Shown: positions 1-38,639 of the stretch, in pieces
Layout of the letters: the number at the start of each line of letters is the position of its first letter
How positions within the stretch are numbered: position 1 is the stretch's first letter
Origin: Chloroflexota bacterium
GTDB taxonomy: Bacteria; Chloroflexota; UBA6077; SHYK01
NCBI GenBank assembly: GCA_035652535.1
Contig: DASRDP010000154.1
Coordinates: 1-38,639 of the forward strand
Direction: 5' to 3'
Length of the DNA: 38,639 nucleotides
Made by a program: the position numbers and the translations under genes
Notes under the pieces: generated by a model
What the model saw: only the letters and a program-made list of their open reading frames with translations
Told to the model about the DNA's origin: nothing
Database searches by the model: none

Positions 1-789
1 GTGAACTACGGCTCCTACACCGAGGTGGTTCGGCGCCTGCCAAACGCGACCTTCGAGGATGCGACGGACGTGATCGGGTTCGCCCGCTACGTGCGCGGTG
101 ACGAGGAGATCGCGGCCTTTCGCCGCGCGGTCGCCATCGCCGAGGCGGGCGTGGACGAGATGGCGCGCGTCGCTCGGCCCGGGATCGACGAAGCGGAGCT
201 GTACGCGCGCGTGACCGTCCGGCTTCTCGAGCTCGGGAGCGAGCACCACAATTGGGCGATGAACGTGGGCCCAGTGGACGGCGCGCGGCCGCGAATCACC
301 GACCCGCCTATCGGCCGACGGCTCCAGCACGGCGACTACATCACCAACGAGGTGAGCGCCGTGTGGGGCGGCCAGCTCGCCCAGGAAGACCAGCCCATCC
401 TGCTCGCACCGGTCCCGGAGGCGTGGAAGCCGGTCATGGAGGTCCAGCGGGCCGTTTGGGAGCAAGGGCTCAACGTGCTGAAGCCGGGCGCCTCATTCGC
501 GGAGATCATCGACTTCGTCAACGGCTTCGGCGCACGGTACGGCATGAAGACGGGCCTGACGATGCACGGCCGCGGCTACGGCAACGAGGGTCCTATCATC
601 ACGCCACGGCTCTCCGGGGAGTCAATCCGAGACGTGCGGGTTGAGAAAAACAATACATTTGTCTGGAAGCCGCAGGCCTCGACTCTCGATGGGAGCGTGA
701 GCTTTAGCTGGGGCGGCGACGTCCTGGTGACCGACAGCGGGGCCGAAAAGCTCTTCCAACGCGCGCACGGCGTCATTTCCGTGGCCTGA
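1..789 (+). CDS. M24 (creatinase/aminopeptidase P fold) family protein, 5'-truncated by the window edge
   Basis: The 262 visible residues cover the C-terminal pita-bread domain of the M24 family; the usual N-terminal creatinase domain would lie before the window. The frame is open from base 1, so the GTG there need not be the start. Family landmarks are present: a GDYI strand, an MHGRGYGNEGP stretch where peptidases have the metal-binding His, and a VTDSGAEKL end. Most expected metal ligands look changed. The Asp of the GD-x-x-x-D strand reads Asn/Glu (ITNEVS), the EP Glu reads KP, and the final ED Glu reads GD. Creatinase is a known metal-independent member of this fold, so this may be a hydrolase of a small C-N compound or a non-catalytic protein rather than an Xaa-Pro aminopeptidase. 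The fold is confident; the substrate is unknown. Confidence 0.8.
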   Translation: MNYGSYTEVVRRLPNATFEDATDVIGFARYVRGDEEIAAFRRAVAIAEAGVDEMARVARPGIDEAELYARVTVRLLELGSEHHNWAMNVGPVDGARPRITDPPIGRRLQHGDYITNEVSAVWGGQLAQEDQPILLAPVPEAWKPVMEVQRAVWEQGLNVLKPGASFAEIIDFVNGFGARYGMKTGLTMHGRGYGNEGPIITPRLSGESIRDVRVEKNNTFVWKPQASTLDGSVSFSWGGDVLVTDSGAEKLFQRAHGVISVA

Positions 790-913
790 GGGGCAATCTG
801 GGCGCCGGTCTCAGCGGCGGAGCCAACCAGCGCTCCTCCGTTGTCATCGCTCCTGCAAGGCCATGAGCACTGCGCGTGCTAGCCAGAGGCGTTGCCATCC
901 GATAGACTCAACC

Positions 914-1258
914 ATGCCGCTCGGAGTCCTGGCCCTCCTCGTATTTTTCGCCATCGCCGCGCTCTTCTTCCTGTCCGGCCTCCTCCTCCTGACGGGTTGG
1001 CTCATCGCCCTCGGCCTTCACCTGTTGGTCGCGGGGATCGCGGGCGCGCTGGCGGATGCGGTCATCCCCGGGAAGCTGCCGTGGGGATGGCTGGGCGCAG
1101 TGCTGGCCGGGCTTCTGGGAAGCTGGATCGGCGTGGCCCTCATCGGTCAACGCGGCCCATCGCTTTTCGGCGTTCCTCTGATCCAGGCGTTTGTCGGGGC
1201 CTTGATCCTGGCAGCGATCGCATCCGTATTCTCGAAACGCAGGGCGGTCTCCCCATGA
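914..1258 (+). CDS. Small hydrophobic membrane protein, GlsB/YeaQ-YmgE-like
   Basis: This 114-residue protein is almost entirely membrane-embedded, with about four hydrophobic segments. A glycine-rich IAGALADAVIPGK stretch and the following GWLGAVLAGLLGSWIG segment resemble the transglycosylase-associated GlsB/YeaQ family, whose molecular role is not established. It ends in a short basic tail (SKRRAVSP). An upstream in-frame ATG at 863 would add 17 polar residues unlike a membrane-protein start, so the ATG at 914, directly before the first hydrophobic helix, is preferred. Its TGA overlaps the ATG of the HtrA gene in an ATGA (1255-1258), so the two are probably translationally coupled and may act together in the envelope. 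Family assignment is moderate. Confidence 0.7.
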   Translation: MPLGVLALLVFFAIAALFFLSGLLLLTGWLIALGLHLLVAGIAGALADAVIPGKLPWGWLGAVLAGLLGSWIGVALIGQRGPSLFGVPLIQAFVGALILAAIASVFSKRRAVSP

Positions 1259-2367
1259 TTCGCATCGTCGCGGTCACGCTCGTTACCGGCCTCCTCATCC
1301 CAGCCACGTGGATCGTCCCGGCGCGCGCGGCGATCCTGGAGGAAGGCCGTCCGCAGGTTCAGTCGCCGGCGGTAAGCGACAGCCAGACCATCATCGACGT
1401 CTACCAGCGCGCCAGTCCGTCGGTCGTCAACATCACCTATTCGACGGAAACCCGCGACATCCTCGGCCGCCGCGTTCGGACGGAATCAACGGGATCGGGG
1501 GTGGTCGTCGACCAACTGGGCCACGTCATCACAAATCAGCACGTCGTCAGCGATGCGACCCACGTGGACGTCACGCTGGCGGACCGATCGAGCTACGTCG
1601 GGAACGTCGTTGCTACCGACCGGGCGAACGATCTGGCGTTACTCCAGATCAACGCGCCGGAAGACGTGCTCCAGTCCCTCACGGTCGCGAACCTGGGCGA
1701 TTCGAGCCAGCTCCAGGTGGGCGAGATCGTCGTGGCCATCGGAAACCCGTACGGGCTCGATCGATCGGCATCGCTGGGGATCATCAGCTCGCTCGGGCGC
1801 AGTCGGCCGGGCGTGGAATCGCGCCTGATCAGCAACATGATCCAGACGGACGCGGCCATTAACCCTGGCAACTCGGGGGGCCCACTGCTGAATCTCGACG
1901 GCGAAGTGGTCGGCATCAACGAACAAATCGAGGGACCATCGGAGGGCAATGTGGGGATCGGGTTCGCGATCCCCATCAACACCGTGAAGCGCTACCTGCC
2001 AGACCTCTTGGCCGGCAAGGAGCCGACGCACGCGTGGCTCGGCATCGCGGGCGTTTCCCTCACGCCCACGCGCTCGCAGACCCTTGGCCTATCGACGAAG
2101 CAGGGCGTCATCGTGGCAGCGGTGGCCAGCGACGGGCCCGCTGCGGCCGCAGGCATCCGTGGCGTCCAGGGCAACGACGCCTCCACGGCGGACATCATTC
2201 TCGCCCTTGACGGCCACACCGTCCGCAGCTTCCAGGACATCGCCGCATACATTGACCAACTCGAGCCGGGGCAGGCGATGCTCGTGCAGTACGTCCGCGG
2301 TGGAGACACGGAATCGGTCAGCGTCACGCTGGGGACCTGGCAGCCCCAGAACGCGACCGCGTATTAG
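1255..2367 (+). CDS. HtrA/DegP-type trypsin-like serine protease with C-terminal PDZ domain
   Basis: This 370-residue exported or membrane-anchored quality-control protease degrades misfolded envelope proteins. An N-terminal hydrophobic segment (about 5-25) ending in ARAA looks like a signal peptide or anchor. The protease domain spans about 45-240 and shows the full S1C triad: His96 (TNQHVV), Asp126 (NDLALL) and Ser207 (PGNSGGP). One PDZ domain follows at about 255-360, with a WLGIAG start and a DIILALDGH motif, for substrate or peptide recognition. One PDZ and this length are typical of Gram-positive-style HtrA rather than two-PDZ DegP. The ATG at 1255 is chosen because it starts directly at the signal sequence and overlaps the previous stop (ATGA); the frame runs further upstream without a signal-like start. 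Confidence 0.93.
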   Translation: MIRIVAVTLVTGLLIPATWIVPARAAILEEGRPQVQSPAVSDSQTIIDVYQRASPSVVNITYSTETRDILGRRVRTESTGSGVVVDQLGHVITNQHVVSDATHVDVTLADRSSYVGNVVATDRANDLALLQINAPEDVLQSLTVANLGDSSQLQVGEIVVAIGNPYGLDRSASLGIISSLGRSRPGVESRLISNMIQTDAAINPGNSGGPLLNLDGEVVGINEQIEGPSEGNVGIGFAIPINTVKRYLPDLLAGKEPTHAWLGIAGVSLTPTRSQTLGLSTKQGVIVAAVASDGPAAAAGIRGVQGNDASTADIILALDGHTVRSFQDIAAYIDQLEPGQAMLVQYVRGGDTESVSVTLGTWQPQNATAY

Positions 2368-2390
2368 GGATGCGACCGAGAATAGACCTG

Positions 2391-2417
2391 CCATCCTGCG
2401 CGAAGCCAAAGATCCGT
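2391..2417. repeat. Degenerate dispersed repeat, copy 1
   Basis: A 27-base segment (CATCCTGCGCGAAGCC core) just downstream of htrA matches a segment at 15988-16014 at 19 of 27 positions, sharing CATCC, GCGAAG and TCCGT blocks at the same spacing. Both lie in non-coding DNA immediately after a stop codon. They resemble short intergenic repeats of the form CATCCTGAGCGAAGCGAAGG seen in many uncultured bacterial genomes; that likeness is from memory. Confidence 0.45.
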
Positions 2418-2424
2418 GGCTTTT
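2403..2424 (+). terminator. Weak hairpin and short T-run after htrA
   Basis: AAGCCA (2403-2408) pairs with TGGCTT (2417-2422) across an 8-base loop and is followed by TT. Only six base pairs, so a weak candidate terminator. Confidence 0.3.
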
Positions 2425-2693
2425 GGCAGTCATCCACCTACACATTTCTCGGCCTCCGGCCTCGGAACGACAGATTGCCTTCGGTCCCCCACTCTCGACC
2501 TCTTGGCGTTCCCGGGCGGGTGGGACTCCTCGCAGAACGCTGACAATGCGTGAACTGCCCCGTAACAGGTGCTTAACATTCCTCTGCCACACTCTTGTTT
2601 GGCGATGGCCGTTTTTGGGGAAGCTCAGCATCGCCCGCGCGGCCCTCGCTGAACGTTCGACGCAATGGATGCGCCGAAGGACGGGAGGACAGA

Positions 2694-2924
2694 GTGAGCT
2701 GGTACTTTCACGCATGTCCGAGCTGTGGCGGCGACCTGCACGATGATGTCGATGATGAGGGCTGGCTTCGATGCCTGCAGTGTTCGCGGGCGTTTCCGCC
2801 GGCGGGAATGGTTGCAAAACCGATCGTTACGTCGGGTGAAAACGGAGGCCGGCGGCGACGGCGCTCGCGCGGCCGCCGCGTCGACTATGGGACGAGCAAC
2901 GTGCGCCAGCGCCACGCGGCGTAG
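2694..2924 (+). CDS. Small zinc-ribbon protein with basic C-terminal tail
   Basis: This 76-residue protein is a four-cysteine zinc ribbon: CPSCGG near the N-terminus and LRCLQC about 20 residues later. It is followed by an arginine-rich tail (GGRRRRRSRGRR) that could bind nucleic acid. The GTG at 2694 is chosen because GGGAGG at 2683-2688 stands five bases before it and because the ribbon begins a few residues in; the frame is open upstream but has no ribosome site there. It stands alone between htrA and the converging LLM gene. The function is unknown; the zinc ribbon is clear. Confidence 0.65.
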   Translation: MSWYFHACPSCGGDLHDDVDDEGWLRCLQCSRAFPPAGMVAKPIVTSGENGGRRRRRSRGRRVDYGTSNVRQRHAA

Positions 2925-2978
2925 TCCCGCGCCCGGGGCGCTGAGGGCGCGGCGATACATTGGCCCTCGCGGGCCTGC

Positions 2979-4184
2979 TCAGCCCTCGGCGTCCATCACG
3001 CGGCGCTGAACCACCGGTGCCGGTTCGCTCGGGCCGGTTCCCACGGCGTCCTCGCTTGCGGGCCTAGGATCCAGCTCCTTCAGCTCCGGGTAAACCTCCT
3101 TGGCGAACAGCTCCATGCTTCGGCGCGTGATCTCCGGGCTCAGCGCGCCCGCTTGATTCATCATCAGCAAGTGCCCGACGCCCCGCCGGTGCCATTCCTT
3201 GATTTGCCTCGCAACCGTGGTCGGGCTGCCGGCGATCACGATCCCCTTGGCCATCAACGATTCGAACGTGTCGCCGCGCGGCTTGTCGATCCCGGCGAGC
3301 ATCATCATGTTGGTCTTGACGGAGTTGAACCCGGGCGGGTTGGTCAAAGCAGCATGGCGGCGCCGGCCCAGGTACCACATCAGCTCGCGGCCTTGCTCCA
3401 TGGCCTTCTCATCGGTCTCCGCCGTGTGGCAGAGCGCAAGATAGGCGAATCGCTCGGTGCCAGGCGCCGGTAGTCCGAGCTCCGCCGTCCGCCGACGATA
3501 GATGTCGTAGAGACGGCTCACGTCATCGTACGCCATGAGAAACGCTGCGAAGACGTATTGGTGGTCCGCGACCCAGGGCACGTTGTCGGGTGAGGTGCCG
3601 GTGATCCAGATGGGCGGGTGCGGCTGCTGGTAGGTCCGCGGCCAGACGTTCACGTAGCGGAAGTGCCAGTGCTTGCCCTCCCAGTTGAACGGCTCGCGCG
3701 TGGTCCACGCCTTGACGATCAAGTCGTGGGACTCTTCCATTCGCTCGCGCGTCAGCGTGGGATTCGTGTTGGCGGGATGGACCTCCGTTCCCACGCCGCG
3801 CACGAAGCCGGAGATGATTCGTCCGTGGCTGATGCAGTCCAGCATCGCGATTTCCTCGGCGACGCGCACGGGGTTGTCGCGATGAGGAAGGGGCGTGCCG
3901 AGAATGCAGATCTTGGCGCGCTTCGTCTGGCGGGCCAGGATCGCGGCGGACAGCGAGACGGCGACATCGGTGCACGTGGCTGTCTGGTGGTGCTCGTTGA
4001 GCATGATCTCGAGACCGAGCTCATCGGCATACACGTACTCGTCAAGATACCGGTTGTAGAGGTCGGCGCCGATGTTGGGATCGTAGTAGCGGTTCGGGAG
4101 CAATACTCGAGGCGTGCCGTATTCGGCTTCCGCGTCCGGCGGGAAATAGGGGTAGGGCATTTCCGTGAAATGGTATGCCAGCAT
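2979..4184 (-). CDS. LLM-class (luciferase-like) flavin-dependent oxidoreductase
   Basis: This 401-residue protein has the bacterial luciferase-like TIM-barrel fold, which uses FMNH2 or F420 to oxidise small organic substrates. Visible landmarks are the EYVYADELGLEIMLNEHHQ segment split over strand 2, the ISHGRIISGFVRG motif at the flavin phosphate site, WPRTYQQPHPPIW leading into the central insertion, and a C-terminal GSPTTVARQIKEW helix. Such enzymes act as monooxygenases on alkanesulfonates, nitrilotriacetate or xenobiotics; the substrate cannot be read here. The start at 4184 has AGGAGGG five bases upstream. The alpha/beta hydrolase gene lies 72 bases upstream on the same strand, so the two may form a catabolic pair. 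The C-terminal tail past about 370 is low-complexity. Confidence 0.9.
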   Translation of the reverse strand: MLAYHFTEMPYPYFPPDAEAEYGTPRVLLPNRYYDPNIGADLYNRYLDEYVYADELGLEIMLNEHHQTATCTDVAVSLSAAILARQTKRAKICILGTPLPHRDNPVRVAEEIAMLDCISHGRIISGFVRGVGTEVHPANTNPTLTRERMEESHDLIVKAWTTREPFNWEGKHWHFRYVNVWPRTYQQPHPPIWITGTSPDNVPWVADHQYVFAAFLMAYDDVSRLYDIYRRRTAELGLPAPGTERFAYLALCHTAETDEKAMEQGRELMWYLGRRRHAALTNPPGFNSVKTNMMMLAGIDKPRGDTFESLMAKGIVIAGSPTTVARQIKEWHRRGVGHLLMMNQAGALSPEITRRSMELFAKEVYPELKELDPRPASEDAVGTGPSEPAPVVQRRVMDAEG

Positions 4185-4256
4185 TGCTTCCCTCCTGACA
4201 GAGATCGAGACCCCGGCGCTGCCGTCCGCCGCGACGCTGCGCGCCGGCCGGCGACC

Positions 4257-5048
4257 CTAGCGCAAGAATTCGACGACAGGCGCGGCAAATCGATCGAGCT
4301 GCTCTCGATACGGGTAGTGTCCCGAGTCAGGGATCGCGACGAAACGGGCGTCGGGAATGGACTCCGCGAATGCCTGACCGTAGCTCCTCGACACGATGCG
4401 ATCCTCTTCTCCCCAAACGACGAGCGTCGGAGCCGCAATCCGGTGGAGCCGCTGCCGAAGCTTCGGATTGTGCATGTAGGGCTTCCATCCGTAATACATG
4501 GCGGCTTCCGCGTTGCGAAGCGTTCGCTGCAGGACTTGCTCCGGCATGGTCGGGGTGGGTATCGGGACACGGTGCGTGGACGGATCGTGCCAAAACATGG
4601 GCTGCTGCTCGTCGCCGATCAGGATGAACGGGTCGGCGATATCCCGCGTCTCGCGGTCGGAGATCTTGATGCCCACGCTGTCGACGAGCACCAACCGTTC
4701 GACGGCTTGCGGGCATCGAACGGCGACCTCGGCGGCGATCCAACCGCCGAGCCCGAATCCCACCAGCCTGACGGGAAGCACGTTCCAGTCGGCGAAGAGA
4801 TCGAGATAAAAGTAGGCGAGGTCGTCGACCGAGTCGACCCCAGGTAGCCGGCTGGACCTGCCAAAGCCCGGATGCACGGGCGCCAGCACGGTGAACTCAC
4901 CGGCGAGGCGCTCGTGAACGTCTTCCCACCCCCACCAACCGTAGCAGCCGTGGAGCAGAACCACCCTCGGTCCGCTGCCGCCCCGATAGATTTCCAGCTC
5001 ACCCCCGGCCACGGGCAGCATGTCGGTTCTGTCGGCCGTCGCCTCCAA
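4257..5048 (-). CDS. Alpha/beta-hydrolase-fold protein with Gly at the nucleophile position
   Basis: The 263 residues form a standard alpha/beta hydrolase: LLHGCYGWWG (31-40) for the oxyanion loop, a nucleophile elbow LVGFGLGGW (95-103), an acid residue at GEEDR (Asp216) and a His at DSGHYP (His244). The elbow, normally G-x-S-x-G, reads G-F-G99-L-G, so the catalytic serine is replaced by glycine; I checked this on the DNA (GGA TTC GGG CTC GGC). The protein may be a non-hydrolytic lyase or dioxygenase-like member, or inactive. The start is TTG at 5048, supported by GGAGGAGG four bases upstream. It probably shares a transcript with the LLM gene downstream. Compare the canonical homologue at 37690-38499. 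Confidence 0.85.
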   Translation of the reverse strand: MEATADRTDMLPVAGGELEIYRGGSGPRVVLLHGCYGWWGWEDVHERLAGEFTVLAPVHPGFGRSSRLPGVDSVDDLAYFYLDLFADWNVLPVRLVGFGLGGWIAAEVAVRCPQAVERLVLVDSVGIKISDRETRDIADPFILIGDEQQPMFWHDPSTHRVPIPTPTMPEQVLQRTLRNAEAAMYYGWKPYMHNPKLRQRLHRIAAPTLVVWGEEDRIVSRSYGQAFAESIPDARFVAIPDSGHYPYREQLDRFAAPVVEFLR

Positions 5049-5376
5049 TTGGCCTCCTCCACCTCATTGGTTCGGCGCCGAATGGCGCGCCCGGACCCAC
5101 GCTCCGCGGAGCAGTACCGCGAGGGCGTCCGTGCGATGGCGAGATCCACGCTCGACGCGGGATCGGCGTGCACTACATTCGCGGAAACGCGATGCGTCGG
5201 GGTGCGCTGCCGCCCTATTGTAGCGCCGAGCCGACGGTCCGCTCAGGTCGCGCGGCCGTCGCGCTCGCCCTTCGCGAAATTATTGATAAAAACGCTATCA
5301 ACTCTCCTGCATGTAATCTGATATGCTTATTACCATAACGTCATGTGGCCGCCGCGCGCGGCCACGGAGTGGAACT
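5049..5376. other. Divergent intergenic region between the hydrolase and dnaK
   Basis: These 328 bases hold no gene. The last 60 (about 5278-5337) are strikingly AT-rich against a GC-rich background and contain an inverted repeat (5283-5301) plus -10-like TAATCT (5314-5319) and TATGCT (5322-5327), without a clear -35. This is the likely dnaK control region. No CIRCE element (TTAGCACTC inverted repeat) is present. Confidence 0.5.
5283..5301 (+). promoter_or_regulatory. HAIR-like inverted repeat upstream of dnaK (possible HspR-type operator)
   Basis: TTGATA and TATCAA form a perfect 6-base inverted repeat with a 7-base spacer. The HspR operator HAIR is CTTGAGT-N7-ACTCAAG, so the TTGA-N11-TCAA core and spacing are identical, with the inner two bases and the outermost base differing. 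HspR is the MerR-family repressor of dnaK in actinobacteria. The position, 76 bases before the dnaK start in the AT-rich control region, fits. No hspR gene is in the window. Confidence 0.45.
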
Positions 5377-7260
5377 ATGGCAAAAGTTATCGGCATCGAT
5401 CTCGGGACGACAAACTCGGCCGTCGCCGTGCTGGAAGGCGGCGAGCCGTCCGTCCTCGAAAGCTCGGAGGGTGAGCGCATCACCCCGTCCATGGTGGCGA
5501 TCAACCCCAAAACTGGAGAGCGCCTGACCGGGCGACTCGCCAAGCGACAGGCCGTCACCAACCCGGAGAACACGGTGTTCTCCATCAAGCGGTTCATGGG
5601 CCGCAAATTCGATGACCCCATCGTTCAAGAGGCTGTGAAGCGTGTGCCGTACCGGGTGACGCGCGCGCCCAATGGCGACATTCGTGTCCTGATGGGCGGA
5701 AAGGAGTACAGCCCTCCCGAGATCTCGGCCATGATCCTGCAGAAGCTGAAGGCGGACGCCGAGGCCAAGCTGGGCGAGAGGATCTCGCAGGCCGTTATCA
5801 CCGTCCCCGCCTATTTCAACGATGCGCAACGCCAGGCGACGAAGGACGCAGGTCAGATCGCCGGGCTCGAGGTGCTCCGCATCGTCAACGAGCCAACCGC
5901 TGCGTCGTTAGCGTACGGCCTGGACAAGCAGGTGGACGAAGTGATCGCCGTCTACGACCTTGGCGGCGGCACGTTTGACGTATCGATCCTGCGCGTTGGC
6001 GAGGGAGTCATCGAGGTTCTGGCCACCAACGGGGACACGTTCCTGGGCGGCGACGACTTCGACCGGGCCGTGATCGACTGGATCATCGCCGAGTTCAAGC
6101 GCGAGGAAGGGGTCGATCTCAGCCAGGATCGCATGGCGCTCCAGCGCGTGCGTGAGGCGGCCGAGCGGGCCAAAGTGGAGCTGTCATCATCCCAGACGAC
6201 CGAGATCAACCTCCCCTTTATCTCGGCAACCGCATCCGGACCCAAGCATCTGCAACTCTCGCTCACCCGGGCCAAGCTGGAGCAACTCACCGAAGGGTTG
6301 ATCGAGCGAACGCGCGAGCCGGTCGAGCGCGCGCTGGCCGACGCAAAGCTTCGTCCGGGCGAGATCGACCAGGTCGTGCTGGTCGGCGGCCAGACCCGAA
6401 TGCCGGCTGTTCAAGACTTTGTGCGGAAGCTCTTCGGCGGGAAGGAGCCCCACAAGGGCGTCAATCCCGATGAAGTCGTGGCAGTTGGTGCGGCGATCCA
6501 GGCCGGTGTGCTGCAGGGTGAAGTGAAGAACGTGCTGCTCCTCGACGTCACGCCCCTCTCCCTTGGCGTAGAGACGAAGGGCGGCGTGATGACGACGCTG
6601 ATCCCGCGCAATACGACGATTCCAACCAGCAGGTCGGAGACGTTCTCGACCGCGGAGGACAACCAGTCGCAGGTGGATATCCACGTCGTCCAGGGTGAGC
6701 GCCCCATGGCGCGCGAGAACAAGAGCCTCGGTCGGTTCATCCTGGACGGGATTCTCCCCGCCCCGCGCGGCGTGCCGCAGATCGAGGTGACGTTCGACAT
6801 CGACGCCAACGGGATCCTGAACGTCTCCGCCCGCGACAAGGGGACGGGGCGGCAGCAGAAGATCGTGATCCAGCCATCCAGCGGGCTTACGGAGATGGAG
6901 ATCCAGCGCATGATGCGTGACGCGCAGGAGCATGCCGCGGAGGACGCTCGGCGGCGTGAGGAGATCGAGCTGAAGAACCACGCGGATAGCCAGGCGTACG
7001 CGGCGGAGCGGATGCTGCGGGAGAGCGGCGACCGCGTCCCCAGCGACGCCCGGCTCGACATCGAGAACCAGGTCCAGGCCGTTCGCCAGGCAATCGAACA
7101 GAACGACGTGGCCCGCGTGCGCTCGGCGTCCGAGGCGCTCCAGGCGGCCCTCCAACGAGCCGGATCCGCCGTATACGGCACGCAGGCTGGAAAGACGAGC
7201 GAGGGCGAGTCGAGCGCTGGGGACGGGACTGTCGAGGGGGAGTTCCGGGAAGTCGCCTGA
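5377..7260 (+). CDS. dnaK: Molecular chaperone DnaK (Hsp70)
   Basis: This is a 627-residue Hsp70, an ATP-driven cytoplasmic chaperone for unfolded proteins. The nucleotide-binding domain carries GIDLGTTNS (about 5-13), GGGTFDVSI (about 196) and [12 protein letters not shown] (about 334), followed by the [14 protein letters not shown] linker, substrate-binding beta domain and helical lid. The frame opens at 5323, but [10 protein letters not shown] at 5377 is the family start and has GGAG seven bases before it. The tail ends EGEFREVA instead of the usual EEVD/EEVK-like end. The gene stands alone: no grpE, dnaJ or hspR follows, and a strong terminator lies after it. It may be one of several dnaK copies. 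A HAIR-like repeat upstream suggests heat-shock control. Confidence 0.97.
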
Positions 7261-7342
7261 GGACTGAGCGCCACACGAGCGCCAGCCGCCGAGCAGCAAC
7301 TCCGTCAACGGCGGCTGGTGAGCGCACGCTTCATTCCTGACG

Positions 7343-7376
7343 GGGGGCTGCGCCGATGATCGGCGCAGCCCCCTTT
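7343..7376. terminator. Strong bidirectional terminator between dnaK and the Rieske gene
   Basis: GGGGGCTGCGCCG (7343-7355) pairs perfectly with CGGCGCAGCCCCC (7361-7373) across a 5-base loop and is followed by TTT. Thirteen base pairs, placed between two convergent genes, so it probably ends both transcripts. Confidence 0.85.
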
Positions 7377-7384
7377 CGTCGAGA

Positions 7385-8554
7385 TCATGCCGGCGCGAGC
7401 TGTCCCCGCCGTCCTGGCCCGATCAGTCCCATGTGCTCCAAAGATTCGTCCAGGTTCGTCTCGATGACGTCGTGGTTCGGGTCTCGAACGACGCCCATCG
7501 GATCAAGACCCTGTCGCACGCGCTCGATCTCTCTGAACAGCATCTGCCGGTACATGACGACGCCGCGATCAGACGTGGCGAGTCGTTCGACCGTCCGGTC
7601 CGCGATCGGTCCCTGTGTTTCCCACGCCATGTAGTCCTGCGCCGGCACCTCGTCCATCCGAAACGTCGCGTACGGGTACTGGCCATCGACCGGATCCTTG
7701 AAGGGGCGAAACGGGCGAATCTCCGGCTCGTCGTCATCCACGAGGCTGCCATCTTCCGACGGCACGAAGCGTACGTCGTAAATCACGGTGTGCGTATCGT
7801 CGATGGGGACCCGGATGTGGGTACCGTCCCCCTGGCGCAGGATGTTCGGGAAGAGCAGCGGATGGGTGTCCGACTTGCCATTTTGGTAGACGGCTTGCTT
7901 CATAAGGCCGAACGGGTATTCCCAGTAGTCGAAGGACGCGATGGAATCGATGAATCCGCGCGTTGTGGTGGGAGGGTCTCCGCGACCGGTCGCCGACTGG
8001 TGCAGGATCTGCAGGTGGGCTGAGTCGGCGGAGTTCTCCATGGCCTGGAGCCAGTTGCAGTCGAGCTGAGGGCGGACACCGATCTTGCGGCGCCCATCGC
8101 GGCGGACCCAAACGTCGATCTTCGGGATCTCCGGCGCGGGCAGCGGCCCCAGGTACGCCCAGTACATCCCGATGAACTTCTTCACCGGGTACGCCTTCGC
8201 CTTCACCGTCAGATAGAACTTGCTGTCCGCCGGCTCGGCCGGCGTCTCCAGACAGTTCCCCTTCGTGTCGTAGAGCCAGCCATGGTACGCGCAGGCGATG
8301 CCGCGCTCCTCGACGCGCCCGTACAGCATGGAAGCGCCGCGGTGGACGCAATGGTCCTGCATAAGGCCAACATTGCCACTCTTGTCCTTGAAGAGCACCA
8401 GATCCTCGCCCATGATCCGAACGAACCGTGTCGGACTATCCTCCGTCAGGTCCTTCGCAAATGCGACGGGGTGCCAGTACCGGCGAAGCAACTCGCCGGC
8501 AGGTGTGCCTGGTCCAAAGCGGGTCAGAAGCTCATTCTCTTCGCGTGTCAGCAT
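7385..8554 (-). CDS. Rieske non-heme iron oxygenase, alpha subunit type
   Basis: This 389-residue protein is a ring-hydroxylating-type oxygenase. The Rieske [2Fe-2S] centre is intact: C69-V-H71 and C88-A-Y-H91. The mononuclear iron ligands follow as Asp177-x2-His180-x4-His185 in the catalytic domain. Family members hydroxylate or O-demethylate aromatic and heterocyclic compounds using electrons from a separate reductase; none is encoded next to it. The start ATG at 8554 opens MLTREENELLTRFG, typical for the family, with GGAGG just upstream; the frame extends to 8737 but overlaps the preceding gene. A cupin gene lies 34 bases upstream on the same strand, so the two likely share a transcript and possibly a pathway. 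The substrate is unknown. Confidence 0.92.
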   Translation of the reverse strand: MLTREENELLTRFGPGTPAGELLRRYWHPVAFAKDLTEDSPTRFVRIMGEDLVLFKDKSGNVGLMQDHCVHRGASMLYGRVEERGIACAYHGWLYDTKGNCLETPAEPADSKFYLTVKAKAYPVKKFIGMYWAYLGPLPAPEIPKIDVWVRRDGRRKIGVRPQLDCNWLQAMENSADSAHLQILHQSATGRGDPPTTTRGFIDSIASFDYWEYPFGLMKQAVYQNGKSDTHPLLFPNILRQGDGTHIRVPIDDTHTVIYDVRFVPSEDGSLVDDDEPEIRPFRPFKDPVDGQYPYATFRMDEVPAQDYMAWETQGPIADRTVERLATSDRGVVMYRQMLFREIERVRQGLDPMGVVRDPNHDVIETNLDESLEHMGLIGPGRRGQLAPA

Positions 8555-8588
8555 GTGTCCTCCGCGACGGACGGTTCGATCTTGGGCG

Positions 8589-9725
8589 TCACTCGTCTCC
8601 GTAGTCCCACTCGAAGTCCCGCTGCTTGTATGCCTGATCGGGCATAAGGGATTTGAGTCCGCGCTTGGCGAGCTCCGACTCGAACGTATTTCGAATGATC
8701 GGATCTTCGTCCGGATATTCGATCTGGTCGCGGGCAAGGTCCTCGACGCGCTCGCTCGTTTCGGCCGCTCCCCGGGGCGCGTGGAAGGCGAGGTAGCGGT
8801 CCGTCGAGTCGCTCACGTTGAAGTGCTGGTGGAACCAGCGATTCGGTGGAACGAACACGCTCGCCTCGTGCCACGGGATGAAGACCTTCTCGCCGCCCTC
8901 GGGCCACATGTACGAGTAGCCCTCGCCCGTGGGGATGACGATCAAGGTGCCGGGACCGTGGCGGTGGGCCTTCTTGTAGGTCTTGGATGGGAAAACGGAC
9001 ATGTGGTTCCAGACCGGCGCGCCGGGATACCGGATCCACACAACGTGGCCGCCTGCCCCGCGCCCCTTGAAGGGGATGAGCTGGTCCCAGGCGCGCATGT
9101 CGGGGAAGAAGTTCCCAATCCAGTATGCGCCGCGCGGTCGACCCGTGCCGGTCTCCGTCTGGTGCACGACCTTCGCCTCAGAATAGAAGGCGTCGCCCGC
9201 GCCATAGACGATACTGGGGTCCTCGATCGCATTCTTAAAGAAGAAGTCGGGGTCGGGGATGAGCTGCATGGCGAGCGGAAGCGAGTTGTAGTGGAGCAGC
9301 CTGGCGCCCCGATCGCCCTGCGTGTTACTGAACTCAGCGGTGAAGTTGCGCGGGATCCGGAAGAGACTGTGCTTCTGCCACTCGAAGCTAACGGGCGACC
9401 GGTCGCCAAGACGGATGGTCGTGAGTCCGCGGCCCTCGACCACGTAGACCAGCTCGTCGAGCGCGAGACGGACGGGCGCGGTCGACTTCGCCGGCGGCAC
9501 CTCCGTCACGCGGACCTCGGAGACTCCCTCCTGGCCAGCCAGCTCCATGAACGCGGCGTTGCACTGCCGCTCCGCCCACCAGCCCAACTCAACCGTTCGC
9601 AAGTCGTCGACGTAGTAGCCGCGATGGATGGGGAGTCCGGTCGACTCGATCCAATCCTGGTAGGCGCGCCCGCGCCCCCACGCGGTCTGCTGCGCTGGAC
9701 GACTCTCCGTTTGTGTCGCTTCCAT
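8589..9725 (-). CDS. Cupin-domain protein (possible bicupin dioxygenase)
   Basis: The 378 residues show two beta-barrel-like cupin regions. The N-terminal one (about 90-180) has LDELVYVVEGRGLTTI but few metal ligands. The C-terminal one (about 245-330) has PGAPVWNHMSVFP, KAHRHGPGTLIVI (HxH ligands) and WFHQHFNVS (His). Gentisate 1,2-dioxygenase and related extradiol enzymes have this two-cupin form, but similar proteins of unknown role also sit next to Rieske oxygenases, so ring cleavage is only a possibility. ATG 9725 is chosen because AAAGGAG stands about 11 bases upstream; the frame continues to 10073 across the divergent promoter region. It is the first gene of a cupin-Rieske operon. Confidence 0.8.
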   Translation of the reverse strand: MEATQTESRPAQQTAWGRGRAYQDWIESTGLPIHRGYYVDDLRTVELGWWAERQCNAAFMELAGQEGVSEVRVTEVPPAKSTAPVRLALDELVYVVEGRGLTTIRLGDRSPVSFEWQKHSLFRIPRNFTAEFSNTQGDRGARLLHYNSLPLAMQLIPDPDFFFKNAIEDPSIVYGAGDAFYSEAKVVHQTETGTGRPRGAYWIGNFFPDMRAWDQLIPFKGRGAGGHVVWIRYPGAPVWNHMSVFPSKTYKKAHRHGPGTLIVIPTGEGYSYMWPEGGEKVFIPWHEASVFVPPNRWFHQHFNVSDSTDRYLAFHAPRGAAETSERVEDLARDQIEYPDEDPIIRNTFESELAKRGLKSLMPDQAYKQRDFEWDYGDE

Positions 9726-9803
9726 TCGTCCGGGGCTCCTTTCGCGTTCGACTGATTCGCTGGCTGCCCGGTGGGTCCAGCCGGGCATACTCGGCCGCGA
9801 CTG

Positions 9804-9833
9804 ACTACACCATAGTCGACGCGTCCACGTCAA
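9804..9833 (-). promoter_or_regulatory. Candidate sigma70 promoter of the cupin-Rieske operon with internal inverted repeat
   Basis: On the minus strand TTGACG (9833-9828) and TGTAGT (9809-9804) are separated by 18 bases. GACTA-N5-TAGTC (9803-9817), a 5-base inverted repeat, covers the -10 and adjoining spacer, the usual place for a repressor operator. The leader to the cupin start would be about 70 bases. Confidence 0.4.
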
Positions 9834-9949
9834 GGTCGGTGCGTCGGAGCCCCTGCGGAGATCCTCGCACGACGGCCAGGCCGTTGCGGCGGCCGCCCCG
9901 CGACGCCTCTGTTCCATCTCCGCGCTGAATTGACTGCGGCAGGTTGCGG

Positions 9950-9994
9950 AGTGACGCGCGTCACACGGAATTTGCGGGACCTGCGCATTACAAT
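9950..9994 (+). promoter_or_regulatory. CRP-like palindrome and -10 element upstream of the S53 protease
   Basis: AGTGACGCGCGTCACA (9950-9965) contains a perfect 14-base palindrome and differs from the CRP consensus TGTGA-N6-TCACA at one base. A -10-like TACAAT lies at 9989-9994 without a good -35. A start near 10000-10001 would put the palindrome centre at about -43, close to the class II activator position. The factor is not in the window. Confidence 0.4.
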
Positions 9995-10044
9995 TGCTGG
10001 CGTCGCGCCGTTCCATAAGGGCCCGAGATTGGGAGGAATCCCGT

Positions 10045-11238
10045 ATGCCAAACCAGCGATTGCGATTGATCACCCTATTCAGCTCGGCGGTGTTGGCCCT
10101 CGCGGGCGCTCTTCCCGTTTTCGCGCAGCCGCCGGTGCAGCCTCAGATCCCCGACCATCCGAACGCGCCCGTTTGCCCGGGTCCCGCGGAGGAGGGAACG
10201 GCGCGCTGCCACGCGCGCGTCGTGCTTGAAAGCCACGGCGGCCCGCCCGCGGCGGCCCAGACCCCGGCGGGATACGGCCCTGCCGACTTACAGGCGGCGT
10301 ACGCGCTCTCACCGAGCGGCGGAAGCGGGGTGACCGTTGCCGTCGTCGATGCGTACGACAACCCCACGGCCGAGAACGACCTCGGCGTATACCGATCCCA
10401 ATTCGGGCTGTCAGCGTGCACCACGGCCAACGGGTGTTTCAAGAAAGTGAACCAGACGGGCGGTACGCGCTATCCGCGGGGGAATTCTGGATGGGCGCTG
10501 GAATCGGCCCTCGACATCCAGATGGTTTCTGCCATCTGCCCGAACTGTAACATCTTGCTCGTCGAGGCAAACTCCAACTCGCTCGCCAACCTCCTGGCAG
10601 CGGAGGACTACGCGCGCAGCCATGCCACCGTCGTCAGCAATAGCTGGGGCGCGAGCGAGTTCTCCAGCGAGGGGAGCTACGACTCGCACTTCACCGGATC
10701 GGGCGTCCGATTCACGGCCAGCTCCGGCGACAGCGGCTATGGCGTCATCTGGCCGGCCGCCAGCCCGAACGTGACCGCCGTGGGTGGCACCTCGCTGACG
10801 CGAGACAGCTCGTCGCGTGGTTGGAGCGAGACCGTCTGGTCCGGCGCGGGGAGCGGGTGCAGCGCATTTGAGTCGCAGCCCGGGTTCCAAAGCTCCATCA
10901 CCAGGTTGACGGCCGTGTGTGCGAACCGCGCCGTTGCCGACGTGGCGTTTGACGCAAATCCCAACACCGGCGTGGCCGTGTACGACAGCTACGGCTACCA
11001 GGGGCGGAAGGGCTGGTTCGTAGTCGGCGGCACGAGCGTCGGTGCGCCCGCCATCGCGGCCGCGTACGCGCTGGCCAATAACGGCGGCACGACGAGTGGC
11101 ACCTACTCCAACACCTCGTCGCTCAACGACGTCACCAGCGGCTCGAACGGGAGCTGCGGGAACCTCCTGTGCAATGGGGCCACCGGCTGGGACGGCCCGA
11201 CCGGGAACGGGACCCCGAAGGGGACCGGGGCCTTCTAG
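10045..11238 (+). CDS. Secreted S53-family (sedolisin) serine peptidase
   Basis: This 397-residue exported protease has a clear signal peptide (residues 1 to about 28, ending PVFAQ). The sedolisin catalytic set is visible: Glu153 and Asp157 in ALESALDIQM, the oxyanion Asp229 in SSGDSG, and the nucleophile Ser331 in GGTSVGAP. The C-terminal DVTSGSNGSCG and GWDGPTGNGTP segments match the calcium-binding end of the family. S53 enzymes usually have a 150-200-residue propeptide; here the catalytic core begins about 75 residues in, so the propeptide is nearly absent. The start has GGAGGA seven bases before ATG. It is a single-gene unit, with a CRP-like site upstream and a hairpin terminator downstream. 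It probably feeds on external protein, optimally at acid pH if like its family. Confidence 0.9.
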   Translation: MPNQRLRLITLFSSAVLALAGALPVFAQPPVQPQIPDHPNAPVCPGPAEEGTARCHARVVLESHGGPPAAAQTPAGYGPADLQAAYALSPSGGSGVTVAVVDAYDNPTAENDLGVYRSQFGLSACTTANGCFKKVNQTGGTRYPRGNSGWALESALDIQMVSAICPNCNILLVEANSNSLANLLAAEDYARSHATVVSNSWGASEFSSEGSYDSHFTGSGVRFTASSGDSGYGVIWPAASPNVTAVGGTSLTRDSSSRGWSETVWSGAGSGCSAFESQPGFQSSITRLTAVCANRAVADVAFDANPNTGVAVYDSYGYQGRKGWFVVGGTSVGAPAIAAAYALANNGGTTSGTYSNTSSLNDVTSGSNGSCGNLLCNGATGWDGPTGNGTPKGTGAF

Positions 11239-11266
11239 CGCGAGCGCCAGAACACCGCCCCCAAAG

Positions 11267-11304
11267 CGCCATCGGCACGCCGGACGACCAGCGTGCCGAT
11301 GGCG
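11267..11304 (+). terminator. Hairpin terminator after the S53 protease gene
   Basis: CGCCATCGGCACGC (11267-11280) pairs perfectly with GCGTGCCGATGGCG (11291-11304) across a 10-base loop. The stem has 14 base pairs; only TT follows, so it is a strong hairpin with a weak T-run. Confidence 0.65.
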
Positions 11305-11423
11305 TTCCTGAGTCGGGACAATAAGCGCGCGGCGCTCCCTCTGCCCTGGAACGCCACGCCCGACGGCGGCGCCTCCCCGCTCCGCGCTAGGATATTGACA
11401 GGGACGAATTTCCGGAGAGGCTC

Positions 11424-13136
11424 ATGCGCTACCACGCCCTCGCGTGCGACTACGATGGGACGCTCGCGTGGGAGGGGTCCGTCAGCGCACACGTCATCGA
11501 CGCCCTCCACCGCCTCAAGGACTCGGGACGCAAGCTCTTACTCGTCACCGGTCGCGAGCTGGGCGATCTCAAAGCCGTATTCCACAACCTCGAGCTGTTC
11601 GACCGCGTCGTGGCGGAGAATGGGGCCCTTCTGTACCGGCCCGCGACCGGCGAGCAAAAGGTCCTGGGGGAGGCGCCGCCGGAGGCCCTCGTCGAACGGC
11701 TCCGCGCACTGGGTGTCCAACCCCTCAGCGTCGGCGCATCGATCATCGCGACGGTGCACCCGTGGGAGACCACCGTCGTTCGCGCCATCCGGGACCTGGG
11801 CTTCGAGCACCAGGTCGTCTTCAACAAGGGCAGCGTCATGGTGCTCCCACCAACCGTGAACAAGGGCACCGGGCTCAGCGCCGCCCTCGACGAGCTGATG
11901 CTCTCGCCCCACAACACGGTCGCGATTGGCGACGCGGAAAACGACCACGCGTTCCTCAGCCTCTGCGAATGCTCGATCGCCGTCGCCGACGCGCTGCCGG
12001 TAGTGAAACAACGGGCGGACCTGGTCACGCGCGCTGGGTCCGGTGAAGGCGTGGCCGAGCTGGCGGAGCGGCTCCTGTCCGACGACCTGGCGTCCATCGC
12101 CCATCTCCTGGAACGCCACGACGTCCCGCTGGGGACCGCGGCTGACGGCCGCGCGGTCAAGGTGCGCGCGTACGGGGAATCAGTGCTGATCGCCGGACCG
12201 TCGGGAAGCGGAAAGTCCACAGTGACCATGGGCTTTCTCGAAGGCGTCGCCGAGGGCGGATACCAATTCTGCGTGATCGATCCGGAGGGTGATTACGGCT
12301 CCGTGGATCGGGCCGTGGCGCTCGGAAGCAACGACGGGCCGCCCACTCCAGATGAAGTCCTCAACCTCCTCCAGAGCCCTGCCCACTGCGCGGTTGTCAA
12401 CCTCACCGGGCTCGCCCTTCAGGACCGACCGGGCTATTTCGCCCGGCTCTTTCCACGTCTGCAGGAGCTCCGCGCCCACACTGGGCGGCCCCACTGGGTG
12501 GTCGTCGACGAGGCGCATCACCTACTCCCAATGGAGCGCGAGAGCGCCAGTCAGGCCTTTCCTCCAGAATTCACGGGGCTCGTGTTGGTCACCGTGGAGC
12601 CCAGCCACGTTGCCCGCAACGCGCTCGCCACTGTGGACTGGGTTGTGGCCGTGGGGGATGATCCAGGGAAATCTCTCAACGGCTTCGCGAATGCCGTTGG
12701 CATGGCGGACCCGGCCCTGCCAACCTCGCGCCTGCCCGAGGGCGACGTTTGGGTGTGGTCAGCCCGCGGAGGCGCGCCGCCGGTGCGTATTCGACCAGTC
12801 GAGGCTCGCGCCGAGCACCTGCGCCACCGGCGCAAGTACGCCGAAGGCGATGTCGGCGATGACCGCAGCTTCTACTTCCGAGGCGCCGCGGGAAAGCTCA
12901 ACTTGCGCGCGCAGAACCTCCTCGTGTTCCTGCAGATCGCCGAGGGCATCGACGACGAGACCTGGGCATTCCATCTCGCCCGCGGCGACTACGCGCGGTG
13001 GTTTCGCGACGTGATCAAAGACCCGGACCTTGCCGCCGAATCTGACCAGGTCGCCAGGCAGACAGCCCTCTCGCCGAACGAGAGTCGTGAGCGCATCGCC
13101 GAGGCGATCCGGGCGCGCTACACGAACCCGACATGA
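11424..13136 (+). CDS. Fusion of HAD-IIB phosphatase and HerA/DUF87-like P-loop ATPase
   Basis: This 570-residue protein has three parts. Residues 1 to about 225 are a Cof-type HAD phosphatase: nucleophile D9-Y-D11-GT, Thr42 in VTGRE, Lys147 in NKGTG, and GDAEND (Asp170, Asp174). Residues about 245-460 are a P-loop ATPase of HerA/VirB4 type: Walker A GPSGSGKST (258-266), DPEGDY (286-291) and Walker B VVVDEAHH (359-366). Residues about 480-535 are a conserved-looking C-terminal domain containing KLNLRAQNLL, a TWAFHLARGDYARWF motif and a Trp/Phe-rich end. HAD-IIB enzymes act on sugar phosphates; HerA ATPases move DNA or protein. The joint function is unknown. The start has GGAGAGG four bases upstream. 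It appears to be transcribed alone. Domains are confident; function is not. Confidence 0.88.
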   Translation: MRYHALACDYDGTLAWEGSVSAHVIDALHRLKDSGRKLLLVTGRELGDLKAVFHNLELFDRVVAENGALLYRPATGEQKVLGEAPPEALVERLRALGVQPLSVGASIIATVHPWETTVVRAIRDLGFEHQVVFNKGSVMVLPPTVNKGTGLSAALDELMLSPHNTVAIGDAENDHAFLSLCECSIAVADALPVVKQRADLVTRAGSGEGVAELAERLLSDDLASIAHLLERHDVPLGTAADGRAVKVRAYGESVLIAGPSGSGKSTVTMGFLEGVAEGGYQFCVIDPEGDYGSVDRAVALGSNDGPPTPDEVLNLLQSPAHCAVVNLTGLALQDRPGYFARLFPRLQELRAHTGRPHWVVVDEAHHLLPMERESASQAFPPEFTGLVLVTVEPSHVARNALATVDWVVAVGDDPGKSLNGFANAVGMADPALPTSRLPEGDVWVWSARGGAPPVRIRPVEARAEHLRHRRKYAEGDVGDDRSFYFRGAAGKLNLRAQNLLVFLQIAEGIDDETWAFHLARGDYARWFRDVIKDPDLAAESDQVARQTALSPNESRERIAEAIRARYTNPT

Positions 13137-13182
13137 TGAAGCCGGACGTGTAGAATTGGGCATTCCCGCGGAGGGGATGGGG

Positions 13183-13683
13183 ATGAAGGCGCCCATCTCA
13201 TTTCGGCTCAACAGCCATGCCACCACGATCGACGTGGAGCCGTTCTGGACCCTGCAGCGCCTGCTGCGCGACGAGATGGACCTCACCGGCACCAAGGAAG
13301 GGTGCCGCACCGGCAATTGTGGCGTGTGTACCGTCCTGCTCGACGGCAAAGCGGTCAAGTCGTGTCTCGTGCTGGCGGCCCAGGTCGACCACTGCGACGT
13401 CCTGACGATCGAGGGTCTCGCGAGCGGGGATGAGCTCCACCCGCTTCAACGAGCGTTCGCTGAATTTGGCGCAATTCAGTGCGGCTACTGCTCGCCCGGC
13501 TTCATCATGGCGGCGCACGCCTTTCTCACCGAGAACCCGCGACCCAGCAGGGGTGAGATCGCGGATGCTCTCGAGGCAACCTGTGCCGGTGCACGGGCTA
13601 TGTCAAGATTTTCGAAGCGATTGAGGCAGCGGCGCAGCAGCTCGCCTAGGCGAATGGAGGCAGATCGTGGCAACCATCGCTGA
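13183..13683 (+). CDS. [2Fe-2S] subunit of molybdenum hydroxylase (CoxS/XdhC-like), frameshifted near the C-terminus
   Basis: This is the iron-sulfur subunit of a xanthine/CO-dehydrogenase-type hydroxylase. The plant-type cluster is intact (EGCRTGNCGVCTVL, then KSCL) and the second domain starts with CGYCSPGF. The family then requires GNLCRCTGY, but the frame gives ATCAGARAMS. The expected sequence, G-N-L-C-R-C-T-G-Y-V-K-I-F, appears exactly in the -1 frame from 13575 and ends at TAG 13647-13649. One G is thus missing at 13575-13576. If real, the subunit lacks its second cluster and is dead; if a sequencing error, the true gene is 13183-13649. ATG 13183 is chosen over 13177 because GGAGGGG lies six bases before it. 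It is followed directly by the large subunit. Confidence 0.8.
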   Translation: MKAPISFRLNSHATTIDVEPFWTLQRLLRDEMDLTGTKEGCRTGNCGVCTVLLDGKAVKSCLVLAAQVDHCDVLTIEGLASGDELHPLQRAFAEFGAIQCGYCSPGFIMAAHAFLTENPRPSRGEIADALEATCAGARAMSRFSKRLRQRRSSSPRRMEADRGNHR

Positions 13684-15964
13684 GCAGCAGGCCATCGGCC
13701 GACCCGTCCCGAAGCCCGACGCTTACCTAAAGGCGACCGGGACCGCCGTGTACGCGGGCGACATCCGGCTGCCGGGGATGCTGGAGGCGCGCGTCCTGCG
13801 CAGCCCGCACCCGCACGCGCGGATCGTCTCCATCGACACGTCCGAAGCCGAAAAGCTGCCCGGCGTCTTCGCCGTGGCTACCGGGCAGGACGTTTCCCCG
13901 ACGCGCATCGGGCGCTTCCTCCGAGATCGACACGCGCTGGCCCAGGAAAAGGTCCTCTACGTGGGCGAGCCGGTCGCTGCCGTCGCCGCCGTCGACGAAG
14001 AAACGGCTGAGCGAGCGCTCCAGCTCATCGAGGTGGAGTACGAGCCACTGCCCGCGGTCTTCGACGCTCGCGAAGCCCTCGCCGAGGGCGCTCCCATCCT
14101 CCACCCGGATCTCCCCACGTACTTTGACACCGCGCGCAGCGTGCGCCAGGGGAATCTGCGCAACCGAGTCGTGCACGAGGTCGGGGACGTCGACGCGGCG
14201 TTCCGCGAGCCGGGTCTGGTCACCTACGAGGCTACGTATCACACGGCCCGCCAGAGCCAGGGCTTCACCGAGCCCCGCGCCGCGGTAGCGCAGGTCGACG
14301 GCTCCGGAAAGGTCACGGTCTGGGCAAGCGTGAAAGCGCCGTTCCGCGTGCGCGTGAGCGTGGCGGATAGCCTCGGCGTACCGGTCTCGCGCGTTCGTCT
14401 GATCTCGCCCGTCATTGGGGGCGACTTCGGCGGGAAAGGCGCCTCGTTCATCGAGCCGATCGTGGCTGTGCTCGCACGCAAGGCAAAGCGCCCGGTGCGT
14501 CTGCACCTTTCGCGGGTCGAAGAGCTGACGGCCATGACCTCGCGCGCGGCTTGCGAGATCAGGCTGAAGATGGGGGTGCGGCCCGACGGGACGATCGTCG
14601 CGATGGACGCTTCCATGCTGTACAACGTGGGCGGCGTGGACGACAGCCAGGCTGGCGGCGCGAATTCGGCGACCAGCCTGATCGGCGCCTATCGAATCCC
14701 CAACGCGCGCGTCATCGCCGAATCCGTTTTTACGAACACTTCTCCCGCCGGCCACGTGCGCGCGCCAAGCGGACCGCAGACGGCCTTCGCCACGGAGTCA
14801 CACCTCGACCATCTCGCGCGCATGCTGCGCATGGACCCCATCGAGCTGCGGCTGAAGAACGCGCTCCACGACGGCGACGTCGTGCCATCGGGCCACGGCG
14901 TGCTGCAAAACTCCGGCCTCGAGGACTGCATCGAACGGGCCCGGGCGTGGATGCGGCGCTCGCTCGGGCCAAAACGGGCAAACCAGGGCGTCGGCTTAGC
15001 GCTGGGGTTGTGGGCGCTCCATCCGAACGCGGCGGCGGTCGAGAGCGCCGCCACGGTGAAGATCGACGTCGACGGAAGCGTCGTGGTGCTCAGCGGCATC
15101 GCGGACCAGGGCGGCGGCCAGTGGACGATGGTGGCCCAGGTCGCCAGCGAGGTCCTCGGCGTTCCCGTCGAGCGCGTCAGCGTCGTCGCGGCCGACACCG
15201 AAGCCACGCCGCCGGAGCAGGGGACCGGCGGGAGCCAGACGACCTATCGTGTGGGCAACGTCGTCCGCCAGGCCGCGGAAGACGCGCGCCGGCAGCTCAT
15301 CCGCCTCGCCGCGGAACAGCTCAAGGCCGACGAAGAGGAGCTGGACGTGGCCGATGGAACCGTTTTCGTCGTGGCGGACCCCGATCGTCGAACCTCCGTC
15401 GCGGACGTCGCGGCGAAAGCGGGCGCCACGGCGGCCGGGGTGATCATCGGAACGAGCGCCGCTTCGCGTGAGCGCGAGATCCGCGAGCACGGCCACGACC
15501 AGGCAGAGGTCGTCGATGCGCCGAGCTTCGCGTGCCACGTCGCGCAGATCACCGTTGACCCGGAGACAGGCCAGATCAGCGTGGACAAGTACTACACCGC
15601 CCAGGATGTCGGGCGGGCCCTGAACCCGCTCAACTGCAAGGGACAAATCGAGGGCGGAGTCGTCTTTGGGCTCGGCTATGCTCTGACCGAAGAGATCATC
15701 TCGGAAAATGGAACCAACCTGAACGCCAATTTGTGGGAGTATCTGCTGCCGACGGCCCCCCACGTCCCCGACCTCACGGTAGAGCTGGTGGAAGTGCCCT
15801 CGACGTACGGACCCTTCGGCGCCAAGGGCGTCGGCGAGACCGGCTGCATTGCGGTGGCGCCCGCCATCGCGAACGCCCTCGAGGACGCCATGGGGATCCG
15901 CGTCACCGACTTGCCGCTCACACCGGAGCGCGTCCGCCAGGCCCTGCAGTCTCGACCAAGCTAG
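13667..15964 (+). CDS. Molybdopterin-binding large subunit of a xanthine dehydrogenase-family hydroxylase
   Basis: This 765-residue protein binds molybdopterin cytosine dinucleotide and hydroxylates aldehydes, purines or N-heterocycles with water as oxygen source. It has the N-terminal a/b hammerhead domain (GRPVPKPDAYLKATGTAVYAGD), GGDFGGKG (about 250) of the cofactor domain, QGGGQWTM, and GAKGVGETG with the catalytic Glu724. CO dehydrogenase is unlikely: I do not see its AYRCSFR active-site loop. The start is GTG 13667, with GGAGG six bases upstream; the gene overlaps the frameshifted reading of the small subunit but starts 17 bases after its corrected stop. No FAD (CoxM) subunit is encoded, so the complex resembles two-subunit, flavin-free enzymes of the isoquinoline oxidoreductase type. 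Confidence 0.92.
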   Translation: MATIAEQQAIGRPVPKPDAYLKATGTAVYAGDIRLPGMLEARVLRSPHPHARIVSIDTSEAEKLPGVFAVATGQDVSPTRIGRFLRDRHALAQEKVLYVGEPVAAVAAVDEETAERALQLIEVEYEPLPAVFDAREALAEGAPILHPDLPTYFDTARSVRQGNLRNRVVHEVGDVDAAFREPGLVTYEATYHTARQSQGFTEPRAAVAQVDGSGKVTVWASVKAPFRVRVSVADSLGVPVSRVRLISPVIGGDFGGKGASFIEPIVAVLARKAKRPVRLHLSRVEELTAMTSRAACEIRLKMGVRPDGTIVAMDASMLYNVGGVDDSQAGGANSATSLIGAYRIPNARVIAESVFTNTSPAGHVRAPSGPQTAFATESHLDHLARMLRMDPIELRLKNALHDGDVVPSGHGVLQNSGLEDCIERARAWMRRSLGPKRANQGVGLALGLWALHPNAAAVESAATVKIDVDGSVVVLSGIADQGGGQWTMVAQVASEVLGVPVERVSVVAADTEATPPEQGTGGSQTTYRVGNVVRQAAEDARRQLIRLAAEQLKADEEELDVADGTVFVVADPDRRTSVADVAAKAGATAAGVIIGTSAASREREIREHGHDQAEVVDAPSFACHVAQITVDPETGQISVDKYYTAQDVGRALNPLNCKGQIEGGVVFGLGYALTEEIISENGTNLNANLWEYLLPTAPHVPDLTVELVEVPSTYGPFGAKGVGETGCIAVAPAIANALEDAMGIRVTDLPLTPERVRQALQSRPS

Positions 15965-15987
15965 CGGCGCGGCCAGAAAGGCTACGG

Positions 15988-16014
15988 TCATCCCAAGCGA
16001 AGTGAAGGGTCCGT
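15988..16014. repeat. Degenerate dispersed repeat, copy 2
   Basis: A 27-base segment (CATCCCAAGCGAAGTGAAGG core) just after the hydroxylase stop matches copy 1 at 2391-2417 at 19 of 27 positions. The rest of the 15965-16233 intergenic stretch shows no gene. Confidence 0.45.
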
Positions 16015-16233
16015 TCATCAGCGGTCACCCAAGCCACCGATTCTTCGCCTGCGGGCTCAGCATAACGGTTTCCGACCGCGACTTTTGGCCTGCTCGTCCA
16101 GGCCGGCACGTTGGGGGATCGGTATGGCGGGGCGCCGTGCGCCACGTGCCACCGTCAAAGAGGAGTTTGTAGGCCTGAAGAAGAACGGTGAATACCTGGC
16201 CGGGCGAAACCTGAACCGATCACGGAGGACCCA

Positions 16234-16842
16234 ATGGCGAAGCTATCAGACTTTGTTCCGGGCGCGAAGTTCCCTGACCTCGCACTTCCGGACCATACGG
16301 GTGCGGTCGTTCGCCTATCGGAGCTGACCGCTGGTCGAGACCCTCTGGCGGTCATGTTTTTCCGTGGATGGTACTGACCAAAATGTGTGGTGCAGTTGCG
16401 CCTCCTCACCGAATACCAGAAGGAGCTCGCCGTATCCTACTGCAAGGTCGTCGCGATCAGCACTGACCCGTGGCGAGAAAATGCTGCGCTCCGAATTGGG
16501 CTGGGTGCGACATTTCCCTTTCTTTCCGACGCTGATCGGACCGCCCAACAGCAGATGGGCCTGCTCGAAGTGACCTCCCGGCGAAGAGTCGATCTGCCCC
16601 GCGATTACATCTTGTATCCCGACCTCACGATTTACCGGGTCTACAACGGGTACTACTACGTCGGGCGAATGACGGTTGACGATCTGCGGCGTGACTTCCG
16701 CGCGATCAGCGCGCAAATCCGCAAGGATTGGGACCCGACCGCGCTCGACGAGCAAGAGATGGTGTCTGCCTACAAAGAGTTCGCCGGGTACGATCCATTC
16801 GGCCCACACCCGAGCGACCCGCCCGGGCGACCTGTCGAATAG
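16234..16842 (+). CDS. Redoxin/peroxiredoxin-like protein, probable selenoprotein (Sec48 encoded by TGA)
   Basis: Reading from ATG 16234 (GGAGG six bases upstream) gives an AhpC/TSA-type thioredoxin-fold N-terminus (VPGAKFPDLALPDHTG, then LAVMFFRGWY). TGA at 16375-16377 follows, after which the same frame continues PKCVVQLRLLTEYQ to TAG at 16842. In homologous redoxins the residue after the FYRGWW/FFRGWY block is the redox Cys of CPxC; here TGA stands exactly there, giving U48-P-K-C51. Family-like sequence persists to the end (STDPW, FPFLSDAD, Prx-like DYILYPD), so 202 residues are conserved in coding form. A SECIS-like hairpin starts 11 bases after the TGA. Likely role: thiol/selenol peroxidase or disulfide reductase in the cytoplasm. 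Alternatives are a Cys-to-stop mutation or a base error. Ordinary gene callers would split or truncate it. Confidence 0.82.
16378..16409 (+). promoter_or_regulatory. SECIS-like stem-loop immediately 3' of the in-frame TGA
   Basis: GGUGC (16389-16393) pairs with GCGCC (16398-16402), one G-U included, closing the loop AGUU (16394-16397). The stem begins 11 bases and the loop 16 bases after the UGA. GUG (16385-16387) can pair with CAC (16407-16409) below an internal loop. The bacterial SECIS needs a short hairpin with G in the first two loop positions at about this distance; the E. coli fdhF element (GGUUGC stem, AGGUCU loop, 11-base spacing) is very similar. It lies inside coding sequence, as bacterial SECIS elements do. 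Confidence 0.7.
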
Positions 16843-17056
16843 GGGCTTCGGGGTCTCACCCGCAGCTCCCTGAATCAAGTCAGGCTCTCCGGTCCCCTCT
16901 ATGGCACCATTCGTCGTTGGCCCGAATCCGTTGAGACGCTGAACTGGTTTGCCCGTTACCTCGTGCTTCCGCCGCCAAGGCTGCCGGTGAGCGCACCTGA
17001 GAGGGAGTCGCGGTCAACGCTTGCCGCCGCGGCCCGAGCGAGCCAGAACCGCGGCG

Positions 17057-17062
17057 TATAAT
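17057..17062 (+). promoter_or_regulatory. Consensus -10 box just upstream of the PBP start
   Basis: A perfect TATAAT lies 9 bases before ATG 17072, with no recognisable -35. If used, transcription would start about 17069 and the mRNA would be almost leaderless, consistent with the lack of a ribosome-binding site there. Confidence 0.4.
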
Positions 17063-17071
17063 CGGCAGGCT

Positions 17072-19504
17072 ATGGAGCGGCATCCCCCTTCGCGGCGCAT
17101 TCGTCGCCCGGTTGCTCCACACCGACGGGGCGCCATCCCCGGTCGCGGCGGGATCATGATGTTCGTGATCGCCGCGACCATGATCTTCGCACTGGCTGTC
17201 GGCGCCGTGAGCGCGAGCCTCCTCACCGTGGGCGCTGCTGCAGCCGCCTCCTTCTACAACACGTTCACCGAAGATCTGCCGTCGGTGAGCGAGATCAACA
17301 CGCGCGACACATTCAAGACCACGCGCATCCTGGACCGCAACGGCGATCTGCTCTATGAGATCCTCGATCAGAGCGGTGGAAAGCGCACACCCGTACATCT
17401 CTCCGACCTCCCGCCCGTCGTGATCGACGCCGTCCTTGCCGCCGAGGACGCCTCGTTCTACGACAACCCGGGCATCGAGCCGCGCGGAATCATTCGCGCC
17501 GCGTATCAGGATCTTCGGGCGGGCACGATCGTATCGGGCGCGAGCACCATCACGCAGCAGCTCATTCGCAACGTGCTGCTCTCGCCCGAGGAGCGCAAGA
17601 GCAACACGCTCGCCCGTAAGCTCAAAGAGGCGTTTCTCGCAGTCGAGCTGTCCTCGACGTACAGCAAGGACCAGATTCTCGAGTGGTACCTCAACGAGAT
17701 CTATTTCGGGAACCTCTCCTACGGGATTGGCACCGCCGCGCACACCTATTTCAACAAGAACCCCAAGGACCTCACCCTCGCAGAGGCGGCGCTGCTGGCC
17801 GGCCTCCCACAGGCTCCGGCCGCCTACGATCCCTTCCGCGACTATGACGCCGCCAAGGCCCGACAGGAAGAGGTTCTGGACCTGATGGTCCGCCACGGAT
17901 ACCTCACCGCCGAGGACGCGGAAGATGCAAAGGCGGAGCGCCTCCAGTTCGTGTCGCCGGAATCCAATATCGCGACCATCCGGTACCCCCATTGGGTCTT
18001 CTATGTGCGGTCGGTTCTGGAAGACATGTATGGGCCCAAGGCGCTTTCCAGCGGGGGATTCACCGTATACACGACGCTCGATCCGCATCTGCAAGACCTG
18101 GCGGAGGATTCTGTCCGCCGAAACGTCAGCGCGCTCTCGGCCCAGGGCGCCAATGACGCGGCCCTGGTGGCCATCGACCCGCAAAAGGGCGAGGTCCTCG
18201 CCATGGTCGGAAGCCCGGACTACTACTCGACGACCATGAATGGGCAAGTCAATGCCGCCATGACCCTTCGCCAACCTGGCTCCTCCATCAAGCCCATCGT
18301 CTACCTGGAGGCGTTTCTCAAAGGCTTCTCGCCCGCGACGGTCGTCGAGGATGAGCCGATCTCCCTTCCCGACGGCACGGGAAAGCTGTGGCGCCCCCAG
18401 AACTTCGACAACAAATTCCGAGGACCGGTCACCCTTCGGCGCGCCCTCGGCAATTCGCTCAACATCCCCGCCATCAAGGTCCTGCAGTACGCCGGCCTGA
18501 ACGACACGGTGGCGCTCGCGCGGAAGCTCGGGCTCGTGAGCCTCGGCGACCCGGCGAATTACGGGCTGGCTTTTGTGCTCGGCGGAGCAGAAGTGCGCCT
18601 GATGGAGCTGGCATCGGCGTATGCCGTCCTGGCCAGCGGAGGCGTCCAGGTCCCCGTGTCGCCGATCTTGAGGATCCTCGATTCCGACGGGCGCGTCGTG
18701 TACGAGCACAAGCCATCGAGCCAGCAGATAGTCGATCCGCGGTTGGTCTTCCAAGTCACCAGCATCCTCTCGGACAACGATGCGCGCCTCGAGACGTTCG
18801 GGCCGAATAGCCCCCTCAAGCTGTCCAACAACCGGCCGGCGGCCGCGAAGACCGGCTCGACCGATGACTATCGCGATTCCTGGACGATGGGCTACACACC
18901 CAGCCTGGTGACCGGTGTTTGGGTCGGACGGGATGACGACAAACCCATGCGTCTCGTCCTGGGGTCATCCGGGGCGGGACTGATCTGGCACGCGTTCATG
19001 GAGGGTGCGCTCGCCGACTGGCCCATCGAGCCGTTCAATCCTCCACCCGGCATCGTTCGCGCCAACGGATGCCGTCCCGACCCCGCCAAGCCCAATAGCT
19101 GCCCCCCTTCCGATGGAGACTGGGTGCTGGAGGAGCGTAGCCCGGCCGCGATGGCAAAAATCGCGGCGCGGTCGATTGCGGTCGACCGCGTCACCAACAA
19201 GCTCGCCGATCGCGACACGCCCTACAACGACGTGGTCTTCCGGACCTATCGTGCGCCCGGATCAGGCGAAGGACCCTTCGCCCCCACGGACTACTCTGAT
19301 CGCACGGGGATCGTCCGGCCCTGGGATGTGTTGCCCGCCACGGTTCTACCAACGATGCTCCCCACGCCCACACCGGACCCCTTCGGCTCGCCCACGCCCA
19401 CGCCGGACGCGAGCGGGACCGTGCTCCCGTCGCCAACCGCCACGGCCCTCCCCGCGACGGCAACGCCTTCACCGGTGCCGTCCGAGACACCCCTCGGCGA
19501 ATAG
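17072..19504 (+). CDS. Class A penicillin-binding protein (PBP1A-type glycosyltransferase/transpeptidase)
   Basis: This 810-residue bifunctional enzyme polymerises and cross-links peptidoglycan outside the membrane. After a basic N-terminus, one membrane helix spans about 29-62. The GT51 domain has its catalytic Glu125 in AAEDASFYDNPGIEPRG and GASTITQQLIRN. The transpeptidase domain shows S404-S-I-K407, S462-L-N464 and K593-T-G. The end is rich in Pro and Thr (TPTPDPFGSPTPTPD), a linker-like tail. In the first GT motif, the usual His of EDxxFxxHxG reads Asn. ATG 17072 is preferred; the frame opens at TTG 17021, and ATG 17156 lies just before the helix but without a better ribosome site. A TATAAT sits 9 bases upstream. 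Followed by a small membrane protein gene. Confidence 0.93.
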   Translation: MERHPPSRRIRRPVAPHRRGAIPGRGGIMMFVIAATMIFALAVGAVSASLLTVGAAAAASFYNTFTEDLPSVSEINTRDTFKTTRILDRNGDLLYEILDQSGGKRTPVHLSDLPPVVIDAVLAAEDASFYDNPGIEPRGIIRAAYQDLRAGTIVSGASTITQQLIRNVLLSPEERKSNTLARKLKEAFLAVELSSTYSKDQILEWYLNEIYFGNLSYGIGTAAHTYFNKNPKDLTLAEAALLAGLPQAPAAYDPFRDYDAAKARQEEVLDLMVRHGYLTAEDAEDAKAERLQFVSPESNIATIRYPHWVFYVRSVLEDMYGPKALSSGGFTVYTTLDPHLQDLAEDSVRRNVSALSAQGANDAALVAIDPQKGEVLAMVGSPDYYSTTMNGQVNAAMTLRQPGSSIKPIVYLEAFLKGFSPATVVEDEPISLPDGTGKLWRPQNFDNKFRGPVTLRRALGNSLNIPAIKVLQYAGLNDTVALARKLGLVSLGDPANYGLAFVLGGAEVRLMELASAYAVLASGGVQVPVSPILRILDSDGRVVYEHKPSSQQIVDPRLVFQVTSILSDNDARLETFGPNSPLKLSNNRPAAAKTGSTDDYRDSWTMGYTPSLVTGVWVGRDDDKPMRLVLGSSGAGLIWHAFMEGALADWPIEPFNPPPGIVRANGCRPDPAKPNSCPPSDGDWVLEERSPAAMAKIAARSIAVDRVTNKLADRDTPYNDVVFRTYRAPGSGEGPFAPTDYSDRTGIVRPWDVLPATVLPTMLPTPTPDPFGSPTPTPDASGTVLPSPTATALPATATPSPVPSETPLGE

Positions 19505-19568
19505 CGGTGGCTGGCCGCGACAAAGTCGGTGTAGAGTCAATTGAAGGCCATGGCCACTGGAGGGAGAG

Positions 19569-19907
19569 ATGGTGCAGGACGAGCTCGGGATCGATGAGGA
19601 GACAGGCGGCCCGTCTGTCGCTCCGATTATCGCGGCAGCGATCGCGGCCGGGATCGCCGCGTATCTGATCCGACGGTCTCGCCAAGCGGAGGAGGCCCGC
19701 AGACAGCCCGCATCAATCGCCGCGGCCGCGTGGAGTCGCGTCCAGGATCCGACGGCTCGCTTGCGGGCCGCCGACGCCACCCGCGAGTGGATCGCCGAGC
19801 GGATGGTGCCGGAACTCAAGCCCGTGCTGCTGGACCTCTTGAAAGGCGTGAAAGACCTCGTGGACCAGGGGTTCAAAAAAGCCGAAAAGGCTATTCGCGA
19901 CCTCTAG
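19569..19907 (+). CDS. Small single-pass membrane protein of unknown function
   Basis: These 112 residues start with an acidic segment, then one helix (about 17-35, APIIAAAIAAGIAAYLI), an Arg-rich stretch, and a charged amphipathic C-terminal half (VLLDLLKGVKDLVDQGFKKAEKAI). I do not recognise a family. The ATG at 19569 has GGAGGG four bases upstream; a GTG at 19572 is also possible. The gene lies 64 bases after the PBP and is read the same way, so they could be co-transcribed. It converges on the BON-domain gene with three bases between the stops. Coding is likely from length, ribosome site and the organised helix pattern. Confidence 0.65.
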   Translation: MVQDELGIDEETGGPSVAPIIAAAIAAGIAAYLIRRSRQAEEARRQPASIAAAAWSRVQDPTARLRAADATREWIAERMVPELKPVLLDLLKGVKDLVDQGFKKAEKAIRDL

Positions 19908-19910
19908 CGG

Positions 19911-20300
19911 TCAGGCCTCCCGACGGATCTCGTCGATAACGTCCGCGACGCCGGACACGTCGTGGGCGATGGCGACAATGGCATCTGCGCGGATGGGATC
20001 CGGCTCCTTTCCGCGAAGATAGACCACCCGGTCCACCGTCGTGACGTCCACCCGAGGAGCAACCTGACCCCGTTGCTCGAGCTCCCGTTTGACCCGCAGC
20101 GTGATCTGCTCGTCCGGGAGAAGCCCGGTCCCCGTGTCGCCCCGGAGCCGACTCAGCACATTCGCCGATGCTTGATCCGAGCCGAACTCGGTCCCCGTCT
20201 GTGACGATCTTTGGCGTCGCGGGGCCAGGAGCAATCCCGCCACGATGCCCCCGCTTACCCCCAGGACGAGGCCGATAATACCGTCTCGCACGACGTGCAT
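19911..20300 (-). CDS. BON-domain protein with N-terminal membrane anchor
   Basis: The 129 residues begin with a glycine-rich hydrophobic helix (about 7-25, IIGLVLGVSGGIVAGLLL) followed by a basic LAPRRQR, as in membrane-anchored YtxH-like proteins. A BON domain follows at about 65-127: DEQITLRVKRELEQ, the VTTVDRVVYLRG strand pair and DVSGVADVIDEI. BON domains bind phospholipid or other envelope partners; the precise role is unknown. The start is ATG 20300, with AAGGAGG five bases upstream; a TTG at 20315 lies inside that ribosome site and is rejected. It lies 16 bases downstream of the ABC exporter, possibly on its transcript. Confidence 0.8.
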   Translation of the reverse strand: MHVVRDGIIGLVLGVSGGIVAGLLLAPRRQRSSQTGTEFGSDQASANVLSRLRGDTGTGLLPDEQITLRVKRELEQRGQVAPRVDVTTVDRVVYLRGKEPDPIRADAIVAIAHDVSGVADVIDEIRREA

Positions 20301-20316
20301 GTCGTCCTCCTTCAAT

Positions 20317-22182
20317 CTACCGCCCGCCCGCTAGGCCGGTGACTGCGATCGGTTGAGCCAGGTCGGCAGGCGCCGCGCCGGTGAGCTGCGGTTTGAACTG
20401 AATCTCGTAGAGCTGCGCGTACAGGCCGTCGCGAGCGAGCAGCTGGCGGTGTGTTCCGGTTTCGACTAGCCGCCCGCCATCCATCACGAGCAGCCGGTCC
20501 GCCGCGAGCACCGTCGAGAGGCGATGGGCAATGGCGAGCGTCGTTCGACCGGCCATCAGCGGGCCCAACGCCGCCTGAATCTCCGCCTCCGTTTGTGAGT
20601 CGAGCGACGACGTCGCTTCATCGAGGATGAGGATGCGCGGGTCCTTCAGGAGGACGCGCGCGATGGCCAGCCGCTGCTTCTCCCCACCGGACATCCGATA
20701 GCCGCGCTCCCCGACGTTCGTATCGAGTCCCTCGGGCATCCGGGCGATGACGTCGTCGAGCCTCGCCGCGCGGCACGCACGCATGATCTCGGCATCGGAC
20801 GCGTCGGGGCGTGCGTAGCGAAGGTTCTCGCGTACCGTCGCGTTGAAGAGATAGGTTTCCTGCGTGACGATCCCCATGTTGCCGCGGAGCGACGCCACGG
20901 TCACGTCGCGGACGTCGTACCCGTCGACCTCCACACTCCCCTTCACAACATCGTAGAAGCGCGGGATCAGGTACGTGACGGTGGTTTTTCCCGCCCCGCT
21001 GGGCCCTACCAGGGCAACCAGTTCCCCCGGCCGAACGTCGAAGCTTACGTCGTCCAGCGCCAGCCGCCCGGCGGTGTATCCGAACTGCACGTTGCGAAAG
21101 CTGATGGCTCCAGAGATGGGCGACGGCAGGGAGCGAGCGCCCGCCGCGTCGCGGATCTCCGGTTCGATATCCAGATACTCGAAGATCCGCTCGAAGAGCG
21201 CCAGGGATCCCATTACCTCGATGTGCACGTTGGCGAGCTGGGAGATCGGGCCGTAGAGGCGGGAGAGTAGGGCCACAAATGCGACGATCGTCCCGAGGCT
21301 CAGCTCGTCCTTGACGACCAGATACCCCCCGACGAGATAGATGAGCGCCGGTCCGAGCGCGCCGAATACCTGCAGCATCATGCGGAACCACCGGCCCAGC
21401 ATGCTGGAGCGGATCTGCACGTCCATCAGCTCGGCGTTCTTCTGCCTAAAACGCCGAAGCTCGTGCAGCTCCTGCCCAAACGCCTTCATCAGCACGAAAC
21501 CGCTCACGTTCAACGTCTCCTGCATGATGGAGGAGAGGTCCGCCTGCGTCCGCTGCGTCTCCCGCTGCAGCTCGAACCTGCGGACGCCCACGCGGCGCGT
21601 GGGGAGCAGGGCGATGGGAACCACGACCAGCGACAGGAGGGCAAGGCGCGCGTCCATGCGCAGCATCAGCCCAACCGTGGACACGAGGAGAAACACCTGC
21701 ATGATGTTCTCGGTGATGGTGTCCCCCACGACGCGGCTCACGCCCGACACGTCGTTGTTGAGCCGGCTCATGATCTCTCCCGTCTTCACCGACGTGAAGA
21801 AGCGCAGGGAGAGGGACTGCACGTGCCGATACAGATCATTGCGAAGGTCGAACATCACGCGCTGGCTGATCTGTGAGCTGAAGTAGTTTTGAACGACGCC
21901 GAGGAGCCCCCCGAGCGCAGGTCCAGCAATCATTCCCAGCACCAACACGACCAACAGGCCCATATCGCGCTCAGGAATCGCGACGTCGATGAGCGAGCGC
22001 ATCAAGAGGGGCGGGATCAGTCCGAGGGCGGCAATACTGGCAACCATGGCCAGCACAACCAGCCCCTGCCGCCAATAGGGTCGGAAATAAGCGGCGATCC
22101 GACGCAGCATCTGCCGGGTAATGCGCGCGGGGCGTTCGCGTGAGTGCCCGTGCCATACGCCGTGGAAGCCAACCTGCATCAT
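20317..22182 (-). CDS. ABC exporter half-transporter (fused permease and ATPase)
   Basis: This 621-residue protein carries a six-helix type-1 exporter domain (about 35-340) and a nucleotide-binding domain. The latter has Walker A GPSGAGKTT (Lys399), a Q-loop (VTQETYLF), signature MSGGEKQ, Walker B ILILDEAT and an H-loop AIAHRLST. It would dimerise and export lipids, drugs or peptides; the substrate cannot be read. The frame is open to 22299, but the upstream part reads as low-complexity and overlaps the argG promoter. The double ATG at 22182/22179 with GGAG about 10 bases upstream is preferred. It is divergent from argG and lies upstream of the BON protein gene. Confidence 0.92.
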   Translation of the reverse strand: MMQVGFHGVWHGHSRERPARITRQMLRRIAAYFRPYWRQGLVVLAMVASIAALGLIPPLLMRSLIDVAIPERDMGLLVVLVLGMIAGPALGGLLGVVQNYFSSQISQRVMFDLRNDLYRHVQSLSLRFFTSVKTGEIMSRLNNDVSGVSRVVGDTITENIMQVFLLVSTVGLMLRMDARLALLSLVVVPIALLPTRRVGVRRFELQRETQRTQADLSSIMQETLNVSGFVLMKAFGQELHELRRFRQKNAELMDVQIRSSMLGRWFRMMLQVFGALGPALIYLVGGYLVVKDELSLGTIVAFVALLSRLYGPISQLANVHIEVMGSLALFERIFEYLDIEPEIRDAAGARSLPSPISGAISFRNVQFGYTAGRLALDDVSFDVRPGELVALVGPSGAGKTTVTYLIPRFYDVVKGSVEVDGYDVRDVTVASLRGNMGIVTQETYLFNATVRENLRYARPDASDAEIMRACRAARLDDVIARMPEGLDTNVGERGYRMSGGEKQRLAIARVLLKDPRILILDEATSSLDSQTEAEIQAALGPLMAGRTTLAIAHRLSTVLAADRLLVMDGGRLVETGTHRQLLARDGLYAQLYEIQFKPQLTGAAPADLAQPIAVTGLAGGR

Positions 22183-22274
22183 CGTGTCGCTGCTCCGGAA
22201 AGGGGAAAGTCGCGGGTCCATTGGGTAGCATACCCGATGGTGTCCGCCCGGCCCGGAGCAGCGCCGGGACCCCC

Positions 22275-22283
22275 TGGTATAAT
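22275..22283 (+). promoter_or_regulatory. Extended -10 promoter for the argG-argH operon
   Basis: TGGTATAAT is a perfect extended -10 (TGn plus TATAAT at 22278-22283). Extended -10 promoters do not need a good -35, and none is visible. A start near 22289 would leave a leader of about 40-50 bases before argG. Confidence 0.65.
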
Positions 22284-22329
22284 CCGCCTGCGGAGCCACC
22301 CCCCTTGGTGGCAGTCGAATTTACCCCAC

Positions 22330-23598
22330 GTGAGCGCTGTGGAAACTGTTGTTCTTGCCTACTCGGGCGGCCTCGATACTTCCGTTCTGATACCCTGGCT
22401 CCGTGAGAAGTACAGCCTCGACGTGGTGACGCTCACCGCCAACCTGGGCGGTGAGATGGACCTGGACTTCATCCGACAGAAGGCCCTCAAAACGGGTGCG
22501 TCCCAGGCCTTCGTCGAAGACGCGCGGGACATTTTCGTGCGGTTCTTCTGCTGGCCAGCGCTTCAGGCGTCGGCCCTGTACGAAGGTGTCTACCCCCTCG
22601 GTACAGCCCTCGCGCGGCCGCTCATCGCAAAGCTCCTCGTCGACGTCGCGCATCAGGTTGGAGCGCGCTCCGTGGCCCACGGGTGCACCGGAAAGGGGAA
22701 CGACCAGGTTCGGTTCGACGTGGCGGTCGCGGCGCTCGATCCGTCGCTGCGGATCATCGCTCCCGTTCGCGACTACCGCATGCACCGCGATGAGGAGATC
22801 GAGTACGCGCGGGCCCACGACATCCCGATTCCCGTGACTGTGGATAGCCCCTACAGCATCGACGAAAACCTCTGGGGACGAAGCGTCGAGGCTGGCGTCC
22901 TAGAGGACCCTTGGATCGAGCCCCCCGAGGACGCGTTCGCCTGGACGACGTCTCCGCGCGCGGCGCCGGACGATCCCCAGTACGTCGAGATCGAATTCGA
23001 CCAGGGCACGCCCGTCGCCCTTGACGGCGTCGGGATGAGCGGCGTCGATCTTGTGGCTCGCCTGAACTCCGTGGCGGGCGGCCACGGCGTCGGCCGCATC
23101 GACCACGTGGAGAATCGACTCATCGGCATCAAGAGCCGCGAGGTGTACGAGGCGCCCGCGGCGGTCGTTCTCCACGCCGCCCACGCGGAGCTGGAGAAGC
23201 TCACCCTTTCCAAAGATCAGGTGCGATTCAAGGCCAAGGTGGCCGCTGAGATCGCGGATCTGGTGTACAACGGCCTGTGGTTCTCGGCGCTCCACCAGGA
23301 CTTGGCCGCCTACGTGGCCAGCTCACAGCGCTACGTCACAGGGTCGGTGCGCCTCAAGCTCTACAAGGGGACCGTGCAGGTGGCGAGTCGGCGGGCCCAG
23401 CACTCGCTGTACGATCCCGCTCTGGCTACCTATACGAGGGAAGACGCGTTCGACCACGCGGCGGCCGCCGGGTTCATTGGGATCTTCAGCCTGCCCCTCC
23501 GCACTCAGGCGCAGCTTCAGTGGATTGGCCGCTCATCCGACGAGATCCTCCGCCTCTCCGCCGGCACCCACGCCGGCGCCTCAGAACCCGAGCCCTAG
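22330..23598 (+). CDS. argG: Argininosuccinate synthase
   Basis: This 422-residue enzyme condenses citrulline and aspartate, using ATP, to argininosuccinate in arginine biosynthesis. The N-type ATP-pyrophosphatase loop AYSGGLDTS (about 10-18) is intact, followed by GCTGKGNDQVRFD, the DENLWGRS motif, and RLKLYKGTVQ near the C-terminus. The frame is open from 22144, but the family starts close to the P-loop; GTG 22330 (or GTG 22339, nine bases on) fits, and an extended -10 promoter lies about 50 bases upstream inside the longer frame. No strong ribosome site is visible for either. argH begins four bases after its stop. Confidence 0.96.
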   Translation: MSAVETVVLAYSGGLDTSVLIPWLREKYSLDVVTLTANLGGEMDLDFIRQKALKTGASQAFVEDARDIFVRFFCWPALQASALYEGVYPLGTALARPLIAKLLVDVAHQVGARSVAHGCTGKGNDQVRFDVAVAALDPSLRIIAPVRDYRMHRDEEIEYARAHDIPIPVTVDSPYSIDENLWGRSVEAGVLEDPWIEPPEDAFAWTTSPRAAPDDPQYVEIEFDQGTPVALDGVGMSGVDLVARLNSVAGGHGVGRIDHVENRLIGIKSREVYEAPAAVVLHAAHAELEKLTLSKDQVRFKAKVAAEIADLVYNGLWFSALHQDLAAYVASSQRYVTGSVRLKLYKGTVQVASRRAQHSLYDPALATYTREDAFDHAAAAGFIGIFSLPLRTQAQLQWIGRSSDEILRLSAGTHAGASEPEP

Positions 23599-23602
23599 GC
23601 TG

Positions 23603-25123
23603 ATGGACCGCGCCTCCGACCCTCCGTCTTTGCACAAGATGTGGGGCGGCCGGTTTGAGGGCTCCGCCAGCGAGCGCGCCGAGGCGTTCGGCGCCTCGAT
23701 TGGCTTTGACCACCGACTCTGGCGCCAGGACATCATGGGAAGCGCCGCCCACTGTCGGATGCTGGCCAAGCAGGGGATCCTCTCACGCGCGGACGCCCAA
23801 CAAATCCTCCACGGGCTGAAGACGGTCGCCGCCGAGATCGCGGCCCAAGATCCGGCGAACGAACGGATCGGGGGTCGGCGCCGCGTGTCGCGCGTGTTCA
23901 ATGACATCGATCCCGCGTGGGAGGACATCCATTCTTGGATCGAGAATCGCCTGCGCGCGCTGATTGGCGAGCCGGCGTCGCGTCTGCACATGGCGCGGAG
24001 TCGAAATGACCAGGTCGCCACAGACCTTCGGATCTTTTGCCGCGAGGCGATCCTCGACGAGGTCGACGCGATTTCCGATGCCCAACAGGCGTTCCTCGAC
24101 GTCGCAACGGAGTACGGCGACCTGCTGGTTCCCGGGTTCACGCACCTCCAGCATGCGCAGCCCATTTTGTTCGGCCACCACCTCCTCGCGTATGTGGAGA
24201 TGCTGGAGCGCGACGCGGACCGGCTCTTCGACTGCTTCGCGCGCACGAACACGCTTCCCCTGGGAAGCGGCGCCCTCGCCGGCGTGCCGTACCCGATCGA
24301 CCGCGCAGAAGTGGCAAGGCTGCTCGGATTCGCGGCGATCTCTCGGAACAGCATAGACGCCGTCGCCGATCGAGACTTCGTCGTGGAGCATCTGGCCGCG
24401 CTGGCTACCGTGGGCATCCACCTTTCCCGTTACGCCGAAGAGTTGGTCCTCTGGTCGAGCGCGGAGTTCGACTTCGTCCAAATCGACGAGGCCCATGCGA
24501 CCGGGTCGAGCATCATGCCGCAGAAGCGCAATCCGGACGTCGCCGAGCTGATCCGCGCCAAGTCAGGCCGCCTCATCGGCCATTTGACGGCGATGCTGAC
24601 CGTCCTCAAGGGGTTGCCGCTCGCATACAACAAAGACCTTCAGGAGGATAAAGAGGCGCTCTTCGACGCCGTCGATACGACCATCTCGTGCCTCGAGCTG
24701 ACGGCGGAGATGACCCGTGGCCTCCGTCCGCGACGCGACCGGATGGAGGCGGCCGCGGCGTCGGGCTTTTCGACGGCCACCGACTACGCCGATTACCTCG
24801 CCAAAAAAGGGCTGCCCTTCCGCGACGCCCACGCTGTGGTCGGCGCCCTCGTCCGTCTTTGCGAGCGGCGTGGATGCGACCTCGCGGACCTCACGATTGA
24901 AGACTTGCGCGGCGCTTCGCATCTCTTCGAATCCGACGCCGTCGGAATGAGCGCGCGAGCCGTCGCGGACGCGCGCGACGTCCCGGGCGGAACGGCATCG
25001 AGCCGGATCGCGGAAGCGCAAGCAGAGGCCGCCGCGCGGCTCGCGGCCCGGCGCGCGCGCATTTCGCGCATGCGTCGTGAGCTGCCGTCCGCCGAATCCC
25101 TGGTGTCGGAACCCCTCGCCTGA
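23603..25123 (+). CDS. argH: Argininosuccinate lyase
   Basis: This 506-residue enzyme splits argininosuccinate into arginine and fumarate, the last step of arginine synthesis. It has the opening KMWGGRFEG, HMARSRNDQ, THLQHAQP and the fumarase/aspartase signature GSSIMPQKRNP (about 300-310). It is longer than typical (about 460); the extra residues lie mainly in the C-terminal Ala/Arg-rich tail. ATG 23603 lies four bases after the argG stop, so translation is probably coupled. The frame extends upstream inside argG, but that part is a shadow. Confidence 0.96.
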   Translation: MDRASDPPSLHKMWGGRFEGSASERAEAFGASIGFDHRLWRQDIMGSAAHCRMLAKQGILSRADAQQILHGLKTVAAEIAAQDPANERIGGRRRVSRVFNDIDPAWEDIHSWIENRLRALIGEPASRLHMARSRNDQVATDLRIFCREAILDEVDAISDAQQAFLDVATEYGDLLVPGFTHLQHAQPILFGHHLLAYVEMLERDADRLFDCFARTNTLPLGSGALAGVPYPIDRAEVARLLGFAAISRNSIDAVADRDFVVEHLAALATVGIHLSRYAEELVLWSSAEFDFVQIDEAHATGSSIMPQKRNPDVAELIRAKSGRLIGHLTAMLTVLKGLPLAYNKDLQEDKEALFDAVDTTISCLELTAEMTRGLRPRRDRMEAAAASGFSTATDYADYLAKKGLPFRDAHAVVGALVRLCERRGCDLADLTIEDLRGASHLFESDAVGMSARAVADARDVPGGTASSRIAEAQAEAAARLAARRARISRMRRELPSAESLVSEPLA

Positions 25124-25126
25124 CCC

Positions 25127-25561
25127 GTGATCGCGTGCGTCGTCCTCTCATCGAGTGATCGTGAGTTCGCGTCGTGCGCGGCCATTCGCCATGAGGTCTT
25201 CGTCTTGGAGCAGCACGTCCCGGACGAGGAAGAGATGGACGACCTGGACGAGCGCGCCATCCACGTGCTGGCGACGATGGAGGGCGCTCCGGTCGGCACG
25301 GGGCGGCTCATCCTCGAGAGCGCCGAGACGGCGCGAATCGGGCGCATGGCGGTGCTGCGCGACCGCAGGCGTCAGGGGATCGGCCGCGCGATGCTCGAGC
25401 GCCTCACGGAGATTGCCGTTGCCCGCGGCGTGAGAACGCTCACGCTCGCGGGCCAGCTCCACGCGATCCCCTTCTACGAACGGTTCGGGTTCGTCGCCGA
25501 GGGCGGGATCTTCCTCGACGCCGGAATCGAGCACCGAACCATGCGTAAACAGCTCGGCTAG
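25127..25561 (+). CDS. GNAT-family N-acetyltransferase
   Basis: This 144-residue acetyltransferase transfers acetyl from acetyl-CoA to an amine. The N-terminal EVFVLEQHVPDEEEMDDLDE segment is typical of the ElaA/YjcF-like subgroup, and the acetyl-CoA loop RRQGIGRAM is intact (about 85-92), followed by AIPFYERFGF. GTG 25127 begins three bases after the argH stop, so it is the third gene of the argG-argH operon. That position might suggest a glutamate acetyltransferase (ArgA-like) role, but the sequence subgroup does not show it; treat as a general GNAT. A hairpin follows the stop. Confidence 0.85.
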   Translation: MIACVVLSSSDREFASCAAIRHEVFVLEQHVPDEEEMDDLDERAIHVLATMEGAPVGTGRLILESAETARIGRMAVLRDRRRQGIGRAMLERLTEIAVARGVRTLTLAGQLHAIPFYERFGFVAEGGIFLDAGIEHRTMRKQLG

Positions 25562-25565
25562 CAGC

Positions 25566-25587
25566 ACCGCTTTTATGATGAAGCGGT
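25566..25587 (+). terminator. Hairpin after the argG-argH-GNAT operon
   Basis: ACCGCTT (25566-25572) pairs with AAGCGGT (25581-25587) across an 8-base loop, starting five bases after the GNAT stop. No T-run follows, so it is a likely but imperfect terminator. Confidence 0.45.
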
Positions 25588-25649
25588 AAACATTGTTACG
25601 GCAGTGTGACAAAGTGCGCGCGTTTTGTGAGACATGGGAAGGTCACAGA

Positions 25650-25679
25650 TTGACGACAAAAAGAAACACGGGCTAAACT
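25650..25679 (+). promoter_or_regulatory. Sigma70-type promoter for the LysM/NlpC-P60 gene
   Basis: TTGACG (25650-25655) and TAAACT (25674-25679) are separated by 18 bases. Transcription would start about 25686, leaving a leader of about 287 bases. Confidence 0.5.
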
Positions 25680-25685
25680 AGCCGA

Positions 25686-25972
25686 GCTTTGCGCAAAGGC
25701 CACTGCTGGGAGCCCGACATGGCCTTCGAGAAGCCTACCGGATTGGTCCTTTGTCCCTGAGGGGACGGGACCGGAGCCGAGACGCGAGCGGCTCCGCAAT
25801 AGCCTTCGACAAACCAATCGCCCCGGCCGACGCGCTGGGGCGCAGCGTAACGCCCCCAAATCCCTCATGGAGGGGGCGCGTTCCTCTCCCGCACGTCGCA
25901 GCAAACACTGATCCGGTCGTAACCACGCACCCCCCAGGGCCACGGCCACCCTACCGTCCTGAGGTACTGAAC
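25686..25972 (+). promoter_or_regulatory. Long structured 5' leader of the LysM/NlpC-P60 gene (possible riboswitch)
   Basis: About 287 bases lie between the predicted promoter and the GTG start and hold dense inverted repeats. GATTGGT (25741-25747) pairs with ACCAATC (25813-25819) to close a junction. The junction encloses GTCCC/GGGAC (25753-25757 with 25762-25766) and GGAGCCG/CGGCTCC (25773-25779 with 25789-25795). CTTTGCGCAAAG (25687-25698) is a 12-base palindrome. CGCCCCC and GGGGGCG near 25852-25879 add a further stem. Cell-wall hydrolase genes of this kind often carry c-di-AMP (ydaO) riboswitches, and CCCGACA (25713-25719) recalls the 3' end of that aptamer, but its other core motifs are missing. 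The class is therefore unassigned. Confidence 0.45.
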
Positions 25973-27892
25973 GTGACTGGAACGACTGCACCCCTGCGCT
26001 CCCGACGGCGCGTCCGTCGCCAAAGACGGATGCCGCGATGGATTCCCACCGCGCGCGCGCTCGGCGCCCTTCGATTCCTTCGGTCGCAATCACCGACGCG
26101 CATCGCCGTCACCGTCGGCGTGGTCTTCGGGATCTCGTCGCTCGCCGTGCGGGGGATGCTGCTGCCCGAGCTGACGCGCCACGCGCCGGACCTGGCGTAC
26201 AACGCCGCCAATCTGCGGCCGGAGCTGAGCGCACCCGACACGGACCGCGTGCCGGAGCCGTCGACCTACACAGTTCAAGAGGGCGACACGCTCTTCGCCA
26301 TCGCCTATCGATTCGGGTCGTCCGTCGATGCCATCAGTCTCGCCAGTGGGATCGCGGATCCGCGGCTCCTCCAGATCGGGCAGGTGCTGACGATCCCGCC
26401 CGCGCGCAGCATGCTCCAAAATGTCGATCCGAGCACGTCAACCGACGAGCTGGCGGCCACCCTGGGGATCGATAGCAGCGTTCTCCTCGCATACAACGGC
26501 CTGAGCCAGCCAACGGACCAGCCGCTCGATCGAAACGTCGTGATCCTGCCCCCCAACAAAGACGACCTGACCTCACCGCTGGTTTCGACGAGCGCAGGCA
26601 AGAACCAGGCGAGTAAAGCGGCCGCCTCCCGACCGGACCTCGCGCCCGCGGGTTTGGCCGCGGACGCGCCTGGGACGTATAAGGTCGAGGAAGGCGACAC
26701 GCTTCTCGCGATCGCCGATAAGCTGGGGGTTGACGCCCGCGCGATTCGCAGCGCCAATGGGATTCAGGATGCGGACGTCATCGTAGCCGGGCAGGAGCTG
26801 GAAGTGCCGGTTTGGGGCAAGCCAGCCGTCGCCGCGGACCCGACCGTCCACATTGCGAGCCTGCCCACGAGTACGGCGCCACGCGTTCAGGCTCCCGCGG
26901 CCGCTCCGCCATCCCCCATCGTCTATCACGTTGCGCCCGGCGATACGGTAGAAGGTCTTGCCGATCGTTTTGGGGTCGATACTTGGACCATCGTAAACAA
27001 TAACGAGCTGGCCAACGCGGACACGATCACCGTCGGCGACGAGCTAACGATCCTCCCGGTCTCCGGTTTGATGTATACGGTCCAGCCGGGCGACACGCTC
27101 GCCGACATCGCAGCGCGGTACCAGGTCGATCTTGGCCCCATTATCGACTTCAATTACTTGGAGAACGCGGACTATCTCACTGTCGGCACGGAGTTGATCC
27201 TGCCCGGCGCCAGCCCGCTTCCCCCACCGCCGCCGGCGACCGAGCGCCAGCAGACGCCGTCGACGTACGTTGTCGCCCCGGGGGACACGGTGTACAGCAT
27301 CGCGAAGCGATTCGGTGTCGAGCCGAGCGACATCGTCATTGCCAACCGGCTGCCGAGCGCGGATCGCCTCTCTATCGGCGCCGAGCTGAAGATCCTTCCG
27401 GGCGCCTCTGGCGGGAGCAGCGCGTCCGCCAGCATCGGCTCCCGGGGAGGTGGCCAACAAACCGTGACGCGAAATCTGCCGGTGCCCTCGCCATCCCAGC
27501 CATCAGCGCTCAGGCCATCCACATCGGCCACCGGTGTGCCCTCGATCGCGATGTCCTACAAGGGCTACCGGTACGCGTGGGGCGGGACGACGCCGGCCGG
27601 GTTCGATTGTTCCGGCTTCGTCTACTACGTCTTCAGCAAGGCCGGATCACCCATCTCGCGCGGCATGTGGGGCCAGTACAACGCCGGCGCACATCCAAGC
27701 CGGGGCGACCTCCAGCCGGGTGACATCGTGTTCTTCCAGAACACGTACATGGCCGGCCTTTCGCACGACGGCATCTACATCGGCGGCGGCCAGTTCATCC
27801 ACGCATCGGACGAGCGAACGGGCGTGACGATCTCCAGCCTGTCCGACGCGTACTGGTCGGCGCACTGGTTTGGCGCAACCCGGGTGAACTAA
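25973..27892 (+). CDS. Multi-LysM peptidoglycan endopeptidase of the NlpC/P60 family
   Basis: This 639-residue envelope protein starts with an Arg-rich segment and one helix (about 43-64), a signal anchor. Five LysM repeats follow at roughly 97, 234, 316, 366 and 430, each opening YxVxxGDT, plus a partial one (about 150-190) lacking that strand; they bind peptidoglycan. The C-terminal NlpC/P60 domain shows Cys546 (FDCSGFVYY), His598 (SHDGIYIG) and His610 (FIHASD), the usual triad for cleaving the stem peptide. GTG 25973 is chosen: GAGG stands eight bases upstream, and the longer frame to TTG 25751 would run through the structured leader with no signal sequence. It probably acts in cell separation or wall turnover. 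Confidence 0.88.
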   Translation: MTGTTAPLRSRRRVRRQRRMPRWIPTARALGALRFLRSQSPTRIAVTVGVVFGISSLAVRGMLLPELTRHAPDLAYNAANLRPELSAPDTDRVPEPSTYTVQEGDTLFAIAYRFGSSVDAISLASGIADPRLLQIGQVLTIPPARSMLQNVDPSTSTDELAATLGIDSSVLLAYNGLSQPTDQPLDRNVVILPPNKDDLTSPLVSTSAGKNQASKAAASRPDLAPAGLAADAPGTYKVEEGDTLLAIADKLGVDARAIRSANGIQDADVIVAGQELEVPVWGKPAVAADPTVHIASLPTSTAPRVQAPAAAPPSPIVYHVAPGDTVEGLADRFGVDTWTIVNNNELANADTITVGDELTILPVSGLMYTVQPGDTLADIAARYQVDLGPIIDFNYLENADYLTVGTELILPGASPLPPPPPATERQQTPSTYVVAPGDTVYSIAKRFGVEPSDIVIANRLPSADRLSIGAELKILPGASGGSSASASIGSRGGGQQTVTRNLPVPSPSQPSALRPSTSATGVPSIAMSYKGYRYAWGGTTPAGFDCSGFVYYVFSKAGSPISRGMWGQYNAGAHPSRGDLQPGDIVFFQNTYMAGLSHDGIYIGGGQFIHASDERTGVTISSLSDAYWSAHWFGATRVN

Positions 27893-27905
27893 AACCGGCT
27901 CGTCG

Positions 27906-28235
27906 TTACCCGTTCTTGTACTGAACGCCGAAGCCGCCCTTCGGGTAGCGCCACTCGATGTTGTAGTACGGACAGCCAATGCGGCACGCGCCGCACTCGA
28001 CGCACTTTTCGTACCCGACGCTGATCTTACGGTCGGCCGGCTCCCATTTGTAGACGGAAACCGGGCAGAACACGGTGCACGGCTTGTCGGTACACCGGGC
28101 ACAAAGCGCGGCATCCGTGATAACAAGGTGCGACTGCGCCTCGTCCGTCTTGAAGCGAACGTTGTACAGCTTCTCTTCGACTCGGGAGCTAGGCGCCCGA
28201 GCGTTTAAGTCAAAGGTTTTCTGATCTACTGCCAT
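27906..28235 (-). CDS. fixX: Ferredoxin-like protein FixX
   Basis: This 109-residue ferredoxin has two cysteine groups: CARCTDKPCTVFCP and CVECGACRIGCP, the FixX pattern, flanked by YNVRF and CPYYNIEWRYP. It receives electrons from the FixC flavoprotein and passes them to low-potential ferredoxin or quinone. It is the last gene of fixA-fixB-fixC-fixX on the minus strand, 64 bases after fixC. The ATG at 28235 is the natural start. Confidence 0.92.
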   Translation of the reverse strand: MAVDQKTFDLNARAPSSRVEEKLYNVRFKTDEAQSHLVITDAALCARCTDKPCTVFCPVSVYKWEPADRKISVGYEKCVECGACRIGCPYYNIEWRYPKGGFGVQYKNG

Positions 28236-28299
28236 TCGACTCTCCGGTTGCGCCGTTGCCGCGCCGTGCTCACGCCGCGGACCCGACGCCAGCCTTCCG

Positions 28300-29622
28300 T
28301 TACGTCAACGCACGAAGGGCGCCAATCGCGTCGCGCGCCACATCCCACGGCGCTCGCTGATTCATCAGCCGCCGAAGAATCCGGCGCTGCTTCTCCTGCT
28401 TCGGGACGCTATCAACGGAAAAAAGCTCGTGCGCAGCCTCGGAGATCATCTCCGGATAACGCTCGAGAATTTCCGGGTGTCCTTGGAAGAAGCGGGAGGT
28501 TCTGCTGTACAGCGAGAGGTCCTTCATGATGAAGCTGTTGTCCAGCATGATCTTGTATTGCCGGAGCGTTCGCGCCGAAAAGTCGCCGCGCTCGTGCGCC
28601 TCGATGCAGGTCTGAGCGGCGAGCTTTGCGGATATCAGGGCCAGGTTTGACCCTTCGCGATAGATGGCGTTACTCATTCCGGCGGCATCGCCGACTACCA
28701 GCATGCCGTCCGTGTAGACGGGTGGCATCGCTGCTGCCCCTCCTTCGGGAATCAGGTGCGCCATATACTCCTTGGATTCCCCGCCGTCGAGCAGCTTTCT
28801 GAGCATTGGGTGCGCCTTGAAGCGCTCCATCAGCTCGTTCGGATTCACCTTCTTGCGAATGAAGTCGGAGAGGAGCGCGCCGACGCCGACCGACAACGAG
28901 TCCCGATTCGTGTAGATGAACCCGTAACCCAGCATGCCCATGGTGGCGTCGCCAAAAACCTCGATGGTGGCGCCTTCGTTCCCGTTGAGCAGGAACCGGT
29001 CCTCGATCTTCTCCCGGGACATGTTGATGACTTCTTTGGTCGCAAGGGCGACGTGGTTGGGCGCCAGCTCGCCGTGGAGACCGGCCTTCTTCGACAAGAG
29101 TGAGTTCACGCCATCCGCGGCGATGACGACGTGCGCGCGGACGTCGCCCTCTTCGCGTCCGGTTCGCACTCCGACGATTTGGCCGTCCTCCCGAATCACG
29201 TCCTCCACCACGGTGTTCGTGATCAGGAGCGCGCCCGCTGCGGCGGCTTTCTCCGCAAACCACTTGTCGAATTTGACGCGCAGGACAGAAAACGCGTTGT
29301 AAGGCTCTTCCGCGTACTTCAGCGACTTGAAGCCGGCCTGCACCATCGAGTCTGGCGTCAGGAGCCACATTCGCTCTTCGACGATCGGTCGCTCGACGGG
29401 CGCGTCGCGCCACCATCCGGGAATGATCTTCTCGGTAGGCTGGCGGTACAGGACGCCGCCCATCACGTTCTTCGTTCCGGGCTCATCACCCCGCTCGATA
29501 CACACGACGTTAAGGCCAGCTTTTGCGAGCAGGTATGCCGCCGCGGTGCCGGCCAGGCCTGCCCCCACGACGACGACGTCGAACTCCGCGGCGCCCGAGG
29601 AAAGCCCGTTTCCGCGAGTCAT
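28300..29622 (-). CDS. fixC: Electron-transfer flavoprotein-quinone oxidoreductase FixC
   Basis: This 440-residue flavoprotein has an FAD-binding Rossmann motif VVVGAGLAGTAAAYLL near the N-terminus, the DEPGTKNVMGG segment, and GDAAGMSNAIYREGSNLA near residue 310. It belongs to the FixC/ETF dehydrogenase family, which takes electrons from the EtfAB-like FixBA pair. Its ATG overlaps the fixB stop as ATGA (29619-29622), so translation is coupled. It lacks the C-terminal 4Fe-4S domain of the mitochondrial enzyme, that job being done by FixX. Confidence 0.94.
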   Translation of the reverse strand: MTRGNGLSSGAAEFDVVVVGAGLAGTAAAYLLAKAGLNVVCIERGDEPGTKNVMGGVLYRQPTEKIIPGWWRDAPVERPIVEERMWLLTPDSMVQAGFKSLKYAEEPYNAFSVLRVKFDKWFAEKAAAAGALLITNTVVEDVIREDGQIVGVRTGREEGDVRAHVVIAADGVNSLLSKKAGLHGELAPNHVALATKEVINMSREKIEDRFLLNGNEGATIEVFGDATMGMLGYGFIYTNRDSLSVGVGALLSDFIRKKVNPNELMERFKAHPMLRKLLDGGESKEYMAHLIPEGGAAAMPPVYTDGMLVVGDAAGMSNAIYREGSNLALISAKLAAQTCIEAHERGDFSARTLRQYKIMLDNSFIMKDLSLYSRTSRFFQGHPEILERYPEMISEAAHELFSVDSVPKQEKQRRILRRLMNQRAPWDVARDAIGALRALT

Positions 29623-30719
29623 CCGGCTCCTCCCGTCGCTCCGGCCTCGGCGTCCGAGCCATTCGGACTCGCGCCTCGGCCGTTTGTGCTCTGGAGCGCG
29701 CGAATACGTCGCGTGAGCGCGGGGACGATCTCGAACACGTCGCCGGTGACCGCGTAGTCCGCCGTCTTGCAGATCGGGGCATCAGGATCTTGGTTGATCG
29801 CAATGATGACGTCCGAGTCCTGCATGCCGACGAGGTGCTGGATCGCACCGGAAATGCCGCACGCGATGTACACCTTAGGTCGAACTGTCTGCCCAGTCTG
29901 GCCCACCTGGTGCTGGTATGGGATCCAACCCGCCATCACGGCAGCCCGCGAGGCTCCCACCACGCCCCCGATAGCGTCGGCAAGGTCGAACAGCATATCG
30001 AATGCCTTTGGCCCGCCCAGCCCGCGCCCGCCGGACACGATGATCTCGGCATTGGTGAGGTCGACGTGCTTGCTCTCGGGAATGAACTCCACCACCTGGG
30101 TCATCACGTCGGCTTCGTCGAGCCCCAGCGACTCCTCGACGATCTCGCCCGATCTCTTGGCGTCACGTTCTGGCATAGGAAATACGCCGGGCCGACAGGT
30201 CGCCATCTGTGGTCGGTGTCGCTTGCAGAGGATGGTCGACATGAGCTTGCCACCGAAGTCTGGGCGGCTCGCGTGCAAGAGATGTCCTTCTTCTTCGACC
30301 GCGAGCTGAGTCGCATCCGCTGCCAGGCCAGTCTTCACCAATGTGGCGACGGCGCCGGCGACGTCTCGACCGTGGATGGTCGAACCGTAAAACACGATCT
30401 CCGGCTTGTACTTCTGGATCAGCGATGCCACGCCGTGGGCGTATGCCTGCGTCCGATAGTCCAGAAGGACCGGATCATCGATCGTATAGACCGTGTCCGC
30501 CCCGTAGCTGATGGCGGCGTGGCACAAGTCTTCAACACCAGAGCCGAGAACGACAGCGGCCACCGGTACGTTGATCTGTCGCGCGAGATCACGGGCGATT
30601 CCCAGGAGCTGCCATGAGACCGGCGCGGCGTCCCCCCGCCGGTGCTGGACGTACACCCAGACCCCGCGATATTCGCTGAAAGCGCCTGGCGTCTCGGGCG
30701 CGCGGTCTGGAGCCGTCAT
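29619..30719 (-). CDS. fixB: Electron-transfer flavoprotein alpha subunit FixB
   Basis: This 366-residue ETF alpha subunit has an N-terminal Rossmann-like domain and a C-terminal FAD domain with SGGRGLGGPKAFDM, GASRAAVMAGWIP, GQTGQTVRPKVYIACGISG (the FAD-binding signature) and NQDPDAPI. Together with FixA it forms the bifurcating ETF. Its ATG overlaps the fixA stop (ATGA at 30716-30719). The N-terminus runs about 20 residues longer than in ordinary ETF alpha, as is common in FixB. Confidence 0.95.
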   Translation of the reverse strand: MTAPDRAPETPGAFSEYRGVWVYVQHRRGDAAPVSWQLLGIARDLARQINVPVAAVVLGSGVEDLCHAAISYGADTVYTIDDPVLLDYRTQAYAHGVASLIQKYKPEIVFYGSTIHGRDVAGAVATLVKTGLAADATQLAVEEEGHLLHASRPDFGGKLMSTILCKRHRPQMATCRPGVFPMPERDAKRSGEIVEESLGLDEADVMTQVVEFIPESKHVDLTNAEIIVSGGRGLGGPKAFDMLFDLADAIGGVVGASRAAVMAGWIPYQHQVGQTGQTVRPKVYIACGISGAIQHLVGMQDSDVIIAINQDPDAPICKTADYAVTGDVFEIVPALTRRIRALQSTNGRGASPNGSDAEAGATGGAG

Positions 30720-31597
30720 TGGATGGCCACCGATTCCGCAACGTTCTCGCCTGTTGGCTGGCTGGCTCGCGTGCCTGAGAGGGAGCCGACCCCCAGCTCG
30801 GTAAGGACACGAAGGAGCTCATCCGCCGCGCGCTCGGGATCCGACCCTTCGATCAGCCGAGAGTTCGGGCGCTGCCGCGGCGCGGGGGCCCAGACCTTGC
30901 TGACGATCGTCGGCGACCCCCTGAGGCCGATATTCGGATCATCGTCGGGTATCTCCAGAGCGACCTTGTCCCAGAGAACGGGCTGGTACTTCGCCGCGCG
31001 AACCATATTGGGAAACGTGGGATAGCGGGGCGTGTTCAGCTCGCGGGTGCAGGTCAGGACGGCCGGAAGCCGTGCACGGACAACCTCCCGTCCGCCTTCG
31101 ACCAGCCGATGCACGACGACGAACCGTTTGTCAAAATCGATCTCCTCGATCTTGAGCACGGACGTGAGTTGCGGCCAGCCCAGCCTCGTCGCCAGACCGG
31201 GCGGCACCTGGCCCGTATCCCCGTCGAGCGCCTGCCGGCCGCAGAGCACGATGTCCACCGCCTCTTCCCGGTCGATCCGCGTCAACGCCTTCCAGAGCAC
31301 GTACGACGTAGCGAGCGTGTCGGCGCCCGCGAATCCGCGATCGCCGCAGAGGATGCCTTCGTCCGCTCCGTAGGAGATCGCTTCCCGCAGGGCCGCTGCG
31401 GCCTGACTCGGCCCCATGGTCACAGCGGTGACCTTTCCGCCAAATCGCTCCTTCAGGCGGACGGCCTCTTCGATGGCGTGCACATCGTCTGGGTTCACGA
31501 TGGATGGAACGCCAGATCGGATCATGGTGTTCGTGCGGGGATCGATGCGGACCTCCGCGGTATCAGGAACCTGCTTGAGCGTCACTACTGCGTGCAT
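30716..31597 (-). CDS. fixA: Electron-transfer flavoprotein beta subunit FixA
   Basis: This 293-residue ETF beta subunit opens MHAVVTLKQVPD, the family start, so ATG 31597 is chosen over ATGs at 31606 and 31612, none of which has a good ribosome site. The nucleotide motif CGRQALDGDTGQVPPGLA and VNPDDVHAIEEAVRLKE are intact. In bifurcating ETFs this subunit binds NADH-oxidising FAD. It is the first gene of fixABCX; the tight overlaps between fixA, fixB and fixC mark one operon. The C-terminus (after LGVGS) is a poorly conserved tail. No nif gene is in the window, so the role may be ferredoxin supply for other reactions. Confidence 0.93.
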   Translation of the reverse strand: MHAVVTLKQVPDTAEVRIDPRTNTMIRSGVPSIVNPDDVHAIEEAVRLKERFGGKVTAVTMGPSQAAAALREAISYGADEGILCGDRGFAGADTLATSYVLWKALTRIDREEAVDIVLCGRQALDGDTGQVPPGLATRLGWPQLTSVLKIEEIDFDKRFVVVHRLVEGGREVVRARLPAVLTCTRELNTPRYPTFPNMVRAAKYQPVLWDKVALEIPDDDPNIGLRGSPTIVSKVWAPAPRQRPNSRLIEGSDPERAADELLRVLTELGVGSLSGTRASQPTGENVAESVAIQ

Positions 31598-31656
31598 TCC
31601 AACCATTCCCATCGGCGTCTATTTGCGCGGGAGAACTCGCCGAGGTACTTCCGCAG

Positions 31657-31680
31657 GAGGCGCGCAGCGCCGAGCGCCTC
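31657..31680. terminator. GC-rich hairpin between the small membrane protein gene and fixA
   Basis: GAGGCGC (31657-31663) pairs with GCGCCTC (31674-31680) across a 10-base loop, with no T-run. It lies upstream of fixA, after the end of the folE operon read on the same strand; it may terminate that operon or be incidental. Confidence 0.35.
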
Positions 31681-31794
31681 TGGCAGGTGAAGACGATGGG
31701 ACCGTTTCCACGATCCTGCCGGCGCGTAACCGGGCTACCTGCCTACCCGATCCCGCTGAAGTCGCTCCGTCCGCTCGTCATTGCGCGGTGTGGG

Positions 31795-32160
31795 CTAGTG
31801 CACCAACAACGACAGAACGACCAGAAGTACGACCAGGCTGCCTGCGAGAATTCCGATACGTTGAAGATCGCCGGTGACGTATCGATAATCCGCGACGCTC
31901 TCGGCAAATCCACGCCGAGCCACCGGAGCGACGTTGGCACGTCGAGTTCCGAGTCCCGAAATGGTGACGGGGCTAGAGCTTGGGGCAGCAGGCCTCGGGC
32001 GCGCCTGCACCTGCTCCTCTGCGGTCAGCACCCCGGCGCCTGGGCCACGTGCTTCTATCGGCCGGGCGCCAGGCCGTGGCGATCGCTTCTTTTGGTTCGG
32101 TGCGGGCCGCCGCCCGCGTGAAGCCTTGGGCACTGCGGCCTCCGAAGACGTCGTGCCCAT
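31795..32160 (-). CDS. Small C-terminally membrane-anchored protein of unknown function
   Basis: These 121 residues are disordered and rich in Pro, Arg and Ala for the first 85, then carry FAESVADYRYVTGDLQRIG and one helix to the end (about 101-121, ILAGSLVVLLVVLSLLVH). The tail-anchored layout and the DYRYVTGDLQRIGIL segment look conserved rather than random; I do not recognise a named family. ATG 32160 is chosen because the alternative at 32244 would overlap folK by 53 bases; neither has a clear ribosome site. It is the last gene of a folE-folK-unknown run on the minus strand. Confidence 0.6.
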   Translation of the reverse strand: MGTTSSEAAVPKASRGRRPAPNQKKRSPRPGARPIEARGPGAGVLTAEEQVQARPRPAAPSSSPVTISGLGTRRANVAPVARRGFAESVADYRYVTGDLQRIGILAGSLVVLLVVLSLLVH

Positions 32161-32191
32161 CGCGTCGTCGCGAGGGCTCGCTGCAGCCCGA

Positions 32192-32788
32192 TTATACCGA
32201 ATCAGGAAAAGTCGGAACGAAGGGAGGCGCTGGCGGCGAGGCATAGACGCGCACGACCTGCCCAGGCCCCAACGAATCCAGCGCACGGCGCGCGGCCTCG
32301 GACCATCGGCCAGGTGACAGGACCTCGAGCAAGGGAACGAGCACAAAGCGACGCCTCCACATCTCAGGGTGGGGTATCGCGAGCGCGTCTGCGGAAATCT
32401 GCTCGTCGCCGAAGAGCAGAATGTCGACGTCAATCTCCCTCGGACCCCAGCGAACGTTCGGCTCTCGGCGGCCCATCTCTACCTCGATGCGCTTCACCTC
32501 AACGAGCAACGCCGGTGGCGAAAGCGCGACTTCGAGTCGAGCCACGGCATTGAGAAACGAGCTCTGCGGCACGGGACCCACTGGCTCGGTCTCGTAGACT
32601 CGCGACAGTGCAAGGAGCCGCGCTGACGGCACGCGTTCGAGCCGACGAACGGCTTCTTCCAGATTGGCAGATCGATCGCCGACGTTGGACCCGAGACCGA
32701 GATAGACGGGAACAGGAGAGCCGCGATGCGCGCTGCCCGCGCGGGGACGCGGCTTGTGGGCCCCCCTGCGCTCGTGAAGGTCGGACAT
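32192..32788 (-). CDS. folK: 2-amino-4-hydroxy-6-hydroxymethyldihydropteridine pyrophosphokinase
   Basis: This 198-residue enzyme transfers pyrophosphate from ATP to hydroxymethyldihydropterin in folate synthesis. Family marks are YLGLGSNVGDR, PQSSFLNAVA, RWGPREIDVDILLFG and PHPEMWRRRFVLVPLLE. The first 27 residues (KPRPRAGSAHRG) are an unconserved extension; ATG 32788 follows GGGA closely. folE ends 31 bases upstream, so the two folate genes share a transcript. No folB or folP is in the window. Confidence 0.94.
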   Translation of the reverse strand: MSDLHERRGAHKPRPRAGSAHRGSPVPVYLGLGSNVGDRSANLEEAVRRLERVPSARLLALSRVYETEPVGPVPQSSFLNAVARLEVALSPPALLVEVKRIEVEMGRREPNVRWGPREIDVDILLFGDEQISADALAIPHPEMWRRRFVLVPLLEVLSPGRWSEAARRALDSLGPGQVVRVYASPPAPPFVPTFPDSV

Positions 32789-32819
32789 GGAATTCCCGCG
32801 GATCGCCCGCGAGGTATCG

Positions 32820-33407
32820 CTACCGGCGGTCGTCGCCCAGCGCTGCGAAGAACTCAAGACGGGTCGCCTCGCTGTCGCGGAAGATTCCGCGGTTCGCCGA
32901 GGTGACGACCTTCGCGCCGGGCTTCTTCACGCCGCGCATCGTCATGCACAGGTGCTCGGCAGCTCCGACGACGGCGACGCCGGCCGGCTGCAGCTCTTCC
33001 ATGAGCACGTCGGCGATCTGACTGGTCAGCCTTTCTTGAAGCTGCAAGCGCCGCGCGTACGCGTCGACAACGCGCGCAAGCTTGCTGATGCCGACAACTC
33101 GCCCGCGGGGAATGTAGCCAATGTGGAACGTCCCGTGGAACGGCAAGAGGTGGTGCTCGCACACAGAATAGAAGGCGATATCGCGAACGATGACCATCTC
33201 CTGATGGTTCTCCTCGAACCCGACCCGGAGCAGCTCCCGCGGATCCTGTTGGTTCCCCTCCAGCACCTCTTCGTACAGCTCCGCGATGCGCCGAGGCGTG
33301 TCGACCAGGCCCTCCCGACTCGGATCCTCGCCGATGGCGAGGAGAAGCTCCGTGACAGACCGTTTGATCGCCTCTTTGTCGACGGTCACCGTGCCGTTTC
33401 GACTCAT
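32820..33407 (-). CDS. folE: GTP cyclohydrolase I
   Basis: This 195-residue enzyme converts GTP to dihydroneopterin triphosphate, the first folate step. The zinc ligands are visible: Cys83 and His86 in CEHHLLPF, and Cys154 in [15 protein letters not shown]. The active-site [20 protein letters not shown] block is intact. ATG 33407 gives the family-length protein and has GAGGAG about 11 bases upstream; the longer frame to 33812 runs antisense to coaBC and is rejected. It leads the folE-folK unit. Confidence 0.96.
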
Positions 33408-33528
33408 CAATGACGTTACTCCTCGGCGTTCCTTGGGCGGGAGCCATGGCGCGTCCGTTCGCGATGTCCCGGAAGGATAGGGAACCTGGAGGCGGGCAGG
33501 GGCCGCTCCCTCAAATGTAGCACAGCGG

Positions 33529-34749
33529 TCAGGGTGGGCCCATGAGCGGGATGACCGCGTCCCAAATCGCGTGGGCCACATCGACCTTTGGGAGCTTGGG
33601 AAGCTCGACGTGGCGACCATCGGGGTAAAGGAGCGTGACAAGGTTGAAGTCACTTCCAAACCCAATGTCTGATCGGGACACGTCGTTCGCGACGAGCAGG
33701 TCGAGCCCTTTGCGCACGAGCTTCTGTTTGGCGTTCGCGAGCACGTCCTGGGTTTCGGCGGCAAATCCCACGACCACCGGACGCGCTGCGCCGGCCTTGA
33801 CGGCGGCGACATCCGCCAGGACGTCGGGTGTCAGGGCAAGCTGGATGGACAGCTCCTGCCCGCCCTTCTTGATCTTCTGCGCCGCCGCTTCCGCTGGCGC
33901 ATAGTCCGCCACGGCGGCCGCCATGATCAGCGTGTCCACGTTCGGAAGCAGTGCGAGGACCGCGTCCCGCATCTCGGCGGCCCGCTCCACGCGAAGAACG
34001 GTTACTCCCGCCCGGGGCTCCGGCTCGACCGTCGTGATCAGGGTGACCGACGCCCCACGGTCGCGCGCGGCCTCGCTGAGCGCGAACCCCATCTTTCCCG
34101 ACGAGCGATTGCCGATGAATCGAACCGGATCGATGGGTTCGCGCGTGCCGCCCGCGGTGACCACGACCCGCCGCCCGCTCAAATCACCGGATGCCGCGAG
34201 CACGTGCTTCGTCACATCGACGATCCACGCCGGATCAGCGAGGCGGCCCTCCCCGGACGCGCCGGACGCCAGGTGGCCGATGCCAGGCTCGACGATGGTC
34301 CAGCCGCGCTGCCGGAGGCTCGCCACATGGCTCTGGGTCGCCGCGTTGCGCCACATGGCTGTTTCCATGGCTGGAGCAAGGACCACCGGCGCCGTCGTCG
34401 CGAGCGCCGTCGTGGTGACCATGTCGTCGGCGAGCCCAAGGGCGAGCTTGGCAATAGTGTGCGCCGTGGCCGGCGCGATCACGTACGCCTCCGCCGCACG
34501 CCCGATCGAAACGTGTCCGATCTCGGTTTCCGCGAGGAGGTGAAACATGTCCAGGGATACCGCGCGATGGGTGATGGCCTGAAAACTCAGCGGCTGCACG
34601 AGCTGCGCCGCCTCCGGCGTCATCACGACGTCGACCAGGGCGCCTTGCTGTACAAGGGCGCTCGCCACGGCCACCGCTTTATACGCGGCGATGCTCCCCG
34701 TTACGCCGAGCGCGATGCGCCGTGCGTCGAGCGGATTCGTTGAGCCCAC
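33529..34749 (-). CDS. coaBC: Bifunctional phosphopantothenoylcysteine decarboxylase/phosphopantothenate-cysteine ligase
   Basis: This 406-residue enzyme carries two steps of CoA synthesis. The FMN-dependent decarboxylase half (1 to about 180) has [12 protein letters not shown], the ITHRAVS His and APAMETAMW; the ligase half (about 190-400) has [22 protein letters not shown] and the dimer/nucleotide segment AAVADYAP. The start is GTG 34749 with AAGGAGG four bases upstream. It is the last gene of mnmA-larE-coaX-coaBC, nine bases after coaX, which makes the preceding step's precursor, 4'-phosphopantothenate. Confidence 0.95.
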
Positions 34750-34758
34750 GCCACCTCC

Positions 34759-35526
34759 TTAGGGTGCATTCATCGCGGCCAGAAGACGCAGCCCCTTGAG
34801 CGTGAGGTGTCGATCGACGGTGCCAATGGAGCGCGTGTGTCCGGCGATGAGGTCCACGAGCCCACCCGTTCCAATCACAATCGCGTCAGAGGCAAGCTCG
34901 TCCTTGATCCGCGCCACGAGACCTTCAACCAGCGCAACGTATCCAAAGATCGTGCCGGACTGGAGGCACATCGTCGTGTTCGTGCCGATGACCTTGGGCG
35001 GCGCAGCGAGGTCGAACCGTTGCAGGCGCGCCGCGCGGCTGAGGAGACCGTCGAGCGCTGACTGGATGCCAGGAGCGAAGCTGCCGCCGAGAAACGCTCC
35101 GTCGCCCGACACCACGTCGAAGTTCGTCGCCGTACCGAAGTCCACCACGATGGCCGGCGTCCCGTAGAGCAGGCGGGCGCCGACGGCGTTGGCGATCCGA
35201 TCGCCGCCGACCTCGCGAGGGTTGTCGACCATGAGTGGAATGTTGCCCCGCAGGTCTGAGCTGACGACCAGTGGCTCATGGCCAATGTAGCGCATGGTCA
35301 GCTGGAGAAACGTCACGGTGAGGGACGGAACGACGCTGGATAACACGGTCCGGTCGATTGAATGGAACGACAGGTCGTGGTGGTGAAGAAGCCAGGCGAG
35401 CTGCGCCGCGTACTCATCCGCCATGCGTACGTGGTCGGTCGCCCAGCGCCATGCCGCGACGAGCTGATCGCCGTCAAAGACGCCCAGCTTTATGTCCGTG
35501 TTGCCGACGTCTATGGCAAGGAGCAT
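34759..35526 (-). CDS. coaX: Type III pantothenate kinase
   Basis: This 255-residue kinase phosphorylates pantothenate, the first CoA step, with ATP and a monovalent cation. It belongs to the ASKHA fold: MLLAIDVGNTDIKLGVF phosphate 1, DNPREVGGDRIANAVGA, VVDFGTATNFDVV and GGSFAPGIQ. ATG 35526 is chosen because it starts at the first strand, gives the usual length, and sits seven bases after the larE stop; GTG 35577 would overlap larE by 44 bases. It pairs with coaBC downstream. Confidence 0.96.
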   Translation of the reverse strand: MLLAIDVGNTDIKLGVFDGDQLVAAWRWATDHVRMADEYAAQLAWLLHHHDLSFHSIDRTVLSSVVPSLTVTFLQLTMRYIGHEPLVVSSDLRGNIPLMVDNPREVGGDRIANAVGARLLYGTPAIVVDFGTATNFDVVSGDGAFLGGSFAPGIQSALDGLLSRAARLQRFDLAAPPKVIGTNTTMCLQSGTIFGYVALVEGLVARIKDELASDAIVIGTGGLVDLIAGHTRSIGTVDRHLTLKGLRLLAAMNAP

Positions 35527-35533
35527 CCGCCCG

Positions 35534-36430
35534 TCAAGGCTGAGCGCCGGGTCCGCCGGCGGAATCGCGATCCTCACTGCGGCGTCTCGCGACGGGGCGC
35601 AGCGTCAATACTTCATTCATGCTGCCCGAACGGTAACCCTCGAGGTCGAGGGTCACGTAGTGGAAACCCAGCTCCCTGATCCGGCGCGAGATCGGCTGCG
35701 CCAGGCCGTCGGCAAAGAACCGTGCTGCGTCGGCGGGCAGCAGCTCAATGCGCGCGACATCGCCGTGGTGCCGAACTCGAACCTGGTGAAAACCAAGCTC
35801 CCGCAGAAGCTGCTCCGCGCGGTCGATCTGTTCGAGCTTTTCGCGGCTGATCCGCTCTCCATACGGCACGCGCGACGAGAGGCACGCCATGGCCGGCTTG
35901 TTCCACGTCGAGAGGCGCAACTCGCGCGAGAGGCTGCGGATCTCGCTCTTGGTCAGACCGACCTCCAGCAGCGGGCTACGAACGCCTTGCTGGCGACTCG
36001 CCACCGCCCCGGGGCGGTAGTCCCCCACATCATCGGCGTTGAACCCGTCCACCCGGGCGCTCAGCCCCTCCCGTTCGGCCAGCGGCGTGAGCGTATGCCA
36101 CAACTCCGTCTTGCAATAGAAGCACCGGTTGGCCGGGTTCGAGACATACGCTTCCTCGTCCATCTCGTGGGTTTCGACGACGACGTGGCGAGCCCCGATC
36201 TCTCGGGCGAGCTGGATTGCCGCTTCGAGCTCGCTCGGGGGATAGCTGGGCGAGCGCGCTGTCGCGCCCAGCGCGCGGTCGCCCAGGGTGTCAGCCGCGA
36301 CCCGCAGCAGGAACGCCGAGTCCACGCCGCCGGAATACGCGACGAGGACGGACCCCATATCACGAAGCAGCGACCGGAGCGCGTCAAGCTTCTCGTGAGG
36401 GCTCGATGAACGCGGGATTGACTCAGACAC
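35534..36430 (-). CDS. larE: LarE-type ATP-dependent sacrificial sulfur transferase
   Basis: This 298-residue protein has a PP-loop VAYSGGVDSAFL (about 30-41), NRCFYCKTELW, and WNKPAMACLSSRVPYGE, whose Cys183 matches the sacrificial Cys176 of Lactobacillus LarE. LarE adenylates and thiolates a nicotinate-derived substrate to build the nickel-pincer cofactor of lactate racemase and its relatives. larA, larB and larC are not in the window, so the partner may lie elsewhere or the protein may thiolate another substrate. GTG 36430 overlaps the mnmA stop by eight bases; TTG 36442 is an alternative. Two PP-loop genes side by side may reflect shared sulfur-carrier chemistry. Confidence 0.88.
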   Translation of the reverse strand: MSESIPRSSSPHEKLDALRSLLRDMGSVLVAYSGGVDSAFLLRVAADTLGDRALGATARSPSYPPSELEAAIQLAREIGARHVVVETHEMDEEAYVSNPANRCFYCKTELWHTLTPLAEREGLSARVDGFNADDVGDYRPGAVASRQQGVRSPLLEVGLTKSEIRSLSRELRLSTWNKPAMACLSSRVPYGERISREKLEQIDRAEQLLRELGFHQVRVRHHGDVARIELLPADAARFFADGLAQPISRRIRELGFHYVTLDLEGYRSGSMNEVLTLRPVARRRSEDRDSAGGPGAQP

Positions 36431-37553
36431 GGCAGTTCTCAACGCTTGCGCCGACGAAGTCGCCGGCGTTTTCCGGTGACGGTTCGAGCGTGCCCCCCCC
36501 GATCACAACGTCGCCGTCGTAAAAGACAATGCTCTGACCGGGCGTGATAGCGCGCTGAGGCTCATCAAACCTGACGTGAACCCCGTCGCGGTACGGGGTG
36601 ATGGTGGCGTCTACCTCATCCGCCTTATATCGTGCTCTTGCCCGCGTGCGCATCGGACCGTGAAGCCCGTCGATCGCGACCCAGTTCACGCCCGACGCGA
36701 ATGCGTGCCGGCGATACAGCGACGGGGACTCGCCGACGACCACCGTGTTGGACGCTGGTCGGATCTCCGTGACGAAGAGTGGCCGTGCACTGGCGACTCC
36801 GAGGCCACGGCGCTGTCCCACGGTGTAGAAGGCTACACCATTATGTCGACCAATAACGTCTCCCCGCTCGTTCACGATGGGGCCCTCTCTGGTCGATTCC
36901 GGGTCGTGCTCGCGCAGGTAATCGCGGTAGTCGCGCGTCGGGACGAAGCAGATCTCCTGGCTCTCCGGCTTTCCGGCGACGTGCAGCCCCAGCTCCTCTG
37001 CCCGCGCGCGCGTCTCTTCCTTGAGCAGGTTTCCGAGCGGGAAGATCGTGCGGCGCAGCCGCTCCTGGGACATGACGTACAGGACGTAGGTCTGGTCCTT
37101 CCTGGCATCGGCCGCCTTTAACAGCGCGACGCGACCCGAACGCGTCTGGCCAATGCGCGCGTAGTGGCCCGTCGCCACGAAATCCACGCCAAGCGCCTCC
37201 GCCTTTGCGAGCAGGGCGTCGAACTTGATGAACTGATTGCAGCGCACGCAAGGGTTCGGCGTTCGGCCGCCTCGATACTCCTGGACGAAATTGTCGATGA
37301 CGCGGGCGCGGAACACGTCGCGAAAGTTCACGGTAAAATGCGGCACGTTGAGGCGGTCGCAGACACGGCGAGCGTCCTCCACGGCGCCCAGCGCGCAGCA
37401 GGCATCCTCACGCTCCACGACTCCGACACCGGAGCCCTCCGGCCAGACGTTCAGCGTGATTCCGATGACCCGGTAGCCCTGCTCGACCAGCAGAGCGGCC
37501 GCGACCGAGCTATCGACACCCCCGCTCATTCCGACAAGTACCGGCGCACCCAC
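36423..37553 (-). CDS. mnmA: tRNA 2-thiouridylase MnmA
   Basis: This 376-residue enzyme thiolates U34 of tRNAs for Glu, Gln and Lys. It has the PP-loop GMSGGVDSSVAA (8-19), CNQFIKF with the nucleophile Cys105, and ESQEICFVP with Cys202, the second catalytic cysteine, followed by the central and C-terminal beta domains (VGQRRGLGVAS). The start GTG 37553 has GGAGGG seven bases upstream, and a TACAAT -10 lies about 23 bases before it. It leads a four-gene run to larE, coaX and coaBC. Confidence 0.96.
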   Translation of the reverse strand: MGAPVLVGMSGGVDSSVAAALLVEQGYRVIGITLNVWPEGSGVGVVEREDACCALGAVEDARRVCDRLNVPHFTVNFRDVFRARVIDNFVQEYRGGRTPNPCVRCNQFIKFDALLAKAEALGVDFVATGHYARIGQTRSGRVALLKAADARKDQTYVLYVMSQERLRRTIFPLGNLLKEETRARAEELGLHVAGKPESQEICFVPTRDYRDYLREHDPESTREGPIVNERGDVIGRHNGVAFYTVGQRRGLGVASARPLFVTEIRPASNTVVVGESPSLYRRHAFASGVNWVAIDGLHGPMRTRARARYKADEVDATITPYRDGVHVRFDEPQRAITPGQSIVFYDGDVVIGGGTLEPSPENAGDFVGASVENCRV

Positions 37554-37575
37554 GAATGTTCCCTCCGAACGCTAG

Positions 37576-37581
37576 ATTGTA
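37576..37581 (-). promoter_or_regulatory. Candidate -10 element for the mnmA-larE-coaX-coaBC run
   Basis: On the minus strand TACAAT stands 22 bases before the mnmA start; a -35 is not clear. It would give a leader of about 17 bases that contains the GGAGGG site. Confidence 0.35.
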
Positions 37582-37689
37582 CCGGTTCGCCCCCAGAGCG
37601 ATTCTGCGGCGTTTTTTGCGCAGCGCTGCTCCCGCTGTACCATTCATCGGGCGCTGCGCGCCACCAGGACACTCGTCGGGGAGGGCACG

Positions 37690-38499
37690 GTGATCGCGAC
37701 CAACGTGGAAGAAAAATTCGTGACCATGAGCCATGGGCGAACGCGTTACCTGGACGCCGGTGTCGGGCATCCTACGCTTCTTCTGCACGGCGTGGGGTTC
37801 ACGGGTGGCGCGGACAACTGGTTCCTCAACATGGGCCCGCTGAGTGAGAAGCTGCGAGTCATCGCACCCGACTTTCTCGGCTGGGGGCTTGGTGACCGAC
37901 TCGATCTCGAATACTCCTTCGCGTACCTCGTCGATTTCATTCGCGAGTTCCAGGACGTCCTCGGGCTGTCCAGCTCGCACATCGTCGGACACTCCATGGG
38001 CGGATGGCTTGCGACCCTTCTGGCGTACGAGAGCCCCAACCGCGTGGACAAGCTCGTTCTCGTCGCGAGCGGGGGCGCCGCGACGCGTACCCTCGCCAGC
38101 ATGACGCAATTCAAAGCGCCGACGCGCGATCAGCTCCTTTCACAGCTCAAGTCGCGGATCAAGAACTCCGACGTTGACTTTGAAGCGCTCGCAGACAAGG
38201 AGTACGCGAAAGCGCAGATTCCGGGCGCCGTGGAGGCGTATCAGCGCATCCTCAACCATATGAACAACCCCATCACCCGCGCGCGGTACAACACGTTGCG
38301 CCGCATGCCCTACATCACGGCTCCAACCCTCGTCTTGTGGGGGCGCCAGGACTCGACGAACGCGTTGGAGCTGGGTCAACAGACCCACCAGCTCATCAAG
38401 GGTTCGAAGATGGTCATCATCGAGGACTGCGACCACTTCATCCCGACCGAACGGCCCGACGAGTTCAACAAGGCGCTGCTGGACTTTCTTCCCGACTGA
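37690..38499 (+). CDS. Alpha/beta hydrolase (possible C-C bond hydrolase type)
   Basis: This 269-residue hydrolase has LLHGVGFTGGADNW near residue 30, the nucleophile elbow GHSMGGW with Ser about 101, an acid in WGRQDS and a His in EDCDHFIPTERP. The fold and NMGPLSEKLRVIAPDFLGWG segment resemble MhpC/BphD-like meta-cleavage hydrolases and related esterases; the substrate cannot be read. GTG 37690 is supported by GGGGAGGG just upstream. It is a single gene, divergent from mnmA. Unlike the hydrolase at 4257-5048, its triad is complete. Confidence 0.88.
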   Translation: MIATNVEEKFVTMSHGRTRYLDAGVGHPTLLLHGVGFTGGADNWFLNMGPLSEKLRVIAPDFLGWGLGDRLDLEYSFAYLVDFIREFQDVLGLSSSHIVGHSMGGWLATLLAYESPNRVDKLVLVASGGAATRTLASMTQFKAPTRDQLLSQLKSRIKNSDVDFEALADKEYAKAQIPGAVEAYQRILNHMNNPITRARYNTLRRMPYITAPTLVLWGRQDSTNALELGQQTHQLIKGSKMVIIEDCDHFIPTERPDEFNKALLDFLPD

Positions 38500-38515
38500 C
38501 CCGCGCAAGACATCG

Positions 38516-38537
38516 CGGACCTTTCCGCGGAGGTCCG
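38516..38537 (+). terminator. Hairpin after the terminal alpha/beta hydrolase gene
   Basis: CGGACCT (38516-38522) pairs with AGGTCCG (38531-38537) across an 8-base loop, 17 bases after the stop. No T-run is present. Confidence 0.4.
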
Positions 38538-38570
38538 GTTGAGTCGCTCCCATCTGGGAGAGGCGACGAG

Positions 38571-38639
38571 TCAGGCAGCAGGGGGGAGATCCGCGATGAC
38601 AGCGCCCATCGAGGCGACGTCATAGCCCGGAAGCGCAGA
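38571..38639 (-). CDS. Possible C-terminal end of a minus-strand gene running off the window
   Basis: The minus strand is open from the window edge to TGA at 38573-38571, giving 22 residues that end MGAVIADLPPAA. The short length and lack of a start prevent identification; it would converge on the alpha/beta hydrolase gene, with the hairpin between them. Confidence 0.3.
   Translation of the reverse strand, partial: SALPGYDVASMGAVIADLPPAA

Follow-up and report, generated by a model that had tools for sequence, protein, structure and literature searches.

Selenoproteins in which a peroxiredoxin-like (Prx-like) protein carries selenocysteine (Sec, U) in a UxxC motif go back in the literature to the Sargasso Sea survey of 2005 (PMC1088965), and the UxxC Prx-like thiol:disulfide oxidoreductase was listed in 2026 as predicted with high confidence (PMC13188914, Table 1). 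In this kind of protein (PF00578, UxxC or UxxU; PMC1088965; PMC2398784, as 'Prx-like 1'; PMC9312934; PMC13188914), Sec is the N-terminal residue of UxxC, and not that of the TxxU motif of Prx, and the SECIS element lies just 3' of the UGA. The same table holds a Redoxin family selenoprotein (PF08534) that is also of the UxxC type by description. True Prxs, in turn, represent a cxxC form in which the N-terminal Cys has been lost and an Arg occupies the cis-Pro position (PMC2757866). Chloroflexota are not mentioned in the selenoproteome reviews searched.

The locus described here lies in a Chloroflexota contig of 38,639 nucleotides, the whole of which is referred to as the window. It has in common with the Prx-like UxxC selenoproteins the AhpC-TSA domain, the N-terminal placement of Sec and a SECIS-like element immediately 3' of the UGA. 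Judged from sequence, it is very probably a functional selenoprotein gene in which UGA 48 is read as Sec, encoding a thioredoxin-fold Prx-like oxidoreductase.

Reading frame and selenocysteine machinery

The frame opens with the ATG at 16234, closes with the TAG at 16840-16842, and upon translation contains a sole internal stop, the TGA at codon 48 (Table 1). The first-pass annotation had described an intact frame with a good ribosome site, interrupted once by TGA and family-like from there to a normal TAG, and this description was confirmed. The Shine-Dalgarno-like sequence makes a good ribosome-binding site, and the 202 codons match Pfam AhpC-TSA (PF00578) over residues 9-133, across the TGA, with an E-value of 4.3e-15 and 56.2 bits against a cut-off of 26 bits; a weaker match of the translated protein is that to Redoxin (PF08534, E 5.2e-10). 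The gene model is corrected accordingly, as standard gene calling would yield a shortened or divided gene. Upstream lies a gene for a molybdopterin-dehydrogenase subunit and downstream one for a penicillin-binding protein. This neighbourhood offers no hint, and no operon is proposed because the neighbours of relatives, where annotated, differ from these.

Table 1. Features of the predicted selenoprotein gene (window coordinates)
Feature	Position	Strand	Basis
Predicted selenoprotein redoxin gene, 202 residues + TAG, Sec = residue 48	16234..16842	+	Translation with TGA = U, AhpC-TSA domain, homologues
Shine-Dalgarno-like GGAGGA, ending 4 nt 5' of ATG	16224..16229	+	Read directly from sequence
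Predicted Sec codon TGA (U48 of U-P-K-C)	16375..16377	+	Eight other distinct homologues share TGA; the rest of the close ones have TGC/TGT
C51 codon TGT, presumed resolving Cys	16384..16386	+	Aligns with ResA CxxC C-terminal Cys and with true Prx peroxidatic Cys
Pro122, cis-Pro position of thioredoxin, invariant (18-row alignment); Arg in true Prx	16597..16599	+	Alignments; PMC2757866
SECIS-like hairpin GGUGC-AGUU-GCGCC, apical loop 16394-16397	16389..16402	+	bSECIS limits and conservation

Two of the checks suggested on the first pass, a search for the Sec machinery in the same genome and an alignment asking whether Cys or Sec occupies column 48 in homologues, came out in favour of Sec. The host assembly (168 contigs, of which the window is C154; 98% complete) encodes all four components: selA (E 1.9e-167), selB (E 6.4e-101), selD (E 1.5e-113, interrupted by a single TGA within a GUxxK motif) and a tRNA-Sec (score 69.5 bits, cut-off 47; identified by ARAGORN as SeC with anticodon TCA). 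The selD gene (L134, G000:C130:8956-9882) is a selenoprotein gene itself, with the sequence SGUASK and a strong hairpin 3' of its TGA; SelD with Sec (UxxK) is a known selenoprotein form (PMC13188914).

Conservation of codon 48 and of the downstream hairpin

A phylum-wide search of 251 Chloroflexota genomes with the query protein alone identified TGA-containing relatives with 71% (G006) and 63% (G047) identity, as well as a paralogue in the same genome (contig C155:24710-25255; L048, L133) that is 63% identical, reads U-G-K-C and carries an identical hairpin. Relatives not found by a single-protein scan of genome contigs were recovered by an alignment-based scan, although one of its patterns contained the CPK motif, which tilts the resulting set towards Cys. 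When all loci were aligned to the query, column 48 was found to be TGA in nine distinct genes from eight genomes (six U48/C51, two U48/E51 and one U48/D51). The other close homologues, about 90 in number, all have a Cys codon there (TGC or TGT), combined with Asp or Glu at column 51. Nine rows with C48/C51 belong to distant relatives; among close members, C51 occurs exclusively together with Sec, in the UxxC group of Chloroflexota. A tree built from 96 proteins requires about five changes to account for the Sec rows, at least two of them forced by well-supported branches. selA is present in eight of the eight genomes with TGA forms, and all four selA-negative homologue genomes have the Cys form.

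The codons around the TGA point in the same direction. Where computable, dN/dS ranges between 0.07 and 0.21 both 5' and 3' of the TGA, values that are approximate because dS is near saturation, and nucleotide changes among relatives fall mostly at third positions. Judged from these substitutions, purifying selection acts on the codons on both sides of the TGA. The TGA is not attributable to chance because three relatives, with protein identities of 71, 63 and 63%, share the codon and dN/dS is low.

A candidate SECIS element follows the Sec codon. The bSECIS model describes a loop of 3-9 nt, a stem of 4-16 bp, a G in the first two loop positions, a spacing of 16-37 nt and a minimum free energy of -7.5 kcal/mol or lower (PMC13188914). 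The hairpin of the query lies within these limits, with a loop of 4 nt that has G at its second position and starts 16 nt 3' of the UGA, a spacing at the limit of the model; the energy passes only with flanking bases, being -6.5 kcal/mol for the bare 14 nt and -7.7 in the downstream context. The hairpin is base-identical, synonymous sites included, in the four closest members, the other three of which have 63-71% protein identity to the query. All four agree base for base in codons 53-56, as compared with 14 of 79 degenerate codons with an invariant amino acid overall (hypergeometric chance about 7e-4, the stretch having been picked post hoc). One position further out, the other three members form a U-A, an A-U and an A-U pair, and the query is unpaired. 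The case for the hairpin relies on conservation and not on energy, because shuffled versions of the surrounding 61 nt are as stable as the sequence itself (z -0.04). By hairpin energy alone, TGA and Cys homologues are told apart only weakly, and about a third of the latter also form some hairpin of -5 kcal/mol or lower. The remaining TGA members have other candidate hairpins, with the exception of L037, in which a strict scan yielded none; an Rfam search of the region gave just a sub-threshold match on the opposite strand. In the proposed mechanism, UGA 48 would be decoded as Sec through SelB and tRNA-Sec, directed by the hairpin immediately downstream.

Other explanations of the interrupted frame have to be weighed against these data. 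A nonsense mutation of an ancestral TGC or TGT, in a pseudogene or by sequencing error, would look alike in isolation, as a lone in-frame stop in an otherwise intact gene; the TGA, however, is shared by the paralogue, by two same-family relatives and by other distinct genomes, dN/dS is low 3' of it and the sel machinery is present, which makes this explanation highly improbable. It was rejected for practical purposes, given the recurrence of the TGA in separate assemblies. Similarly improbable is that the locus consists of two genes, encoding 47 and 151 residues, the second from GTG 16387, as a standard caller would split it. Although an open reading frame at 16387-16842 does figure in the mechanical list, the redoxin domain covers both pieces, the split would cut off active-site residues and the Cys homologues are single proteins; the split was rejected. 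Even less credit is due to a genome-wide reassignment of TGA, for instance to Trp or Gly, which the open frame would allow and nothing further favours. TGA terminates ordinary genes in the window, such as those for Hsp70 (5323-7260) and ETF, and therefore no general reassignment applies in this genome; this contradiction led to its rejection. In addition, column 48 of the homologues is Cys, neither Trp nor Gly, and a tRNA-Sec with a TCA anticodon is present. Sec decoding at codon 48 is accordingly a prediction that is very well supported.

Active-site position of U48

The first-pass annotation had placed U48 at the peroxidatic Cys position of AhpC/TSA-like redoxins, within a CPxC motif. Its inference of a UxxC selenoprotein is upheld by the sel genes, the tRNA-Sec, the Cys/Sec alignment, the retention of the TGA in relatives and the SECIS-like hairpin; the peroxidatic position is not supported. 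Against PDB peroxiredoxins, the peroxidatic Cys (of TPGC) aligns with C51, and U48 with the Thr. When the family profile is compared with ResA, column 48 falls on the N-terminal Cys of CxxC and Pro122 on the cis-Pro, a position at which BcpB has Arg. As for the motif, close Cys homologues have CPKD or CPKE, with C51 found next to Sec only. Among 20 distant TGA redoxins from the phylum, 16 are UxxC at column 48 and four are Sec-Prxs that read TPGU, SPGU or TSGU, with Sec at column 51. Seleno-peroxiredoxins with these motifs occur in the phylum at L150, L159, L160 and L161.

A predicted model of the protein (pLDDT 79, pTM 0.73, built from 18 sequences) has U48 immediately preceding the first helix of the active site, and its fold resembles those of both Prx and ResA. 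The column 48/51 and Pro122 alignments, taken together with the model, therefore suggest a thioredoxin-like active site on a Prx/ResA-type scaffold. With ResA/TlpA the query has in common the CxxC alignment of columns 48 and 51, the cis-Pro at P122 and the fold (TMt about 0.78-0.83), but it is about 20% identical, has no apparent N-terminal signal or anchor when the sequence is read by eye, and most of its relatives have Asp or Glu where ResA/TlpA have the second Cys of CxxC.

It could be argued that the same selenoprotein is physiologically a true peroxidase, a seleno-peroxiredoxin (TxxU, PF00578), given that it has the Pfam AhpC-TSA domain of that group, which occurs in the same phylum, that its best PDB sequence match is the Mycobacterium tuberculosis BcpB peroxiredoxin and Prxs are among the best fold matches, and that a selenolate could reduce peroxides without a canonical Prx site. 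However, Sec in seleno-peroxiredoxins sits at column 51, the canonical peroxidatic column, after Thr, whereas the query has it at 48. The TxxC of true Prxs is not found, U48/C48 being invariant and column 51 being Cys, Asp or Glu (Asp or Glu in most close homologues), nor is their active-site Arg, which is replaced by the invariant Pro122, as in thioredoxins and ResA (PMC2757866). A peroxidase of this kind is thus regarded as unlikely, albeit far less so than the explanations that deny Sec. With a PF00578 domain and UxxC at the thioredoxin CxxC position, the product is most plausibly interpreted as a Prx-like thiol:disulfide oxidoreductase of the UxxC type, whose activity PMC13188914 gives as predicted rather than verified. 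The attacking selenolate would be U48, located where the active-site helix begins; C51 would resolve it into a selenenylsulfide, and the enzyme would presumably be re-reduced by thioredoxin or a low-molecular-weight-thiol system. The product is probably cytosolic. The gene, the Sec column, the sel machinery, the hairpin and the fold family follow from the sequence data, and from these we infer Sec insertion itself, a cycle through a selenenylsulfide, the location in the cell and the substrate, be it disulfide or peroxide.

Subfamily, Sec relatives and redoxin-rich genomes

None of the NCBIfam selenoprotein models reaches its cut-off for the query subfamily. Among curated models related to selenoproteins, most of the members tested come closest to the SelL-related redox protein NF040769, which gives 20-44 bits for members and 25.3 for the query, against a cut-off of 120. 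As compared by descriptions, the subfamily is set apart from the known Prx-like UxxC kind by its Cys homologues, whose CPKD/CPKE offers one redox residue; what is new would be the subfamily, its Chloroflexota clade and its Sec relatives with UxxE or UxxD. We tentatively propose, with more doubt than confidence, an uncatalogued subfamily in which Sec occupies a lone redox Cys site (CPKD/CPKE) in several separate lineages, comprising resolver-less UxxE/UxxD forms and the Chloroflexota UxxC group. If this is true, Sec and the resolving Cys would constitute a coupled innovation, C51 being seen in the subfamily only with Sec. The family also offers natural matched pairs, in which one site is Sec or Cys and a resolving Cys is present or absent; with these, one could test what an enzyme gains from Sec and whether Sec requires a resolving Cys beside it.

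Neither UxxE nor UxxD appears as a term in the 2026 selenoprotein review (PMC13188914). TGA homologues reading UPKE or UPKD, without a nearby resolving Cys, occur at L031 (G036), L037 (G225) and L089 (a Thermoleophilia MAG). On Rhizobium plasmids (NZ_CP149878.1, NZ_CP148092.1 and NZ_CP088009.1), homologues extend across 98% of the query at places where the PLSDB table has no feature. Many Chloroflexota genomes hold several TGA redoxins (e.g. G010, G051, G060, G109, G133 and G149, family f24), indicating a Sec-rich redoxin set in the phylum. In the g36 genomes of f24, four to six redoxin matches are found in each, several of them clustered on one contig (G010:C11, G060:C76), an arrangement suggestive of selenoprotein redoxins in tandem.
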